Below, one piece after another: positions 1 through 64,000 of a stretch of 64,000 bases of DNA. How positions within the stretch are numbered: the first letter of the stretch is position 1; each line of letters begins with the position of its first letter. Position numbers and translations under genes: made by a program. The notes under the pieces were generated by a model. The model worked only from the letters and a program-made list of their open reading frames with translations. It was not told the origin of the DNA and ran no database searches. This DNA comes from Frigoriglobus tundricola (GTDB taxonomy: Bacteria; Planctomycetota; Planctomycetia; Gemmatales; Gemmataceae), in NCBI RefSeq assembly GCF_013128195.2, contig NZ_CP053452.2, positions 4,774,001 through 4,838,000 of the forward strand. The letters run 5' to 3'.

Positions 1-155
1 TCGAACCTTATCGCGGAACGCACATCGCCGTTTTGAACGGAGCCATCGTCGGTCACGGATGGAACTCACTCCAGCTCCAGATCGATGTGGCTCGGAAGTT
101 CAACGTCCACCCACAGCGGTTCATCCTTGAGTACATTCCCACCCGCGAATTTTGA
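1..155 (+). CDS. DUF5678-like protein, 3' end only
   Basis: This is a 5'-truncated reading frame that enters at the window edge (frame beginning at base 3) and stops at TGA 153-155. The visible 50 residues read as a short beta-rich module with the pattern YRGTHIAVLNGAIVGHG, then a helix and LEYIPTREF at the end. That resembles the DUF5678 pattern (Y.GkwVAv.nG.vV..G, ending in a V.y.p strand). DUF5678 proteins are small, of unknown function, and often precede an aspartyl-protease-like gene. Here the stop codon overlaps the TTG start of exactly such a gene, so the two are probably translationally coupled, perhaps as a toxin/antitoxin-like or processing pair; that role is inference only. The N-terminus lies outside the window. 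Confidence 0.6.
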   Translation, partial: EPYRGTHIAVLNGAIVGHGWNSLQLQIDVARKFNVHPQRFILEYIPTREF

Positions 156-688
156 GTGAAACGGTGCCCCAGGTTCATCTCGCGGTTCGGGATGTCGGCG
201 GACGAACACTCCCCACTTCCGTTGGTGGAACGGTTTACCTTCCCCAACGCCGAGTGCGTGCTTGGGTGCGCTTGGGTCGAGAAATTTTACCCCGCGAAGC
301 GGTTGTGGATACGGGCGCGCCGGCCAGTATCTTTTCACGGCAGGTTTGGAAAGCCTTTCACACTCGCGGCGATATTGTGTGGATCGCTCATCCGCCAACT
401 GAGGCCAGTCGCGAGGTGCTGCCGCGCATCGATGTTCACGGCGGCAATTATCCGTTTCGGCTCGGTCGCATCCGCCTCGTGGTGGTGGACCTCGACAAAA
501 ACCAACTGGCCCCGCGAGACGTGCTCGTGATCTGCACCGAGGACGAACCCGTCGATGCCGAAGCAGACCCGCCCGAATTGCCACGCCTCTTGCTCATCGG
601 CCTCGCGGACGTGATGAACGGGCGCTCGTTGCTCCTACAAGTCTCTGCTGATGGTCAACAATGGACGGCACCGTTGAGCGAACCTTGA
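152..688 (+). CDS. Retropepsin-like aspartyl protease domain protein
   Basis: The protein has 178 residues. The central strand-turn reads REAVVDTGAPASIFS, with the Asp-Thr-Gly signature at residues 53-55, the hallmark of retropepsin-like aspartic proteases. It is preceded by a basic RVRAWVRLG strand and followed by an alpha/beta tail ending in a LLLIGLADVMNGRSLLLQ segment. Retropepsins act as dimers with one DTG per chain, and a single DTG is what is seen. The TTG start at 152 overlaps the upstream TGA. There is no good Shine-Dalgarno site, so translation by coupling is likely. A GTG at 156 is in another frame and gives no family match. No signal peptide is visible, so it is probably cytoplasmic. 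The substrate is unknown; activity is inferred from the motif only. Confidence 0.72.
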   Translation: MSETVPQVHLAVRDVGGRTLPTSVGGTVYLPQRRVRAWVRLGREILPREAVVDTGAPASIFSRQVWKAFHTRGDIVWIAHPPTEASREVLPRIDVHGGNYPFRLGRIRLVVVDLDKNQLAPRDVLVICTEDEPVDAEADPPELPRLLLIGLADVMNGRSLLLQVSADGQQWTAPLSEP

Positions 689-706
689 GTGATCGGTAGT
701 ACCCCG

Positions 707-1408
707 TCACGCCTTCTCCAACAACATGTCCACCACCCAGCATCCGCGCACATGCGGTTCCGCACCGCGACAGTGGCCCAGCACGTCGGTGTTGTCGCAC
801 CCGGCGTCTTGAAGTGCATCCGCGAGGATCGGCATCCGGTCGAAAGCCTTGTTGTCGTAGATGCCACGGGCCAGCGCCTGTACGTCGAACGTGAGCCAAA
901 GCGGTTCGAGTGTAACGGGACGGAAGGGGTTGCCGAAGATGTCACGGATCAGCTTCGCCTGCTCGGCCAATTCTTTCCGATGCGCGTTCTCGAAAGCGGT
1001 ATCGTATTCGGAATCCGGCCCTTTATCGGCCTCCGCACATGCCGCCGCACTCGCGGCTGTGCTTGAAACCGAACTTGCAGTTCGGCCCGTAACGGAGCGA
1101 ACGAAAATGGCGTCGGCGGCGGCATGGGTCGCGAAGGTGGCTGGGTCCGGTGCCCAAGGCTGGCCCCGATCAAATGCAACAGCTTCCGCCTGGGAGAAAG
1201 CGCGGTCCCTGTCGGCGCGTGTCGCCAAACCGTCGGCGTATCGCTCCGCGACTCCCAACGCGTCGCGACTTTCGTTCGGGAGTAAGCTCCAGATGCGCCC
1301 GCAACAAGCACATCCGAATAGCCTCATCTTTCGTTCGTCGGTGACTTCGCGGCGATTCGGAAACATCCGCTCCGGGTCATCGCACGCGAGCCATTCGGCT
1401 TCGGTCAT
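707..1408 (-). CDS. Gemmataceae-type hypothetical protein (MTEAEW family)
   Basis: The protein has 233 residues. The N-terminus reads MTEAEWLACDDPERMF, followed by DERKMRLFGCACCGRIW, a Cys-rich stretch (CACC). The C-terminus carries IRDIFGNPFRPV, then AFDRMPILADALQDAGCDN and HVRGCWVVDMLL. As I recall the family, this layout recurs in many paralogs in Gemmata-like planctomycetes, sometimes attached to other domains, and has no known function. The CACC and later Cys/His residues could bind metal, but this is not established. No signal peptide or membrane segment is seen. The gene stands alone on the minus strand, convergent with the protease gene. The start is supported by the conserved first motif. 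Confidence 0.75.
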   Translation of the reverse strand: MTEAEWLACDDPERMFPNRREVTDERKMRLFGCACCGRIWSLLPNESRDALGVAERYADGLATRADRDRAFSQAEAVAFDRGQPWAPDPATFATHAAADAIFVRSVTGRTASSVSSTAASAAACAEADKGPDSEYDTAFENAHRKELAEQAKLIRDIFGNPFRPVTLEPLWLTFDVQALARGIYDNKAFDRMPILADALQDAGCDNTDVLGHCRGAEPHVRGCWVVDMLLEKA

Positions 1409-1437
1409 CGTGTCGCCCCGTTGAGGGTGGTCTCATT

Positions 1438-1690
1438 GCCCTGTTGAAACCCCGCGCACGTTGTTCCGCGGCCTGCTCTCTTCAGCCCGAAGGGCGGGGA
1501 CAGCATAGCCCCGGGCAACGCCCGGGGGCGGTCGAGTATGGCCTTCCAGGCTGAATGCCTGGGACAGCACCGCGTGTGTCAGGCCTTCAGCCTGAAACAT
1601 ATGATGGCTCGCACCCCGGGCGTTGCCCGGGGCTATGCTGTCCCAGCCCTGCGGGCTGAAAGCGCACCGACCCTTTCAACAAAGCACGGT
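1438..1690. repeat. Long nested inverted repeat, family A copy 1
   Basis: The arms run roughly 1438-1530 and 1612-1690. The core GACAGCATAGCCCCGGGCAA (1499-1518) is matched in reverse complement at about 1624-1643. The outer ends are ctgttgaaa and tttcaacaaag. Between the arms lie further small palindromes built on AGGCTGAA and TTCAGCCT. A second copy with the same order of blocks lies at 44805-45027. It encodes nothing convincing. The remainder of the 1409-1862 gap (1691-1862) holds only the leader of the downstream secreted-protein gene. The structure suggests a REP/MITE-like element; mobility is inference. Confidence 0.85.
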
Positions 1691-1862
1691 CGTATCATAC
1701 GCCCTCCGCCCGCCGAACCGCCACGACCGGCATTCGCAGCACGGCTCGTCGCTCTCACCCATGTTCCTTAAACTCCGCAAACTGGCATCGCCAGATGCGC
1801 CGGCGTAAAATCGGCGCTCTGGGCAAACCCCTCCGCCGCGACCACCCACCGAGAGCCGCACC

Positions 1863-4800
1863 GTGAAACCCGCTTTGTTCTTCGGGCGCCGCCCGGCGTT
1901 CGCCCTGCTCGCCGGGCTGATCTTCGTCCTTCCCGGAGTCGCACGCTCCGGCGAGGACGACGACCTCAAGAAGGAAATCGCCGACGTCGAGAAGCAGATC
2001 CTCGACCTCAAGAAGAAGCTCGACGACCTGCGCAAGGGCAAGTCCGAGCCCGCGGCACTCAACACCGTGCCCGAAAGCGCGATCGCCCAGATGACCTGGC
2101 GGTGCATCGGCCCGGCCAACATGGGCGGCCGGATCACCGCACTCGCGGTCGTGGAGAGCGACCCCACCACCTACTACGTCGCCACCGCGTCCGGCGGGCT
2201 GCTCAAGACCACCAACAACGGCACCACGTTCAGCTTCGTGTTCGAGAAGGAGGCCACCGTCTCCATCGGCGACGTCGCGGTCGCCCCGAGCGACCCCAAC
2301 GTCGTGTACGTCGGCACCGGCGAGAACAACCCGCGCAACTCGGCCTCCTACGGCGACGGCGTCTACAAGAGCACCGACGCGGGCAAGACCTGGAAGAACG
2401 TCGGCCTCAAGAAGTCGTTCAGCATCGGCAAGATCGTCGTCCACCCGAAAGACCCGAACACGGTTTACGTCGCGGCGCTCGGGCGCCTGTGGGGACCGAG
2501 CGAGGAGCGCGGCGTCTTCAAGACCGCGGACGGCGGCGCGACCTGGGAAAAAGTGCTGTACGTGGACGACAAGACCGGCGCGATCGAGCTGCGGATGGAC
2601 CCGTTCGACGCGAACGTCGTCCTCGCCGGCCTGTGGGAGCGGCGGCGCGACGAGTACGACGGCTTCTTCGGCTCGAACTGGCCCGGCCCGGACCAGTACG
2701 GCCCGGTCGTGGCGCACGGGCCGGGCGGGGGGCTGTTCAAAACGGCCGACGCGGGCAAGACCTGGAAGAAGCTCACCGGCGAGAAGGCCGCGGCCGGGCT
2801 GCCCACGGTGAAGACCGGCCGCATCGGCCTCGACTACTCGCGCAAAACGAAGGGACTGGTGTACGCGATCATCGACACCGAGGACATCGGCAAGGGCCGC
2901 CCCGCCCTCACGGTCTACCTGGGCGTTTCGGGCGAGAACGCCAAGGACGGGGGCAAACTCACCGCGATCCTCGACGACGGACCCGCGGCGAAAGCGGGGC
3001 TCAAGAGCGGCGACCTCATCACCGCCGTGGACGGGAAGAAGGTCACCAGTTACGACGACGTGCTCGACATCATGGTGACCAAAAGGCCCGACGACGTCGT
3101 GAAGCTCACCGTGATCCGCACCAAGGAGAAGAAGCCGGCCGACAAGAAGGACGTGAAGAAGGAAAAGGAAGACGACAAGAAGGCCGACAAGAAGGACGTG
3201 AAGAAGGAAGAAAAGGAGGAGAAGGAGACGCTCACCATCGAAATGAAGCTCGCCCCGCGTCCGGCCGAGCCGCCCCCGAAGGGCAAGGGCGGGCAGCAGG
3301 CCCTCGCGCCGGGCGGGATCGTCCTCTCGGCCACGGGTGTTGACGAACCGGTCAAGGTCGCGGAGGTGCCCAAGGGCGGGGCGGCGGAGAAAGCCGGTGT
3401 GAAAGCCGGCATGACGGTGATCGGCGTCGAAGGGAAAGAGGTGAACACCTTCCGCGAGTTCCGGACCGAGTTGCGCGTGTCGCCCAAGCTCGATAACCCG
3501 CGCAAGGCCGGCGACAAGGTGAAAATCACATTCAAAGACGGCGACAAGAAAGCGTTCGACGCGGTCCTGCCCCTGGAGATGGCCGAGGTGCGCAACCCGG
3601 CCGGCAAGGCGCCGACCCCGTCGGCCACACGCCCGTTCCTGAACCCCGGCCCGGTCGGCGGGCAACAGGCGAACGTGCAGAACAACCAGGGCAAGGACGG
3701 CTTCCAGACCGGCGGCGTGTACATGAGCAAGGACAACGGCGACACCTGGACCCGTGTCAACAGCGTGAACCCGCGGCCGTTCTACTTCTCGAACGTCCGC
3801 GTCGATCCGACCGACGACAACCTCATCTACGCCCTGGGCGACACCGTGCTGTGGAAGAGCACCAACGGGGGCAAGCAGTTCTCCAGCGCACAGGCCGGCA
3901 CCGTTCACCCCGACTACCACGCCCTGTGGATCGACCCGAAGGACGGCCGGCACCTGATCCTCGGCTGCGACGGCGGGTTCTATTCCACCTACGACCGCGG
4001 CGCCAACTGGGACCACCTGAACGTGCTGGCGCTGGGCCAGTTCTATCACGTCGCGGTGGACACGCGGAAACCGTACCGCGTGTACGGCGGCCTCCAGGAC
4101 AACGGGAGCTGGGGCGGCCCGTCGCGCACGCTCCGCGGCTCCGGCCCGTCCAACGAGGACTGGGTGTACATCCGGGGCGGTGACGGGTTCGTGTGCCGCG
4201 TCGATCCGAACGACCCGGACTGGGTCTACTCCGAGAGCCAGAACGGCTTCATGGGGCGGCAGAACCTGAAGACCGGCGAGCAGGGGGGTATCCGCCCGCG
4301 CCAGGTCAAGGAGGGTGAGGAACTGCGGTTCAACTGGAACACGCCGTTCATCCTGTCGAGCCACAACTCGCACATCTTCTACTGCGGCGCGCAGTACGTT
4401 TTCCGGTCGGTCGCCCGCGGCGACAGCCTGAAGCCGATCAGCCCCGAACTGACCCGCACCAAACAGGGATCGATGTCGGCGCTAGCGGAGAGCCCCAAAA
4501 ACGCCGACGTCCTCTGGGCCGGGACCGACGACGGCGCGCTGTGGGTGACCAAGGACGGGGGCGCGAACTGGCAGAACGTGTCCGAGAACTTGAAGAAGGC
4601 CGGCGCGCCCGGCCCGCGGTGCGTGGCGAGCATCGAGCCGGGGCACAAGCACGAGGGGCGCTGCTACGTGTGCCTCGACGGCCACCGCTCGGACGACGAC
4701 AAGCCGTACCTGTTCGTGACGGAGGACCACGGCCAGACGTGGAAGAGCGTGACCGGCAACCTGCCCGCGTTCGGGTCCACCCGCGTGCTGCGCGAGGACA

Positions 4801-5498
4801 TCACCACCTCGGAGGTGCTGTACTGCGGCACCGAGTTCGGCATCTGGGCGTCGGTGAACCGCGGCGAGACGTGGGCGAAGATCAGCAACAACCTGCCGAC
4901 GGTCGCGGTCCACGAGGTCGCGCAGCCGACGACGGCGGCCGAGATCGTGATCGCCACGCACGGCCGGAGCGTGTGGGTGGTGGACGTGGCGAGCCTGCGG
5001 CAGATGACGGCGGAGGCGCTCAAGGCGCCGGCCACGCTGTTCGTACCGGCCACCATAACGCGGTGGCAGTACGCGCCGGGCGGCTTCCCGTACTCGCGCG
5101 ACGTGCGGAAGTTCTACGGCACCAACCCGCCGGCCGGCGGCGCCATCGACTACCTGCTGACCGCCCCCGCGAAAGAGGTGTCGGTGAAGGTGCTGGACGT
5201 GAACGGCAAGGCGGTGCGCGAGTTCCGGTCGCCGCCCGCCACGGTCGGGTTCCACCGCCTCCAGTGGGCGCCGCCGAAGGCCGGCGGCTACCGCGTGGTG
5301 CTGACGGTGGACGGCAAGGAGTTCGCCCAGATGGCGACGGTGGAGAACGACCCGAACGCGCCGGCAAACGCGGTCATCACCGACGGCCCGCTGCCCGTTG
5401 CGGGCGAGGAAGGCGCTCAGGACAAGAAAGAAGACGAGGGCATGGACGCGGCCGAGACGAAAGAGGTGGCGCCGTTCATCCCGGCGGCGAAGGATTGA
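1863..5498 (+). CDS. Secreted VPS10/BNR-type beta-propeller protein with two inserted PDZ domains
   Basis: The protein has 1211 residues and starts at GTG. A hydrophobic signal peptide lies at about 10-28, followed by a short Lys/Glu/Leu coiled coil (about 30-57). Sortilin/BNR-like blades of the type VYKSTDAGKTWKNVG run from about 75 to 340 and again from about 610 to 1030, with many S/T.D.G.TW motifs. Between the two halves sit two PDZ-like modules (about 349-419 and 483-569), separated by a very Lys/Asp/Glu-rich linker (about 420-456) made of repeated DKKDVKKE-like units. The C-terminal 130 residues look like an Ig-like beta-sandwich with a Glu-rich tail. Related proteins are annotated as sortilin-like or glycosyl-hydrolase-like and are exported. 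The PDZ modules suggest binding of peptide C-termini. No catalytic function can be assigned. Confidence 0.9.
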   Translation: MKPALFFGRRPAFALLAGLIFVLPGVARSGEDDDLKKEIADVEKQILDLKKKLDDLRKGKSEPAALNTVPESAIAQMTWRCIGPANMGGRITALAVVESDPTTYYVATASGGLLKTTNNGTTFSFVFEKEATVSIGDVAVAPSDPNVVYVGTGENNPRNSASYGDGVYKSTDAGKTWKNVGLKKSFSIGKIVVHPKDPNTVYVAALGRLWGPSEERGVFKTADGGATWEKVLYVDDKTGAIELRMDPFDANVVLAGLWERRRDEYDGFFGSNWPGPDQYGPVVAHGPGGGLFKTADAGKTWKKLTGEKAAAGLPTVKTGRIGLDYSRKTKGLVYAIIDTEDIGKGRPALTVYLGVSGENAKDGGKLTAILDDGPAAKAGLKSGDLITAVDGKKVTSYDDVLDIMVTKRPDDVVKLTVIRTKEKKPADKKDVKKEKEDDKKADKKDVKKEEKEEKETLTIEMKLAPRPAEPPPKGKGGQQALAPGGIVLSATGVDEPVKVAEVPKGGAAEKAGVKAGMTVIGVEGKEVNTFREFRTELRVSPKLDNPRKAGDKVKITFKDGDKKAFDAVLPLEMAEVRNPAGKAPTPSATRPFLNPGPVGGQQANVQNNQGKDGFQTGGVYMSKDNGDTWTRVNSVNPRPFYFSNVRVDPTDDNLIYALGDTVLWKSTNGGKQFSSAQAGTVHPDYHALWIDPKDGRHLILGCDGGFYSTYDRGANWDHLNVLALGQFYHVAVDTRKPYRVYGGLQDNGSWGGPSRTLRGSGPSNEDWVYIRGGDGFVCRVDPNDPDWVYSESQNGFMGRQNLKTGEQGGIRPRQVKEGEELRFNWNTPFILSSHNSHIFYCGAQYVFRSVARGDSLKPISPELTRTKQGSMSALAESPKNADVLWAGTDDGALWVTKDGGANWQNVSENLKKAGAPGPRCVASIEPGHKHEGRCYVCLDGHRSDDDKPYLFVTEDHGQTWKSVTGNLPAFGSTRVLREDITTSEVLYCGTEFGIWASVNRGETWAKISNNLPTVAVHEVAQPTTAAEIVIATHGRSVWVVDVASLRQMTAEALKAPATLFVPATITRWQYAPGGFPYSRDVRKFYGTNPPAGGAIDYLLTAPAKEVSVKVLDVNGKAVREFRSPPATVGFHRLQWAPPKAGGYRVVLTVDGKEFAQMATVENDPNAPANAVITDGPLPVAGEEGAQDKKEDEGMDAAETKEVAPFIPAAKD

Positions 5499-5552
5499 GA
5501 ACCGGTGGGACGGGTTCGTGTGTGACGGGCCGAAGGGGAGTCGCGCGGGGTC

Positions 5553-5595
5553 GCGCGCCCCCCCCGGACCGAACGGGACTCGGTCCCGGGCGCGC
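5553..5595. terminator. Possible terminator hairpin between convergent genes
   Basis: A GC-rich stem is formed by gcgcgcccc and gggcgcgc, with an inner 7-bp stem GGACCGA/TCGGTCC. It lies 55 bases after the beta-propeller stop and before the 3' end of the convergent kinase gene. No U-tract follows, so a classic intrinsic terminator is not proven. Confidence 0.35.
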
Positions 5596-5711
5596 AAAGC
5601 GCTGGCCCCGCCTCGGTCCAACGCTGTACGGTTGAGATTCGCCGGTCGCGCGGTCGGCGTGCGGGTTCGCTATCTGCGCTCTCGCCCACGTCGAGACCGG
5701 GTCGTTGCCCC

Positions 5712-7639
5712 TCACCTCACGGCCGCGACCATGCGCTGGAACCGCTTCGGAATTCCCGTCACGGGGCGAATTTCGATGCGGCGGAAGTAGATGGCGCCCA
5801 TGTACGATTGCAACTGGAGCCGGCCGCGCGTCAGCGGCGCCTCGGCGGTCGCGGTGGGCTGCCGCGATCGCGCAATCGCGAGTACCACAAAGCTGTTCAC
5901 AATGTGAAGAGCCGTGTCGCCCACGCACACCAATTCTACCTGGTTCCACAGTCCCAACTGGTGCTCACAGTTGCACAGAACCCGCGCCCGCATACCGGCC
6001 GGCCCCGTCGACTCCAACCGGCCGTCGCGCAGCTCGGCCAGGTCGCACAGGCGGTGGTCGCCCGTTCGGAAGTAGCCGCCCGTGTTCGGGGGATAGATTT
6101 CCATCTCGTGTGCCTTCATCATCCCGAGGAACCCCTGGCCGTGCGGACCAACCGCGTGGTAGTTCAGGCCGCTGTTGTGCGCCCCCTTGGGCGTCTCCCA
6201 GCGGTACTCCAACCGCAGGTGATAGTTCTCGTATTCGCCCTCGCTCGTGAGCGCGCCGTGGCGGGTGCCGCTGACCCGGATCACCGGGCTGGCGTCCTTC
6301 TCCACGATCGAGAACACGCCACTAGGATCCTCGCCGGGCCGGCCGCCCTGTAGGAACGTTTCCCAGCCGGTGAAGTCGCGGCCGTTGAACAGGCTGACCC
6401 ATCCCGTCTCCGCCTCCGGCTCCTCATGTGACGGCTGCCGGGCCGCGGTCGGCCACAGGGCCACGGCGAGGGCGGCGAGGGCGGCCAGGGCGGCCGCGGA
6501 CAGAGCGAACCCGGCAGCGACAATCAGGACGCGGCGGACGCGAACCGACCGGTGCGACAGGGCGGCCTCCAGATCGGCGAGCATCGTGGCGGCACCGGGG
6601 TACCGGCGGGCCGGATCCTTGGCCATCGCGCGGGCAACGATGTGGGCGGCGAGGGCCGGCACTTCGCGCGCGCGCGGCGGGGGGTCGGGGCGGGAGCGCC
6701 GCGGTGGGCCGCGGTCGCCTCGGCGGCCGTCGCGGCCTGGTAAGGGGGCCGGCCGGTCAACAGCGTGTAGTAGGTCGCGCCGAGGGAGTAGATGTCGCCG
6801 CTGGGGCCGGCCGGGTGGCCGGCCAGTACCTCCGGCGGCATGTACGCCGGCGTGCCGGCAATTTCGAAGGCGCCCCCCCCGTCGGTCTCGCGGGCCAGAC
6901 CGAAGTCGGAGAGCTTGGCGACCAGGGTTCCGGTCGCCCCGGTCAGGAGCACGTTTGCCGGCTTGATGTCGCGGTGGACCAGTCCCGCCGCGTGCGCCGT
7001 CGCCAGCCCGCGGCAGACGTCGGCGGCAATGCGCGTGGCGGTCGGCGGGTCGAACGGCCCGCCCTGCTTCAACCGGTCAGAGGCGGAGACGGCCAGCCGC
7101 TCCATCGCCATGTACCACACGCCGCCGTCGGACCCGGCGTCGTAAACCGTCACGATGTTCGGATGGGCCAGCCGGCCGGCCAGTCGGGCCTCCTCCGTTA
7201 TCTTCGCCGCGTCGGCCCGTCCGGTCAGCAACTTCACCGCCACCGGCCGGCCGATCACCGGGTCGTCGGCCTCGTAGACGCTGCTCATCCCGCCCCGGCC
7301 GATCAGCCGCGTCAGGCGGTACTTGCCGACCACCGATCCGACGCCCACCGCACTCGCCGCGGCCTCCGCAAACACGGCGTTGATGACGCGGGTGTCGTTC
7401 GGCAGGCGCTGGTGGTACTCCGCCGGGCGGGGGGACTCACCGGCCCGGTTGCGGCATTCGAGTTCGAGGTGGAGCAGTTCCGTGAGCCAGGCGGCCCGCT
7501 CTTCGGGGGGCGTGTCGGCCAGGTGGTCCCGAACGTCGGGGCGAACGGGACCGGCCCACGCCCGCTCGAAGCGCAAGCACACTGCGTCGAGCCGGCGCTG
7601 CGAGTCGAGCGGCAACCGTTCGTAAGCCGTCACGGACAT
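5712..7639 (-). pseudogene. Ser/Thr protein kinase fused to a 3-keto-disaccharide hydrolase (DUF1080) domain, frameshifted
   Basis: The first reading frame (ATG 7639) gives a planctomycete-type kinase: an N-terminal helical region (about 1-100), the glycine loop IGRGGMSSVYEADD, VAVKLL (Lys136), HRDIKPANVLL, DFGLAR and GTPAYMPPEVL. The kinase C-lobe is cut off near residue 323. The missing piece (LAAHIVARAMAKDPARRYP) continues in another frame, followed by a transmembrane segment (about 25 Ala/Leu residues) and a DUF1080 domain (TGWVSLFNGRDFTGWE ... WYFRTGDHRL-like, ending at 5712). The switch point is the alternating tract cgcgcgcgcgcg at 6665-6676. A one-base change there restores one frame of about 642 codons. 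The start overlaps the upstream sigma-factor stop by 10 bases. Either a sequencing error or a real slippage site is possible, so pseudogene status is provisional. Confidence 0.8.
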
Positions 7640-8190
7640 GCACCGCCCCAGATCGAGCGGATGAGCGCCAACCGGCGGGTGACAGTGCGGACGGTGCACC
7701 CGAGGCGGTCGGCGATCTCCTTGTTAGAGTGGCACTCGAGTTTCAGGCGGGCGACCTCCCGGGCCTGATCGTCGGGCAATCGCTCGAACAGGATCTGCAC
7801 CTCGTCAGCGGCCAGGGTCGCGGCGGCCGGATCACCGCCGCCGCCGGCCACCTCCACCGGGAGTTCGCCCCCCCCGCCGCGCCGCTTCCCGCGCGACTCA
7901 TACTTGTGGTAGTCCAACGCCTTGCGGCCGGTGAGAACGGCCAACACCTGCCAGAGATCGTCGCGGTTCTCCAACCGGGCGAAGCCGTTATCGGCGGCGG
8001 ACCGGTAGAACTGGTAAAAGGCCGACGCGGCCACGTCCTCCTCATCGGCCGCTCGGACGTCCAGGCGCCGCAGGCGGGTCCGGGCGAGCGAAACGACCCG
8101 CTCGTAGTAGCGCTCCCAGAGCGGGCCGAGTGCCTCCCGGTCGCCGGTCGTGAGCCGGTTGAGCCAGAGTGTCACCGAACCAGGGTCCAT
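7630..8190 (-). CDS. ECF-type RNA polymerase sigma factor, kinase-linked
   Basis: The protein has 186 residues. Sigma region 2 is seen as ALGPLWERYYERVVSLAR and DEEDVAASAFYQFYR. Sigma region 4 is LPDDQAREVARLKLE followed by the HTH NKEIADRLGCTVRTVTRRL. A Gly-rich linker (about 114-128) separates them. The ATG at 8190 (MDPGSVTLW) is chosen because sigma region 2 begins just after it; upstream codons lack family character. The gene ends inside the start region of the kinase gene (10-base overlap), so the two are coupled. Planctomycetes commonly pair this type of ECF factor with a Ser/Thr kinase gene. Phosphorylation of the sigma factor or a partner by the kinase is a reasonable inference, not shown here. 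Confidence 0.88.
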   Translation of the reverse strand: MDPGSVTLWLNRLTTGDREALGPLWERYYERVVSLARTRLRRLDVRAADEEDVAASAFYQFYRSAADNGFARLENRDDLWQVLAVLTGRKALDYHKYESRGKRRGGGGELPVEVAGGGGDPAAATLAADEVQILFERLPDDQAREVARLKLECHSNKEIADRLGCTVRTVTRRLALIRSIWGGACP

Positions 8191-8925
8191 GTCGCTGCCC
8201 CGTGTTAAGAATCTCAAAATCAAATTTATTCGACCCGACTGGCCGGAATGAGAAAAAATTGTGAAGCGCCCCAAAAAGGGACGTGAACGTGTCCTCACTT
8301 CGCCGCGAATGTCGTGAACTCATCGCACGAACTGACGCGGGTCCGAGGGCGCAACCGAGAGCAGGAGCCCCGGTGGCGAACCGCCCTCACCGCGGCGGGT
8401 TGTGCTCTGTGATGGGGGCTGATGGCGGCTCGCGTCACACGAAGCCGATTGGCCTGAGCCGGCAGGGATCGTGAAGCACCCGGGGAACAGTTTCTTGCTG
8501 ATAAAGGGACCAATCGTCGATGTCACGAATCGGTATTTGAGCACCGCTGCGGCCGCCCGGGGCGCTCGCCGGTAACCTCCCGCCCAAAATTTCTGTCCAC
8601 CACGGTGAGCCATAACAGGGGCTCTCCCCTGCTCGCTTGAGGCTCGGTCATCGGATGTTGTCCCGGATCGAGCGGCCCGGAGTAATGGCGACCATCGCCG
8701 ACTTGATCTTGCCTGCCGTTCGGCTGGCACGCGGTGCCGGAACATCCTGAAGCGGAGCGGCCCGGCGGCACAAGCGTTCGGTGCCCCGCCGGCTCGTGTG
8801 GTCTCGTTCGCAGCCTTTTATCGAATGCCTGTCACGGTGATTCGATCGAGCCCCTGTGTTGTGTGGAATTCGCTGATATGGACGTTTTTTGGTTGTTCCC
8901 CCACTACTCCTGGAGAGGTGTCGAC
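8191..8925. other. Intergenic region, divergent promoters expected
   Basis: This 735-base gap separates the divergently transcribed sigma-factor gene and the DUF1559 gene. The part next to the sigma gene (8210-8290) is visibly AT-richer and is the likeliest promoter site for it. No convincing coding frame, hairpin or repeat was recognised in 8300-8900; a strong Shine-Dalgarno GGAG at 8912 belongs to the DUF1559 gene. Confidence 0.5.
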
Positions 8926-9912
8926 GTGACCGATCGTGATCGTCGCCCCGTGAGATCCGCCTTCACGCTGATCGAGCTGCTGGTGGTCATCGCCATCATT
9001 GCGGTCCTGATCGGCTTGCTCCTCCCCGCGGTACAAAAGGTCCGCGAGGCCGCGGCCCGGGCGCAGTGCTCGAACAACCTGAAGCAAATCGGCCTGGCGT
9101 TTCACAACTACCACGGCGTGTACAACAAGTTGCCGACCGGCGCCAGTGACGGGAGCCCGGCGGGCCAATCGTTTTCGACGTGCTGCAACTGGAACGACCA
9201 GAGCGCGGCGACCGAAAACACGGCCGGGCAAATGGACGAGCGCACGGGCTTCAGTTGGCTCTATCAGATTCTGCCGTACGTCGAACAGCAAGCCCTGTAC
9301 AGCTTGCCCAGCCGGGCAACAGTGTACGCGACGCCCGTGAAGATTTATTACTGCCCGTCGGCCCGGCCGCCGACCGTGTACAGCGGCGAGGCCAAAAGTG
9401 ACTATGTGGGGAACGCCGGCAACGTGTGGGCGCAAGACGGCGGCGGCACCGTGATTCACACGACCGTCCCGTGGCATTCGGCTTACAGCTTCCCGACCGT
9501 GACCCTCTTGACGATTACGGACGGCACGTCGAACACCTTGCTAATCGGTGAGAAATGGCTGCACCCGCAGCAGCAAGGCAAGGACGGCGGCGACAACGAA
9601 CCGTTCGTTAACGCGGGTTGGGACGAGGACCACGTCCGCGCCACGGGCGGCACCTACAACTGCGAGTACTGCTTCGGGTCGACGTCGTCGACCGCGGTCT
9701 CGATCAATTTCGTTCCGCGTCGGAACCTCGACGCGCCGAACCCCCCGAGCGGCACGACCATCTGGAACGAACTGATGGGCAGCCCGCACACGGGCGGCAT
9801 GAACGCGCTCATGGCGGACGGTTCGGTTCACTTCGTGGCTTTCAGTGTCGATCCGAACGTGTGGTCGGCAGTGGGCTCGCGCGCCGGTGGCGAGACGCTC
9901 GAACTGCCCTGA
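8926..9912 (+). CDS. DUF1559 pseudopilin-like protein
   Basis: The protein has 328 residues. A type IV pilin-like N-terminus ([20 protein letters not shown]) is followed directly by [20 protein letters not shown] and [12 protein letters not shown]. The C-terminal DUF1559 signature near the end is [17 protein letters not shown]. The family is enormously expanded in planctomycetes. Its prepilin-type leader implies processing by a prepilin peptidase and a place in a pseudopilus or cell-envelope structure, but function is not established. The GTG start at 8926 is chosen because GGAG sits 10 bases upstream and the leader is then 13 residues; a start at 8734 would place an unlikely 64-residue leader before the pilin motif. 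A small lipoprotein gene follows on the same strand. Confidence 0.93.
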
Positions 9913-9951
9913 CCTCCCGCCCGAACCTTCGAGAACGATCTTCTAATTTAC

Positions 9952-9995
9952 GCGCCCCCTCGCCCGGCTGTCGAGCGCGCCGGGCGAGGGGGCGC
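9952..9995. promoter_or_regulatory. Strong hairpin between DUF1559 and lipoprotein genes
   Basis: Perfect 16-bp arms, GCGCCCCCTCGCCCGG at 9952-9967 and its complement at 9980-9995, enclose a 12-base loop. The hairpin begins 39 bases after the DUF1559 stop and ends 52 bases before the lipoprotein start. There is no U-run, so it more likely tunes transcript stability or partial termination than ends transcription completely. Confidence 0.6.
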
Positions 9996-10047
9996 CTTGA
10001 ACTCGTATCGCGAAACAAACGTTGTGCTTGTCCCAAGGAGAACGCGG

Positions 10048-10269
10048 GTGCGAAATACGATTCTGAGCGCGGCGCTCGTAGCGGTCCTGTTCACCGGATG
10101 CTCCAAAAGCGACAAGCCTGTGGCCTTGACGCCCGAGATGGAGGCGGCCCAGAAGGAGGCTCAGGAGGCGGTAAACAAGGCCGAATCCGCGCATCAGAAA
10201 ACCGAGAGGGCGGGCAAACTCACCGGCACCGATCAAGAGGCTCTCCGCGCCAAACAGAACAAGCGGTGA
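10048..10269 (+). CDS. Small lipoprotein, DUF1559 partner
   Basis: The protein has 73 residues. The N-terminus is a lipoprotein signal with lipobox FTGC and the acceptor Cys at residue 18, after a short hydrophobic stretch. The rest is charged, helical and Ala/Glu/Lys-rich (MEAAQKEAQEAVNKAESAHQ), so it could form a coiled coil. GTG 10048 is the start: AAGGAG lies 8 bases upstream, whereas the earlier in-frame ATG (9997) has no such site and would bury the signal peptide. It follows a DUF1559 gene by 135 bases, the same arrangement as three other pairs in this window. The role is unknown; an envelope-anchored partner of the pseudopilin is inferred from context. Confidence 0.8.
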   Translation: MRNTILSAALVAVLFTGCSKSDKPVALTPEMEAAQKEAQEAVNKAESAHQKTERAGKLTGTDQEALRAKQNKR

Positions 10270-10550
10270 CGCCGGCGCCGACCGGAATGACCCTCTCGGT
10301 CGGGCGAACGGTGGATGTGGCACGCCCGCCTTGAACGCTCTCCGCTCTGGGAAAGCGTCCCCTGTGCCCGGCCTGTTAAGCACGCCCCAACCACCGGCAA
10401 AAGCTTGGGCCCCGGGACGCCCCGCCTGACCTCCTCAGCAACTGTACCGCACGCGGCGAATCGCAATCGGCACAATCCCGCAGCAGCGGTGTGCGCACCT
10501 CGGGAGCAGAAGACGCCCTCGGCCCGCATCCGTAACGTCCGACCGGGCAC

Positions 10551-11351
10551 TCAATTCGCGGGCGCAGGGGCCTCGCAATCTTCGGCCATCTGCAAGCGCA
10601 CGCGGCGGGGCGGCATGTGCGCGTCGCGCACGGGCGGCTGGTCGTCGTGCGTGCGCGCGTCGAGTTGGCGGCCGGCCGCGCTTTTGCGCACGCCGCCCCA
10701 CTGCTTGAAGAAGAACGACACCCCGCTCGCCTCGCACCGGTCGCGGAGCGCGCGGACCCAGTCCGCCGCCATCGGCCGCGCGCCGTGCCCGCTCTCGCCC
10801 CCGACGATCACCCAGTGGATGCCCGTGAGATCGACGCGCCCCAGGTCTTCGAGGAGCGGCTCGACGGAGAGGAACCGCACCGCGGCCGGGGCGGCGCGCA
10901 GGTGGTCGATGCGCGGCAGGCCGTGGCGCCGGTTCTCCACACTCACGCCCCACCAGACGTGCGGCAGGTCGGCCGCGAAGCGCAACTTGGTGCGGAGTAG
11001 ATCGGCCATCCGCTCGGACCGCTTCGTGAGCACCTGATACGTGTGCCAGTCGGCCGCGGCCATCACCCGCGCGACGCGCTCGATGTACTCGTCGGGCACG
11101 TCGGCATGGAACAGGTCGCTCATGGAGTTGACGAACACGCGCCGTCGGGCCGTCCACAGGAACGGGTCGGCCAGCTTTTCGGGCACGAGCCGCAGGTCGA
11201 AGCCCTGTTCGTAGGGGTGGCCCTTCACGCCGCGGAAGCGCTCGGCGAACGTCGAAGCGTAGCACCGGGCGCAGCCGGGGCTGATCTTGGTGCACCCGCG
11301 GACCGGGTTCCAGGTCGCATCGGTCCACTCGATGCTGCTGTGGTCGCTCAT
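10551..11351 (-). CDS. Phage Gp37/Gp68 family (DUF5131) protein
   Basis: The protein has 266 residues. The N-terminus SIEWTDATWNPVRGC leads into a Cys cluster C20-x6-C27-x2-C30 (CTKISPGCARCYA). Later blocks are FVNSMSDLFHADVP, TYQVLTKRSERM, WWGVSVEN, FLSVEPLL and WVIVGGESGHGARPM, and then FFFKQWG. This is the characteristic order of the DUF5131 family, found in phages and bacterial chromosomes. The Cys spacing and TIM-barrel-like blocks suggest a radical-SAM relative, but the activity is undetermined. The C-terminal 45 residues are Arg/Pro-rich and variable. No other phage gene lies nearby, so it looks like a resident gene. It is divergent from the LRR gene that starts at 11474. Confidence 0.87.
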   Translation of the reverse strand: MSDHSSIEWTDATWNPVRGCTKISPGCARCYASTFAERFRGVKGHPYEQGFDLRLVPEKLADPFLWTARRRVFVNSMSDLFHADVPDEYIERVARVMAAADWHTYQVLTKRSERMADLLRTKLRFAADLPHVWWGVSVENRRHGLPRIDHLRAAPAAVRFLSVEPLLEDLGRVDLTGIHWVIVGGESGHGARPMAADWVRALRDRCEASGVSFFFKQWGGVRKSAAGRQLDARTHDDQPPVRDAHMPPRRVRLQMAEDCEAPAPAN

Positions 11352-11473
11352 GGCACCCTTCGCACGGGCGTGACAGTGCGTTCACCGTAGTGGCGGCGGC
11401 CGGGGCGCACAAGTGAAATCTTACGGTCGCGACCTCACCAAACGGGCGGCGCGTCGGGTATCATTTCGGCACC

Positions 11474-13120
11474 ATGAGTGACCAAGCCGCGCTGCTGGCC
11501 GCGATCACCGCCAACCCCGACGACGACGTGCCGCGGTTGGTGTACGCCGACTGGCTGGACGAGAACCGGCCGGACGAGACCCCGTCGCCGGCCGCCGGGC
11601 CGTCGGCCCGGGCCGATTACATCCGCGTGCAGTGCCGCCTGGCCCGCCGCCCGTTCGACGAGCCCGATTACCCCGACCTCCTCGAACGCGAACGCGACCT
11701 CGCCGACTGGCTCAACACGCACGCCCCCGACCCGGAACCGAACCTGCCCGAGGACCTGGAGTGGTTCAGCGAGTTCGACGGCGGCGAGTGGGGCGCGTTC
11801 GCCCGCGGCTTTCCGGACGAGGCCGAGTACACCGAGTACGACGACGAGCCCGACGAGAACGTGGCCCGCCTCCTCACCGCGCTGCCGGAGGCGTTCGCCC
11901 GGACCACCGTCCGGTCGCTGCGGCTGGCGGACGCCTACGGCGAGGAGGTCGTCGGCCTGCTGGACAGCCCCGTGGCGGCGGGGCTGCGGGGGCTGGCCCT
12001 CAGCGACATCGCCGACGATAACGAGGCCGACGCCGTCCGCGCGATCGCGACCTCCACGCACCTGACCGGCCTCCGCAAGCTGTCCCTCGATTTCTACGTC
12101 GAGGACGACGACCTGCGCCGGCTGGCCCGGGCCGACCACCTGGGCTCGCTCGAGAGCCTGTCGCTGGACTACCCGTCGCCGCTGGGGCTCCGGCCGCTCG
12201 GCGCGGCCCGCTGGTTCCGCAACCTCCGCGCGCTCCAGTTGTGGATGGACAGCCGCGACGCGCTGAAGGCGGTGGCCGAACTGCCGGAGATGCCGAACCT
12301 CGTGTCGCTGAGCCTGCGCGGGGCGGTCGCCCCGACGGCCGCCGCGGTGCGCAAGTTCGCGACCTCGGACTCGTTCCCGCGGCTGGCGCGATTGGAACTC
12401 GACAGCACGCGCCTCACGCCGGAACTGGTCGCGGGACTGGCCCGCGGGACGTGGCCGCTGCGGCACCTGAAGCTCCACCGGGTCGCGGTGCGCCGCGTCG
12501 GGGCCGAGGCGCTGGCGGCCGCGCCGTTTGCCGAAACACTTGGGGTACTGGAGCTGCCGGAGTGCGACGTCACCGCCGGCGGGGTGCAGGCGCTGGCCGC
12601 GGCCGGGGCGCTCGCGGGGCTGAAGCGGCTCGACCTGTCGGCCAACCCGATCGGCCCCGGCGGGCTGGCGGCGCTGGCCCGGAGCCGCCACTTCGGCGGC
12701 CTGCGGGGGCTCAATCTGTCCGACTGCAACGGCACGAAGGCGCCGCTCGACGCGGCCGCCCTCCTGCACTTTCTGACCGCGCTGGGGTGCCCCGAGCTGC
12801 GGCACCTGGAACTGGACCGCATGCCGGTCGGGGTCCGCGGCGCCCGGGTGCTCGCGGCCGGCGGCCCGTTCGCCAACTTGACGCGGCTGGGCCTCGCCGA
12901 GTGCGGGCTGCGCGAGAACGGGGCGCGGGCGCTCGTGGGGTCCTCGAGCCTCGGTCACCTGACGGTCCTGGACATGCCCGACAACGCGGCCGGTAAGGGC
13001 GCGTCGCGGGTCGCCGATCCGACCGTGTTCCCGCGGCTCGGCCGGTGCAACCTGAGCCGCAACCGCATCCCGAAGTGGCCCCTCGCCCGCCTCCGCAAGC
13101 GGCGGGGCGTGCAGGTGTGA
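11474..13120 (+). CDS. TIGR02996 domain and leucine-rich-repeat protein
   Basis: The protein has 548 residues. The first 30 residues (LLAAITANPDDDVPRLVYAD, then WLDENRPDE) are the TIGR02996 repeat-companion domain, interrupted by a Pro/Ala-rich insert before ADYIRVQCRLAR. From about 130 to 545 there are irregular leucine-rich repeats of the ribonuclease-inhibitor type (L..L.L....ig..G..aLA). TIGR02996-LRR proteins are a hallmark expansion of Gemmata and relatives; they lack signal peptides and are presumed cytoplasmic protein-binding scaffolds. The next gene is a paralog of the same build in the same orientation, pointing to tandem duplication. No enzymatic motif is visible. Confidence 0.9.
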   Translation: MSDQAALLAAITANPDDDVPRLVYADWLDENRPDETPSPAAGPSARADYIRVQCRLARRPFDEPDYPDLLERERDLADWLNTHAPDPEPNLPEDLEWFSEFDGGEWGAFARGFPDEAEYTEYDDEPDENVARLLTALPEAFARTTVRSLRLADAYGEEVVGLLDSPVAAGLRGLALSDIADDNEADAVRAIATSTHLTGLRKLSLDFYVEDDDLRRLARADHLGSLESLSLDYPSPLGLRPLGAARWFRNLRALQLWMDSRDALKAVAELPEMPNLVSLSLRGAVAPTAAAVRKFATSDSFPRLARLELDSTRLTPELVAGLARGTWPLRHLKLHRVAVRRVGAEALAAAPFAETLGVLELPECDVTAGGVQALAAAGALAGLKRLDLSANPIGPGGLAALARSRHFGGLRGLNLSDCNGTKAPLDAAALLHFLTALGCPELRHLELDRMPVGVRGARVLAAGGPFANLTRLGLAECGLRENGARALVGSSSLGHLTVLDMPDNAAGKGASRVADPTVFPRLGRCNLSRNRIPKWPLARLRKRRGVQV

Positions 13121-13250
13121 ACCGGGGCGCGGGCTCTGACGGCGGGGCCTGGCGCCCGCGCCCGATTCGGCGGGCGTTCTTCCTTCTCCCCACCTGTCGC
13201 TCGCGCCTACACTGATCACTGTTCACCGCTCGCGGCTCACCGATGTTGAC

Positions 13251-14873
13251 ATGACCGACCCCGACGCCGATGCCCTGCTGCGCGCGATCGTTCGTCACCC
13301 GGACGAGGACACGCCGCGCCTCGCGTACGCCGACTGGCTCCAGGAGAACGGCCGCCCCGAGGAGGCGGAGTTCCTGCGGGTCCAGTGCTGGCTCGCGGCG
13401 GCCGAGCCGGGCGAACCGGAGTACCCCGAGCTGGTGGACCGCGACGAGGAGCTGCGGCTCTGGCTCACCACGCACGTGGCGGGGCCGCGGCCCACGTTCC
13501 CCGGCGGGCTGTCGGTCGAGGGCGGCTCGCACTGGTGGTGGCTGTCGCACCGCGGGTTCCCGCGGTTCCTCCACTACGCCGGCATCGAGCGGCCCGGCGC
13601 GAAAGCGATGCGCACGCTGGGGGCGGCCGTGGGGCGGGCGTTCGAGGCGCTCCCGACGCGGTGGCTGGTCGTCAACTACGTCACGGTCGCCCAACTCGCC
13701 GCGCTACTCAAACAGCCGGTCCTGGCCGGGCTGTCCCACCTCACCCTGCACCTCACCGACTCCGGCGAAGGGGCCGACGAGGCGGCGCGGCTCCTGGCGA
13801 AGTGCCGGCACCTGCGGAACCTGCGGGGGCTGTCGCTGGCGTTCGGGGTCGGGGACGCCGCGTGCGCGGCGCTGGCCGCCGCCCCGTGGGAGGGGCTGGA
13901 GTGGTTCAAGGCGGACTGCCACCCGATCGGCCCGGCGGGGATACGCGCGCTGGCCGGCGCCGGCTGGTTCCGGCGCCTCCGCGAGCTGATCCTGCCCAAC
14001 GGCCTGCCGGACGAGACCTTTGACGAGCTGGTCCGGTTGCCCCCTCTCACGCGGCTCCACACGCTCGACCTGTCCATGAACAGCTTCCCGGAGGCCTCCT
14101 GGCAGGGGTTCGCGAGGACCCGCACGTTCCCGGCCCTGGCCCGGCTCTGGTTGCGGGACGGCGACATGAGCGGCGGGCGGCTGGAGGCGCTGGCGGGGGC
14201 CGGCGGGTTCGAGCTGCGGATCCTCGATCTGTCGGGGACCGGGTGCCACATCGACCGCTCGGGCACGATCGCGGCCGCGAGCTGGGCCAAGTCGCTGCGC
14301 GTACTCGACCTGTCGCTCAACGCGCTCGGCCCGGCCGGGGTCAAAGCGATCGCCGCGAATCAGAAGTTCCGCGCGCTGCGGCACCTGAGTCTGGCGGACA
14401 ACGCGCTCGGGCCGACCGGTCTGACCGCACTGGTGGGCAACCCGGCCCTCCGCAAGCTCCGGGCGCTCGACATCGGCGGCGCCCCGCACGACAACCGCGG
14501 GCTGTCGCCGGCCCACTTCGAGCGCTTCCTCACCCGGCTCGACATGCCGGACCTGCGGCACCTCGACCTGTCGGGGCGCCCGGTCGGCTCGAAGGCCGCG
14601 CGGCGGCTCACCGATCCCCGGTTCGGGTCGCTCACGCGGCTCTGCCTGAAGGGGTGCCGGCTGACGGACGCGGCGGTTTCCGCGCTCGTCACGGCGCCGG
14701 CACTGGCGAACCTGATCCAGCTCGAACTGAGCGACAACCGGCTGACGACCGGCCCGGAGCGGCTGACCGATCGGTCGGTGCTGCCGCGGCTGGCGTCGTG
14801 TACGCTCTCGGGGAACCCGTTGCCCCCGGCCGTGACCCGCAAGCTGCGCCGCCGGCCCGGCGTGCGGGTCTAG
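13251..14873 (+). CDS. TIGR02996 domain and leucine-rich-repeat protein, paralog
   Basis: The protein has 540 residues. It opens with LLRAIVRHPDEDTPRLAYAD, then WLQENGRPEEAEFLRVQCWL, a canonical TIGR02996 module without the insert found in its neighbour. LRRs of the L..L.LS.N.LGP.G..AL type follow to the C-terminus, which ends RKLRRRPGVRV, close to the neighbour's LRKRRGVQV. The matching ends and order argue that the two genes are tandem duplicates that have since diverged. The ATG at 13251 sits directly before the TIGR02996 motif. Binding partners are unknown. Confidence 0.9.
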   Translation: MTDPDADALLRAIVRHPDEDTPRLAYADWLQENGRPEEAEFLRVQCWLAAAEPGEPEYPELVDRDEELRLWLTTHVAGPRPTFPGGLSVEGGSHWWWLSHRGFPRFLHYAGIERPGAKAMRTLGAAVGRAFEALPTRWLVVNYVTVAQLAALLKQPVLAGLSHLTLHLTDSGEGADEAARLLAKCRHLRNLRGLSLAFGVGDAACAALAAAPWEGLEWFKADCHPIGPAGIRALAGAGWFRRLRELILPNGLPDETFDELVRLPPLTRLHTLDLSMNSFPEASWQGFARTRTFPALARLWLRDGDMSGGRLEALAGAGGFELRILDLSGTGCHIDRSGTIAAASWAKSLRVLDLSLNALGPAGVKAIAANQKFRALRHLSLADNALGPTGLTALVGNPALRKLRALDIGGAPHDNRGLSPAHFERFLTRLDMPDLRHLDLSGRPVGSKAARRLTDPRFGSLTRLCLKGCRLTDAAVSALVTAPALANLIQLELSDNRLTTGPERLTDRSVLPRLASCTLSGNPLPPAVTRKLRRRPGVRV

Positions 14874-15000
14874 GTCGCGGTCGAGGAGGCTTTGCGACGA
14901 GGCCCGACGGCCCTCAGGTACTCGCGTCTCACGTGCGCGGCCTGGCTTGCGCAGATCCGCCGTCGGGCCTCGTGTGCAAAGCCACGCTCGACCGCGACCG
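14872..15000. repeat. Inverted repeat, family B copy 1
   Basis: The left arm begins GGTCGCGGTCGAGGAGGC (14873) and continues through cgacgaggcccgacggc. The right arm (about 14959-14999) carries the complement, gccgtcgggcctcg followed by cgctcgaccgcgacc. A second copy lies at 38329-38448. The element starts at the stop codon of the LRR gene and ends before the S51 peptidase start, filling the gap. Confidence 0.8.
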
Positions 15001-15056
15001 ACACAACCGTCCGATCATGGACAATCGGTCTTCCTCACTGCCCCCGGAGATGCCTC

Positions 15057-16586
15057 ATGTGGCTTCGTGTGGTTCTCTTCGTGTGCGTGTTCGGCACGCC
15101 GCGGTTGCCGGCCGCCGACCCGCTCCCGGCGCCGCTCGATCCGCGCGGCCTACCGGGGCCGCTGGTCATCGCTGGCGACGCGAAGACGCCGCCGACCGAC
15201 GTTCGCGACGCGTTTTTCGGCCTCGCGGGTAAAGACAAAGCGAAAATCGTTGTCGTTTCTTCTGACAAGAAGCGGGGCGGCGGAGTGCTGGACGTTTGGC
15301 AGGAATTGAAACCGCTCTCGGCCGACCTGCTGGAAACCGCGGACCGCAAAACCGCAGACGACCCCGCATTCGTCAAGCCGCTGACCGAGGCCACGGCGGT
15401 CTGGCTGGCTGATGGGGATGCGGAGCGGTTCGGGAAGGTCTACGCGGGTACCGCCGTGGAGAAGGAGCTGAAAAAGCTCCACGCACGCGGCCGGGTGGTG
15501 GGTGCCGCCGCTCCCCTCAGCGCGTGGCTCGGTGACCGCGCCGGACTGGCGCTCCTCCCCGGCTTCGCCATCGGAACGCAGAAGCAAACGGACGCGGTTC
15601 TCAAAAACCATCCGGCGTGCGTCGGGCTCAGCTTCGGCAGTGACGCGGCCGTCGTCATTCGGGGGCGCGTTGCGCGCGTCATCGGTGATTCGCCGGTCAC
15701 GGTTCACGTCGGGAAGGGCGCGGGTAAGGCGGCCGCGGACGACGAGTACAAGGCCGGGGCGCTGCTCGATCTCGTTCAGCTCCAGCGGGCGGCGCTGAAC
15801 CGCGCCGCACAAACGCCCTTCCCGGCCGCGAAGCCGCCGGCGGCGGTCGTCTCGAAGGGGGCACTTGTCATCGTCGGCGGGGGCGGCGCGGGGCCGGAGA
15901 TCTGGAAGAAGTTCATCGACCTTGCGGGCGGCCCGGATTCGACGATTGTGGTCGTCACCACCGCGATGGAGGACCCACTCGCGCCGGAATCCGTGGAGGA
16001 GAAGACCCTCAAGAAGTTCGGGGCGAAGAACGTGGTCGCGCTGCACACCCGCGACCGCGCGGAGGCGAACGCCCCGAAGTTCTCGGAGGTGCTGACGAAG
16101 GCGAAGGGCGTGTGGTTCAGCGGCGGGCGGCAGTGGCGGTTCGTGGACGCCTACGAGGGCACGCTCACCGAGAAGCGGTTCCGTGAGGTGCTGGCCCGCG
16201 GCGGGGTGATCGGCGGCAGTTCGGCCGGCGCGAGCATCCAGAGCGAGTACATGCCGCGCGGCCACCCGCTCGGCAACACCGTGGTGGCCGCGGAGGGCTA
16301 CGAGCGCGGGTTCGGTTTCCTGCCGGGGTGTGCCGTCGATCAGCACTTCTTCGCCCGCAAGCGCACGGCCGACATGACGGGTCTGATGAAGGAGTACCCG
16401 CAGTACCTCGGCATCGGACTGGACGAGGGCACGGCGATTGTCGTCACCGGCAGCACCGCGGAGGTGATCGGCAAGAGCAAGGTCGCGTTCTACGACACCA
16501 AGAAAAAGCCCGACGGGGACAAGGACTACGAAGAAGTGTTTCCGAACGAGAAGTACGACCTGAAGGAGCGGCGCAAGCTCAAGTGA
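15057..16586 (+). CDS. Tandem-domain S51 (cyanophycinase-like) peptidase, exported
   Basis: The protein has 509 residues. ATG 15057 is chosen: GGAG lies 8 bases upstream and a short signal peptide (WLRVVLFVCVFGT, cleavage after LPAA) follows at once. Two copies of the class-I-glutaminase-like S51 fold are seen. The second (from about 265) has VIVGGGGAGPEIWKKF, VWFSGGRQWRF, the nucleophile elbow GGSSAGAS (Ser near residue 386) and VDQHFFARKR, all typical of cyanophycinase/S51 serine peptidases. The first (about 33-240) has the same order of strands, but its elbow reads GAAAPLSAW, with no serine at the nucleophile position, so it is probably catalytically dead and structural or regulatory. The likely role is cleavage of an acidic or isoaspartyl peptide outside the cytoplasm; the substrate is not known. 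Confidence 0.85.
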   Translation: MWLRVVLFVCVFGTPRLPAADPLPAPLDPRGLPGPLVIAGDAKTPPTDVRDAFFGLAGKDKAKIVVVSSDKKRGGGVLDVWQELKPLSADLLETADRKTADDPAFVKPLTEATAVWLADGDAERFGKVYAGTAVEKELKKLHARGRVVGAAAPLSAWLGDRAGLALLPGFAIGTQKQTDAVLKNHPACVGLSFGSDAAVVIRGRVARVIGDSPVTVHVGKGAGKAAADDEYKAGALLDLVQLQRAALNRAAQTPFPAAKPPAAVVSKGALVIVGGGGAGPEIWKKFIDLAGGPDSTIVVVTTAMEDPLAPESVEEKTLKKFGAKNVVALHTRDRAEANAPKFSEVLTKAKGVWFSGGRQWRFVDAYEGTLTEKRFREVLARGGVIGGSSAGASIQSEYMPRGHPLGNTVVAAEGYERGFGFLPGCAVDQHFFARKRTADMTGLMKEYPQYLGIGLDEGTAIVVTGSTAEVIGKSKVAFYDTKKKPDGDKDYEEVFPNEKYDLKERRKLK

Positions 16587-16659
16587 ATTGGCCCGGAGGG
16601 GCGGAAGGGTGTTGCGCTATCGTGTGGATTGGGGTCGGCCGGTGTGTGCGGGCACGTCT

Positions 16660-16732
16660 TCTGTAGCCGGCCTCGGTGAGACCGGTGCGACACGATTCCC
16701 GAAGCACCGGCCTCACCGAGGCCGGCTACAGA
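16660..16732. repeat. Near-perfect inverted repeat, family C
   Basis: The 29-base arms (16660-16688 and 16704-16732) contain CTGTAGCCGGCCTCGGTGAG and its complement, with one mismatch. The loop is 15 bases. It lies between the convergent S51 peptidase and DUF4145-like genes and could also act as a bidirectional terminator. Confidence 0.8.
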
Positions 16733-16761
16733 CAGAATGCCCCGGGCTTCGGTATGAGCCA

Positions 16762-17115
16762 CTACGCGGACGCCCTCCACGCGATCAGCGCCGCGCCCGC
16801 CGCGACCGCCACCAGCCCGAAACAGCCCTTGTTGATGACCTGTGGCGGCGCGGTCAGCGCCCGCAGTTCGGCTTCGGCCTCGTCGCACGCGCGAACGAAG
16901 CCGCCGGGGTCGTCGATCTGCGTGTAGGCCGATTCGTGGACGATCTTGTTCCGCACGGTGGCGACGAACCGGAGCTTCCGCACCAGTTGCGGCGGGAGCC
17001 GGTCCTGGACGCTGCTCACCTTCTCGTGGAGCCCCTTCCCGGTCGCGCCGAGCGCGTGCTCCAGCAACGACTCCAGGGCCTTCACTCGTGTAATCGCCAG
17101 TTCGATGTCGCTCAT
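16762..17115 (-). CDS. Small DUF4145-like protein with C-terminal membrane anchor
   Basis: The protein has 117 residues. The central block LVRKLRFVATVRNKIVHE is the RNxxVH pattern seen in DUF4145/HEPN-like helical domains, and the last 25 residues (CFGLVAVAAGAALIAW) form one transmembrane helix. The ATG overlaps the TGA of the upstream helicase gene (ATGA at 17115-17112), so the two are translationally coupled. HEPN-like RNxxxH motifs occur in ribonucleases, and coupling to an RNA helicase makes an RNA-related role tempting. However, the motif here is RN followed by xxVH and is not proof of nuclease activity. Confidence 0.6.
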   Translation of the reverse strand: MSDIELAITRVKALESLLEHALGATGKGLHEKVSSVQDRLPPQLVRKLRFVATVRNKIVHESAYTQIDDPGGFVRACDEAEAELRALTAPPQVINKGCFGLVAVAAGAALIAWRASA

Positions 17116-18611
17116 GGGCTCTGTCTTACCTGGAACGCGCCCGACGGCTCAACTCGCTCCGGCCACGAACCGGTGTGGTACCCGCGCGTCACGACGGGAA
17201 GGAGCCGCGGCCGAAGGGAGCGGGCCAGCCACCGTATCGGATACCGGCGGTGCCCACTTCGGCAGGGGACGACCGGACGGAACGAATACCCGAGCGTGCC
17301 GTAGCTCCCCTTCATCACGACCGCCGACCGCCCCCGCTTGGTCCGCGGCGGTCGCCGCTCCGCGGCCCCGGCGGGCCGCCGCGTGCCGGCTTCGCCGGCC
17401 CCTGCGCGCGCCCCTGGCCCGGCGCGCGGGGCGCGCCCGCCGCCGCGGTTCTTGTCCGCGCCGCCCGGCGGTTTGGGCGGGGCCGCGGCCGTGTAATCGA
17501 AGTCCGGGAGCGTGATCCGCGGGAGCCGCTGCCCCACCTGCCGCTCGATCCGGGCCAGCGCGCCCTCTTCCTCGCGCGCCACCAGGATGAAGGCGTCGCC
17601 GGTCGCGCCGGCCCGGCCCGTGCGGCCGATCCGGTGAACGTAGTCCTCCGGCACGTCCGGCACGTCCGTGCTGATGACGTGCGTGATGTGGTCGACGTCC
17701 AGCCCGCGGGCGGCGATGTTCGTCGCCACCATGATCTGGAAGTCGCCGCGGCGGAACCCCTCCATCGCCTTCGCCCGCTGCGGCGGGGTCCGGTTGCTGT
17801 GCAGCTCCGCCACGCTGAACCCGTCCGCGGTCAAAACGCGGGCCAGCTTCTTCGCGTTGTGCTTCGTGCGCGTGAACACCAGCACCGAGGGCATCTCGGT
17901 CTCGCCCAGCATGTGCCGCAACAGGGCGGTTTTGAGGTGCGTCGGCACCGGGTACGCGGCCTGCGTGATGCCCACGGCGGTGGAGCTGCGGCGGCCGATC
18001 TGGACCGTCGCGGGGTCGCGCAGGAGTTCGTGGGCCAGCTTCGCGATCACCGGCGGCATCGTCGCGGAGAAGAACAGCGTGTGACTGCGGGCCGGCATGC
18101 GGGCGATGATCCGGCGCACGTCCGGCAGGAAGCCCATGTCGAACATGCTGTCCGCTTCGTCGAGGACGAGCGTCGTCGCCTTGTCGAGCCGGGCGGTGCC
18201 GCGCTGGATGTGGTCGAGGAGCCGGCCGGGCGTGGCGATGACGATGTCGGCGCCGGCCCGCAGTGCCCGTTCCTGCGCGCCGATCGGCCGCCCGCCCACG
18301 ACGAGCGCGGACTGCACGCGGGTGTGCTTCGCCAGCCCGCGGCACACGTCGTCGATCTGCTCCGCCAGTTCGCGCGTGGGGGACACGACGAGCGCGCGGA
18401 CGGCCCCGCGGGGCTGGTCGATCAGGCGGTGCAGCACCGGCAGCAGGAACCCGGCGGTTTTACCCGTGCCGGTCTGGGCGGTGGCGATCACGTCGCGCCC
18501 GGTCAGCGCGGGCGGGATGGCCCCGGCCTGGACCGGGGTCGGCTCCGTGTACCCGAGGTCTTGCGTGGCGCGGACGAGCGAGGGGTGAAGGCCCAGCGTC
18601 TTGAACGGCAT
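17112..18611 (-). CDS. DEAD-box RNA helicase (RhlE-like)
   Basis: The protein has 499 residues. ATG 18611 (MPFKTLGLHPSLVRATQDLG) is chosen because the Q motif (GYTEPTPVQAGAIP) follows normally. All helicase motifs are present in order: AQTGTGKT (I), PTRELAEQI (Ia), TPGRLLDHI (Ib), LDEADSMFDMGF (II), SATMPP (III), VFTRTKHNAKKLA (IV), ATNIAARGLDVDHI (V) and HRIGRTGRAG (VI). An Arg/Gly/Pro-rich basic tail (from about 395) follows, as in RhlE proteins, and probably binds RNA. It unwinds RNA duplexes with ATP, for example in ribosome assembly or mRNA decay. The tail's last 60 residues look less conserved. The gene is coupled by ATGA overlap to a small membrane-anchored gene. Confidence 0.93.
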   Translation of the reverse strand: MPFKTLGLHPSLVRATQDLGYTEPTPVQAGAIPPALTGRDVIATAQTGTGKTAGFLLPVLHRLIDQPRGAVRALVVSPTRELAEQIDDVCRGLAKHTRVQSALVVGGRPIGAQERALRAGADIVIATPGRLLDHIQRGTARLDKATTLVLDEADSMFDMGFLPDVRRIIARMPARSHTLFFSATMPPVIAKLAHELLRDPATVQIGRRSSTAVGITQAAYPVPTHLKTALLRHMLGETEMPSVLVFTRTKHNAKKLARVLTADGFSVAELHSNRTPPQRAKAMEGFRRGDFQIMVATNIAARGLDVDHITHVISTDVPDVPEDYVHRIGRTGRAGATGDAFILVAREEEGALARIERQVGQRLPRITLPDFDYTAAAPPKPPGGADKNRGGGRAPRAGPGARAGAGEAGTRRPAGAAERRPPRTKRGRSAVVMKGSYGTLGYSFRPVVPCRSGHRRYPIRWLARSLRPRLLPVVTRGYHTGSWPERVEPSGAFQVRQSP

Positions 18612-18806
18612 GGAGGCTCCGCGGTGTTCGGATCGGCCCGAAAGAGGGTAGTATATCAGGCCGACGCCGGGTGCCCCGGGAAGAGCGCACCGCGGCACCC
18701 GTTTCCGAGGGGCCGGGCCCGCTGGCGGGAAGTCAATCGATGAATTGCTTGAGCGTTGTGGCCGCGTCTGGGAAGACGGGTACCGATTAGAAGGAACGCG
18801 ATGGCG

Positions 18807-20051
18807 TCACTTGGCCAAATACATGGCCACCGCGATGACGAGTGACACCAGCCCGAACATCACGCCCGCGGCCATCCCGATCAGCGCCAGTTTCGCCGTC
18901 CGCTGCGCCCGGGCCAGCGCGTCGGCCGCCTCCGCGGCTTCGAGCGCCGGTCGGAGATCGAGCCCGGCGGTGCTCTCCTGTGCCGCGGCGGCTGCGATCG
19001 GCGGCAGCTTGCCCGACGGGCGCCCGTTGCGGTCCGGGGCGTTCACGAACGGCATCAGCGCCTGCACCACTTCCGCGGCCGTCTGGAACCGGTCGGCCGG
19101 GTCCTTCGCCAGCATCCGCTCCACGACCGCGGACAGGTCCTCGGGCACGTCCGGGCACACGTCGTGCGCCGGCGGGACCGCCGACAGGTGGTGCGCGACC
19201 ATCTTCGCGGCCGTGGTGCCGCTGAACGGCGGCTGGCCGGTGAGCAGGTGGTAGAGCGTGGCGCCGAGGTTGTAGATGTCGGCCCGGTGGTCGGCTTCGG
19301 CGCCCAGCAGTTGCTCCGGGGCGACGTAGTCCGTGGTCCCCATAATCGCGCCCGCCCCGCGGCTCAGCCGGGTGCCGGAGTCCTCGAAGAACTGAGCGAG
19401 GCCGAGGTCGAGGATCTTCACGATGCCGTCGCGGCCGAGGAGCAGGTTGGCCGGTTTGATGTCGCGGTGGGCGACGCCCTTCTCGTGGGCGTGTTGCAGC
19501 CCGGCCGCGGCCTGGACCGCGCACCCGACGGCCTCGCCGACGGAGAGCTGCCCGGCCGCCGCGAGGCGGCGGTCGAGCGTGTCGCCGTCGATGTACTCCA
19601 GAACGAGGAAGTGCGTGCCCCGGTCGCAGGCGACGTCGTAAGCGTGGACGATGTTCGGGTGGTCGAGGGCGGCGGCGGCGCGGGCCTCCTGGTAGAACCG
19701 TTCGACGCCGGCCGGGTCGAGCGCCTGCTTGGGCGGCAGCACCTTGATGGCGACGCGGCGCCGGAGCGCGGCGTGTTCCGCGAGGAACACCTGCCCCATG
19801 CCGCCGGCGCCGATCTGGTTCAGGATGCGGTACGGGCCGAGTTTGAACCCGCGGTGCTTGCCCTGGAGGATGAGCCGGGCCTGGAACGGGGTCAGAATGC
19901 CGGCCTGAACGAGGCGCGTGGCGGTGTCGGAGGCGGTCGGTGGGACCGGGCCGGACTGGGTGAGGAACCCGTCGAGCACGTCATCGTCGGCGATCTCGGC
20001 GCGGCGAACGAGCGCGACAACCGCGTCGCCGGTACGAGGAGGTTCGGGCAT
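18807..20051 (-). CDS. Serine/threonine protein kinase, membrane-anchored
   Basis: The protein has 414 residues from ATG 20051. An N-terminal 60-residue helical segment precedes the kinase domain: IGAGGMGQVFLAEH, VAIKVLPPK, HRDIKPANLLL, a DLG in place of the usual DFG (KILDLGLAQFF), then GTTDYVAPEQL and RMLAKDPADRFQTA. The N-terminal LVQAGILTPFQARLILQGK block is typical of planctomycete kinases. A single transmembrane helix (MAAGVMFGLVSLVIAVAMYL) ends the protein, so the kinase is cytoplasmic with a C-terminal anchor and almost no extracytoplasmic part. The substrate is unknown. An alternative start at 20189 would prepend low-complexity sequence with no family support. Confidence 0.92.
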   Translation of the reverse strand: MPEPPRTGDAVVALVRRAEIADDDVLDGFLTQSGPVPPTASDTATRLVQAGILTPFQARLILQGKHRGFKLGPYRILNQIGAGGMGQVFLAEHAALRRRVAIKVLPPKQALDPAGVERFYQEARAAAALDHPNIVHAYDVACDRGTHFLVLEYIDGDTLDRRLAAAGQLSVGEAVGCAVQAAAGLQHAHEKGVAHRDIKPANLLLGRDGIVKILDLGLAQFFEDSGTRLSRGAGAIMGTTDYVAPEQLLGAEADHRADIYNLGATLYHLLTGQPPFSGTTAAKMVAHHLSAVPPAHDVCPDVPEDLSAVVERMLAKDPADRFQTAAEVVQALMPFVNAPDRNGRPSGKLPPIAAAAAQESTAGLDLRPALEAAEAADALARAQRTAKLALIGMAAGVMFGLVSLVIAVAMYLAK

Positions 20052-20777
20052 AGGCAAAACGCACCCCGAGATGGCACCCGCGCCGCCACGGCTTCGGTCC
20101 CGCCCCCCCGTGGGAGATGGAGGGGACGGATGCGGGCCGGTTGTGGCGGAACGCTCTAATCCACTGTATCGGGCGGGCGAAATGGGCAACCCGCATTAAA
20201 GGCCCAGAATGGCATAATGCGCGGCCGATGTCAAAGGGTTGCTGGGCAAGCTGGACCGAGATTTCACATTTTCTTGCCGGAGCACCCCGCACGGACCCGT
20301 TCAACTCGACGCCCCCGCGCCGCCGCGGTAAAGTGGTGGTGGATTTGCAAGTCTCGTGCCCGACCCCGCTACCCGGGATCGTATGGCTCAACAGAACGGC
20401 AAACCCAAGAATCCTGCGCCAACGGCCCTGCGCCTACCGCGAACGCCTGCCGTCGTACTTTTGACGAGCCGGTCGGCTTTCGGTCCCTTGCCGGGTTCAC
20501 CTGGGCCGGCCCGGTGACGGAGAACCCGACCCGCGTTTCGCCGCAGCACAAGCCCGCCGCCGAGGACGGAACGTCCTCGGCGGGCGCGTTCGCAACTGTC
20601 CCGGCCGGTGACCTGAAGCTGATCGCCTGTCCGGGGAGCTTCGGCGGCGCGCCGGTCATTGTGATACCGTTCTGGACGCGCCGACCGACGGCTCTCCACC
20701 GCACCCAGCGAGCCCGAACACAAGAACCCACCCCGCCGCGGCCCGGCGCTCCGATTCACAAAACGGAACCAGCGGTT
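20052..20777. other. Intergenic region with one hairpin
   Basis: This 726-base gap lies upstream of the kinase gene (minus strand) and downstream of a lipoprotein gene (minus strand). It contains a 10-bp stem CGCCGAGGAC/GTCCTCGGCG with loop ggaac at 20558-20582, which could end or stabilise the lipoprotein transcript. A 44-codon open frame from ATG 20383 (MAQQNGKPKNPAPTAL) is visible but has no recognisable family and no good ribosome site, so it is not called. Confidence 0.4.
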
Positions 20778-21251
20778 TTACTTCAGGTCGATATCGAACA
20801 CGTTGTCGCCCCGTGTGACAACTGTCGTGATCCCGGATCTCCCCGGGTCCTCGTACTGCTTCGGCAACGGCCGCCACTTGAGGTCCGATTTCGGCGCCGC
20901 CGCGCCGGGCGTGGCCCGCGCATCCGGCTTCGCCTCTGGGTCGCTCTTTGATCCGGGCTTCTTGGTCGTTGGCGTGACACCCGCCGGATTGGGGCTGACA
21001 ACCGCGAATCGCAATGTTCCCGTCTTCACGCCCGTCACGACGTAATGGCCCTCGGGATCGACGCGTGCGCTGACGGACCGGTCTTGATCATCGACCACGA
21101 TCACTCCGCCAAACGTCACCGGCTTTCCCTGGTAGGTGACGCGGCCTTGAACATCACACGTGCCGCCACAGCCCGCCGCACCCGACATTGCAATGACCAT
21201 TACCAGTGTCAGGCCGCACCGTCGGCACCTTGGTCGTTTACTCAGATACAT
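20778..21251 (-). CDS. Lipoprotein with carboxypeptidase-regulatory-like fold, DUF1559 partner
   Basis: The protein has 157 residues. ATG 21251 gives a clean lipoprotein signal with lipobox GAAGC (acceptor Cys28). The mature part opens CGGTCDVQGRVTYQGKPVTFG, a beta-strand pattern of the transthyretin/carboxypeptidase-regulatory type, and continues VDPEGHYVVTGVKTGTLRFAVV. A Pro/Lys-rich insert (about 105-130) follows and the protein ends with a beta strand GDNVFDIDLK. Proteins of this type frequently sit next to DUF1559 genes in planctomycetes. It lies 199 bases downstream of one here, with a perfect 20-bp palindrome between. It is probably an envelope-anchored binding module; no enzymatic residues are seen. 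Confidence 0.85.
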   Translation of the reverse strand: MYLSKRPRCRRCGLTLVMVIAMSGAAGCGGTCDVQGRVTYQGKPVTFGGVIVVDDQDRSVSARVDPEGHYVVTGVKTGTLRFAVVSPNPAGVTPTTKKPGSKSDPEAKPDARATPGAAAPKSDLKWRPLPKQYEDPGRSGITTVVTRGDNVFDIDLK

Positions 21252-21331
21252 GATAAGCTCCGTCAGACGTGGGACGAACTCACAGGTGGGCCCGGCCTCG
21301 CCCCTCGGCCGCGAGTACGCGGGCTCCGGGC

Positions 21332-21376
21332 AGCGACTACGCAGGGGCGCCGGAACGGCGCCCCTGCGTAGTCGCT
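21332..21376. promoter_or_regulatory. Perfect 20-bp palindrome between DUF1559 and lipoprotein genes
   Basis: The left arm AGCGACTACGCAGGGGCGCC (21332-21351), loop ggaac, and an exact complement at 21357-21376 make a very stable hairpin in either strand. It lies 75 bases after the DUF1559 stop and 81 bases before the lipoprotein start. No U-tract follows on the coding strand. It probably modulates expression of the second gene or protects the first transcript. Confidence 0.65.
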
Positions 21377-21450
21377 CTTCCCCGAAGAGAAGGCAAAAAC
21401 TCATTCGTCAACGGATGCCGACGCCCGCGCGGGCCGGCACGGAGAGCGCA

Positions 21451-22419
21451 TCAGTACGAGCCGCTCGGTACCACTTCGCCCCCGGCGCGGGTGGAGAGGG
21501 CCTGGAGCGCCTGAGGGGTGATCGAATAGCTGATGAAGTGAACGGACCCGTCCCCGAATGCCATGTTGGCACCGCCCAGGTGAAAGCTCCCGAGATTGTT
21601 GTAAGTGCAGTCGTTCGTCGTGCTGGAAGGACCAAACAGGGCCGGGTACGGACAGCCGCTGTCGCCGGAACTACCGTACACGAGGTCACTGCCCCCGTTT
21701 GCTGCGTTGATCCACATTTCGGTGCCGGTCGTGCCGATACCGTTGTCCCAGTACTCGTACCCTTCCCAGCTCCCGATCGTCCCCTGCCAGGGCCGGTCCG
21801 AAATCATAAGGGTGTTGCTGGTCCCGTCTGTAATGCCGAGCATGCTCACGGTGGGGGTCCTCGGGCCCGAAGAGAACCAGGCGCCTTGAATAATCCCCTC
21901 CGTCCCCACCCCGCCACTAAACACCGGGAAATTGGTCCCGCCGCCCAACGTGAGGCCGGTGATGACAACATAGTCCGATGCGGCGTAGCCGGTCTCCCCG
22001 CCCCCCAATATGTACGGCGGCCGCGGGTCGGAGGGGCAGACGTAGGTCTGGACCACCGTTTTCGCTTGTTGCAGATAGCTCGAGTAGTTGTAATTGGCGG
22101 GCGGGGGAGTGTACCCGCCCTCCCACATCGGGTTGACGTTGTAAAGATTGCCTTGCTCGATGTACGGCAGAATCATCGTCATCCAACTCTGCCAGTCGCC
22201 GTAATTCATGTTCGGAAACACGCCGTTGGCGCTTTCGTAGTTGTGCAGCGCCAGGGCCATCTGTTTGAGGTTGTTGCTGCACTTCATCCGGGCGGCCGCT
22301 TCCCGCACCTTCTGCACAGCGGGCAGGAGCAAGCCGATGAGGATGGCGATGATCGCAATGACCACGAGCAACTCGATCAGCGTGAACGCCGACCGGCCGC
22401 CGCGTTGAACACTTCGCAT
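21451..22419 (-). CDS. DUF1559 pseudopilin-like protein
   Basis: The protein has 322 residues. The leader [20 protein letters not shown] and the hydrophobic helix are followed by [20 protein letters not shown]. The DUF1559 C-terminal signature is FHLGGANMAFGDGSVHFISY. ATG 22419 is preferred to the ATG four codons upstream because GGAG is then 7 bases away. The 16-residue region after the helix is almost identical to the other three copies, while the body (SYLQQAKTVVQTYVCPSDPR) is divergent, so these are old paralogs. The gene precedes a lipoprotein gene and follows the large ECF sigma gene (212 bases), all on the minus strand. Confidence 0.93.
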   Translation of the reverse strand: MRSVQRGGRSAFTLIELLVVIAIIAILIGLLLPAVQKVREAAARMKCSNNLKQMALALHNYESANGVFPNMNYGDWQSWMTMILPYIEQGNLYNVNPMWEGGYTPPPANYNYSSYLQQAKTVVQTYVCPSDPRPPYILGGGETGYAASDYVVITGLTLGGGTNFPVFSGGVGTEGIIQGAWFSSGPRTPTVSMLGITDGTSNTLMISDRPWQGTIGSWEGYEYWDNGIGTTGTEMWINAANGGSDLVYGSSGDSGCPYPALFGPSSTTNDCTYNNLGSFHLGGANMAFGDGSVHFISYSITPQALQALSTRAGGEVVPSGSY

Positions 22420-22631
22420 GATGCGCTCCACGGTTCAGGGACAAAACGAATCGAACCGAACACACAATCGAACACGACGTACCCGATCACACCTCGGGCG
22501 CCCCGGGTCCTTGGAGCGCCGGGCGCCCGGCGGGCGCGCCCCGCACGGTCCCGTTCGCCGGCCGAGCGCGTGCGGCGCGCCGGTCGGGAGCCGGTTCCAC
22601 AAGGTGCCGGCGGCACCACCCGGACCGCACA

Positions 22632-25466
22632 TCAGTCCCCGTCACCCGAGAGCACCTCGGTCAGGGACCTGGGCTTCTCGGCGGCGACCGCGTCCGGGAG
22701 GCGCACCACTTGACCCGGCTTCACCCGGAACGTGGCGCTCGCGTAGAGCAGATCGCCGGTCTCGAACCGGACCACGTATTCCGCACCCGGCACCAGCGCC
22801 CGGAGCGTCACCCCCCCGGCCGCATCGGTCACCGGCCCCGGCAGATGGTGCTTGGGGTCGAACCACGACTGGTCCACCGGGTTGGCCCCGGGCTGGGCCG
22901 GCGGGGCGGCCCCGACCGGGTAATCGCACCCGAGCCGAATCGCCGCGGTCGCGGTCACACCCGGCACGGGCCGCCCGCCCGCACTGATCAGCCGCACCTC
23001 GGCGGTCCCACAGGGCGCCAACTTCACGAGAGGCGGCTCGCCCCCCGCCCGCAATTCGGTCACCGCTCCGACGAGCCGGTCCGGGTCCAGGAGCACCACC
23101 GGGTACACGCGCCCCGGTGCGCACCCCGGCAGCTCGAACACCCCGTTGCGGATCAGTTGCGGGCGGGTGACGAGGTTCCGCAGCGGTTGCACCACCGACC
23201 GGCACACGAACACCCCACTCGGCACCGGCCCGCCGTCCGGTCCCACGGCCCTCCCGGGCACCGCCGCGCCGACTTTCAGCGTCAGGGTGACCCGTTCGGG
23301 GCACCGGCCGGGGAGCAGGTCGATGTCTTTCCCGGCATGGTCGAAGCTCCGCAGGTGGTCGGTGCCACACGACGGGCAGCGGCGGAACCCGTGACCGGCC
23401 GGGCGGAAGTGGTCCGTCGGTCCGAACGCCCGGAGCTGCCCCGGGCCGAACGGCACGGCGAGGCGAAACGATCCGTCGGCGGCCGAGCGGACCGGCGCAT
23501 CGCGGCCGGCGAGCAGACCGTCCGGTGCGTGCCGGTTCTCCGCTTTCGGGTTGTGGGTGACCCACCCGCCGGCCACCGGTCGGCCCGAATCGTCCAGCAG
23601 CACCCCGTGCAGCACCTGGCCGGTTGGGAGCGCGACCGACAAATCGCGTGAGGTCTCGCCCGCGTCCCAGGTGACGTCACGGCTCACGGGGAGGTAAGCG
23701 GTTCCGTCCGGGGGGTGCATGAACACGCGGTACGGTCCGCCGGACGGCAACCGGAGGCGGAAGCCGCCGTCCGCCGCGGTCACGGCGTCGAACTCGACCG
23801 GCGGGGTGTCGGTCACGGTGTCCTGGGCCGCGGTCACGGCGGTGTAGCGGTTGTGGTGCGACTCCCACGGCCCGGCGAACACGCTCACCCGTGTCCCGGC
23901 GAGTGGGCGGGCGGTGTCGGTCGTCGTCACGCGACCGCGGAGCACCCGCGGAGCGGCGAGTTCGATGCGCACGGGGGCGGAATCGCTCGCCGCGACCCGG
24001 GCGACGGTGAGCGCGAACCGGTCGTCCCGCACGTCGAGCCACACGTCCGCGTCGGCCGGCAGCCCGGCGAACGCGAACGCCCCGTGTGCGTCGGCGGTCA
24101 CGTCCGCCGGCCACCCGTCGGGGGTCGTATGGGGGACGCCCTGGACCGGTTCGGCGGCGGCGCCGCCCAACCGCACGACCCCGACGCGAACCCCGGCCCC
24201 GGGCCGCCCGTCCGGGGCGACCAGCACCCCGCGGACCGCGCGCGCCGCGGGCACGCCGACGTCCGCGGTGCCCGCGCCCAGCCGAACCGGCTTGGCGGTC
24301 GGCGGGAGCCCGGGACCGCTAACCAGGAGGGTGACCGACCGTTCCGGGTAATGTGTCGGGAAGTCCGCCGGAACCGCGAGCGCGTACCGGCCGTCGGCAC
24401 CGGTGGTCACCTGAGCGACCACGTCGTCGCGGAGCCCGCGGTCTCCGGGCAGCCACGGCCGGCGGACCAGCGCCGACACACTCGCACCGGGAACCGGGCG
24501 GCCCGCGGCGTCGGTCACCCGTCCCGTGAGCGCCGCCTTGGACCGGTCAAGCTGTTGGAGCGGCCGTTCTGCGCTCTTCGCGTCCGGTTTCTCGGTCTGG
24601 TGACCCGCGACCGGCGGCACCGACTCGTCCGGCCAGGCCGCGACCCCGACGGCGGCACCGCACGCCAGAACCACGGCCGCCCCGAACCCCACGACCCACG
24701 CGGGCACCCGCGGAACCAGCGCCGCTTCGACCAGCGCCGCCAACCGTGGCGGGACATGGGCCCCGTGAGCGATTTCGGCCGCGCGCGCGAGCACCTCATT
24801 GTTGAGCCCGGCCGAGAGGGCCGCGAGCACACTGGCCGTGAGCGCGACCCCGCGGGCCGACAGCCGCTCCCGCAGCAGGGCGACGCCGCGCTCCACCCGG
24901 CGGTGGGCTTCAGCCACCGAGCAGCCGAGCACTTCGGCCGCCCGCACGAGCGTCCGGCCCTCGAGGTGGTACAAAACAACGGCCTCGCGGAGGCGGGCCG
25001 GGAGGCGGTCGAGTTCGGCGGCGGCCAGCGCCCAGGTCTCGCTCTGGTCCGGGGCGGTCCCGCCCGCTTCGACCGGACTGTCGTCGTGGAGCCGGAGGCG
25101 GAGCCGGGCGAACCGATCGGCCGAGCGGCGGAGCTGGCGGGCGGCGCGGCGGGCGGCGGTGCGCACCCACGGGCCGACGCCGGCGCGGGCGTCGATCGCC
25201 CCGGCGCGGCGGGCCAGCGCCATGAACGCCGCCTGGAACGCGTCCTCCGCGTCGTGCGGGTCGCCGAGTACCGCGATGCAAACGGACCACACCGCCCGCC
25301 CGTGGCGCCCGACCAGCACCCGAAACGCGTCCTGGTCCCCGGCCACGAACGCGGCCAGCAGGGCGCTGTCGCTCCGCGCGTCGTCACGAAGGGCCGCGAC
25401 GAACTGGCGCAAGAACCCGCTCAGTCGGTCGGACGGGCCGTCGGACGATGTGTGAGCAGCAGCCAT
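22632..25466 (-). CDS. ECF sigma factor fused to a transmembrane helix and six carboxypeptidase-regulatory repeats
   Basis: The protein has 944 residues. ATG 25466 is chosen for the GAGGG site 6 bases upstream. Residues about 30-195 form an ECF sigma factor: region 2 (HGRAVWSVCIAVLGDPHDAE, then DAFQAAFMALARRA) and region 4 (LPARLREAVVLYHLEGRTLV, then RAAEVLGCSVAEAHRRVERG). A membrane helix (VVGFGAAVVLACGAAVGVAA) follows at about 255-275. The rest holds about six Ig-like carboxypeptidase regulatory units beginning GRVTDAAGRPVPGASVSAL. This matches the membrane-tethered ECF group expanded in Gemmata (ECF01-Gob type). The external repeats probably sense an envelope signal and the sigma part is released or held at the membrane. 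No separate anti-sigma gene is seen. Confidence 0.88.
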   Translation of the reverse strand: MAAAHTSSDGPSDRLSGFLRQFVAALRDDARSDSALLAAFVAGDQDAFRVLVGRHGRAVWSVCIAVLGDPHDAEDAFQAAFMALARRAGAIDARAGVGPWVRTAARRAARQLRRSADRFARLRLRLHDDSPVEAGGTAPDQSETWALAAAELDRLPARLREAVVLYHLEGRTLVRAAEVLGCSVAEAHRRVERGVALLRERLSARGVALTASVLAALSAGLNNEVLARAAEIAHGAHVPPRLAALVEAALVPRVPAWVVGFGAAVVLACGAAVGVAAWPDESVPPVAGHQTEKPDAKSAERPLQQLDRSKAALTGRVTDAAGRPVPGASVSALVRRPWLPGDRGLRDDVVAQVTTGADGRYALAVPADFPTHYPERSVTLLVSGPGLPPTAKPVRLGAGTADVGVPAARAVRGVLVAPDGRPGAGVRVGVVRLGGAAAEPVQGVPHTTPDGWPADVTADAHGAFAFAGLPADADVWLDVRDDRFALTVARVAASDSAPVRIELAAPRVLRGRVTTTDTARPLAGTRVSVFAGPWESHHNRYTAVTAAQDTVTDTPPVEFDAVTAADGGFRLRLPSGGPYRVFMHPPDGTAYLPVSRDVTWDAGETSRDLSVALPTGQVLHGVLLDDSGRPVAGGWVTHNPKAENRHAPDGLLAGRDAPVRSAADGSFRLAVPFGPGQLRAFGPTDHFRPAGHGFRRCPSCGTDHLRSFDHAGKDIDLLPGRCPERVTLTLKVGAAVPGRAVGPDGGPVPSGVFVCRSVVQPLRNLVTRPQLIRNGVFELPGCAPGRVYPVVLLDPDRLVGAVTELRAGGEPPLVKLAPCGTAEVRLISAGGRPVPGVTATAAIRLGCDYPVGAAPPAQPGANPVDQSWFDPKHHLPGPVTDAAGGVTLRALVPGAEYVVRFETGDLLYASATFRVKPGQVVRLPDAVAAEKPRSLTEVLSGDGD

Positions 25467-26080
25467 AAGACCCTCACCGAACGGCACGGCGACTTTGCGA
25501 CCGGTCACCGCGCCGACACCGCTAACCAAAGGCCGGGAGTCGGGAAATTTCTCCTCCGGTTCTGTAATCCTCTCGTGATGTTCCAGTGAAGCCACCGATC
25601 GGTTAGCCAGAAGTCGTTGTCAAACAGATACATCGGCCCCAAAGGCAACCTGAGCGGGTGTCGAAACGTGCGAAATGGTCAGGGCAATTGGATGGTGCTC
25701 CTGCAAGCAGAGCCGACAACACCAGCAAGATTGAAAGGCTGAAATGCTTAAATCATGCGCTTCGGGATGGACATAATCCTATATGGTGGCGTCAGCCTCG
25801 AATTCATAGCGAAAATGAGAACTGAAGATGTTTGGTCGATTAAGGTAAGTCGAGGTGTGTGAAGATCAATGCTGATGAGCTGAGATGATTCGGGCTGCGT
25901 TTGGGTTCATGTTGCCCGCGCGGAGGGGCGTCCGCGGCTCGTGCGGCGTCCGGGCCTTCGTCAGCCTCTCGGGGCCGCTCCAGTTCCGGTCAGGGCCGGT
26001 GAGCGGGCCACAGCCTTGCAGTTCCGCGCGGTTCCCCCTTACAATCACCTCTCCCGCCCTCCCCACACGGTCGAGCCGCC
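25467..26080. other. AT-richer intergenic region before the complex I cluster
   Basis: This 614-base gap lies between the divergent ECF sigma gene and nuoI. The segment 25620-25890 is clearly lower in GC than its surroundings and contains no coding frame I can support. It probably carries promoters for both directions, but no consensus -35/-10 pair stands out. Confidence 0.5.
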
Positions 26081-26665
26081 ATGCGCGACTGGCTACGCAA
26101 CGTGTACCTCGCCGCGGCCACCATTTCGGCGGGCCTGTACGTCACCCTCTGGTACTTCGTTCAGTCGTTCCGCCGCGGCACGTTCACCGGGCACTTCGCG
26201 TACCCCGAGCGGGCGGTGCCGATCCGCCCCCGGTACCGCGGGTTCCACCGGTTCGACCTGACCACCTGCATCGGGTGCGACAAGTGCGCCCGCGCCTGCC
26301 CGGTCGATTGCATCTACATCGACAAGGAGAAGGCCCCGCCGCCCGCGAAAGGGTTCGTCGTCACCGGGTTCAAGATCGACTATACGAAGTGCATGTTCTG
26401 CGCGCTGTGCGTCGATCCGTGTCCGGTCGATTGCATCTTCATGGGGTCGAACCACGACATCAGCACCTACACCCGCGACGGGTGCGTGGTCGATTACGCG
26501 AAGCTCCCGCTCACCGTTGCGTGGGGGCAGGCGACGCTGAACCCGACCGCCGTGCAAGAATCGAAGCGGATCAGCCTGCCGGTGTGGACGAAGACGGCCG
26601 AGCCGCTAGTGGGCAGAGGACAGAAGACAGAGGGCAGCAACCCACCGCCCACGAAACCGACGTGA
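26081..26665 (+). CDS. nuoI: NADH-quinone oxidoreductase subunit I
   Basis: The protein has 194 residues. The N-terminal segment NVYLAAATISAGLYVTLWYF is followed by two 4Fe-4S ferredoxin motifs: CIGCDKCARACP (Cys63, 66, 69, 73) and CMFCALCVDPCP (Cys104, 107, 110, 114). These carry the N6a/N6b clusters that pass electrons toward N2 in complex I. The C-terminal 14 or so residues (GRGQKTEGSNPPPTKPT) are low-complexity because the left arm of an inverted repeat (26613-26634) overlaps the end of the gene, so the native end was probably replaced. It leads a cluster nuoI-nuoA-nuoB-(DUF4058)-nuoC, an unusual order. Confidence 0.95.
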   Translation: MRDWLRNVYLAAATISAGLYVTLWYFVQSFRRGTFTGHFAYPERAVPIRPRYRGFHRFDLTTCIGCDKCARACPVDCIYIDKEKAPPPAKGFVVTGFKIDYTKCMFCALCVDPCPVDCIFMGSNHDISTYTRDGCVVDYAKLPLTVAWGQATLNPTAVQESKRISLPVWTKTAEPLVGRGQKTEGSNPPPTKPT

Positions 26666-26713
26666 TCCCCTTCTGCCCCGCCGGCCCCCTGTCTTCTGAC
26701 TTCTGTCCTCTGC
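26613..26713. repeat. Inverted repeat between nuoI and nuoA
   Basis: GCAGAGGACAGAAGACAGAG starts at 26613 and its near-complement, ccctgtcttctgac plus ttctgtcctctgc, ends at 26713. The left arm lies inside the last codons of nuoI and the right arm ends 12 bases before the nuoA ATG, leaving no obvious Shine-Dalgarno site for nuoA. Confidence 0.75.
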
Positions 26714-26725
26714 GCTCTGGTCTCT

Positions 26726-27277
26726 ATGACTACCCTCGTCCTGCTCATTCTGATCTTCCTCGCGGCGGGCTCCACGCTGCTCGCGGCGAACCTCGTTCTG
26801 GGCTGGTTCGTCCGCCCGAACTTGCCCAATGCGAGCAAGAGTGAGGCGTACGAGTGCGGGGAACCGCCGGTCGGCGACGCGTGGGTTCAGTTCGACCTGC
26901 GGTTCTACGTGGTCGCGCTCCTGTTCGTCATTTTTGACGTGGAACTCGCGTTCTTCTTCCCGTGGGCGGTGGTGTTCGGCAGCGCGGTGCGCACCGCGGA
27001 CGAAGAGCGCCCGGTCGCGCAGCGCGTCGAGGCCGCCGCGAACCTCCGGCCCCAGGGCGGCGTTCCCGACGCCGCGCCCGCTCCGGCCGCCGCCCGGCGC
27101 CTGGCGTGGCTCGCGTTCGCGGACCTCCTCGTGTTCTTCGGGGTGCTGCTGGTCGGGTTCGCGTACCTGTGGCGCCGCGGCGACCTGGAGTGGGTGCGGA
27201 GCGTGGCGGCACACGCGGGCGGAATACCCAATCAACAGCGCCCGAACCCCCAACACGAGCCCGCGGTCGTACCGTGA
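26726..27277 (+). CDS. nuoA: NADH-quinone oxidoreductase subunit A
   Basis: The protein has 183 residues. TM1 is followed by the conserved loop KSEAYECGEPPVGDAWVQFD, then RFYVVALLFVIFDVELAFFF (TM2) and TM3 (ADLLVFFGVLLVGFAYLW). NuoA is usually 115-150 residues. The excess comes from a hydrophilic Ala/Pro/Arg-rich insert between TM2 and TM3 (about 92-128) and a Pro/Asn/Gln-rich tail. The Cys in YECGEPP is the conserved loop Cys that contacts the quinone cavity. It is a membrane-arm subunit of complex I. The ATG is right after the inverted-repeat right arm, so its ribosome site is unusual. Confidence 0.93.
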   Translation: MTTLVLLILIFLAAGSTLLAANLVLGWFVRPNLPNASKSEAYECGEPPVGDAWVQFDLRFYVVALLFVIFDVELAFFFPWAVVFGSAVRTADEERPVAQRVEAAANLRPQGGVPDAAPAPAAARRLAWLAFADLLVFFGVLLVGFAYLWRRGDLEWVRSVAAHAGGIPNQQRPNPQHEPAVVP

Positions 27278-27335
27278 CGGAACGGGACTCGGTCGGGAGT
27301 TGCGGACGGAACGTTGAGACTTCCCCGGAGGGGTT

Positions 27336-27950
27336 ATGGGGCTTCTCGAAGGCCGGCTCGAAGACGGGTTCATGGTCACGAACCTGGAACACGCGGTCAA
27401 CTGGGCGCGCGAGTCGTCGCTGTGGCCGATGACGTTCGGGCTGGCGTGCTGCGCCATCGAGATGATGGCGACCGGGGCGCCGCGGTACGACATCGACCGG
27501 TTCGGCGCGGGCGCGTTCCGGGCCTCGCCGCGGCAGGCCGATCTGATGATCGTGGCCGGCACGGTGAACCTGAAGATGGCGGACCGCGTGCGCCGGCTGT
27601 ACGACCAGATGCCCGACCCGAAGTTCGTGATCGCGATGGGCGCCTGCACGTGCGGCGGCGGGCCGTACTACAAGTACGGCTACAACGTGGCGAAGGGCGT
27701 CGATCTGGTGGTGCCCGTCGACGTGTACGTGCCCGGCTGCCCGCCGCGCCCGGAGGCGCTGCTGGAAGGGCTGATGCGGGTGCAGGACAAGATCCACCGG
27801 ATGCGCGGGTTCACGAAGGGCGACCTCGCGGAGCTGCCCGTTCCCCGGCGCACCGGGAGCGTCCACCTGCCGCCGGAACTGGCCGACCCCGAGAAGGCGG
27901 TCGCGTTCCTGGCGGAGAACAAGGAGCGCGCCAAGCCGGCCAAGGCGTGA
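27336..27950 (+). CDS. nuoB: NADH-quinone oxidoreductase subunit B
   Basis: The protein has 204 residues. The four N2-cluster ligands are all present: the tandem Cys38-Cys39 ([10 protein letters not shown]), Cys104 (MGACTCGGG, with Cys106 adjacent) and Cys135 (VPGCPPRPE). N2 passes electrons to quinone. The ATG at 27336 has GGAGGGG just upstream. The sequence after [16 protein letters not shown], which includes [20 protein letters not shown], forms a longer C-terminal tail than in E. coli. It is the third gene of a complex I cluster; the gene after it is an unrelated DUF4058 gene. Confidence 0.96.
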
Positions 27951-28025
27951 ACCGGCTCTGACCCGTGAAGCCAACCGGTGACCGGCTGCGCCCGCGGCGG
28001 TACGATAACCGCAGGAGGTGCCGTC

Positions 28026-28760
28026 ATGCCGGTACACGATTGGACCCGCGTTCCATCGGGCCTGTTCCACGAGTTCCACCAGAGTTGGAGCGTCCGCATC
28101 AAAGACGCGCTCAACGGGGGACTTCTGGCGAAGGGCTACTACGCACTGGTGGAACAGAAGGTGGACGGTCCCGAGCCCGACGTGATCGCGGTCGAGACGA
28201 AGAAGCGTGAGAAGCCGTCCGAAACTCCGACCGCCGTCCTCAACCCGCCGAAGACGGCGCTCACCGCTCACATACCATCCGACGCGGCCCGGTACGCCCG
28301 GAAGGCCAACCGCATCAGCATCCGGCACCCGCTCGGCGAAGTGGTGGCCGTGATCGAGATCGTGTCGCCCGGCAACAAGGACAGCCGGAACGCGATCCGG
28401 TCGTTCGTCGAGAAAGCCGTGGCCTTTCTTCGCAACGGCATCCATTTGCTCATCATCGACCTGTTCCCGCCGTCCGACCGCGACCCGCAGGGCATTCATA
28501 AGGCCATCTGGGACGAACTCACGGACGGGCCGTTCGAACTCCCACCCGGCAAGCCGCTCACACTCGTTGCGTATCAGACCGGCAACGGTTTTACGGCCCA
28601 CATCGAGCCGATCGGGGTCGGCGACACGATGCCGGAGATGCCCCTGTTTCTCACGCCCGGCGTGCACGTCCCTGTCCCACTCGAAGCGACCTACACGGCG
28701 ACATGGGCAGTGTGCCCGGAGCCGATTCGCGAACTGGTTGAGTCCCCACCGACCGCGTAA
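28026..28760 (+). CDS. DUF4058 family protein inside the nuo cluster
   Basis: The protein has 244 residues. ATG 28026 has AGGAGG 9 bases upstream. The N-terminus [20 protein letters not shown], followed by [20 protein letters not shown], the block [15 protein letters not shown] and [19 protein letters not shown], is characteristic of DUF4058 proteins, which are abundant in planctomycetes and cyanobacteria. The IEIVSPxNK strand resembles PD-(D/E)xK nuclease cores (E..SP.NK), so a nuclease-like fold is possible but the usual catalytic set is incomplete. The gene sits between nuoB and nuoC with gaps of 75 and 16 bases and is probably co-transcribed. A link to complex I is not known; insertion into the cluster is the simplest reading. 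Confidence 0.82.
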
Positions 28761-28776
28761 CCCTTTCGGATTCGCC

Positions 28777-29307
28777 ATGACCGCCGCTGAAATCGCCGCC
28801 CTCCTCGGAACTCAGTTCGGCCCAGCGATCACGGGCACGAAGCTCGACGCGCTGGACCCGTTCGTCACCGTCGAACCGGCCAAGCTCGTCGAAGTGTGTA
28901 CGTTTCTGCGCGACGACCCGCGGCTGAAGTTCGCACTCCTCAACGACATGACCGGGGTCGATTACCTCGAACCGGACGCGAAGAAGGTCGCGAAGGCCGG
29001 GTTCGAACCGCACCTCGAACTGCTCTATCACGTCTCCAGCTTCGCGTTCCCCGGGCGCCGGTTCACCCTGAAGCTCGTTCTCCCGCGGTGGAGCGGGACA
29101 ACGGGCCAGCTCCCCGAAGTGCCCAGCGTGTCCGGCGTGTGGAAGACCGCCGACTGGCACGAGCGCGAAGTGTACGACCTCGTCGGCGTGTTCTTCACCG
29201 GCCACCCGAATTTGGTGCGCATCTTGCTCAACGACGACTGGGTCGGCCACCCGCTGCGTAAGGACTACGAGTTCCCGCTCGAATACCACGGCATCCGCTG
29301 TCGGTAA
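28777..29307 (+). CDS. nuoC: NADH-quinone oxidoreductase subunit C
   Basis: The protein has 176 residues. The family core is visible: [31 protein letters not shown], then the signature [20 protein letters not shown], with [20 protein letters not shown]. The 30-kDa/NuoC subunit belongs to the peripheral arm of complex I. It stands alone (not fused to NuoD as in E. coli). No nuoD or later nuo genes follow in the window; the next genes are unrelated, so the rest of the complex must be encoded elsewhere. ATG 28777 is 16 bases from the DUF4058 stop. Confidence 0.93.
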
Positions 29308-29361
29308 CGGGGAGGTGCGCCGACGGGTTATTTTCCCCTTCACACCCGGCGAAACGCACCC

Positions 29362-29772
29362 ATGAAGCTCACTCTGCACGGCGCGCTGCTCGCACCGTTC
29401 GTCCTCACCGCGCTCGCGGCCCCGGCGCTCGCACAAACTGGCACCAAACCGCTTCCCGAACCGCTCCCGATGGGCGTTCCTTACGTCTACCAGCCGGGCA
29501 ACCCGTACTGGTACGCACCCGCGGTTCCCGTTTACAGTTCGTCCTGGTACGTCCCGGTGCCCGCGCCCGGCACCACTCGGTACGCGCCGGTCGTGCCCTA
29601 CTACTCGTACCCGTTCGCGTCCGCCACGCCGGTCTTCGGCCGGTACTCGTGGGACTACACCGGCATCCCGGCCCGCGGGTACGGGTGGTATTCGACCGCC
29701 GTGCCGCACTACCCGTACTCGTACCAGTACCCCACGCTCACGGGCCGCGTGTGGATGGGTTACGGCTGGTGA
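29362..29772 (+). CDS. Small secreted tyrosine/proline-rich protein
   Basis: The protein has 136 residues. A signal peptide (LLAPFVLTALAAPALA, cleavage before QTGTK) is followed by a mature part of about 110 residues dominated by Tyr, Pro and Val (VYQPGNPYWYAPAVPVYSSS, and later GRYSWDYTGIP). There is no globular-domain motif, Cys or catalytic residue. Such Y/P-rich exported proteins are found in planctomycete genomes and may be matrix or surface components, cross-linked through Tyr; that is inference. It is 54 bases after nuoC on the same strand. Confidence 0.75.
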   Translation: MKLTLHGALLAPFVLTALAAPALAQTGTKPLPEPLPMGVPYVYQPGNPYWYAPAVPVYSSSWYVPVPAPGTTRYAPVVPYYSYPFASATPVFGRYSWDYTGIPARGYGWYSTAVPHYPYSYQYPTLTGRVWMGYGW

Positions 29773-29863
29773 GTGGAAGTTTCCGTTTGCCGTAATGTCC
29801 CACATCGGTTAGCGAAGAGACTGGCATCCGGGCTCCGCCCCGCTCCCCGACGCAGGTCCGCCG

Positions 29864-30994
29864 ATGTCCGACGCCCCCACTCTGATGGTCCGCATCCGCA
29901 TCGTCTTTCTTGCCGGCGGGCAACTGCCGCCAGTGGAACGCGTTCTCACGCCCGCGACAACTCTCCGTGAACTCCTCGCCAGTCTCGCGCGCGAAGACGC
30001 TCTGCCCCCAGGGGCCGGTTGGACGTTCCGCGCCCGCGACGGCGCCGTTCTTCAACTGACCGAGACCATCCGGGAACTGGCCTATCGACAAGGCGCGGGC
30101 ACGCTGGAACTCATCCTCGTCCCCACCTCCGCCCCGGTTCCTTCGCACGGTGAGACGGCCCCTCCGGCACCGGCCGCGCCGCCCGCCGCTTGGCCCGCGC
30201 CTGCGGCCCCGGCGCCCCGGCGTCGCGAGAGCGACGATTCGGACCGCGACGGGTCCGATGAGGAGACCGAAGCGGCCGACGCCAGCGTCTATCGAACCGA
30301 GCGCGGTTCGGCCCCAACCGCCGCGCCGGCCGATGAACGCCGGCGCAAATTCAAGAAGAGCCGCCGAGGGATGAAGGGGCTCACGGACCGGCGCGCGACC
30401 GTGCGCTACTACTCCCGGATGAACCCGGACCGCATGTTCCCGCTCCTGGTGATCCTGTCCGCCCAGCAGGTGCAGGAAATTGCCAAGGCGAAGGTGAAAC
30501 AGGCGGTGAGCGAGTCGTTCCGGGTCGAAGCCGGTGCGCCGGTCGAAGTCGAACCCGTTCTGCCGGGGTGCGACTGCTACCCACCGCGGCACACGCTCAC
30601 GGTGGAGTCGGCCGATGCGGTGACGGAAGCGTTCTGGATCGTCCCGCGGGTACTCGGCCGCGTTCACGGTGCGCGGGTGCTGATCCGCCAGGGCGGGCGC
30701 GTGCTGGCCGATGTGCCACTGGACGTCAAGGTGTCCAGGCAGACCCTGGCGGTCGCGTGCGGGCTCATGAGCCTCGCGGCCCCGTACCTGTCGATGGGCC
30801 TCAAGTCACTGAAACTCGACTACGAACCGCAAAAGGCCGACGGCTTCCCGCTGTACCAGCGGGCCGGGAGCTGGGTCGCCGAGAACGTCCGACCCGAATG
30901 GCTGGGGCTGGGCTTCCTCGGCCTCGCGTTCGTGCTGTACCTCTGGATGCGCCCGCGCCGCCGTGACACGTTCTGGGACGTGAACGTGAAGTAG
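29864..30994 (+). CDS. Membrane protein with N-terminal ubiquitin-like (YukD-like) fold
   Basis: The protein has 376 residues. Residues 8-85 (MVRIRIVFLAGGQLPPVERV, then TLRELLASL ... TLELILV) follow the beta-grasp pattern of YukD/EsaB-type ubiquitin-like proteins. A Pro/Ala linker and an acidic/basic linker (about 95-165) come next. A basic patch RRRKFKKSRRGMKGL precedes a beta-rich domain (RATVRYYSRMNPDRMFPLLV, then VEPVLPGCDCYPPRHTL), possibly Ig-like. Two hydrophobic segments follow: VACGLMSLAAPYLSMGL and a C-terminal anchor (LGLGFLGLAFVLYLWM). No known family name is recognised. Ubiquitin-like domains in bacterial membrane proteins occur in ESX-type secretion, but no ESX genes are present. 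Confidence 0.7.
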   Translation: MSDAPTLMVRIRIVFLAGGQLPPVERVLTPATTLRELLASLAREDALPPGAGWTFRARDGAVLQLTETIRELAYRQGAGTLELILVPTSAPVPSHGETAPPAPAAPPAAWPAPAAPAPRRRESDDSDRDGSDEETEAADASVYRTERGSAPTAAPADERRRKFKKSRRGMKGLTDRRATVRYYSRMNPDRMFPLLVILSAQQVQEIAKAKVKQAVSESFRVEAGAPVEVEPVLPGCDCYPPRHTLTVESADAVTEAFWIVPRVLGRVHGARVLIRQGGRVLADVPLDVKVSRQTLAVACGLMSLAAPYLSMGLKSLKLDYEPQKADGFPLYQRAGSWVAENVRPEWLGLGFLGLAFVLYLWMRPRRRDTFWDVNVK

Positions 30995-31191
30995 CTTCAG
31001 GTGTTACGCTGTGGCGCGGCCGGTTCGAGGGGGGCCGGGTCCGCGAACCGTATGGTGGCACATCTTCTCCACTTCGCCAGGAATGGCCCCCAAATCCGCG
31101 CTCCCGCGTAATCTGCGCGAATTCGCCCCATCCCGCCTGCCGATACATCCCTCGTACTCTGCACGGTGGGTCAAGGACGACCGAGGGGCGT

Positions 31192-33084
31192 ATGGACTTC
31201 GCATTCTCCCGACGCGGGCTGTTTCAGGGGACCGCGGCCGTGGGCGGGGCGCTCGCGGCGAGCGCGGCCGGCGCGGGACCGCTCGCGAACGTGCGGGCCG
31301 CAAAGCACCCCGGCTGGGTGTTCGGCCGCATGACGGGGGCCGAAGCCCTCGCCGAAGCCCTCGCGCTGGAAGGCGTCGGCTGCGTGTACGGCATCCCCGG
31401 CGCGCAGGAAAACGAACTCTGGGACACCCTCAAAGAGCGCGGCGTTCCGTACCTGCTCGTCACGCACGAGTTCTCGGCCGCGTGCATGGCCGACGGCTAC
31501 GCGCGCAGCACCGGTCGGCCGGGCGTGTTGTGCGTCGTGCCCGGCCCCGGGGTCACGAACTCGCTCACGGGGTTGGGCGAAGCCCTACTCGACTCGTCGC
31601 CGGTCGTGGCCATCGTGGGCGACGTCGCGAACGGTGAGAAGGCGAAGCCGTTCCAGGTCCATGCCCTCAATCAGGTTGAGTTGCTGAAGCCGGTGTGCAA
31701 GTGCGTGTACCCGGTGCAAACGGTGGGGCAGATCGCCGCCGCCGTGCGGCAGGCGTTCGTCGCCGCGCAGGAGGGCGAGCCGGGGCCGGTCGCGGTCGTG
31801 GTGCCCTACAACCTGTTCATCGAGGCCCACGACTTCCGCACGCCCCCGCCCGCCGCGCCGGCGCCGCCGTTCGACGAGGCCGCGTTCGAGCGCGCGCTGC
31901 CGTTCCTCGCGGACCCGAAGCTCCGCGTCGGCATTTACGCGGGCGGCGGGTGCATGGCCTACAGCAGCGAACTCGCGGCGGTGGCCGAACTGCTCCAGGC
32001 GCCCGTGGCGACGAGCGTGAGCGGCCGGGGCGTCATCAGCGACAGCCACCCGCTCGCGGTCGGGTGGGGCTTCGGGCCGCACGCCAGCGAGGTCGCGGAA
32101 ACCGTGTTCGCCGGGGAGAAGAAGCACCCGTTGAAGTCGGGCGTCGATACGGTTCTCGCGGTCGGGGTCAAGTTCAGCGAGGTCTCGACCGGCTACTACG
32201 GCAACCCGCAGCCGAAGCACGTGGTCCACGTCGATGCGAACCCGAGCAACCTCGGTCGCGTGCTGAAGACGGACGCGTGCGTTCACGCCGACGCGGGCCT
32301 GTTCCTCGGGCACCTGCTCGCGTGCGGCGACCGGGTCCGCCGCGCCGAAGACAAGTGGCTCGTGGGCCACATCCGCGACCAGAAGGCCGCGGCCGCAAAG
32401 AGCCTGTGCAACGTCCCGCAGGCGAAGTGCGGCGTCGATCCGCTCGCCACGGTCGCGGCCCTGCGAAGGGTGCTACCAGAAGACGCGCTCCTGTTCACCG
32501 ACGTGAGTGTGACAGAACACCTCGCGGCGGAACACTTCCGCGTGTACCACCCGCGCACGTACTTCAACCCGGTCGATAATCAGGCGATGGGCTGGAGCAT
32601 CCCGGCGGCCCTCGGCGCGCAGAAGGTCCACCACGGGAAGACGGTCGCGACCCTCACCGGGGACGGGTGCCTGCTGATGAGCGCCCTGGAGATCACCACG
32701 GCGGCCCGCGAACACCTGCCGGTCAAGTTCGTGATCCTGGACGACCAGGCGTTCCACTACATGCAGATGCTCCAGAAGCCCGCGTACCTCCGCACCACCG
32801 CAACGATTCTTACGCGGCTCGACTACAAGGCGCTGGCGCAGGCGTTCGGGGTGGGGTACGTGGAAGTGAGTTCGCACGCCGAGTTGGAGGCGAAGCTCCG
32901 CAGCGCGGTGTGCTACGACGGCCCGGTCCTGGTCCGCGTGCGGACCGACTACGGCAACCGAAAGGTGCGGTGGGTGGAGGCCGTTCGCGCGCGGTACACG
33001 AAGGAGCTATCCGCCGCCCAGAAGGCGCGGTTCCTCGCCCGCATCGGCTCACGGGCGATCCACGCAGAGAGGCAAAACGATTAA
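31192..33084 (+). CDS. Tat-exported thiamine-pyrophosphate enzyme, acetolactate-synthase-like
   Basis: The protein has 630 residues. The first residues MDFAFSRRGLFQG hold a twin-arginine motif (Arg7-Arg8) followed by an Ala/Gly-rich hydrophobic stretch. The rest is a three-domain TPP enzyme: the Pyr domain with catalytic Glu93 (VTHEFSAACMADGYARSTGR), VVPGPGVTNSLTGLGEALLD, the central Rossmann domain (about 205-345), and the PP domain with GDGCLLMSALEIT near residue 488, followed by VKFVILDDQAFHYMQ. ALS-like enzymes are normally cytoplasmic, so a Tat signal on this one is unusual. Asn of the GDGx(24)N motif appears to be replaced within ILDDQ. The substrate could be pyruvate or an oxalyl/2-oxo acid; no FAD-site or partner gene settles it. 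Confidence 0.85.
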   Translation: MDFAFSRRGLFQGTAAVGGALAASAAGAGPLANVRAAKHPGWVFGRMTGAEALAEALALEGVGCVYGIPGAQENELWDTLKERGVPYLLVTHEFSAACMADGYARSTGRPGVLCVVPGPGVTNSLTGLGEALLDSSPVVAIVGDVANGEKAKPFQVHALNQVELLKPVCKCVYPVQTVGQIAAAVRQAFVAAQEGEPGPVAVVVPYNLFIEAHDFRTPPPAAPAPPFDEAAFERALPFLADPKLRVGIYAGGGCMAYSSELAAVAELLQAPVATSVSGRGVISDSHPLAVGWGFGPHASEVAETVFAGEKKHPLKSGVDTVLAVGVKFSEVSTGYYGNPQPKHVVHVDANPSNLGRVLKTDACVHADAGLFLGHLLACGDRVRRAEDKWLVGHIRDQKAAAAKSLCNVPQAKCGVDPLATVAALRRVLPEDALLFTDVSVTEHLAAEHFRVYHPRTYFNPVDNQAMGWSIPAALGAQKVHHGKTVATLTGDGCLLMSALEITTAAREHLPVKFVILDDQAFHYMQMLQKPAYLRTTATILTRLDYKALAQAFGVGYVEVSSHAELEAKLRSAVCYDGPVLVRVRTDYGNRKVRWVEAVRARYTKELSAAQKARFLARIGSRAIHAERQND

Positions 33085-33110
33085 GAAGAGTGAAATCTGC
33101 GGATAAACTC

Positions 33111-33644
33111 TTACCCGAACAGCAGCAGCACGTTCCACGGCGGGGTCTTCTCGAACTCGCAGCCGATTTCGTAGTGCCCGTCGGCCTTCCGGCAACTGCG
33201 GACCAGCAGGGTCACGAACCCCACGGTGTCAGGCGCGTCCACGGCCCGCACCTGGAGCGTGCTACCCGGCGCGACCGCCACTTGCGTGGCGATCTTCAGC
33301 CCGCCGGTCGAGCGATCGACCACGTACCCGTCGCAGACGCCGTTGCGGAACGTGGTGGCCGCCAGAACGACGCGCACCGGCTGTCCCTCGCGGCGGACCG
33401 CCCCGCGGCGGTCGGCGTAGGACTGCCCGACCGGTTCCCAACTGAGCGCTTTCTCGCCGGTGACGGCGCTGGCCCCGGAGTTGGCCGTCGCGAACCGGGC
33501 GAGGTTGAAGCTCCGACGGCGGCGGCGGGCCGCGTTCACGCACAGGAAGGTCAGAACGGCGACGGCGACGAGGCCGCCCACCGTGATCGGCAGGTTGGTG
33601 TACGCCCAGGTTCGGGCCGAATCGAACAGTTCCGCAAACGACAT
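33111..33644 (-). CDS. PilZ domain protein with N-terminal membrane anchor
   Basis: The protein has 177 residues from ATG 33644. A transmembrane helix (VGGLVAVAVLTFLCV, about 20-36) is followed by a basic stretch AARRRRRSF. The C-terminal domain has the PilZ c-di-GMP signature: a basic RRGAVRREG (RxxxR) segment, then about 30 residues later the D-x-S-x-x-G motif DRSTGGLKI. PilZ proteins bind cyclic di-GMP and switch motility, surface or polysaccharide functions. It may therefore be a membrane-tethered c-di-GMP receptor. The stop is 26 bases from the convergent TPP-enzyme stop. Confidence 0.82.
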   Translation of the reverse strand: MSFAELFDSARTWAYTNLPITVGGLVAVAVLTFLCVNAARRRRRSFNLARFATANSGASAVTGEKALSWEPVGQSYADRRGAVRREGQPVRVVLAATTFRNGVCDGYVVDRSTGGLKIATQVAVAPGSTLQVRAVDAPDTVGFVTLLVRSCRKADGHYEIGCEFEKTPPWNVLLLFG

Positions 33645-33846
33645 TTTGGTCCCGCCCCCGCCGGTCGCACAGTCGTCACCGGACGATAACGAGAGTCTAG
33701 CACGCACCCGGCGGGTTGCAAACGGCAGACGCGCGGGCGGAACCCACGGGAATTCTCCGCCGCAACGCACAAAAAGGCGGCGGGCAGACGATTCGGTTTC
33801 CCGATCACCTGCCCGCCGCCGAGCATTTGTCATACGTCATTCAGAA

Positions 33847-35073
33847 TTACGGCTTGAGCGTGCCGCCGACGGAGCTGGCGTCGATCTTGTACTTCATGGC
33901 GGCGGTGGTCAGTTCGGACTCGACGCGGCCGAGCTTGTCCTTGACCTGCACCTTCACCTCGCCGTTCATCTGCACCTCGCCCGTGCCGGCGATGAAGGAC
34001 AGCGATTCGCAACTGCCCTCGGCACCGAACCCGACGAAGCGGACCTTGCCGCGGGCGGTCACCTTCGAGAGCCCGGTTCCCTTCTCCACGGACTCGATGT
34101 CCACCTTCTCGCACGCCACCTTCAGCACGAGGTTGTCGCCGTTCTTCACTTCAAAGGTCGGCTCGCCCTCGCCCACCCGGAGGATGATGCGGAACTTGGG
34201 CTCCGCGACCGCGGCCACCGGAGCGCTCGCGGGCGGCGCGAAGGTCGGCTTGCTCTGCGGCACGTCATTGACGAGCGGATCGACCGACCCCGGACCACTG
34301 CCGACCGGCGGCTGGGGCGGCAGCGTGCCGCCGGCGCTCGGCGGGTTCGCGGCGCCCGATCCGACGACCGGCGTGATGAGCAGCGGCTTTTCGTGGTTCG
34401 CAGCCGGCGGGAGCGGGACCGGTTGCTTGACCGCCGGAGAAGGAGTCGGCTTCTGCGGGGCGGTGCTGGCACCTTCGGGCAGCGTCACGAACAGATCGGT
34501 CGAGGGCGGGAGCGGCTCGCTCTTCGCCTGTGGCGGCTTGCTGGGCATCGGGGGCGCCGGGATCAGGTCGCCCGGCGTGGGCGCAGCGGCCGGCGGCGGG
34601 AGCGGAACGCTCGACTTCGTGTCGCTCGTCTTGGAGCTGGTCGGTGCGCTCGGCGTACCGGGAATCGACGGCAGGGTGGCGCCGGTCGTGGTCACCTCGG
34701 GGTGCTTCGTTGTCGGTTTCTCGGCCTTATCGAGAGTGGGCGGGAAGTCCGCCGGCAGCGGCGGCAGGGCGCTGTTCGTCGGGGCAGGTACCTTCGCCGT
34801 GTTGTCGGGCGCCGGCAGAGGAAGCATAGGGGCGGACGGGGCGGGCGGGGTCACACCGGCGGGCACGAGACTCGGCGCGGCGGGCACGTCGGGGAACGCC
34901 GGGGCGGTCGGCGCGCCGGCGGGCGGCAGCTTCGGATCGGCTTTGGCGACCGGGGGTTCCGACGACCGGCCCTTGCTCATATCCAGTTTGGGGCACTGGC
35001 TGGCGGCCGCGGCGAGGCCGCCGATCGATACGCCCAGCACGCCGGCCATCATCTTCCAGCGGGAAAACGACAT
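33847..35073 (-). CDS. Exported proline-rich protein with C-terminal LptA/OstA-like domain
   Basis: The protein has 408 residues from ATG 35073 (AGGAG upstream). An N-terminal hydrophobic segment (MMAGVLGVSIGGLAAAAS) is a probable signal. A long linker (about 30-290) is rich in Pro/Ala/Ser/Thr/Lys with no stable fold. The last 115 residues are beta-strand-like: FEVKNGDNLVLKVACEKVDI, SKVTARGKVRFVGFGAEGSC, then TGEVQMNGEVKVQV. The ARGKVRF ... G.v.l.G.v.v alternation is like LptA/OstA repeats that bind lipid A-like ligands. It is probably periplasmic and envelope-associated. The low complexity makes homology uncertain. The gene runs opposite to the dehydrogenase at 35453, with the 51-bp tandem repeat array between them. 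Confidence 0.6.
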   Translation of the reverse strand: MSFSRWKMMAGVLGVSIGGLAAAASQCPKLDMSKGRSSEPPVAKADPKLPPAGAPTAPAFPDVPAAPSLVPAGVTPPAPSAPMLPLPAPDNTAKVPAPTNSALPPLPADFPPTLDKAEKPTTKHPEVTTTGATLPSIPGTPSAPTSSKTSDTKSSVPLPPPAAAPTPGDLIPAPPMPSKPPQAKSEPLPPSTDLFVTLPEGASTAPQKPTPSPAVKQPVPLPPAANHEKPLLITPVVGSGAANPPSAGGTLPPQPPVGSGPGSVDPLVNDVPQSKPTFAPPASAPVAAVAEPKFRIILRVGEGEPTFEVKNGDNLVLKVACEKVDIESVEKGTGLSKVTARGKVRFVGFGAEGSCESLSFIAGTGEVQMNGEVKVQVKDKLGRVESELTTAAMKYKIDASSVGGTLKP

Positions 35074-35262
35074 GGTGAGTCTCCTCTGCGGCGCGGCCAC
35101 CAGGGGGACCGCGGGCTTCCGAACCCGCGGGGTCGCCGATCGCCAGTGAACGCGGGACAGATACCCGCGCGGTCTTCGCGTGTCTGCGCCACTTTCCCAG
35201 AAGCGCTCTTCCGCGCCGCCGGGGCGCTTCACGACCGGCCGCCCGCCCCTAAACTTTCACTT

Positions 35263-35415
35263 GGAGCGACCGTCAAGCCCGGCTGTGTGGGCGACAGGTC
35301 GCGAGGAACGAATGGAGCGACCGTGAAGCCCGGCTGTGCGGGCGACAGGTCGCGAGGAACGAATGGAGCGACCGTGAAGCCCGGCTGTGCGGGCGACAGG
35401 TCGCGAGGAACGAGT
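35263..35415. repeat. Three tandem 51-bp repeats, each able to form a hairpin
   Basis: Units start at 35263, 35314 and 35365 with GGAGCGACCGTGAAGCCCGG, differing by single bases (tcaag versus tgaag, tgtgtgg versus tgtgcgg). Each unit holds nested stems: GCGACC with GGTCGC outside, and GCCCG with CGGGC inside around GCTGTG. The array is contiguous and lies 38 bases before the dehydrogenase start at 35453, upstream of both divergent genes. It could be a regulatory or protein-binding array; there are no spacers as in CRISPR. Confidence 0.85.
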
Positions 35416-35452
35416 GGTACGTGTTTCCCGTCCCCCGAGTCCCCAGGCTCCC

Positions 35453-36436
35453 ATGACCCGGCCCAAGGTGTTCGTTGCCCGCCGCATCCCCGACGAGGGG
35501 CTGAACGCGATCGCCGCCGCGTGCGACATCGACGTGTGGCCCGGCCAACTGCCGCCGCCCCCCGACGAGTTGCGGGCGCGCGTGGCCGATTGCGACGGCC
35601 TCGTGTCGCTGCTCACCGATCGTGTGGACGCGGCGCTCCTGGCCGCGGCGCCGCGGCTGAAGGTGGTGAGCAACTTCGCGGTCGGGTTCAACAACGTGGA
35701 CGTGCCCGCCTGCACCGCCCGCGGCGTGCCCGTCGGCAACACCCCCGGCGCGCTCACGGACGCGACCGCCGACATCGCGGTGACGCTGCTGCTCGCCGCC
35801 GCCCGGCGCATCAGCGAGAGCGCCGGCGACGCGCGGGCCGGGCGCTGGCTCACGTGGGAGCCGCTCGGCTGGCTGGGTCAGGACCTGGCCGGGCGGACGC
35901 TCGGCATCGTCGGCATGGGCCGCATCGGCTTCGCCACCGCGAAGCGGCTGCACGGCGGCTGGGGCATGAAGGTGCTGTACACCGCGCGCGGCCCGAAGGC
36001 GGACGCCGACCGCGAACTCGGCGCGACGCACGTGGACCTCGACGAACTGCTCGCGCGGAGCGACTACGTCTCCGTTCACGCCGACCTGAACCCCACGACG
36101 AAGGGGCTCTTTGGCGCGGCTCAGTTCGCGAAAATGAAGCGGACGGCGGTGTTCGTGAACACGTCGCGCGGCCCGCTGGTCGATCAGGCCGCGCTCGCGC
36201 AGGCGCTGCGGAGCGGAACGGTCTTCGCTGCCGGCCTGGACGTGACCGACCCCGAACCGCTCCCGCCCGATCACGAACTCTACGGGCTGCCGAACTGCCT
36301 CATCGTGCCGCACATCGCCAGCGCGACCATCGACACGCGGAACGCGATGGCGCGGCTGTGCGCGAACAACCTGCTCGCGGGGGTGCGGGGCGAACCGCTG
36401 CCGAACTGCGTGAACCCCGAAGCGCGGAAGCAATAA
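35453..36436 (+). CDS. D-2-hydroxyacid dehydrogenase (glyoxylate/hydroxypyruvate reductase type)
   Basis: The protein has 327 residues from ATG 35453. NAD-binding GIVGMGRIGFATAKRL, the pre-catalytic block VSNFAVGFNNVDVPACTARG, VGNTPGALTDATADIAVTLL and the catalytic set are present: Arg in NTSRGPLVDQAAL, Glu in TDPEPLPPDH and His in IVPHIASAT. Family members reduce glyoxylate or hydroxypyruvate, or oxidise D-glycerate, using NAD(P)H. The protein is cytoplasmic. The final GEPLPNCVNPEA matches the short C-terminus of GhrB-type enzymes. The 3' end is convergent with the glycosyltransferase gene and is followed by a strong hairpin terminator. Confidence 0.93.
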   Translation: MTRPKVFVARRIPDEGLNAIAAACDIDVWPGQLPPPPDELRARVADCDGLVSLLTDRVDAALLAAAPRLKVVSNFAVGFNNVDVPACTARGVPVGNTPGALTDATADIAVTLLLAAARRISESAGDARAGRWLTWEPLGWLGQDLAGRTLGIVGMGRIGFATAKRLHGGWGMKVLYTARGPKADADRELGATHVDLDELLARSDYVSVHADLNPTTKGLFGAAQFAKMKRTAVFVNTSRGPLVDQAALAQALRSGTVFAAGLDVTDPEPLPPDHELYGLPNCLIVPHIASATIDTRNAMARLCANNLLAGVRGEPLPNCVNPEARKQ

Positions 36437-36439
36437 TCG

Positions 36440-36482
36440 GTGACCGTGACGGCCGCCCTCAGCGGCCGGCCGTCACGGTCAC
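36440..36482. terminator. Bidirectional terminator hairpin
   Basis: A perfect 16-bp stem, GTGACCGTGACGGCCG (36440-36455) with its complement at 36467-36482, has an 11-base loop. It lies between the stops of the convergent dehydrogenase and glycosyltransferase genes and overlaps the last codons of the glycosyltransferase. Stem strength and location fit a bidirectional terminator, although there is no U-tract. Confidence 0.65.
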
Positions 36483-38246
36483 TTCGTTGGTCACGACGAG
36501 AATGTCACAGTTGCGGTAGAAGTCCCGGTGCCGGGCGACGATCCGGGTCGGGACGGCGAGTTTCGGTTCCACCTGTTCCCACGTTTTCGCCGGTACGAAC
36601 AGGTACCCCGGCGTCGGCACCGCGAGGAATTCGGCGGCCTTGTCCGGGGAGAACACTTCGACCAGCTCGCGCCGAGCGTAGAAGACCAGGCTCGGCTGGA
36701 ACCAGTCGAAGTGCCCCAACCGGATGTCACGTGACGGGTCGTCCACCCCGCTCAGCCGCACCAGTTCCTTCGGCGCCTTCTGTTCATCCACCGACAGCGA
36801 CGGGAACGCGGCCGCGAGCGCGGTGAACGTCACCGCTCCGACGGTCATGGCCCGCACGAACCGCGCGCGGTCATTCGCCCGAACCGCGCGCGCCATCACC
36901 ACGGCGGCGGCCAGGGGCACGGCGGCCAGAACCGCCCACCGTTCGAGGCCGGGGAACACCCGCGAGCCGGCCGGCAGCACCTGCACCGCGTCACCCGCAA
37001 CGAGCAGCCCACCGAACACCGCGACGGCCGTTACCACCACTCCCGCAACCGCCGCCGGCATCATCCACCGGGGCAGCGTAAGGTCGCCGGCCCGCCACCG
37101 CACGAGGAACCGCGCCGTGAGAATGGCGAGCGCGGGGTACACCGGCAGCATGTAGTTCGGGAGCTTGGTTGCCGCGGCGGAGAAGAACACGAGGTACGCC
37201 GCGAACCAGCAGATCAGGAACCGGTACGGACGCGGGGAAGCCCCCTCCCCAACCCCTCCCTCCTTGCTCCCCGGCCCTGTCAGCGGAGCTTCTCGCGGGC
37301 CGGGGCGGGGAGAGGGACTTAATACAGCCGAAGGTCCGGCCCCCCCTTCCTTCTTAGGGAAGGGGGTTGGGGGGTTAGGTTCTTCTCTTCGCGTCGCCTT
37401 GAGGCCGTACCACACGGCCCCGAGCAGGAACGCGCTCCACGGCGTGAACAGCACGAGCAGCGCCGCCGCGTGGTAGAGGACCGGGCCGCGGTGGTTCTCC
37501 ATCGGGGTCGTGAACCGCTGAAGGTTCTCGCGACCGAAGAACGTCCCCGCCCAAACCCCGCGCGTCTCAGCCGTCACCAGCCCGTACCACGGCCCGGCGA
37601 CCAGTGCGAACGTCAGCACCGCCCACCACAGTTTGCGATCGAGCAACCGGCCGAGTTCGCGGTTCCACGCGAAGTACGTCAGGATCACGAGACCGGGCAG
37701 CGCGAGCCCGACCGGCCCTTTTGTCAGCACCGCCAAGCCGCACGCCGCAGCGGTCGGCACCCACCACACGCGCGCGCCGTTCTCGTGCCGCGACCAGAAC
37801 AGGCGGTACGTGAGGACAGTAAAGAGTAGGAGCGTCGCGTCGGGGGTGGCGGCGTGCGCGAGTACGCAGAACTCGACCGCCGACGCCAGCACCACGCCGG
37901 CGAGCAGCCCGGTCGTGCGGCCGAACATGCCGCGGGCCAGTTCGTAGGTGAGCAGCACCGTGAGCCACGCAGCCAGTACGGACGGCAGCCGCGCCGACCA
38001 CTCACTCACCCCGAACGCGGTGTAGGTGCCGCGCTGGAGCCAGTACAGCATCACCGGTTTGGCCGTGCGGAGCTGGTAATTGAAGGTGGGAATGACCCAG
38101 GTGCCGTTGTCGCGCATCTCGCGCGCGGCCTCGGCGTTCACGCCCTCGTCCACGTCCCACAGGCTCGTGGCGCCGAGGTTCGGCAGCGTGAGCGCCGCCG
38201 AAGCGGCCAGCAAGATCGCGTAGTCCCGGAGCCGCTCCCGCCGCAT
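36459..38246 (-). CDS. ArnT-like membrane glycosyltransferase (GT39/GT83 type)
   Basis: The protein has 595 residues from ATG 38246. The N-terminal catalytic region has the acid pair in the first loop (LWDVDEGVNAEAAREM) and about ten hydrophobic segments, as in ArnT/PMT family transferases that move a sugar from a polyprenyl phosphate onto lipid or protein. The C-terminus is a soluble-looking domain (WDPSRDIRLGHFDWFQPSLV-like) that ends in a strand. Residues about 287-336 (PNPPTPFPKKEGGAG ... SKEGGVGEG) are encoded by a repeat element inserted in frame (37238-37385), so the loop between two helices carries a low-complexity insert. It is probably still functional, since the frame is open on both sides. 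The gene is convergent with the dehydrogenase. Confidence 0.85.
   Translation of the reverse strand: MRRERLRDYAILLAASAALTLPNLGATSLWDVDEGVNAEAAREMRDNGTWVIPTFNYQLRTAKPVMLYWLQRGTYTAFGVSEWSARLPSVLAAWLTVLLTYELARGMFGRTTGLLAGVVLASAVEFCVLAHAATPDATLLLFTVLTYRLFWSRHENGARVWWVPTAAACGLAVLTKGPVGLALPGLVILTYFAWNRELGRLLDRKLWWAVLTFALVAGPWYGLVTAETRGVWAGTFFGRENLQRFTTPMENHRGPVLYHAAALLVLFTPWSAFLLGAVWYGLKATRREEPNPPTPFPKKEGGAGPSAVLSPSPRPGPREAPLTGPGSKEGGVGEGASPRPYRFLICWFAAYLVFFSAAATKLPNYMLPVYPALAILTARFLVRWRAGDLTLPRWMMPAAVAGVVVTAVAVFGGLLVAGDAVQVLPAGSRVFPGLERWAVLAAVPLAAAVVMARAVRANDRARFVRAMTVGAVTFTALAAAFPSLSVDEQKAPKELVRLSGVDDPSRDIRLGHFDWFQPSLVFYARRELVEVFSPDKAAEFLAVPTPGYLFVPAKTWEQVEPKLAVPTRIVARHRDFYRNCDILVVTNEVTVTAGR
37238..37385. 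repeat. Repeat element inserted in frame in a glycosyltransferase gene
   Basis: The segment is a polypurine/polypyrimidine palindromic element. It has ccccaacccctccct near 37245-37260 and a core CCCCCTTCCTTCTTAGGGAA (37343-37362) flanked by ggttggggggttagg. The same core (cccccttccctcttagggaaggggg) occurs at 42950-42974, and a similar one near 53400-53459. It codes for a Pro/Lys/Gly-rich stretch (NPPTPFPKKEGG). Confidence 0.8.
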
Positions 38247-38328
38247 GTCGCTCTCCCGTCCGTGGAGCCGCGGATAGTAGCCGAACGGCCGGAAGCGGGG
38301 GAATGCCAACTGCGGCGGGGCGTTTTTG

Positions 38329-38448
38329 TAGGTCGCGGTCGAGGAGGCCCGGCGACGAGGCCCGCCGGCCCTGGACCGCACGTGTCTCGCGTATACGCCC
38401 GGTTGATCGGCCGTCGGGCCTCGCGTGCCAAGCTACGCTCGACCGCGC
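38329..38448. repeat. Inverted repeat, family B copy 2
   Basis: The order of blocks is the same as at 14872-15000: taGGTCGCGGTCGAGGAGGC, then cgacgaggcccg, and a right arm with ccgtcgggcctcgcgtgc and cgctcgaccgcg. It is located just upstream of the glycosyltransferase start. Confidence 0.8.
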
Positions 38449-38483
38449 CCCACGATGGCGATGGCGACGGATGGGATACGGCT

Positions 38484-38951
38484 TCAGGCGGCGCTGTTCG
38501 CGCCCGGGCTGGTGGGGCATTCGAAGCGGTGAGCGAGTCGGCGGCTGTTCACGTCGAGGGCTTCGAGGATCTCGTTGACCGGCTCGGTCGAAATGCAGTT
38601 GCAGATGGCCCAGGTGAGGACGTCCAGGTTCTCTTTACCGGCGGCGAGTTGATTCAGGATGAGATCGAGGAGTTCGGTCTGCGAGTGGAACTTGCGCTGG
38701 AGGAGGCCGAAGTCGCCGCGATCGAGTTCGACCCAGAAGCACTTGCCCTGGAGGTGTTCGACCCACTTCGCCCGCAGGTAGCCCCGCCAGTGCTCCTTCA
38801 CCCACCGGTTGACACACGCCTCACCCAGATCGTACCCGGCCTTCTCGCTCTCGATCCACTTGTGCTTGTTCTCTTCCTCGATGCACTCGCGGTGGACGCT
38901 CTTTTTGACCGTCGGCGTCGTGGTGGCAGGGAGAGTCAAACACGCGTTCAT
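38484..38951 (-). CDS. Hypothetical protein, 155 residues
   Basis: The protein has 155 residues. ATG 38951 is preferred to earlier in-frame starts because GGAAGG lies 8 bases upstream. The sequence is helical and mixed-charge: SVHRECIEEENKHKWIESEK, EACVNRWVKEHWRGYLRAKW, EHLQGKCFWVELDRGDFGLL. The last 60 residues contain LDLILNQLAAGKENLDVLTW. The block with EHLQG..fWVELDRGDFGLL looks conserved in planctomycete hypothetical proteins as far as I recall, but no function or named family can be given. No signal peptide or transmembrane segment is present. It is isolated on the minus strand between the SDR and the family B repeat. Confidence 0.65.
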   Translation of the reverse strand: MNACLTLPATTTPTVKKSVHRECIEEENKHKWIESEKAGYDLGEACVNRWVKEHWRGYLRAKWVEHLQGKCFWVELDRGDFGLLQRKFHSQTELLDLILNQLAAGKENLDVLTWAICNCISTEPVNEILEALDVNSRRLAHRFECPTSPGANSAA

Positions 38952-39110
38952 GGGCATCACCTTCCGCGTCGCCGCCGGGGAGAGGGTCGGACGGCCACGA
39001 GTTACCCCAACGTAATTCTATCCTACCAGGCGCGGGCGAATCAACAGAGCGGGCGCGCTCGTTGCGGCAGCGGTCCCGTCCGCCGACACGCGGCGCGTGG
39101 GACCGACCGG

Positions 39111-39878
39111 CTAGCGGGCGAGATATCCTCCGTCCACGAAGAGCGTCTGACCGGTGACGTAGCTGCCGGCCTCGCTGCACAGCATCAGCACGGGACCCAC
39201 AAGTTCGGTCGGCTGTGCCCACCGACCGAGGGCCGTGCGGTCCGCAAACGCCTGCTTCTCCGCGTCCGACAGGACCGACATCGGCATATCGGTCATGAAC
39301 GGCCCCGGAGCGACACAGTTCGCCGTCACGCCGAACGGCCCCAGGTCCAGCGCGGTGGCCCGGACCATACCGATCAGAGCCGCTTTCGTCGCCGAATAGA
39401 CGTTCCGCCGCTCCTTGGACACTTGTCCCATGATCGACGATACGTGGACCACCCGGCCCCACCGGCGTGCTTTCATCTGCGGTGTGAGTTCGCGGGTGAG
39501 TGCCATCACCGAACTCAAATTCACTTCCAGCACCCGGTCCCAGGTGTCGTCGGTAATGGCGTCGATCGCCTGAGGGGCGTTCATCCCGGCGTTGTTCACC
39601 AGGATGTCGACCCGCCCCATTTTATCCAGCGCAAACTGGGCCAGGTTTTTGACTTCGCTCCGGACCGACACGTCCGTCACGCAGTACGCCCCGCGGCGGC
39701 CGGTCCCGGCGAGGATGTCATCGAGTGCCGATTTCAATTCGGCTTCGTGGCGGCTGGCGATGAGGACATCCGCCCCGGCTTCGGCGAATCCCCGAGCCAT
39801 CGCCTTCCCCAAACCCTTGTTTCCGCCGGTCACGAGTGCCACGCGACCGGTCAGATCGAAGAGATGGGCGGGCATCAC
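39111..39878 (-). CDS. Short-chain dehydrogenase/reductase (SDR)
   Basis: The protein has 255 residues. The glycine motif VTGGNKGLGKAMARGFAEAG, the NNAG motif (ILVNNAGMNAPQAIDA), the catalytic Ser (HVSSIMG), YSATKAALIGMVRATALDLG with Tyr/Lys (YxxxK), and PGPFMTDM near the cofactor/substrate loop mark a classical SDR, closest in style to gluconate 5-dehydrogenase/glucose dehydrogenase types. The C-terminus is GQTLFVDGGYLAR. NAD(P)H-dependent reduction or oxidation of a sugar or sugar acid is likely, but the substrate is not identifiable. The gene is alone on the minus strand. Confidence 0.93.
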   Translation of the reverse strand: MMPAHLFDLTGRVALVTGGNKGLGKAMARGFAEAGADVLIASRHEAELKSALDDILAGTGRRGAYCVTDVSVRSEVKNLAQFALDKMGRVDILVNNAGMNAPQAIDAITDDTWDRVLEVNLSSVMALTRELTPQMKARRWGRVVHVSSIMGQVSKERRNVYSATKAALIGMVRATALDLGPFGVTANCVAPGPFMTDMPMSVLSDAEKQAFADRTALGRWAQPTELVGPVLMLCSEAGSYVTGQTLFVDGGYLAR

Positions 39879-40037
39879 GGCTCCCCGCGGTGTGTAGTTT
39901 CCGTGCAGGCACTTTAACAGAGTGCCGGGAACTAGGGCAAGTGAAAAAGGTCACAATGTCGCGCACTATCCGGATTTTGATGCCCGTTCCGATCGGGGAA
40001 ACACTCGCGAACCCGTCATTTTTCCTACCAAACCGCG

Positions 40038-40607
40038 TCACGCGGTCGGCGACAGGTCTTCCATTTCTCGCGCCAAGGGGACGGCGCACGTCGGGCAGAT
40101 GCCGTGCGTGAAGGTGGCGTGCGAGTGTTTAGTCAAATAAACTTCTAGCCGATTCCACATGCCGCTCACGTCGCGAACGCTCTTGCACCACGCACAGATC
40201 GGCAGCATCCCCCGCAGTTCTTTTACCTCGGCCAGGGCCGCTTCCAGCTCGGCGTTCTGGTCGCGCAGCGCGGTTTCGACAGCGGCCTGCCGGAACTCGG
40301 CCCGCCGCAGGGCGGCGAGCGCCAGCAGCACCACCACATCGGTGAACACGAGTGGCGCCACCAGCGCGACAGTGGGCACACCGGTCACGAGTGTCCCCGT
40401 CCCGTGGAGGGCGACCCGAACCGCCTGCTCCAGAACGAGGACGACCCATCCCGTCCGGGCGCCGAACGCCCAAACGGATGCGGCCACGAGCATCGTGGAC
40501 ACCGCCATCAGGCTCGGGACGCCGGTCAGCGCGGCGACGGACACGCCGATCAGGTAGAGCGCGGCGGCGGCGGCGAACGCGCGGACGCGGGTTCGAAAGG
40601 TGGTCAT
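40038..40607 (-). CDS. Membrane sensor-like protein with a CxxC/CxxC zinc-ribbon tail
   Basis: The protein has 189 residues from ATG 40607. About four hydrophobic segments (10-100) are followed by a short coiled coil (ETALRDQNAELEAALAEVKE) and then the motif LPICAWCKSVRDVSGMWNRL ... HATFTHGICPTC, with Cys138, 141, 171 and 174. As I recall, this ICAWCK..R...W..le.yl..hs...fsHGICP.C tail is found at the end of PAS/GGDEF/kinase-like sensor proteins. No kinase or output domain is present, so it may be a truncated sensor or a metal- or redox-sensing stub. It lies 83 bases behind the ABC permease on the same strand and may belong to its operon. Confidence 0.75.
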   Translation of the reverse strand: MTTFRTRVRAFAAAAALYLIGVSVAALTGVPSLMAVSTMLVAASVWAFGARTGWVVLVLEQAVRVALHGTGTLVTGVPTVALVAPLVFTDVVVLLALAALRRAEFRQAAVETALRDQNAELEAALAEVKELRGMLPICAWCKSVRDVSGMWNRLEVYLTKHSHATFTHGICPTCAVPLAREMEDLSPTA

Positions 40608-40690
40608 CGCGCTCTTCCGGCGGGAACCCAGAACTCGTTCACCGCTCGAAACCGGGCGGGCGGTGCCACGAATATAGAACCGGCTCCGCC

Positions 40691-42784
40691 TCACCGCAAC
40701 GAATCGAGGATTTCCATCCGCATCGCCGAGAGCGCCGGAACCAGCCCACCCAGACGCCCCATGATCAGCGTGAACAGCAGCCCGGTCGCAATGATTGTGA
40801 AGTCCACCTGCATGGTGAGCGTGACGCTCTTGCCGCCGCCCTGTCCGCCGGAAAGGGTACTCGCCGCCTCGAACCCGTTCGCGAGCGAGCCGAGCAGGCA
40901 GCCGAACAGCCCGCCCGCGAACGCGATCGCGAGCGACTCGATCATGAACGAGATCAGGATCTGCCACCGCTTGAAGCCGAGAATGCGCAGCACCCCGACT
41001 TCCTTGATGCGGGCCGCGATGGACGCGAACATCGTGTTCATCACGCCGAAAATGCCGCCGACGGCCATGATGACCGCCATCATCACGATCGCGGTGAGGA
41101 ACTGCTCGTTCGTCTTGGTGAGTTCCTTGTAATACTCCGGCTCCGAGAACGCCTTCAGCTTGGCCTCCGTGTACCCGTCGGTGAGGTAGAACGCCATCGC
41201 CCGTGCGGAGGCGTCCGAGTCGTCGCCCATGCGCATGACGATCGTGGTGAACTTGTCGCCCTTCCCGGTCTCGCGCACGATCGGGTTCTCGATCCCGGTC
41301 CAGATTTCCGACCCGTAGGTGGTGCCGCGGGTGCGCATCACCCCGATCACCTTCCACCACCGGTCGCCCAGTTCGAACGTGTCCCCGGCCGCCAGCCGCG
41401 GCTTCTTGGCGTCCTCACCGAGGGTCGCGGCGGCGCCCTCGCCGATGCAGCACTGGAGGTACTGGATGCCGTCCGGCGCCTTCTCGCCCTGTTCGACGGC
41501 GTTCGAGGTGAACCACCGCCCGCCCGGCTCCAGTTCGATGTTGTGAACGGCCGAGGCGATGCGGGCGTCCTCGAACGCGCGCAGTTGCAGGAACCGCCGG
41601 GTCGCCGGCTCGCCCGGCCGGGTCGGAACCGGTTGGTTCATCACCAGATACGATTCCTTACTCGCCAGCGCGATCGCGCCGGGTAGGTCCTTCCGCGCGT
41701 CGGCCGGCAGCCGGGTCAGAGTGCCGTCCGCGTTGGCCACCGCACGGGCCACACCGATGCCCTTCCCGCCCGGCCCAACGGGCCGGCCCTGCTGGTCGCT
41801 CAGCACCGTCACGTTCTGCACGTTCTGGGCGTCGCCGCGGGCCAGGTTGCTGAACAGCTCGTCGGTCGAGCCCTCCGACATGACCAGCACGTTGCCCGGC
41901 ACACCGGTGGTCTCGTTCAGCTTGTACATGCCGTTGACGAACGCGAGCAGCACCACCACGAGCGCGACGACGACCGTGAACGCGACCGCGGTGAGCGCGG
42001 TGTCCCGCCGGCGCACCCACAAATAGCGAAAGTTGTACGCCAGCGGCACCTTGCCGATGAGCAGGAGGAGCACGATGTCGGTGCCGTACATCACGAGGAG
42101 CACGAACGGCCAGTGATCGACGAGCGCGGGCGGGAGAAGCGTCCACAGCGGCACCGCGAGGACCGGAGCGAGGTCGCGGTTGAGGAGCAACTGGAGCTTG
42201 GGCGACTTCGGCGTGCGCTCGGCGATCTCCGCGTCGGCCGCCGCGAGCTTCTCGACGGCTTCGGTCTTGTCGCGCGGGTTGAGGTTCGGCCGGTTCACGG
42301 CCTGCCGGAGCGATTTCTGCTTGTCGAGCAGTTCGGGCGTGGGCGCCCACACCACCCCGGGCGGCAGGTTGTCGGGCTTCTCGTCGTCCGGCAGGAAGTC
42401 GGCGAACGAGGCGCCGAACACCTTCTTCGCCAGCGTCCCCATCTGCCCACCGGCCGGCAGCGGGAGCCGGGTTACCATCTCAATGGCGAACGCGAGGAGC
42501 GCGACGAGGACCACCACGCCGGCAAACGCCGCGAGTACCCGGCGGCCCGTCCGCCGCCCCCACGACCGCGCCGGCCGGACGGTGTCGGTCAGCACGGCCT
42601 CGTTCGGCGACACGGCCGGCAGCGCGACGAGCAGTGCGGACAGCGGCAGCAGCGAGAAGCCGATGACGAACAGCGTGCCGATGAAGCCGAACACGGTGCG
42701 GAAGAAGCGGGTCACGCTCCGCGCGGCCCGGGTGAGTGGGGGCGGGCCGGCTTCGCGGGCGAGGCTCAGGTTGGAATCGGACAT
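40691..42784 (-). CDS. ABC transporter permease, MacB/FtsX type
   Basis: The protein has 697 residues. ATG 42784 begins MSDSNLSLAREAGPPPLTRA. Two early membrane segments (about 35-55 and 85-110), a soluble stretch and a third membrane segment come before a FtsX-like TM (TALTAVAFTVVVALVVVLLA, about 258), a large periplasmic domain (about 285-570), then three C-terminal TM helices with the FtsX signature RIKEVGVLRILGFKRWQILI. It pairs with the ATPase at 45042 and the permease at 43059. Such MacB-like systems export peptides, lipids or drugs, or move lipoproteins (Lol-like). The last 90 residues are the usual FtsX C-terminus. Substrate unknown. Confidence 0.88.
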   Translation of the reverse strand: MSDSNLSLAREAGPPPLTRAARSVTRFFRTVFGFIGTLFVIGFSLLPLSALLVALPAVSPNEAVLTDTVRPARSWGRRTGRRVLAAFAGVVVLVALLAFAIEMVTRLPLPAGGQMGTLAKKVFGASFADFLPDDEKPDNLPPGVVWAPTPELLDKQKSLRQAVNRPNLNPRDKTEAVEKLAAADAEIAERTPKSPKLQLLLNRDLAPVLAVPLWTLLPPALVDHWPFVLLVMYGTDIVLLLLIGKVPLAYNFRYLWVRRRDTALTAVAFTVVVALVVVLLAFVNGMYKLNETTGVPGNVLVMSEGSTDELFSNLARGDAQNVQNVTVLSDQQGRPVGPGGKGIGVARAVANADGTLTRLPADARKDLPGAIALASKESYLVMNQPVPTRPGEPATRRFLQLRAFEDARIASAVHNIELEPGGRWFTSNAVEQGEKAPDGIQYLQCCIGEGAAATLGEDAKKPRLAAGDTFELGDRWWKVIGVMRTRGTTYGSEIWTGIENPIVRETGKGDKFTTIVMRMGDDSDASARAMAFYLTDGYTEAKLKAFSEPEYYKELTKTNEQFLTAIVMMAVIMAVGGIFGVMNTMFASIAARIKEVGVLRILGFKRWQILISFMIESLAIAFAGGLFGCLLGSLANGFEAASTLSGGQGGGKSVTLTMQVDFTIIATGLLFTLIMGRLGGLVPALSAMRMEILDSLR

Positions 42785-42809
42785 CAGGGCGGTTTCCACA
42801 AAACGCTGA

Positions 42810-42918
42810 TTCGGGTCGATGGAAGAGGAGCCGCAGACACACGCCGCGGACGCGGATCAGACGAGAGCACACGGGTTTCTTCTGACCCGCGTCCGCGGCG
42901 TGTGTCTGCGGCTCCGAT
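42810..42918. repeat. Inverted repeat between the two permease genes
   Basis: Near-identical arms, GAGCCGCAGACACACGCCGC at the left end and the complement ending gcggctc, run 28 bases on each side of a loop rich in gacgagagcacacgg. A separate polypurine/polypyrimidine core (cccccttccctcttaggg, 42950-42974) follows and matches the element within the glycosyltransferase gene. Confidence 0.8.
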
Positions 42919-43058
42919 TAGGACTTGCTGACAGAACCTAACTCCCCGGCCCCCTTCCCTCTTAGGGAAGGGGGAGAAGGAGCAGAAATACCTGCGTTCT
43001 TAAGCCCCTCTCCCCTTGGGGGAGGGGTTCTGTATGCTCCACTTGCTTTTTGCCACTC

Positions 43059-44711
43059 TCACGCCACCCGGGCAAACACCTGGGCCACCTTCACGTTCTT
43101 CGCCGCCAGCGCGGGGCCGATGCACCCGGCGAACGACACCGCCATGCCCAGCGCCGGGCCGTAGACCAGCGCGTTCATGGGCACGAAGAACGCGCCGAAG
43201 AACATGATCTGGAACTTCACGCTGCCCAGCAGCCCCCACGCCATCAGCGCGCTCATCCCGCCGCCCAGGAGGCCGACCAGGAGCGCCTCGCCCAGCACCA
43301 CCAGGAGGACGTGGTGCGGCTGGAAACCGAGCACCTTCAGCACCGCCATCTCGGTGCGCCGCTCGCGCACCGAGATGGAGAGCGCGTTGGCGACGACGAG
43401 GCTCATGATGCCGATCATGGCCGGCACGAGGATGTACTTGATGCCCCAGAAGATGTCCTTGAACGCGCCGAGCCAGGTGCCGATGCCGCTGGACGCGGTT
43501 TCCAGCTTGACCGGCACCGTGCCGAACTTGGACCGGTCGTTCACGATCTGGCTGAGGCGCTCGAACGCCTCCTTCGTCGGCAGCTTGACCCAGATGAGGT
43601 TGATGCACTTGTCCATCATCGGGTGCGCCTCGCCCTTCTGGTTGTTGACCGTGTCGCGCGGGTACGCCTCGAGCTGCTTGATGAGGTACTCCTTGTTCAT
43701 GAAGGAGACGCCCTCGTACTTCCCCTCCGGCAGCTCGCCGATGATCTCGAACTCGAACAGGATGTTGGCGTAGTTGATGCCGGACAGCTTGAGCTTCTGC
43801 CCCACTTGCAGGTTGAGCGCCTTCAGCCGGCTCTTGCTCATCACGATGGCCCGCGGGTTGGCCCTCATCACGGCGCACGCCTGCTCCAGGAGCTCTTTCT
43901 CCTCGCCCGTGAGGTCGTCCAGGCCGTCCATCATGGTCATCACCTTGTCCGGCTCCAGCGCGAACAGGAACACCATGTTCTCCTTGCGCTGGTTCACCTT
44001 GTCGGTGGTGCCGAGGACGAACGACCAGCTCATGATGTCCTTGTCGCCGTTGACGGGCCGCATCTCCGGCGGCAGGTCTTCGAGGCACGCGTCCCGAAAC
44101 CGGGTGTAGTACCCGGCCGGCATCTGGCTCGGGATCGTCGTCTTGTGCGTGACGATGGCCTTGAAGTTGGCCTCCTTCTCCGAGGTCGCGTTCCCGATCA
44201 TGTAGAGGACGGCGTAGATGAGGCACAGGACGAGCGTGAGCACGAAGAGCGCGAGGTACGTGAGCGACGTGCGGAGCATGCTGCGCCGCAGCCCGCGGAA
44301 CATCAGGGACAGCAGCTTCCGCGGGAACATCGGGAGGAGCGGGGCGGCCACGGCCACGAGCGCGGGCACGGCGGCCGGGGTGAGCAGGAGGTACCCGGTG
44401 AACTTGAACAGCCAGCCGACAAAGGCGGCCCCCGGGGCCGGAACCGCGGCCACGAGCGGGTGCAACTCGAAACAGGCGAGCGCCGCCGCGCCGCACCCCA
44501 CGATGGACGCCCAGCGGGTGACCGCGCGCGTCTCGTCGGCCGCCAGCTCCAAATTCCAGAGCGTGAAGAAGAACGACGGCAGCGTGGCGATGCCCAGCAG
44601 GATCGCCAGGAAGATCAGCCCGACCAGTCCCATGAACAGGTAACCGGCGAGTTGGAGGATCGACGAGTCGAACCCCATCCCGCCCATGTCAGGGGGCATG
44701 CCGAAACCCAT
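43059..44711 (-). CDS. ABC transporter permease, FtsX type
   Basis: The protein has 550 residues from ATG 44711. An N-terminal Gly/Met-rich stretch (FGMPPDMGGMG) is followed by hydrophobic segments at about 20-60, 65-85 and 105-130. A further TM (TSLTYLALFVLTLVLCLIYA, near 148-170) precedes a large periplasmic domain (about 175-400). The C-terminus holds SISVRERRTEMAVLKVLGFQ, followed by three TM helices, the FtsX signature. It has the same overall layout as the permease at 40691, so the two may form a heterodimer with the ATPase at 45042. The role is export or lipoprotein release. Confidence 0.88.
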   Translation of the reverse strand: MGFGMPPDMGGMGFDSSILQLAGYLFMGLVGLIFLAILLGIATLPSFFFTLWNLELAADETRAVTRWASIVGCGAAALACFELHPLVAAVPAPGAAFVGWLFKFTGYLLLTPAAVPALVAVAAPLLPMFPRKLLSLMFRGLRRSMLRTSLTYLALFVLTLVLCLIYAVLYMIGNATSEKEANFKAIVTHKTTIPSQMPAGYYTRFRDACLEDLPPEMRPVNGDKDIMSWSFVLGTTDKVNQRKENMVFLFALEPDKVMTMMDGLDDLTGEEKELLEQACAVMRANPRAIVMSKSRLKALNLQVGQKLKLSGINYANILFEFEIIGELPEGKYEGVSFMNKEYLIKQLEAYPRDTVNNQKGEAHPMMDKCINLIWVKLPTKEAFERLSQIVNDRSKFGTVPVKLETASSGIGTWLGAFKDIFWGIKYILVPAMIGIMSLVVANALSISVRERRTEMAVLKVLGFQPHHVLLVVLGEALLVGLLGGGMSALMAWGLLGSVKFQIMFFGAFFVPMNALVYGPALGMAVSFAGCIGPALAAKNVKVAQVFARVA

Positions 44712-44804
44712 TGCTCACTCCCGTGTTCCGTCATTGGTCATTGGCTCGTTCCCAAACGGTGCCAGGCCACGATGCCGTATGAAATGCCTTCAACGCCGAG
44801 TCGT

Positions 44805-45027
44805 TGTCCGCGCTCTTCAGCCCGCAGGGCTGGGACAGCGTCGCCCCGGGCACCGCCCGGGGAACGGGCCAGCGGGTCTCTCAGGCTGAAAGCCTGACAC
44901 ACGCAGAGCTGTGCCAGGCTTTCAGCCTGGAGATCATTCTCAACCCACGCCGGGCGGTGCCCGGGGCTACGCTGTCCCAGCCCTGCGGGCTAAAAACAAA
45001 GCCACATCGACCTTTCAACAAAGCCAG
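44805..45027. repeat. Long nested inverted repeat, family A copy 2
   Basis: The same block order as at 1438-1690: tcagcccgcagggctgggacagcg, CCCCGGGCACCGCCCGGGG, tcaggctgaaagcctgacac, caggctttcagcctggag, then CGGGCGGTGCCCGGGGCTAC and gctgtcccagccctgcgggct, ending ctttcaacaaag. It lies between the ABC permease and ATPase genes (44712-45041). Two copies at about 43-kb distance support a dispersed element family. Confidence 0.85.
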
Positions 45028-45041
45028 GCCACGCCTAATGA

Positions 45042-45746
45042 TTAATGACTCGCCACGGCGGCCGTGTCCAGCACCAACTGGCCCTTCTCCAGGTGGAGAA
45101 TCCGCTGGGCGCGGGCGGCGGCCTTCGGGTCGTGCGTCACCATGATGATGGTCTTGTTCAACTGGCTGCGGAGGATCTCCATCAGCGTGAGGATCTCGTC
45201 GGCGCTCTTGGTGTCGAGGTCGCCGGTCGGCTCGTCGGCGACGATGAGCGTCGGGTCGGTGACCATCGCGCGGGCGATGCCGACGCGCTGCTGCTGGCCG
45301 CCGGACAGTTGCCCCGGCCGGTGGCTCATGCGGTCCGACAGGTGCACGAGGGCGAGCGCGTTCTCCACCTGCTTCCGCCGCTGCTCCTTCGTGAGCGGCA
45401 GCAGGAGCAGCGGCAGTTCCACGTTCTCGTACGCGGTGAGGACCGGGAGCAGGTAGTAGAACTGGAACACGAACCCGACGTGCCGGGTGCGCCACCGGGC
45501 GAGTTCGCTCTCCGACATCTCGGAGATGACGTTGTCGCCAACGGTGATGCTGCCGCCGGTGGGCTGGTCCAGGCCGGCGATCAGGTTCAGGAGCGTCGTC
45601 TTGCCGCTCCCGGACGGCCCCATGAGCGCGAGGAACTCGCCCTCGCCCACGTCGAGTGTCAGGTCGCGGAGCACCTGGATCGATTCGGTGCCGCGGGTGA
45701 ACGACTTGTGCAAGTCACGAACCTGCACGATGGCGGGACGCATCAT
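45042..45746 (-). CDS. ABC transporter ATP-binding protein, MacB/LolD type
   Basis: The protein has 234 residues. ATG 45746 is used because GGAG lies a few bases before it; earlier in-frame ATGs have no such site. All motifs are present: Walker A GPSGSGKTT, Q-loop (VFQFYYLLPVLTAYEN), signature LSGGQQQRVGIARAM, Walker B LIVADEPTGDLD and H-loop VTHDP. The lineage is that of LolD/MacB, ATPases of MacB-type exporters and lipoprotein release. It sits in an operon of membrane fusion protein, ATPase and two permeases under a TetR gene, so it powers that exporter. Confidence 0.94.
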   Translation of the reverse strand: MMRPAIVQVRDLHKSFTRGTESIQVLRDLTLDVGEGEFLALMGPSGSGKTTLLNLIAGLDQPTGGSITVGDNVISEMSESELARWRTRHVGFVFQFYYLLPVLTAYENVELPLLLLPLTKEQRRKQVENALALVHLSDRMSHRPGQLSGGQQQRVGIARAMVTDPTLIVADEPTGDLDTKSADEILTLMEILRSQLNKTIIMVTHDPKAAARAQRILHLEKGQLVLDTAAVASH

Positions 45747-45874
45747 GGGACTCCGATCCATACGCGGCGACAATCGCTAACAATTTGGCCGGCCGAGACT
45801 GTTTGCCCGCGCCCGTGGCGAGAGCGGTGAGCCCCCGCGCCTCACAAGGGCTGGGAGCGAACGGCGGGTGTGGG

Positions 45875-46033
45875 TTTGGCCCTCTCCCCTGGCGGGAGAG
45901 TGGCCGGCGCTTCGCCGGCCGGGTGAGGGGAACCGCCGCGCCTCACAGTCGCTTCGCACTCTTCGTGTTGCTCAGCGCCCCCCCACCCGGCTCGAAGACT
46001 CGCCACCCTCTCCCGCCAGGGGAGAGGGCAAAA
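45875..46033. repeat. Inverted repeat between membrane fusion protein and ATPase genes
   Basis: The left arm tttggccctctcccctggcg (45875) continues as ggagagtggc. The right arm gccaccctctcccgccaggg (46002) continues to about 46033. The repeat fills much of the 322-base gap (45747-46068) between two operon genes. A small inner hairpin (ggccggcgcttcgccggcc) lies at 45902-45920. Confidence 0.8.
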
Positions 46034-46068
46034 GATATGGCGCCGTTCGTCGGTCGCCCCGCCACAGG

Positions 46069-47406
46069 TCACTTCTTCTTCCACCCGGCGGCCCAATCCT
46101 TCTGGCGGCCCGCTTCGTCACCCCACAAGTAGTCCCTGGCGGGGTCGAGGGCGAACGCCTTCTCGTAGACGGTCGAAGTGATGCCCATTTTGGGTTTCAG
46201 GAACGTGCCCGGCTCCTCGGTCTTCGCCAGGTACACGCGGATGCGCACCTTCACGACGTTCTTGGTGTCGTCGGCGATCGGCATGACGCGGTCCACCACG
46301 CCCCGGTAGCTCCGGCTCGGATCGGCGTCGGCCTGGAGCAGGCACTCCTGACCGGCCCGCAGGCGGGTGATCTGTCGCTCCGGCACGTCGATCTCGACTT
46401 CCAATTTGGAGAGGTCCGCGATGGAGCAGATGCCGGCGGCCACGTTGAACGACATCGGGCTGACCAGCGCGCCCCTGTCGGCCGATTTGGTGAGGATGGT
46501 GCCGTCGATCGGGGCCGTGACGCAGCAGTTCTCGACCAGCCGCTTCGCCTCGTCGCGGCGGGCCTCGGCGGCGCCGAGGTCGGCGGCGGCGGCGGTCATG
46601 GTCGCCTTGGCGGTGTTCACGTCGGCGTTCGCGGCGTCGATCTCCCGGCGGGCCGCTTCCACGTCCGCGTCCGCGGCGACCTTGTCGGCGTCGGCGCCGA
46701 GCTTGTCGGCCTCGAACTTCTGGTAGTCCTGGGTGGAAATGGTTCCGGTCGCGTCCTGCCGCTTGGCCTGTGCGAAGTCCTTGGTCGCGCGGTCCTGGGA
46801 CGCGAGCGCGCGGGTGAGCCGGGCCTTCGCCGAGGCCAGCGCGGACTCGGCCTTGGCCACCTTCGCCTCGGCCGCGGCCTTCGCCGCCGCCGAGCGGGTC
46901 ACTTGTGCCTCCGCCGACTTCACCGACGCGTCCTCGGTCTTCAGCCGGTTGGCGTACTGGTGGTCGAGCAGCGTCGCCAGCCGGTCGCCCTGCTTGACCC
47001 GCTTGCCCTCGGCGAAGAACAGCTCCGTGATCTCGGCCGCCACGTCCCGCGGGCTAACGGTCACTTGAAGGGACGGGATGACGGTGCCCTTCAGTTGCGT
47101 CACGAGCGCGCCCGGCTCGGCCGCGGGGGCGCCGCCCGCCTGCGTGCCGGGGGCCGGCCCGGTGCCGGGGCTCGCGGCCGGTGTCGCGCTCGGAGCGTCG
47201 TCCTTTGCGGGAGCGGCTTTGTACCACCGCGCGCCGACGCCGGTCCACGTGACCGCGAGCAACCCGCACAGCACCCAGGGCAGCCACGACCCGCCCCCGC
47301 CGCTCTTGGCGGCACCGAGCTGGTTGTCGAGCCGCAGTTGCTGCACGCGGTCCGCCAGGTCGCCGTTCACGGACGCGCCCAGGCGGGAATCGGTCGGAAT
47401 CGCCAT
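46069..47406 (-). CDS. HlyD/MacA-type membrane fusion protein
   Basis: The protein has 445 residues from ATG 47406. One N-terminal TM (WLPWVLCGLLAVTWTGVGAR) is followed by an Ala/Pro linker and a biotinyl-lipoyl-like half (ITELFFAEGKRVKQGDRLAT). A long coiled coil (about 145-270, rich in Ala/Lys/Glu/Asp) precedes the second half of the lipoyl domain (VTAPIDGTILTKSADRGALV), then a beta-barrel (IDVPERQITRLRAGQECLLQ) and a final membrane-proximal domain ending WKKK. This is the periplasmic adaptor of a MacAB-type exporter. No outer-membrane TolC gene is in the window. The upstream TetR gene is divergently regulated from its own promoter but on the same strand. Confidence 0.9.
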   Translation of the reverse strand: MAIPTDSRLGASVNGDLADRVQQLRLDNQLGAAKSGGGGSWLPWVLCGLLAVTWTGVGARWYKAAPAKDDAPSATPAASPGTGPAPGTQAGGAPAAEPGALVTQLKGTVIPSLQVTVSPRDVAAEITELFFAEGKRVKQGDRLATLLDHQYANRLKTEDASVKSAEAQVTRSAAAKAAAEAKVAKAESALASAKARLTRALASQDRATKDFAQAKRQDATGTISTQDYQKFEADKLGADADKVAADADVEAARREIDAANADVNTAKATMTAAAADLGAAEARRDEAKRLVENCCVTAPIDGTILTKSADRGALVSPMSFNVAAGICSIADLSKLEVEIDVPERQITRLRAGQECLLQADADPSRSYRGVVDRVMPIADDTKNVVKVRIRVYLAKTEEPGTFLKPKMGITSTVYEKAFALDPARDYLWGDEAGRQKDWAAGWKKK

Positions 47407-47498
47407 ATCAGCCCTTACTCCCGGCGGGCCGGGTTGGGAACGGCAGCATCTCGGGTTTTTGTCCGGTGGAACGAGTCTTCGGCGGCTGCGGTCTTCGC

Positions 47499-48227
47499 TT
47501 AACGGGCCGGTTCGTCCGGGTTCGTCCGACCGAACAGAGGGGCCAGCATGCGCACGCACGCGGCGAACATCTCGTCCCGGTCGAACGCGTCGGGGTCCAT
47601 CATCAGTTGCACGTCCAGCCCGTGGAACAGCCCCTGGATGAGCGCCGCCAGCACGCGGGGCGGGACCGCTCCCGGTTGGGGGACGCTTCCAGCCACGTCC
47701 GCCGCGATGAACGACCGCCACTCGGAGTACCACTGCGACAGGCGCTTGCGGTAGTCCTCGCGGTGGCCCATCTGAGCGAGGAACGTGAACAGCAGGCTGA
47801 GCAGTTCTTTCCCACCGGGCGGGGGCCAGTCCGGCTCGAGGTGCTTCTTCAACCCGTGTTGCAAGCACTCCCACGCCCGGCCGGTCATCGGTTTCGGGCC
47901 GTCGCTGCGCATCGCCTCGTGGATCATCCGCCGCAGCATGCGGTCGTAAACCGCAAGGAGGATCTGCTCCTTTTCCGGAAAGTAGTAGGTCAGTTGCCCG
48001 CGGCTCATGTGCGCGAGGTCTTCGATCTTTTTAAGCGACAGCTCCTGAATCCCGTGTCCGGCGATGATGGTTTCGGCCGCGTCGAGGATCTGTTCGCGCC
48101 GCGCCTGCGCCACCTCCGACAACCCCTCCACCGGGTCACTCAAGCCCGGAATCTGGGGACAAGGCGGTTCCGAGTCAGCCTTGTGCGTTCCTTCACGAGC
48201 ATTCGGTTGTCGCGGCACTTCATCCAT
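47499..48227 (-). CDS. TetR/AcrR-family transcriptional regulator of the ABC export operon
   Basis: The protein has 242 residues. An N-terminal extension (about 40 residues) precedes the HTH: REQILDAAETIIAGHGIQEL, SLKKIEDLAHMSRGQLTYYF and PEKEQILLAVYDRML are the three helices of the TetR fold. The C-terminal ligand-binding part (about 95-235) is Leu-rich and divergent, as usual. It is the first gene of the minus-strand operon with the membrane fusion protein 92 bases later. Two palindromes, TAGACCAAACAGTCTA (48291-48306) and CCTAGTCCGATCGGTCTAGG (48321-48340), lie upstream and are the probable operators, suggesting autoregulation by repression. The inducer is unknown; a drug or lipid substrate of the exporter is plausible. 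Confidence 0.93.
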   Translation of the reverse strand: MDEVPRQPNAREGTHKADSEPPCPQIPGLSDPVEGLSEVAQARREQILDAAETIIAGHGIQELSLKKIEDLAHMSRGQLTYYFPEKEQILLAVYDRMLRRMIHEAMRSDGPKPMTGRAWECLQHGLKKHLEPDWPPPGGKELLSLLFTFLAQMGHREDYRKRLSQWYSEWRSFIAADVAGSVPQPGAVPPRVLAALIQGLFHGLDVQLMMDPDAFDRDEMFAACVRMLAPLFGRTNPDEPAR

Positions 48228-48290
48228 GAAATAGGAAGGTTTTTCACAAATGATGATGAGGGCAAGACTTCGGCATCGAAACGATGCGCG

Positions 48291-48306
48291 TAGACCAAAC
48301 AGTCTA
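48291..48306. promoter_or_regulatory. Predicted TetR operator 1
   Basis: TAGACCAAACAGTCTA is a palindrome with half-sites TAGAC/GTCTA, 64 bases upstream of the TetR ATG. The half-site is shared with the second palindrome at 48321-48340. Confidence 0.55.
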
Positions 48307-48320
48307 CTTAGAGATGTGAT

Positions 48321-48340
48321 CCTAGTCCGATCGGTCTAGG
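48321..48340. promoter_or_regulatory. Predicted TetR operator 2
   Basis: CCTAGTCCGATCGGTCTAGG is a 20-base palindrome with one mismatched pair, of the TAGACCNNNNGGTCTA kind used by several TetR/NemR regulators. It lies 94 bases upstream of the TetR start, next to operator 1, so cooperative binding is possible. Confidence 0.6.
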
Positions 48341-49014
48341 TGCGTCAAGGGCAAAAAATGACGAATGCCAAAACTTCCCCGTGTCCTGTCCGGGGCTCGA
48401 CTCACAGGCTTGCCCACAGGGGAACACAATTCCCGGTAACAAGTACGATCGTCAAATAGTCCGGGTTGCCATTTGCTTCCCAAAGTGCCCGCGCGCATCC
48501 GCCGTGCGATTCATTGCTCTGTTGTGGATTTGTTCGGCAGTCAGGAGTCACTTCTCGTTCACGCGATTTACTATAACACGTGCGACGAGTCGGCCGGTTC
48601 AGCTCGCTGCCATGCAGTAGGACGATGTTGCGTCGTCCGAGCAAATCGTCAAGCACCCCACCGGGGAAGGCTGTTCCAGCACCGCTATCGGACGCAATGT
48701 TAACGATCCGGTGGTGTACTGGTACAACCCCGCGAAACGAGGCTTCACCACCGGATCGTTAACATTGCGTCCGGCGGTGCCGTGAGCCTTCCGCGCCCCA
48801 GGTCGGGAAGTTAACGACTCACACAACCAACGACGTCAGCCCCAGGTTTTTACCTGGGGCTGACGTCGTTAGTAGCCGGTCGCGGTCGCGTGGACCTTTG
48901 CACGCACGGCCGGATGGCGCTAACACACGATCGCGGGCCATCGCCCGACCCGAGCACGATGAAGCGTGCTAGAGTAAAACGCACCCGCCGACCCCGGGAC
49001 CAAAGGGTGAGACC
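48341..49014. other. Intergenic region with palindromes
   Basis: The segment between the TetR gene and the next plus-strand gene carries no convincing coding frame. It holds an inverted repeat with 28-base arms (48689-48716 and 48746-48773, core CAATGTTAACGATCCGGTGG) and a perfect 19-bp hairpin (48829-48847 and 48852-48870, arms AACGACGTCAGCCCCAGGT, loop tttt). AT-rich stretches near 48340-48560 are visible. The promoter of the 49015 gene is expected near 48960. Confidence 0.6.
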
Positions 49015-50352
49015 ATGAGCGTGATGCGTTTGTTCGTGCTTGGTGCGCTCAAATCGTTGCTGAGATACCTACTGTTTTGTGCCGTTTGCTACGGATGCGT
49101 TTTCGGTTTGGGGTCGGCGCTGGGGCAATACCTCGACCCCCAGTGGGCGGCCGTCTACTTCGTCGGCGCGCTCTTCCTGGCTTGCGTCGCACTCCGGGTG
49201 ATCATTGTTTTCCGGCCCGGTGTCGCCGTCTGGCTTGGGGAAAAAACGTTCGGTGCGGCGGCGGCCTCCCTGTCGAGTGACCTGCCGGGCCGATTGCAGA
49301 TCGGCCCCATCGGTGCGGCCAGGTTTCACAGGCCGGCGGTCGCCGAGCAGGCGGTCACCGATCTGACGGCGCGCGGGTTCGTTGAAGTCGGCCGGTATCT
49401 CACCAACTTGATTCCGTCCGTTCCGGTCGTCCTCCTGGTCAACCCGGAACACGCCTTGCGCGCGCTCCTGTTCGAGGCCGAGAACAGCCGCCTCGTGGTC
49501 GAACTGGCCACCGAGTACCCGGACGGGCGGTACGTCTTCTTCAGCAATTGCGTGGAATACGGTTTCGACAAGCGCCCCGGGACCGCGTCGTTCCGGGATT
49601 TCCGCGCCACGCCGCTTCAGGTGCTCGACCGCTGTCTCGCGGAGCGACCGCGCGATGGGATCGTCCCCGTCGGGCCGGAAGCGGCCGTCGCCGCCTTCGA
49701 GCGCGAATCGACTCTGTCGCTCGCGTGGCGGAAGGCACGGGGCTTGACCCCACGCGAAGTCGGGGCCGTGTGCGCCCGATTCATTTCCAGGGCGCTCAGC
49801 ACGCTCATAGTGGGGAGCGCGGGTCTGTTTGTGGTTGCGGCGCTGGTCTCGGCGGTTTGCGCCCGGGTGGGCGACGTCCTCCCGCTGGCGGCGGTCGTTC
49901 CGCTCATCGTGGTCGCCATGACCCTTCCGTTCCTCGCTCTGGTGCCGTTACTACGCGGGAGCGGGTTGCTGCCGAGAGCCCGTTCGTGTTCCGCGTGTCC
50001 CGTCGAGAGCCGGGGGCCCGAACGCACTGGCGCGCCGGTGCCGGTGTCCGAAGTCGCTCCGCCCCCGGCGGCCCGACCGGAAGCGACCGGGCAGAGCAAG
50101 TGGCAGATCATTTTGGGGCTGTGGCCGTTCCTGGTCCTGCCCGGCCTCGCGCTGGGCTATTTCCAGGACCAGGGTTACGCCGCGGGAACGGTGTTCGAAA
50201 GCGAGTGGATCGGTCGCGTGTTTTGGGGCGCGGTCGTGATCGCCCTGGTGATCGTGCCCTGGCTCCGGAACCAGTACGAGATGGCCAGGATCGCGGCGCA
50301 AGAGCGCGGGTCACGCCGTGGGGCCGACACACATTCAGTGGCGCAGAAATAG
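49015..50352 (+). CDS. Hypothetical membrane protein, about six transmembrane segments
   Basis: The protein has 445 residues from ATG 49015. Hydrophobic segments lie near 15-35, 44-65, 262-285, 290-315, 367-385 and 400-420. The soluble stretch 70-255 is charged and mixed alpha/beta (AVTDLTARGFVEVGRYLTNL, RLVVELATEYPDGRYVFFSN), so the topology is N-terminal pair, cytosolic or periplasmic domain, mid pair, C-terminal pair. A Pro/Ala/Glu-rich linker separates the middle and last pairs. No family is recognised. The gene is alone on the plus strand, convergent with spoVG, and is followed by a hairpin terminator. Confidence 0.6.
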   Translation: MSVMRLFVLGALKSLLRYLLFCAVCYGCVFGLGSALGQYLDPQWAAVYFVGALFLACVALRVIIVFRPGVAVWLGEKTFGAAAASLSSDLPGRLQIGPIGAARFHRPAVAEQAVTDLTARGFVEVGRYLTNLIPSVPVVLLVNPEHALRALLFEAENSRLVVELATEYPDGRYVFFSNCVEYGFDKRPGTASFRDFRATPLQVLDRCLAERPRDGIVPVGPEAAVAAFERESTLSLAWRKARGLTPREVGAVCARFISRALSTLIVGSAGLFVVAALVSAVCARVGDVLPLAAVVPLIVVAMTLPFLALVPLLRGSGLLPRARSCSACPVESRGPERTGAPVPVSEVAPPPAARPEATGQSKWQIILGLWPFLVLPGLALGYFQDQGYAAGTVFESEWIGRVFWGAVVIALVIVPWLRNQYEMARIAAQERGSRRGADTHSVAQK

Positions 50353-50395
50353 GGTTCCGCGCCGGCGGATCGGACTCAACGGGTTGCCAGCGTGC

Positions 50396-50427
50396 CGAAC
50401 GCCCCGAGTGCGAACTCGGGGCGTTCG
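50396..50427. terminator. Bidirectional hairpin terminator
   Basis: A perfect 13-bp stem, CGAACGCCCCGAG (50396-50408) and its complement at 50415-50427, has a 6-base loop. It lies between convergent stops (50352 and 50466), 44 bases after one and 39 before the other. Confidence 0.65.
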
Positions 50428-50465
50428 CACCCGGTCCGTCGCGGTCGGGGCCGGCACACAGGAAC

Positions 50466-51047
50466 CTAGGCGATGCCGTCGGCGAAGCCGTCCGGCTTCG
50501 CCTTGGCCGTCTGCGCCGGGGCGTCGGCCGTGTGGAAGTGCGTCCCCTTCGGGGCCGCGTGCGCGCCGTGCGCCTTGACCACCTTGCCCATTTCGGCCAC
50601 CAGGCCGCTGTAGCTCACCGGCACCTCGTCGTCGTAGTCGAACTCGTCGTAGGTGCAGACGTAGCCCGGCAGCTTCGAGCGCTCCTTCTCCTTCGAGAAC
50701 GCCTCCACCACGGCCGATTGGATCAGCTCGCGGGCGGCGCTGTGGATCGGGTGGGCGATGTCGGCGTGCAGCTTGGCCCGGCCGTCGGTGGCGCGCAGCG
50801 CCCGCTGCTCGTCCTGCCGGGTGCCGCACTGGTTGCAGAACCGCGCCCGCAGGTGGTTCTTGCCGCCGCACCGCGGGCACCGGTCGGTCAGCTTGCGGCT
50901 CGGCATCGCCACGAACACGCCCTTGGTGCCCTCGATGATCTTCAGATCCCGGACCACGAAGGCGTTGTCGAAGGTGACCGAGCAGAACGCGAGCAGCCGC
51001 TCGTTGTTCTCCTCACACAGCTTGATGCGAACTTCCGTGATGACCAC
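50466..51047 (-). CDS. spoVG: SpoVG-family regulator with an inserted zinc ribbon
   Basis: The protein has 193 residues. The start [10 protein letters not shown], then [20 protein letters not shown] and [13 protein letters not shown], is the SpoVG core (normally about 85-95 residues). Instead of continuing directly to [15 protein letters not shown], the chain inserts about 40 residues with CPRC and CNQC (Cys57, 60, 71, 74), a treble-clef/zinc-ribbon-like knot. After this come the usual last strand and helix, then a 75-residue tail with [20 protein letters not shown] and a Lys/Ala-rich end. SpoVG binds nucleic acid and regulates gene expression or cell division. The insert makes this form distinct. 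It is 21 bases downstream of ispE, an arrangement also found in Bacillus. Confidence 0.85.
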
Positions 51048-51068
51048 CGCACTTCTCCTTCAGCGGGA

Positions 51069-52028
51069 TCAGGGGGTAAAACTGCGGACCACGAGGACGC
51101 GAGATTCGGGTTCGTCGGCCGGGCGCGTGGCCCGGAAGGCACCGGCCACGTGCAGCGCGTGTTCGCGGTCGCGGCACACCGCGAACACCGTCGAACCGCT
51201 CCCGGACATCAGCGCCCCGCACGGGCCGAGGCCGCCCAGTCGCGTGCGGATGCGCCCGACCGCCGGCTCCAGCGCGAACGCCGGGGCTTCGAGCCGGTTG
51301 AAGACCGACCGGCCCAGGGCGCCCGCGTCACCGGCGCGGAACGCGGCCCGGACCGCGTCTCCCGGTACCGGCTCGGCGGGCACAACGAGCCGCTTGTACA
51401 CTCCGGCGGTGCCGAGCCCGATCGGCGGGCACACCAGAACGAAGTGCAACCCGCCCGTCCCGGCTTCCGGCGCCGCCACCTCCCCGCGCCCGGTACACCA
51501 GGCCGCGGGGAGCGTCAGAAAGAACGCCACGTCCGATCCGATGGACCCCGCGATAGCGACAAGTTCCTGGCGTGTCAGCCCCAAATTCCAGATTTGATTC
51601 AAGCCGACCAGCGCCGCCGCCGCGTCGCTGGACCCGCCGCCGAGTCCGGCCTGCGCCGGGATGCGCTTGGTCAGCCGGATTTCGGCCCCAAGTTCCGGGC
51701 GGCCGACACGCGTACGGAGCGCGGCCGCGGCTTTGTAAGCGAGGTTGTCCGGCCCGGTCGAAAGGCCCGGCGGGTCGCACGAGAGGGCGATCGCGCCCGG
51801 CCCCGGCGGCGCGGGCGGCAGGGCACGGAGCTCGAGCGTGTCGAACAGGTCGACGGCGACCATCAGCGATTCGAGGTCGTGGTAGCCGTCGGGCCGCTTG
51901 CCGCGGATTTCGAGGAACAGGTTGAGCTTGGCGGGGGCCGCGATCACGACGCCGGTGCGGCCGGCGGGCAGCGCCGGGTGGACCGATAGCGGGTCCGCGG
52001 AGCGGAGGGGGGCACCGGAGCGCGTCAT
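51069..52028 (-). CDS. ispE: 4-diphosphocytidyl-2-C-methyl-D-erythritol kinase
   Basis: The protein has 319 residues from ATG 52028. The GHMP kinase motifs are present: APAKLNLFLEIRGKRPDGYH (motif 1, near the N-terminus), IPAQAGLGGGSSDAAAAL (the ATP-binding Pro-x3-Gly-Leu-Gly-Gly-Gly-Ser-Ser) and CGALMSGSGSTVFAV (motif 3). It phosphorylates CDP-ME in the non-mevalonate (MEP) isoprenoid pathway. The protein is cytoplasmic. The gene leads the ispE-spoVG pair. An alternative upstream start would add a basic 35-residue extension without family support. Confidence 0.94.
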   Translation of the reverse strand: MTRSGAPLRSADPLSVHPALPAGRTGVVIAAPAKLNLFLEIRGKRPDGYHDLESLMVAVDLFDTLELRALPPAPPGPGAIALSCDPPGLSTGPDNLAYKAAAALRTRVGRPELGAEIRLTKRIPAQAGLGGGSSDAAAALVGLNQIWNLGLTRQELVAIAGSIGSDVAFFLTLPAAWCTGRGEVAAPEAGTGGLHFVLVCPPIGLGTAGVYKRLVVPAEPVPGDAVRAAFRAGDAGALGRSVFNRLEAPAFALEPAVGRIRTRLGGLGPCGALMSGSGSTVFAVCRDREHALHVAGAFRATRPADEPESRVLVVRSFTP

Positions 52029-52308
52029 GGTGTCTGGGGCGACTCGCCGGCGAGGGGAGCGGCCCGTCCGTGGGTGCTGGTCGAATCCGTACAGCCGGAG
52101 AGGCGGACCCGCGGTGCGAGTCCGGGGAACCAAGTGCGAACGTTAAACGAAGAAACCGGGTGCGTCAATAGGGGCCGGTTCGAGAAAGTCCGTTTTGTTC
52201 AAGCGGGCGGCCCCGACCGCGGTTTTTCTTCGTGCTGGCCCCGGGCCGGAAACCGTTCTAGGCTTGGACCGTTGAAGCACGCCGCTCCCGTCGCAGGAAG
52301 TTGCCGCC

Positions 52309-53379
52309 ATGCTGCCGCAGCGACCGTCCGGTTCCACGCCCGCCGCGGGACGTAAATCCGGCCTGTTCGCGCACCCCCAGGTGCCGCTCGAGACCGTGAA
52401 ACGGCGCGTCCTCGCCAAGCTCGAAGAGCGGCTGGACATGAGCGCGTCCAAGCGGATGCCGCAGTCGCTCCTGCGCCAGAGCCTGCGCCAGCACGCCGAA
52501 CAGGTGGCCGAGCAGGAGGCCCGCGGGTTCGCCAAGGCGGACCGCGACCGGCTGGTGGACGACGTGCTCGCCGAGCTCCTCGGTTACGGCCCGCTCGAAG
52601 AGCTGTTCTCCGACGCGGCCGTGCGGGAGGTCATGGTGACCGGTCCCGGCACCGTCATCGCCCGTCGCGACCAGGGGCAGTGGCTGCCGACCAGTGTGAA
52701 GTTCCGCGACGAGGCCCACGTGCGCGCGACGCTCGACCGGATCGCCACCCACGCCGACCCGGTCGGCCCGGTGATGGCGAGCATGGCCGTGTTCGACATG
52801 AAGCTGCCCAACGGGTTCCGCGCGCTGGCCATGATCCCGCCGGAGGCGCTGGCCCAGCCCGCGACGGCCACGTTTTTGCGCGAAGCGACGGTTCCCGCCC
52901 CGGGGCCGATCGTTCCGCCGAAGAAGGACCCGCCCCCCTCGCCGGCCCCGGCGCCCGGCGCCTCGTCTTCCACTAACGGCACGCCCCGCACCGTTTCCGC
53001 TTCGCCTTCGAACAACGGCACGCTGCGGACGGTGCCCGGTTCGGTGCACTCGTCCCCCCGCGCGCCCGGCAGCGGGCTGATCACCACGCCGCCGCCGCGG
53101 GCCAACCCGAACGAATCGGGCGTCTCGCTCTCCGCCTCGCCCTCGTCCTCCGGCACGGCCCACGACCCGCTCGGCCGGCACCGGGCGCGCATCACGGAGC
53201 GCCTGCTGGCCAAGTTCGCCAGTCTGAAGGTGTACGACCTGACGCGGTTCGACCCGAACGAACTGCGGAAGGTCATCGCCGCTTACGTGAGCGAGTACGC
53301 CGAAACTGAGAAGGTGTACCTGAGCGACACCGACCAGGGCCGGCTCACGCTCGAGATCCTCACTTCACTGCGGCGGTAG
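52309..53379 (+). CDS. CpaF-like protein lacking the ATPase domain
   Basis: The protein has 356 residues from ATG 52309. Residues about 25-155 match the N-terminal domain of CpaF/TadA secretion ATPases: DRLVDDVLAELLGYGPLEEL ... VREVMVTGPGTVIARRDQGQ, then FRDEAHVRATLDRIATHADP. The expected Walker A/B ATPase domain does not follow. Instead there is a Pro/Ser/Thr-rich linker (about 180-285) and then a second helical block (ARITERLLAKFASLKVYDLT and a helix pattern of LRKVIAAYVSEYA) that resembles the first N-terminal helices again. The protein therefore seems to be a duplicated or truncated N-terminal module. It may be a regulator or remnant of a Tad-type system; no tad genes are near it. Confidence 0.75.
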   Translation: MLPQRPSGSTPAAGRKSGLFAHPQVPLETVKRRVLAKLEERLDMSASKRMPQSLLRQSLRQHAEQVAEQEARGFAKADRDRLVDDVLAELLGYGPLEELFSDAAVREVMVTGPGTVIARRDQGQWLPTSVKFRDEAHVRATLDRIATHADPVGPVMASMAVFDMKLPNGFRALAMIPPEALAQPATATFLREATVPAPGPIVPPKKDPPPSPAPAPGASSSTNGTPRTVSASPSNNGTLRTVPGSVHSSPRAPGSGLITTPPPRANPNESGVSLSASPSSSGTAHDPLGRHRARITERLLAKFASLKVYDLTRFDPNELRKVIAAYVSEYAETEKVYLSDTDQGRLTLEILTSLRR

Positions 53380-53392
53380 GGAAGAAAGACGC

Positions 53393-53463
53393 CCCCCCAA
53401 CCCCTCCCTGAAGGGAGGGGAGCCAGGCAAAGCCCCTCCCTTCAGGGAGGGGTTGGGGTTTCT
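53393..53463. repeat. Palindromic polypurine/polypyrimidine repeat
   Basis: ccccaacccctccctgaagg (53396) and the complement ttcagggaggggttgggg (to 53458) each carry an inner hairpin cctccctgaagggagg. It overlaps the region between the CpaF-like gene and the PVC cytochrome and resembles the elements at 37238 and 42950. Confidence 0.75.
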
Positions 53464-53539
53464 CTGCCCCTTTGCATCTCTTCCTCCGACCGAATACCAT
53501 CACTACTTCACGCCCCTCCCCGCCGTGAAGGGTCCCACC

Positions 53540-56500
53540 ATGCCGCGTTTGCCGCTCGCGTTCCTCTTCGCCCTTCTCGCCCTCGTACACGCACGACCCG
53601 CGCCCGCCCAGAAGGAATACGGCTTCGACAACCGCAAGGGGTCCGGCCAGCCGTACCTGAAGCCGGAAGAGTCGGTCGCGAAGATCAAGGTGCCCGACGA
53701 GTTTGAGGTGAAGCTGTTCGCGGGCGAGCCGCAGGTCGTCAACCCGGTCGCGTTCACCGTGGACGAGAAGGGCCGCATCTGGGTCGTGGAGTGCTTCGAG
53801 TACCCGAAGCGGACGCCCAAAGGCAAGGCGCCACGCGACCGCATCGTGATCCTCGAAGACACCGACGGCGACGGCGTGTGCGACAAGCGCACCGTGTTCG
53901 CGGAGGGGAAAGACTTCCCCGTTCCGGAGGAGCGGGCGAAAGCAGGTTTGGGCGCGTTCGACCTGTGTACCGGAATCGAGGTCGGGCACGGCGGCGTGTT
54001 CGTGGGGGCCGCTCCGTACCTGTGGTTCATCGAGAACAAGGCCGACAAGCCCGGCAAAATCGAAGTGCTGCTCAAGGGCTTCGGCAGCCAGGACACGCAC
54101 GAAACGCTGAACACCTTCCAGTGGGGTCCGGACGGCTGGTTGTACGGCCTGCACGGCATCTTCACCGACTCGGCCGTGAAGCCCGCGGGGCAGCTCGACG
54201 GCCCGGAGGCCCGCATTAACGGCGGCATCTGGCGCTACCACCCGAAGCTGAAGACGTTCGAGATCTTCGCGGAGGGCACGTCGAACCCGTGGGGCATGGA
54301 CTGGCGCAACACCGACGGTCAGTTCATCCTCGCGTGCTGTGTGATCCCGCACCTCTACCACATCGTGCCGGGCGGCGTGTACAAGCGGCAGGCCGGAGCG
54401 AGCTTCAACCCTTACGCCTACAGCTACCTTAACGAGATCTGCGACCACACGTTCCACAAGGAATCGGGCTGGGCGCACGCCGGCCTCATCTCGCTCGACG
54501 TGCCGCACATGCCGAAGCGGTTCCAGAACAGTGTGATTTTCGGTAGCATCCACGGGTGCAGCGTGAAGCAGAACATCCTGAAGCCCAACGGCAGCACGTT
54601 CACCGCGAGCCGCGGCGACGACTTCCTGGTCAGCGCGGACAAGAACTTCCGCCCGATCAACATGAAGTGGGGGCCGGCGGGCGACATCTACCTCATCGAC
54701 TGGCACGACCAGAACCCGTGCCACCAGACCAACCCCGACGACTGGGACTACGAGCGCGGCCGCGTGTACCGCATCCAACTGAAGGGCACGAAAACGAAGA
54801 AGGCGGAGGATCTGGGGAAAAAGACGGACGAAGAACTAATCGACATGCTGGACCGTCAGGGAAACCGCGCGGGTTCACTCGACGAAATTGTCCGCATGCC
54901 CTACCAATCTCGGACGGCGTTGCGATTGCTTGGCGAGCGTGCCGCTAGCACAAGGGGAGATGCGCTAGCGAAGAAGCTGGCCGGGGGCACGGCGGGGTTT
55001 ATGCAACTCCACGCAGCGCTGCAAACGAAACACGTTCAACAAGAACACGCCAAGCGCATTTCAGAAGACGCAAAATGGTTCCTGAAAGCGCCCCCTAGGT
55101 TAGCAGCTCACCAAGCGATGATAATCCGATGTGTATCGCAGGTGGACGAAATCGAACCGAAAGAAATCGACGCTCTCGCCGACATCGCAAAAGAGGTGAA
55201 GGACGCTGGGGTTCGTCGCGAACTTGCCTCCGCCACAATTCGTTTATCCGATAAACGCGACGTGACCCCGCTGCTTCGCGCCCTCATGGCCCACAAAGAG
55301 GACGCGAAAGACCCCGTCATCCCGCAACTCGTGTGGCTCGCTTACGAGAAGACCATCGCGAAGAAAGAAGGGGCCAGCACGCCGGCCGAAAAAGAACTCG
55401 CGTGGCTCGCGGAGCAGGCGCCGGACAACCCGTTCGTCCGCGACTCGATTGTGCCGAAGGTCATGCGCAGGCTCGTGGCCACCGGGCAACCGAGCGACCT
55501 GCGGCTGTGCGTCGAGTTCGTCACGAAGGTGAAGGACGCTGCGAGCCGCGAACGGGCTCTGGAGGGACTTTCGTTCGCGCTCGCGGGGCGATCCGCGGGC
55601 GCGCCGGAAGGCTGGGCGAAGCTCCAGTCGGAGATCGCGGAGGAGAAAAACCCGAAACTCGTCGCACTGACGAACCAACTGGCGGTCGTGTTCCGCGATC
55701 CGGCCGCGCTCAAGCGTGCCCTCGCCGCCGCGAGCGATGCCGGCCTCCCCGCCGATGCGCGAAGTGAGGCCGTGCGGCAACTCGGATCGATCCGGGCGCC
55801 GGAATCGGTCGCCGTGCTACTCAAGATCGTCCGGAGCGATTCGACCGATGCGGTGCGGGCGGAAGCGGCCCGCGCGCTCGCAAATTTCGACCAACCGAAG
55901 CTCGGGGCCGAACTGCTCGCCGGCTGGAAGGGCTATCCGAAGGGGTTGCGCCCCGAAGTGGTGAACACGCTCGCCACCCGCAAGGAGTGGGCGAAGGAAC
56001 TGCTCGGCGCGATGGCGAACAAGACCGTGGACCGCGCAGAGGTGACCGACAACACGATCCTCCGCGTGCAGGCGTTCAACGATCGGGAACTGAACGCGCT
56101 GATCGAAAAGGCGTGGGGCCGCACCCGCCCGACGCCCGCGGAACTGAACAAGCTCATCGACAAGACCCGCGACTCGCTGTACGCGGCGCCCGCGTCGTTT
56201 GCCCGCGGCCGGAAGGTGTTCGAGGCCAACTGCGCGAAGTGCCACAAGTTCGAGGGCAGGGGCGCCGAAGTCGGCCCGCCGCTCGAAGGCGCCGCCCGCG
56301 ACATCGAGTACATCCTCGTGAACGTGCTCGACCCGAACCGCGTGATCGGCGCGCCGTACTTCCTGCGCACGGCCCGGTTGCTCGACGACACCGTCTTCTC
56401 GGGCGTGCTCGCCGAAGAAGACGACAAGACCATCACACTGAAGCTCGAAAACGCGGTGCTGAAGAAGATCCAGAAGGCCGACCTCGCGGAACCGGTCCGT

Positions 56501-56965
56501 GTCGCGGAGAAGTCGCTCATGCCGGAGGGGCTGGGCTACAACATGACCCCGCAGGACTTCCGCGACCTCGTCCGGTACGTCATGGCGAACCCGTTCCTCA
56601 CGGACGTGACCGTGAACGGCTCGAGGCTCTCGGTCGGCGTGCCGGGCCGACTGGCGCTGCCCGACACCAAAGGCGCGCCGGCGGTCGTCGAGGCGGAAGT
56701 GACCGCGCCCGCGGAACTGAAGACGAAGTTGCTCGTCGGCTCGACGGGCGACTACGAGGTGCGGCTGGACGGTAAGGTGATCGGCGCCGGCCGGGGCGCG
56801 GGGAAGGACCTGCGCCCCGACCGCGACGGCTTCGATGTGACCGTTCCGGCAGGAAAGCACACACTGGCGATTGTCGTTAAAGGCGCCGGCGCGCACGCGG
56901 TATACGCTCGCGTACTCGATCCCGACCGCAAGCTGACCTACCCGGATGTTGCCGATAAGAAGTGA
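53540..56965 (+). CDS. PVC-type heme-binding CxxCH protein with beta-propeller and HEAT repeats
   Basis: The protein has 1141 residues. ATG 53540 is followed by a signal peptide (LPLAFLFALLALVHARPAPA). Residues about 40-420 form a propeller-like sugar-dehydrogenase region (PDEFEVKLFAGEPQVVNPVA, RIWVVECFEYPKR, DGWLYGLHGIFTDS, NPWGMDWRNTDGQFI). From about 450 to 850 are HEAT-like helical repeats. A single c-type heme motif CAKCH (about 898-902) lies in ANCAKCHKFEGRGAEVGPPL, a cytochrome-c domain, followed by a C-terminal domain resembling the end of cytochrome-linked dehydrogenases and ending KLTYPDVADKK. Family members occur in planctomycetes in paralog families with DUF1553/DUF1549 genes and probably degrade polysaccharides. 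The section 54880-55260 has different codon usage (see findings). Confidence 0.93.
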   Translation: MPRLPLAFLFALLALVHARPAPAQKEYGFDNRKGSGQPYLKPEESVAKIKVPDEFEVKLFAGEPQVVNPVAFTVDEKGRIWVVECFEYPKRTPKGKAPRDRIVILEDTDGDGVCDKRTVFAEGKDFPVPEERAKAGLGAFDLCTGIEVGHGGVFVGAAPYLWFIENKADKPGKIEVLLKGFGSQDTHETLNTFQWGPDGWLYGLHGIFTDSAVKPAGQLDGPEARINGGIWRYHPKLKTFEIFAEGTSNPWGMDWRNTDGQFILACCVIPHLYHIVPGGVYKRQAGASFNPYAYSYLNEICDHTFHKESGWAHAGLISLDVPHMPKRFQNSVIFGSIHGCSVKQNILKPNGSTFTASRGDDFLVSADKNFRPINMKWGPAGDIYLIDWHDQNPCHQTNPDDWDYERGRVYRIQLKGTKTKKAEDLGKKTDEELIDMLDRQGNRAGSLDEIVRMPYQSRTALRLLGERAASTRGDALAKKLAGGTAGFMQLHAALQTKHVQQEHAKRISEDAKWFLKAPPRLAAHQAMIIRCVSQVDEIEPKEIDALADIAKEVKDAGVRRELASATIRLSDKRDVTPLLRALMAHKEDAKDPVIPQLVWLAYEKTIAKKEGASTPAEKELAWLAEQAPDNPFVRDSIVPKVMRRLVATGQPSDLRLCVEFVTKVKDAASRERALEGLSFALAGRSAGAPEGWAKLQSEIAEEKNPKLVALTNQLAVVFRDPAALKRALAAASDAGLPADARSEAVRQLGSIRAPESVAVLLKIVRSDSTDAVRAEAARALANFDQPKLGAELLAGWKGYPKGLRPEVVNTLATRKEWAKELLGAMANKTVDRAEVTDNTILRVQAFNDRELNALIEKAWGRTRPTPAELNKLIDKTRDSLYAAPASFARGRKVFEANCAKCHKFEGRGAEVGPPLEGAARDIEYILVNVLDPNRVIGAPYFLRTARLLDDTVFSGVLAEEDDKTITLKLENAVLKKIQKADLAEPVRVAEKSLMPEGLGYNMTPQDFRDLVRYVMANPFLTDVTVNGSRLSVGVPGRLALPDTKGAPAVVEAEVTAPAELKTKLLVGSTGDYEVRLDGKVIGAGRGAGKDLRPDRDGFDVTVPAGKHTLAIVVKGAGAHAVYARVLDPDRKLTYPDVADKK

Positions 56966-56967
56966 TG

Positions 56968-57102
56968 TCACAAAGTCGAAAGTCGTAAAGTCGAAGACCG
57001 GATCAACCCAGGTCTTCGACGTTCGACCCGCTTGACCGAACCGGGGTATGGTGGGACCAACCAGGGCTCTCGACTTTACGACTTTCGACTTTATGACTTG
57101 TG
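56968..57102. repeat. Inverted repeat between cytochrome and response regulator genes
   Basis: The left arm TCACAAAGTCGAAAGTCGTA (56968) continues through aagtcgaag. The right arm cgactttacgactttcgact extends to about 57102. It is located right after the cytochrome stop and before the response regulator start at 57193. Confidence 0.8.
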
Positions 57103-57192
57103 ACTTCGTGCCCTCGCCCCGCCCGCATCCTTGTGACCGCCCATCACAATTGGTATCGTGAAGAAAGACCTGGGACCGACGAGGGGCCGAAC

Positions 57193-57597
57193 ATGGCCGA
57201 GCAGAAGCTGATTCTGGTGGTGGACGACGACCGCGAACTGGTGGACGCCATGCGGGCCGTTCTGGAGCGGCAGGGCTTCAAAGTGATCCAGGCCCACGAC
57301 GGGCACCAGGGCAAACAGGCCATCTACAACCAGCGCCCCGATCTAGTGATCCTCGACATGATGATGCCGCGCATGGGCGGCTACCCGGTGCTGGAACACT
57401 TCAAGGACAAGGGCGACGCCCCGCCGATCATCATGGTGACGGCCAACGAGGGCAGCCGGCACAAGGTTTACGCCGAGTACCTCGGGGTCGTCGATTACAT
57501 CCGCAAGCCGTTCGCGATGGAGCGCCTGCTCGAAACGGTCAACAAGACGCTCAGCGGCACCGAGAAGAAGGCCGACGAGAAACCGAAGGCCGAGTGA
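57193..57597 (+). CDS. Single-domain response regulator (CheY-like)
   Basis: The protein has 134 residues from ATG 57193. The receiver fold is complete: VVDDDREL with the acidic pair, phosphoacceptor Asp in LVILDMMMPRMGG, Thr in MVTANEGSRH and the conserved Lys in YIRKPFAMERLL. No output domain follows; the tail (TEKKADEKPKAE) is charged. Such CheY-like proteins relay phosphoryl groups to partner proteins. No adjacent histidine kinase is visible; MoxR follows by 83 bases on the same strand. Confidence 0.94.
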   Translation: MAEQKLILVVDDDRELVDAMRAVLERQGFKVIQAHDGHQGKQAIYNQRPDLVILDMMMPRMGGYPVLEHFKDKGDAPPIIMVTANEGSRHKVYAEYLGVVDYIRKPFAMERLLETVNKTLSGTEKKADEKPKAE

Positions 57598-57680
57598 GCG
57601 TTCGGTCGGATCAGCGGCGGGGCGGGGCGTTGCGCCCGCCCGCGGATTGAGCGGCGGACCGCGTCCGCTCCGCGCGACGA

Positions 57681-58751
57681 ATGCCCACATCACCACCACA
57701 CACAACCGTCACGCTGTCCCAGGCGAAGGAGCTGATCCGCTGCCTCGCGGACACAGAAAGCGTGCTGCTGCTCTCGGCGCCGGGCGTGGGTAAGTCCGAA
57801 ATCGTGCGGCAGGCGGCGCGCGAAGCCGGGCTCGAACTCCGCTCGCTACTCGGCACGCAGATCGCCCCCGAGGACGTCTCCGGGGTGCCCAAACTGGTCG
57901 GCAACCGGTCGGTCTTCTGCCCGCCGCGCGTGCTGCTGCCAACAGACGACACGCCGTTCTGCCTCTTCCTCGATGAGCTGCCGGCGGCGCCGCCGGACGT
58001 CCAGAAAGCGTTCTACTCGCTTCTCCTCGAACGCCGGTTGGGCGAGTACCGGCTGCCGAAGGGAACGTGGGTGGTCGCGGCCGGTAACCGCACCGAGGAC
58101 CGCGCACTGGTGCGGACGGTGTCCAGCGCGCTCGTCAACCGCGTGTTCGTATTGCCGGTGCGGGTCGATCAGAGCGAGTGGTTGGCGTGGGCCGAACGGA
58201 ACGGGGTGCGCCCGGAGCTGCGGTCGTTCATCCGGTACGTGCCGCTGGCGCTTCAGCGGCCCGTGCCCGCCGAGCCGGTGCCGTTCTCGACGCCGCGGGC
58301 GTGGGCGCTCCTGTCCCGCGACATGCATCTGGCGGAACGGGCCGGCCGACTGACCCCGGACGAGCGGCGTGCGCTGGCGTTCGGGCGCCTCACCGCGCAC
58401 GACGCCGCCTTGCTCTGTGCGCTCTGCGAAGACGGCCTCGGCGACCTCCGCCCGGCGGCCGACTACGTCAACAACCCGGCGCTGCTGCCGAAATCCGAAA
58501 CCGCAATGTGGTTCGTGATCTCGCGGTTGCGCCAGGCGGTGGGCACCCGACAGTTGCGCACGCCGGAGGACCCGCCGGCCGCGGCCGCGTTCCACGCGCA
58601 GGTGAACACGTTCCTCGGCACGATCGGCGAGGAGTACCGTTTCGCGCTCCTGCTCGATCAGATCGAACACTGGGCCGACCTCGGCGCGAACGAGGTGATG
58701 TTGGACACCCTGAAGCGGGTCACGGGGGTACCCGTGGGCCACGGCGCCTGA
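57681..58751 (+). CDS. MoxR-family AAA+ ATPase
   Basis: The protein has 356 residues from ATG 57681. Walker A is SAPGVGKSEIVRQAAREAGL, Walker B FCLFLDELPAAPP, sensor 1 VVAAGNRTEDR and sensor 2 near STPRAWALLSRDMH. The family acts as a chaperone, usually with a von Willebrand factor A (VWA) partner gene. None follows here; the next plus-strand gene is TIGR04137. So it may work with a VWA protein encoded elsewhere. The 356-residue length is slightly longer than a basic MoxR, with a helical C-terminal extension. Confidence 0.9.
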   Translation: MPTSPPHTTVTLSQAKELIRCLADTESVLLLSAPGVGKSEIVRQAAREAGLELRSLLGTQIAPEDVSGVPKLVGNRSVFCPPRVLLPTDDTPFCLFLDELPAAPPDVQKAFYSLLLERRLGEYRLPKGTWVVAAGNRTEDRALVRTVSSALVNRVFVLPVRVDQSEWLAWAERNGVRPELRSFIRYVPLALQRPVPAEPVPFSTPRAWALLSRDMHLAERAGRLTPDERRALAFGRLTAHDAALLCALCEDGLGDLRPAADYVNNPALLPKSETAMWFVISRLRQAVGTRQLRTPEDPPAAAAFHAQVNTFLGTIGEEYRFALLLDQIEHWADLGANEVMLDTLKRVTGVPVGHGA

Positions 58752-58910
58752 CGCCTCTTTGCTGTCGGATTTTTCGCCGTCGCGTGCGGGCCGGCGCGTG
58801 GACGTCGGCCGGTGAGAGTAATAACATCACTGTTCGAGTTCGGCTCGCGGCGCGGGTCCGAAGCTCCCGACCGAAACACGAGCACGTAACACTTAACGCG
58901 AAACACGATC

Positions 58911-59159
58911 ATGTCCATCGATAAGAGCCTGAAGCGCAAGGGCGGCATGTCCAAGCAGCGGTGCGTGCTGACTCGCGCCGAGCGCATCGCGAAGATGCTG
59001 GAGAACGGCCAGTTCGGTGCGGACCGCAGCCCATACGGCTTGCCCAAGACGCGGGTCCAGAAGGTCGTGCTGAAGAAGAAGGCGAAGAAGGAAGCGGCCG
59101 AAGGCGACGCGGCGGCCCCGGCCGCCGGTGCGGCCGCCAAGGGCGCGGCCAAGAAGTAA
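58911..59159 (+). CDS. TIGR04137 small basic protein
   Basis: The protein has 82 residues. MSIDKSLKRKGGMSKQRCVL, then TRAERIAKMLENGQFGADRS, and PYGLPKTRVQKVVLKKKAKK, is the TIGR04137 small basic protein pattern shared by Chlamydiae, Verrucomicrobia and Planctomycetes. The Lys/Ala-rich tail probably binds nucleic acid or ribosomes. Function is not established, but it is a good lineage marker. It is a single gene between the MoxR and FolK-SDR genes. Confidence 0.9.
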   Translation: MSIDKSLKRKGGMSKQRCVLTRAERIAKMLENGQFGADRSPYGLPKTRVQKVVLKKKAKKEAAEGDAAAPAAGAAAKGAAKK

Positions 59160-59266
59160 GGCGCCGTTGGCGACCGGCCGGCGTGAGCGGGCGGGTGAGA
59201 TCCATGCGCGCACTCGTGCGCATCGGCCTCACCCGCCCGCTCACGCCGGTCGGTCGCCCGAATCCC

Positions 59267-60475
59267 ATGACAACCGCATACGTCGCGCTCGGCTCCAACC
59301 TCGGCGACCGCTGGGCAACCCTTTCGGCCGCGGTGCGGCGGCTCCGGGCCGAACCGGGTGTGCGGGTGACCGCCGTATCCGCGTTCCACGAAACGGCCCC
59401 GGTCGATTGTCCGCCCGGATCGGGCGAGTTCCTCAACGCGGCCGCCGCGATCGAGACGGACCGCCCCCCCGAAGACGTCCTCGAACTGCTCTTCCGCATC
59501 GAGCGGCAGTTCGGCCGCGTGCGCTCCGAACCCAACTCCCCGCGCACACTCGACCTCGACCTCATCCTCTACGGCGACCGCGTCATCGGCACGCCGGCGC
59601 TCACGCTCCCACACCCCCGGATGCACCTGCGGGCGTTCGTACTGGTTCCGCTCGCAGAAATCGCGGCCGGTGCGGTTCATCCGGTGCTGGGGAAGACGGT
59701 CGGTGAACTGGCCGCCGCGGTCGCGGCGGACGACATCCGCCCGGTGCCGCGCCCGCCGCTGCCCCAAACCCTTACCGGACTGCGTGCGCTGGTCACCGGG
59801 TCCACCAGTGGGATCGGGCTGAGTATCGCGAACGAGTTCCGGGCGCGTGGTGCCGACGTCGTCACCCACGGGCGCCGACCCGGCTCCGGCCATCACGTTG
59901 CCGCCGACCTCCGCGACCCGGCCGCGTGCGACCGGTTGGCGGACGAAGTTTGGAGCCGGTTCGGTAGCATCGATGTCCTCGTTTGCAACGCGGGGGCCGA
60001 CACACTGACCGGCGACGCGGCCAAGTGGTCGTTCGATGAGAAGTTGGACGCGCTGCTCGCGGTGGACCTCAGAGCCACCATGCGGCTGTCACGCGGCCTG
60101 GGCGGGCGGATGAAGGCGCGGGGCCGCGGGTGCGTCCTGACGGTCGGGTGGGACCAGGCCGAGACGGGCATGGAGGGCGACAGCGGGCAGTTGTTCGCGG
60201 CGGTGAAGGGCGCGGTGACGTGCTTCACGCGCAGCCTCGCCCTCTCGCTCGCCCCGGAAGTGCGGGTGAACTGTCTCGCGCCGGGGTGGATTCGCACCGC
60301 CTGGGGCGAGACCGCGAGTCACGTCTGGCAGGATCGCGTGCGGAGCGAAACGCCGCTGGGCGTGTGGGGACTGGCAGAGGACGTGGCCGCCGCCGCGGCA
60401 TGGTTGGCGAGCCCGGCGGCGGCATTCGTCACCGGGCAGACGGTCCGCGTCAACGGCGGCGCTATTAATGCGTGA
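59267..60475 (+). CDS. folK: FolK (HPPK) fused to a short-chain dehydrogenase-like domain
   Basis: The protein has 402 residues from ATG 59267. Residues 1-160 are 6-hydroxymethyl-7,8-dihydropterin pyrophosphokinase: YVALGSNLGDRWATLSAAVR, then FGRVRSEPNSPRTLDLDLIL, YGDRVIGTPALTLPHPRMHL and FVLVPLAEIA. This makes the pterin pyrophosphate of folate synthesis. A linker then leads to an SDR domain (about 172-402) with TGSTSGIGLSIANEFRARGA, VCNAGADTLTG and GWIRTAWGE. The catalytic SDR Tyr is absent: the YxxxK position is FAAVK (Phe310, Lys314), and the Ser of the catalytic triad is replaced by the VGWDQ block. So the second domain is probably not a standard oxidoreductase, though it could be a divergent FolM/pteridine-reductase-like domain. 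Confidence 0.85.
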   Translation: MTTAYVALGSNLGDRWATLSAAVRRLRAEPGVRVTAVSAFHETAPVDCPPGSGEFLNAAAAIETDRPPEDVLELLFRIERQFGRVRSEPNSPRTLDLDLILYGDRVIGTPALTLPHPRMHLRAFVLVPLAEIAAGAVHPVLGKTVGELAAAVAADDIRPVPRPPLPQTLTGLRALVTGSTSGIGLSIANEFRARGADVVTHGRRPGSGHHVAADLRDPAACDRLADEVWSRFGSIDVLVCNAGADTLTGDAAKWSFDEKLDALLAVDLRATMRLSRGLGGRMKARGRGCVLTVGWDQAETGMEGDSGQLFAAVKGAVTCFTRSLALSLAPEVRVNCLAPGWIRTAWGETASHVWQDRVRSETPLGVWGLAEDVAAAAAWLASPAAAFVTGQTVRVNGGAINA

Positions 60476-60496
60476 CACAGGTGCCCGGGACGTTCA

Positions 60497-60676
60497 TCAC
60501 TTCGAGGGTAAGGGCGGCGGGGGCGGCGGGGGCGGCGCGATGGTCTTACTGCCGCCGGGGGTGCCGGTCGTGGCCGGACCACCGGTGCCGCCCGTTGTAG
60601 GCTTCGTCGGTTCGCTACACCCTGTCAGAACTAGAACAACGATCCCGAACGCGATGGCGAGAATAGCTCGTTTCAT
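60497..60676 (-). CDS. Small lipoprotein, DUF1559 partner (59 residues)
   Basis: The open frame runs from ATG 60676 to TGA 60499-60497. The protein has 59 residues: a hydrophobic signal (AILAIAFGIVVLVLTGC) with lipobox LTGC and acceptor Cys20, then a Thr/Gly/Pro-rich linker and a C-terminal run of eight prolines ending LPSK. It lies 119 bases downstream of the DUF1559 gene at 60796 on the same strand. The frame is short enough for size-filtered gene callers to miss. Function is unknown; it is the third instance of this pairing in the window. Confidence 0.75.
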   Translation of the reverse strand: MKRAILAIAFGIVVLVLTGCSEPTKPTTGGTGGPATTGTPGGSKTIAPPPPPPPPLPSK

Positions 60677-60795
60677 GGATATTGCGACCCACTCTAGAAA
60701 AATCGGAATGTGTTGGAAATCACTTCAAAACCGGGCCATTGCGGAGCGGCGTCTACAGTGGCCTGTGCCGGGCGTCCGGACGTATGATCGCCCGA

Positions 60796-61734
60796 TTAGT
60801 TGCTGAAGCTGAAAACGGCTCCGTCGGACATACCGGACGCATAAACGAAAACGTTGGCGTCACCACTCGTGGAGAGCGGTTTGACCGAGCCGTCGCAGAG
60901 GACGAAGTTCACAATGCCGGTGTGCAAACTGCCGTAGGTGACCCAGCTCGGCGAATCGGTCAGCCCCCAGGCCGTCGGCAGGTTGAAGCCGCCCGCCCAG
61001 GTTGGCACGTAGTTGCGGCTCGCCAGTTGCTTGGGGCCGCCCAGTGCCTCACCGAAGGCCAGCGTGTTGCTCGTCCCGTCACTGATCGCGAGAATCTTGG
61101 TCTTCGTGTTGACGGCGAACGGGCCCACGTACGTGTTCCAACCGGGCATGTTCCCGAGGTATCCGGCGTTGGAAGCATAGTTGGTCGCAGCGAAGCCCGT
61201 ACCGGGCCCGAACGCATAGTAGGTCATCCCGCCAGGGTAGTACTGCATCCAGGCTAACTGGCTCACGGAGCTTGCAGTATTGATGGAGTCGGACGGGCAG
61301 AGGAAGATTTTAATGGTCGTTTGCGCAGGACCGGGGAGATAGTACCACACGTCCGAGGCCGGGTACGTGAAGCAGGCCGGGTTGAACTGCGTGTAGACGT
61401 TGTTCTGCTCAACGTAGGGGAGCAGGAAGGCGAGTGCGCCGACCTGGCTGGATCCGGTTGTACCGCCGGAGAAGTTCGAGGTGGGGCTCGGATAGGCGTC
61501 CGAGTTCGAGTTCGAGATCCCGGGGGGCAAGTACCCGTACGCCGACTCGAAATTGTGCATCGCCAGCCCGATCTGTTTCAGGTTATTGGTGCAACTCATG
61601 CGGGCCGCCGCCTCGCGCACCTTCTGAACGGCCGGCAGGAGCAGCCCGATCAGGATCGCGATGATCGCGATCACCACCAGCAATTCAATGAGCGTGAACC
61701 CGACGCGCGAGCGTCCGGTATGGGAACGAAACAT
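60796..61734 (-). CDS. DUF1559 pseudopilin-like protein
   Basis: The protein has 312 residues from ATG 61734, with AGGAGG upstream. The leader [20 protein letters not shown] and its hydrophobic helix are followed by [20 protein letters not shown]. The DUF1559 C-terminal part contains [20 protein letters not shown]. The body differs from the other three copies. A start at 61932 would add a 66-residue extension unlike any family member. The gene is followed by the 59-residue lipoprotein, in the same pairing seen three more times. Confidence 0.94.
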
Positions 61735-62375
61735 CCAAACCTCCTGTGAAGGAGGCGCGAACGCGAACGGAGGAGAGGAAACGGGCAGCGTTTTCCGACG
61801 CGAGCGCGCTCCAACCTGCCGATAAAATCGGCGGTCATTGAATGAAAAAAATAGGCGAACGCTACAGATACCGCGGGCGGGGCGAAAGAGAGGAAGGCGG
61901 GGTGGGAAATCAGGTCGCGGGCCGTTGATCAAAACAGATGTACCACACCCTGAGCTTTACCTTGCGAAACAGAGGCCAATCTGTCAAGTATACTTTCGCA
62001 ATTTCAGAATCGGTTCATTTTCTTTGTAAGTTCCGCAAACTATTCGGATACGCCGCCCGGACCCAATCGGATTGCGGTCGCGGTTACCGTACACCGCACG
62101 GCCGCACTCCATCCCCCCCGCTGTTTCCGGTGCCTGTCGGCGCCGCAAGGGGATCATAAGGGGATACCGTGAGGATTGTTCCGGCTTGCGGGAGTTTTTC
62201 CCGACGCAGCAAGTTTCTGCGTTCGGGGCAAGGGCTCCATAGGCACGAAACCGCTTCGCGGGGACGGCTGATGCTGTACGAAGTGGTCGTGAAGGGGCAA
62301 TGAGACGCGGTCGCCGCGGCTCTCATCACCGGACGATCCGTGCCCCCGGCGGGGCGGCGCGTGACACACCGCGGG
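61735..62375. other. Intergenic region between two DUF1559/lipoprotein pairs
   Basis: This 641-base gap lies between the lipoprotein ending at 62376 and the DUF1559 gene starting at 61734. The part near 61960-62060 is AT-rich with TTGACA on the minus strand (complement of tgtcaa at 61981-61986) and is the likeliest promoter area for the 61734 gene. No coding frame or repeat is convincing. Confidence 0.45.
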
Positions 62376-62579
62376 TCACGGGAGCTGTTTGGCTCTCTCG
62401 TTCGGCGCGGCTTGCGGGCCGGGAGCCGGCACCAGTTTCGCGCGTGGTCCGGCGCTCGTGAGCGCCCCGCCCTTCGTTTCCCGCGGCACAGGGGCCGTCG
62501 GCACTTCAGCCTGGCCGCTCGACCGGGCGCAACCCGCCGCGCTCGCGGCCAGGACTATTCCGAGTACACACGATCGCAT
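62376..62579 (-). CDS. Small lipoprotein, DUF1559 partner
   Basis: The protein has 67 residues from ATG 62579 (GAGG about 10 bases upstream). The signal MRSCVLGIVLAASAAGC has lipobox SAAGC with acceptor Cys17. The mature part is Pro/Ala/Arg-rich with no fold (VPTAPVPRETKGGALTSAGP). It begins 57 bases after the DUF1559 stop at 62637, on the same strand: the fourth DUF1559/lipoprotein pair. Function unknown. Confidence 0.75.
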   Translation of the reverse strand: MRSCVLGIVLAASAAGCARSSGQAEVPTAPVPRETKGGALTSAGPRAKLVPAPGPQAAPNERAKQLP

Positions 62580-62636
62580 GCGATAGCCTCTGGGAAAAGT
62601 TGTGCGCGGGCGAGGCCGGTTCGAGGGCCGCGAGAG

Positions 62637-63620
62637 TCAGTTGGTCAGGGTGGAAAAGTCGAACACCTGGCCGTCGCTCGTGGCGGAGGCCCACACGATG
62701 TTCGGCCAACTGGTGGGCTTCCGAAACGCCCGGACCCCACCGTCACCTATCGCGAACTGGACGACCGACGTGTGCGAGCTACTGAACTGGTAAAAGAAGT
62801 CCGTCCCCGGAACGTTCAGGACCCCGCCCCAGCCCGTTGCGACCGGGGGGGATGACATCCAGGTCCAAGCCACGTTTGGGCTGCCGGTGAAGATCGAAGC
62901 CGGGTTGGACCCCACCTCGCCGAACATGATCGTGTTGCTCGACCCGTCCGTCGCGGATTCGATCCTGTTTTTGGACCGGTTCGAGAAGTAGCCCCGATAG
63001 GGGTCACTCGCGGTATTCAGATACCCCGCACACGCGGTGTAGTTCGTCTTCCCCAGCGCGGCCACGGCGGCGGGGGTGTTGAACCCGGACGCGTAGCAGC
63101 ACGCGCCCGAGGACGTGGGCCACACAAAGGCCATCGCAAACGTCGCTTGCGCCGAAAGGGCGTCACTCGGGCAGACGAACGTCTTGATCTGCGTTTGCGC
63201 CGCCGCCCACGATTCGTTGTAGTTCCACCACGACGGGGACGCGGCGGCCACGTTAACCAGGCTCGGCGGAACCGAGCCGCTGGTCATGTACGTCCAGACG
63301 TTGTTCTGTTCGATGTAGGGCAGGAGGAACGCGAGCGTTCCGACCGCCTGTTCGTTCCCGGTGTACGCCGCACCGGCCGCACCCGCCGGGTACGGGCCGA
63401 GGAACCCCGGCGGCAGGTAGTCCATGGAACCCTGGTAATTGTGGGCGCCGAGGGCGATCTGCTTGAGGTTGTTGCTGCACGACATGCGCGCGGCGGCCTC
63501 CCGGACCTTCTGGACCGCGGGGAGCAACAGGCCGATGAGGATGGCGATGATGGCAACCACCACCAGCAGCTCGATCAGCGTGAACCCACGACGGGCGTGT
63601 CCGGCGCGCAAGCGACACAT
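62637..63620 (-). CDS. DUF1559 pseudopilin-like protein
   Basis: The protein has 327 residues. The leader [20 protein letters not shown], then [20 protein letters not shown] and [20 protein letters not shown], is the DUF1559 N-terminus; the C-terminus has [20 protein letters not shown]. It is followed by a 67-residue lipoprotein gene. The promoter must lie in the region to its right (63621-64000). The first 40 residues are almost the same as in the other three copies. Confidence 0.94.
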
Positions 63621-64000
63621 CGACGGGCCTCCGACGTTTATTACAGACGCGACCTCGACCGCGAGATCGCAGGGACGCGGGACGGCCCGCGGGTGGCGGC
63701 TTCATTCGGCCAGATTGACTTTTCGCTCGGTCAAACCATAGGACAGAAAATTGGCGGGCGTGAACGGAATGAAAGTGAGATCGGACGTGCGGAGAAGCGA
63801 TCTTGCGCCGGGTTGAATTTCTCTCGTGTGGGGCTAAACGACGAGTGGCGCGGCCCGCTCCGGCGAAGGAGCTGCCGCGCGGTGCGACCCGGATGTGAGG
63901 GAGCGGGGAAGCAGCGGCGTGCATTCGGGTTGGAATCCAGGAGAGTTCTCCCGTGCTTGAAGTCGCGGACGCATTGGCCGAAGTGCTGAAGCACGCCCGG
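63621..64000. other. Upstream region of the last DUF1559 gene, no gene seen
   Basis: This 380-base stretch at the window end is slightly AT-richer near 63710-63790 and probably holds the promoter of the DUF1559 gene. No coding frame, repeat or RNA gene is supported; an open frame on the minus strand (63731-63994) lacks any family or composition support. Confidence 0.45.

What the first reader, a model, noticed from the sequence alone, without database searches (positions are those of the whole stretch)
5712..7639. Kinase-DUF1080 fusion interrupted at a (CG)6 tract
The kinase C-lobe, TM and 3-keto-disaccharide hydrolase (DUF1080) domain are intact in another frame, and the switch falls exactly in cgcgcgcgcgcg (6665-6676). 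Either the base call is wrong, or this is a slippage hot spot that turns the sugar-binding domain on and off. A kinase whose extracytoplasmic part is a glycan hydrolase-like domain would be a direct sugar sensor.
Basis: partly seen in the sequence, partly recalled or inferred. Interest (0 to 1): 0.6.

Follow-up and report, generated by a model that had tools for sequence, protein, structure and literature searches.

The report
Sensor kinase gene, probable assembly frame error
A planctomycete bacterium has a membrane kinase joined to a sugar-hydrolase-like domain, a layout already known in its group; the break in its reading frame is most likely an error in this genome assembly rather than an on/off switch.

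Summary
The fusion is real. On the minus strand a Ser/Thr kinase starts at 7639 in one frame; the end of its C-lobe, one TM helix and a complete DUF1080 (PF06439) domain follow in another frame to 5712. One kinase profile matches 7-235 in the first frame and 234-278 in the second. Two congeners carry the same ECF-sigma + kinase-TM-DUF1080 pair in one open frame. The (CG)6 tract is where stated, but the two orthologs place the switch only within about 6659-6710 and my codon model at 6686.

Phase variation is not supported. The break lies inside the kinase fold; both ortholog loci lack a long CG tract; this assembly has more frame breaks than three congeners (13 vs 3 per 1.2 Mb); breaks at CG tracts also hit the only RNase E/G gene; and in a second kinase the step fits one base, not one CG unit. 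An assembly indel is the best reading; a true recent mutation is the main rival. STK-TM-DUF1080 is already described (PMC11032199). Side result: CG tracts coincide with frame breaks in this assembly.

The parts
7630..8298 (-). ECF sigma factor gene; overlaps the kinase start by 10 nt
   Evidence: ORF; PF07638 E 6.3e-30 for 7630-8259; same pairing in G002 and G007
6719..7321 (-). Ser/Thr kinase domain, first 204 of 263 profile positions, in the first frame (ATG at 7639)
   Evidence: PF00069 E 3e-44; HRDIKPAN and DFG visible
6659..6710 (-). zone of the frame switch by scoring against the two orthologs
   Evidence: codon model 6686
6665..6676 (.). (CG)6 tract
   Evidence: sequence
6679..6690 (.). 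G6-TC-G4 run beside the tract, another likely site of the indel
   Evidence: sequence; codon-model switch at 6686
6474..6530 (-). predicted TM helix in the second frame; basic before, acidic after (kinase inside, DUF1080 outside by inference)
   Evidence: hydropathy scan
5766..6404 (-). DUF1080 / 3-keto-disaccharide hydrolase-like domain, complete, in the second frame
   Evidence: PF06439 1-187/187, E 2.9e-24; one PDB relative, 3u1x, E 1.4e-5

Best explanation
The cell most likely carries an intact two-gene unit: an ECF sigma factor followed by a one-pass membrane Ser/Thr kinase whose outer part is a DUF1080 domain. The frame break in this record is an indel error of the assembly in a very G+C-rich stretch. 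Shown: the two frames, the intact congener genes, the pairing with the ECF gene in three genomes, the raised number of model-called breaks in this assembly, and their coincidence with CG tracts. Inferred: that the break is technical; that DUF1080 binds an extracellular glycan; that the kinase then phosphorylates and activates its ECF partner, as PknS does EcfK.
For: Single-frame orthologs with the same ECF neighbour. The second frame is undecayed: 320 codons, full PF06439 match. Breaks with at least 150 nt of coding on both sides: 13 in 1.2 Mb here vs 3 in 1.2 Mb of three congeners, one-sided p 0.011. Breaks at CG tracts also hit conserved genes: RNase E/G, single-copy in 7 of 7 genomes searched (own plus six congeners), open frame 868 aa here vs 976-1060 aa in the six; the L190 gene, 344 aa here vs 515 and 513 aa in G013 and G006; the L197 gene, 295 aa here vs 414-736 aa in 14 of 15 congeners, 250 aa in the other. 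In the L194 kinase one base fits better than one CG unit (506.2 vs 495.2). Lone breaks in genes with intact homologs are expected to be sequencing errors (PMC3711429, passages).
Against: No reads could be seen, and the sequencing method is unknown. The codon model is my own and not benchmarked; a genome with more real pseudogenes would look the same. The controls have lower G+C (0.636-0.664 vs 0.671-0.678) and fewer G/C runs. 7 of 11 long CG tracts examined show no break at the tract. For the target the step is unsettled: the two orthologs favour one base short by 5 points; the paralog L017 (by 2 points) and the genome's own kinases (by about 5) favour two extra bases, which would be one CG unit. 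In G008 only part of the L190 gene matches, in a 386-aa frame.
Confidence: 0.75

Rival explanations
1. The indel is real and recent: the strain has lost this kinase by a single frameshift.
For: Kinases are many here (155 PF00069 matches), and a close copy of this one is found in only 3 of 59 genomes, the source included (E<=1e-70), so it is dispensable in the group. The break lies in a run-rich stretch where real indels also occur (sequence).
Against: No further stop or frame break seen in either part; many other breaks in the same assembly, including in the only RNase E/G gene.
Confidence: 0.18
2. Reversible slippage at (CG)6 switches the kinase/DUF1080 protein on and off.
For: Alternating CG of 10 nt or more lies within 25 nt of 3 of 13 breaks, against 28 of 60000 random coding positions. 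4 of 11 examined (CG)6 tracts sit at or close to a break, two of them in kinases beside ECF sigma genes (the L194 ECF gene judged by eye only). The genome's own kinases favour a two-base step for the target.
Against: The tract is short and absent from both ortholog loci. The break is inside the kinase C-lobe. Genes hit include RNase E/G. The best-resolved case, L194, steps by one base. 7 of 11 tracts are unbroken.
Confidence: 0.05
3. Programmed -1 ribosomal frameshifting joins the two frames.
For: The second frame can be reached by re-reading one base.
Against: Orthologs are in one frame. By eye I see no X-XXY-YYZ heptamer in register in the zone (sequence; motif recalled).
Confidence: 0.02

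Closest known systems
Single-pass membrane Ser/Thr kinases of Planctomycetota with a periplasmic DUF1080 domain (PMC11032199)
   Same: Kinase inside, one TM helix, DUF1080 outside; [quoted passage not shown]
   Different: This record is split into two frames; pairing of such kinases with an ECF gene is not mentioned in the passages I read
PknS-EcfK of Xanthomonas citri and PknT-EcfP of Vibrio parahaemolyticus
   Same: A Ser/Thr kinase paired with an ECF sigma factor that it regulates; PknS is transmembrane and phosphorylates EcfK (PMC13147305 abstract; PMC8103513 passages)
   Different: No DUF1080 domain is mentioned in what I read; phosphorylation is untested here
DUF1080 3-ketoglycoside hydrolases (BT2157 characterised; CCNA_01705 proposed)
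   Same: Same Pfam domain (PMC9007349 passages)
   Different: Those have a single DUF1080 domain. Here it is tethered to a kinase. The NSG motif frequent in kinase-free DUF1080 proteins of this genome is kept in this protein but not in the G002 and G007 orthologs or the paralog L017

Membership tests
STK-TM-DUF1080 receptor kinases of Planctomycetota | kinase, one TM helix and DUF1080 in one polypeptide | tested here: inconclusive
   All three parts in order, but in two frames in this record; one frame in the two orthologs
ECF sigma factor paired with a membrane STK | adjacent co-directional ECF and STK genes in more than one species | tested here: met
   10-nt overlap in the window; adjacent in G002 and G007
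ECF sigma factor paired with a membrane STK | kinase phosphorylates the sigma factor | not testable with these tools
   needs protein
3-keto-disaccharide hydrolase (PF06439) | profile match over the curated cut-off | tested here: met
   86.6 bits, cut-off 26.8
3-keto-disaccharide hydrolase (PF06439) | hydrolysis of 3-keto sugars | not testable with these tools
   needs protein; motif partly kept: NSG present, a Q found in 12 of 17 kinase-free copies aligns with Y here
slippage phase-variable gene | repeat at the junction shared by orthologs | tested here: not met
   longest alternating CG in the two ortholog loci 8 and 7 nt
slippage phase-variable gene | frame step equals a whole repeat unit | tested here: inconclusive
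   target: orthologs favour one base, L017 and the genome's kinases two; L194 favours one base
slippage phase-variable gene | mixed tract lengths in one culture | not testable with these tools
   no reads available

The most novel reading that the evidence does not exclude
Alternating CG tracts act in this bacterium as contingency loci: they reversibly break signalling genes (two kinases beside ECF sigma genes, a SpoIIE-domain phosphatase gene) by indels, giving mixed populations in glycan and stress sensing.
Probability: 0.04. Interest if true: 0.7.

Novelty: new member of a known kind. Interest (0 to 1): 0.2.

Why it matters
If the break is technical, as I think, the case is a warning: in a very G+C-rich assembly, CG tracts and G/C runs can split receptor kinases and mimic phase variation. 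The underlying unit, an ECF sigma factor with a kinase whose outer part is a glycan-hydrolase-like domain, is a testable example of how Planctomycetota might sense sugars, but that kinase layout is already described.

Tried and rejected
Programmed frameshifting was rejected (single-frame orthologs; no slippery heptamer seen by eye). Two separate genes were rejected: the second frame's GTG at 6662 would start inside the kinase C-lobe, and NF033483 continues across the switch. Pinning the switch to the (CG)6 tract by homology failed because scores are flat. A first DUF1080 alignment had minus-strand loci in the wrong orientation and was dropped; one search replaces it. It used 18 of the 23 PF06439 matches plus the window (L019 is the window's own) and the two orthologs; the short matches L020-L023 were left out. 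The four-genome kinase list is cut off and was not used for counts. Structure prediction was not run. Paper searches: phase variation with Planctomycetes and frameshift gave 7 papers, of which I read passages of PMC3711429 only; slippage at alternating GC or Z-DNA (33 papers, 12 listed) and long-read indel errors (36 papers, 12 listed) were seen as listings only.

Full report
What is there. The gene is on the minus strand. Frame 1 starts at ATG 7639 and runs to 6524; it holds an N-terminal region and a Ser/Thr kinase domain that stops at profile position 204 of 263. Frame 2 runs from 6674 to 5712 and holds the end of a kinase C-lobe, one TM helix and a complete PF06439 (DUF1080) domain. NF033483 matches positions 7-235 in frame 1 and 234-278 in frame 2, so this is one kinase cut by a frame step. 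An ECF sigma gene (7630-8298) overlaps the kinase start by 10 nt.

Relatives. Of 59 genomes searched, the source included, 3 match the first part at E<=1e-70: itself, G002 and G007. The second part matches 12 of 59 at E<=1e-20, with G007 and G002 best after itself. In both congeners kinase and DUF1080 lie in one open frame of 645 and 657 aa, directly after an ECF sigma gene. The G007 protein is also found in a named record, 'MAG: Planctomycetota bacterium isolate SCN18_26_2_15_R2_P_68_10' (L205). The window's own genome has one further kinase-DUF1080 protein in one frame, L017, 641 aa.

Where the switch lies. I read through from frame 1 to frame 2 at every codon boundary near the junction, either re-reading one base or skipping two, and aligned the result to the orthologs. 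The 14 best placements span 6659-6701 for G002 (1138-1128) and 6659-6710 for G007 (1185-1177). Re-reading one base beats skipping two by 5 points in both. The more distant paralog L017 prefers skipping two, at 6710, by 2 points. Against the 30 best-scoring kinases of the genome (30 of 155 matches were held as loci), skipping two is better by about 5 points and the best position moves to 6722; this loop varies in length between kinases. So the step of the target is unsettled. The codon model places the switch at 6686, between a G6 and a G4 run. The (CG)6 tract is one candidate site, not the only one.

Is it an assembly error? I wrote a codon-usage Viterbi model with frameshift transitions and ran it on 1.2 Mb of this genome and 0.4 Mb each of G002, G008 and G013. 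At frameshift cost 30 it called 18 breaks here and 6 in the controls; 13 and 3 remain with at least 150 nt of coding on each side (5 and 3 dropped), one-sided p 0.011. With the same filter the counts are 26 and 11 at cost 20 (p 0.010) and 9 and 2 at cost 40 (p 0.033). The model is not benchmarked, some calls may be overlapping genes, and the controls have lower G+C and fewer G/C runs. The genome's stated completeness of 95.05% and contamination of 4.47% are compatible with split genes but prove nothing.

CG tracts. Three of the 13 breaks here lie within 25 nt of alternating CG of 10 nt or more, against 28 of 60000 random coding positions; at cost 20 it is 3 of 26, at cost 40 2 of 9. None of the control breaks does (0 of 3; 0 of 11 at cost 20), although the controls hold as many such tracts, 15 and 15; of 12 nt or more there are 2 here and 0 there. 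(CG)6 or longer occurs at 15 distinct places in the whole genome (19 overlapping hits; the reversed pattern gives 13 hits). Of these 15 I held 11. At 4 of the 11 the frame changes at or close to the tract: L190, L194, L197 and the target L201. At the other 7 it does not. The model calls L197 and L201 at cost 25, but L190 and L194 only at cost 15, and in L190 it places the switch 48 nt past the tract. L194 rests also on its kinase profile starting at position 54 right at the tract and on the N-lobe being readable in the other frame. L190 rests on homologs in one frame of 515 aa (G013) and 513 aa (G006) where this genome has 344 aa, aligned from residue 3 of the part just after the tract; a further G013 copy carries a TGA and in G008 only part matches (4 of 26 genomes match, the source included). 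In L197 the last 80 or so residues before the tract are 76-92% identical in 15 congeners, whose open frames are 414-736 aa in 14 and 250 aa in one, against 295 aa here. Shorter tracts (10 and 11 nt) coincide with breaks in a SpoIIE-domain gene (4713691) and in the RNase E/G gene (1368550; S1 part in one frame, catalytic part in the other). RNase E/G is single-copy in 7 of 7 genomes searched (own plus six congeners); its open frame is 868 aa here and 976-1060 aa in the six.

Reading. Breaks in conserved genes such as RNase E/G argue for errors rather than a switch. In L194 the conserved RFLREARA...HEN stretch comes out at 17 residues, the length in the 4 of 30 held kinases that fit the motif as I searched it, if one base is skipped (506.2), and one residue longer if two bases are re-read (495.2). 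So the step there is probably one base, which dinucleotide slippage would not give. Antonov et al. expect lone frame breaks with intact homologs to be sequencing errors rather than true indels, and look for repeats near the frameshift in clusters of related genes, with functions linked to phase variation before, to call phase variation (PMC3711429, passages). The ortholog loci here have no such repeat. Papers on residual indels in long-read assemblies were seen only in a search listing; which sequencing method was used for this genome is unknown.

How it most likely works. By inference: the DUF1080 domain sits outside the cytoplasmic membrane, binds a glycan or sugar, and changes the kinase's activity; the kinase then phosphorylates the ECF sigma factor encoded just before it, as PknS does EcfK (PMC13147305, abstract; PMC8103513, passages). 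The truncated frame-1 product would lack the end of the kinase domain, the TM helix and DUF1080 and would probably be inactive, so an 'off' state would not be a free kinase without its sensor. In 17 DUF1080 domains of this genome without an upstream kinase motif, N, S and G stand in 14, 15 and 17 copies at three adjacent columns. This protein keeps all three; the G002 and G007 orthologs keep none; L017 keeps only the S. That may mean binding rather than catalysis in the kinase-linked forms.

What is known. [quoted passage not shown] DUF1080 includes a 3-ketotrehalose hydrolase and a proposed 3'-ketolactose hydrolase (PMC9007349, passages), and is said to be related to GH16 in Pfam (PMC5352709, passage). 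The finding is therefore a member of a known kind, with a probable assembly error.

Noticed in passing
L194:70-2224 (G000:C1 2557447-2559601, minus): A second Ser/Thr kinase of the genome, beside an ECF-like gene (read by eye), is split at a (CG)6 tract: N-lobe in one frame, rest in another.
   Followed up: yes
G000:C1:1368550 (L168): The only RNase E/G gene is split at an 11-nt alternating CG tract; six congeners have it in one longer frame.
   Followed up: yes
G000:C1:7171814, 7255840, 7337229: Further model-called frame breaks in genes that look by eye like an HD-GYP protein, a HEAT-repeat protein and a large secreted protein, not at CG tracts.
   Followed up: partly
P0001 (G002), P0002 (G007): The orthologous kinases have HLD and DFS where the window protein has HRD and DFG; they may be weak kinases.
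   Followed up: no
L001-L018, window 5766-6404: The NSG motif of kinase-free DUF1080 domains is not intact in three of four kinase-linked ones, but is kept in this one.
   Followed up: partly
L202:1428: A model-called frame switch 73 nt before a (CG)7 tract; it may be a misplaced start rather than a break.
   Followed up: no
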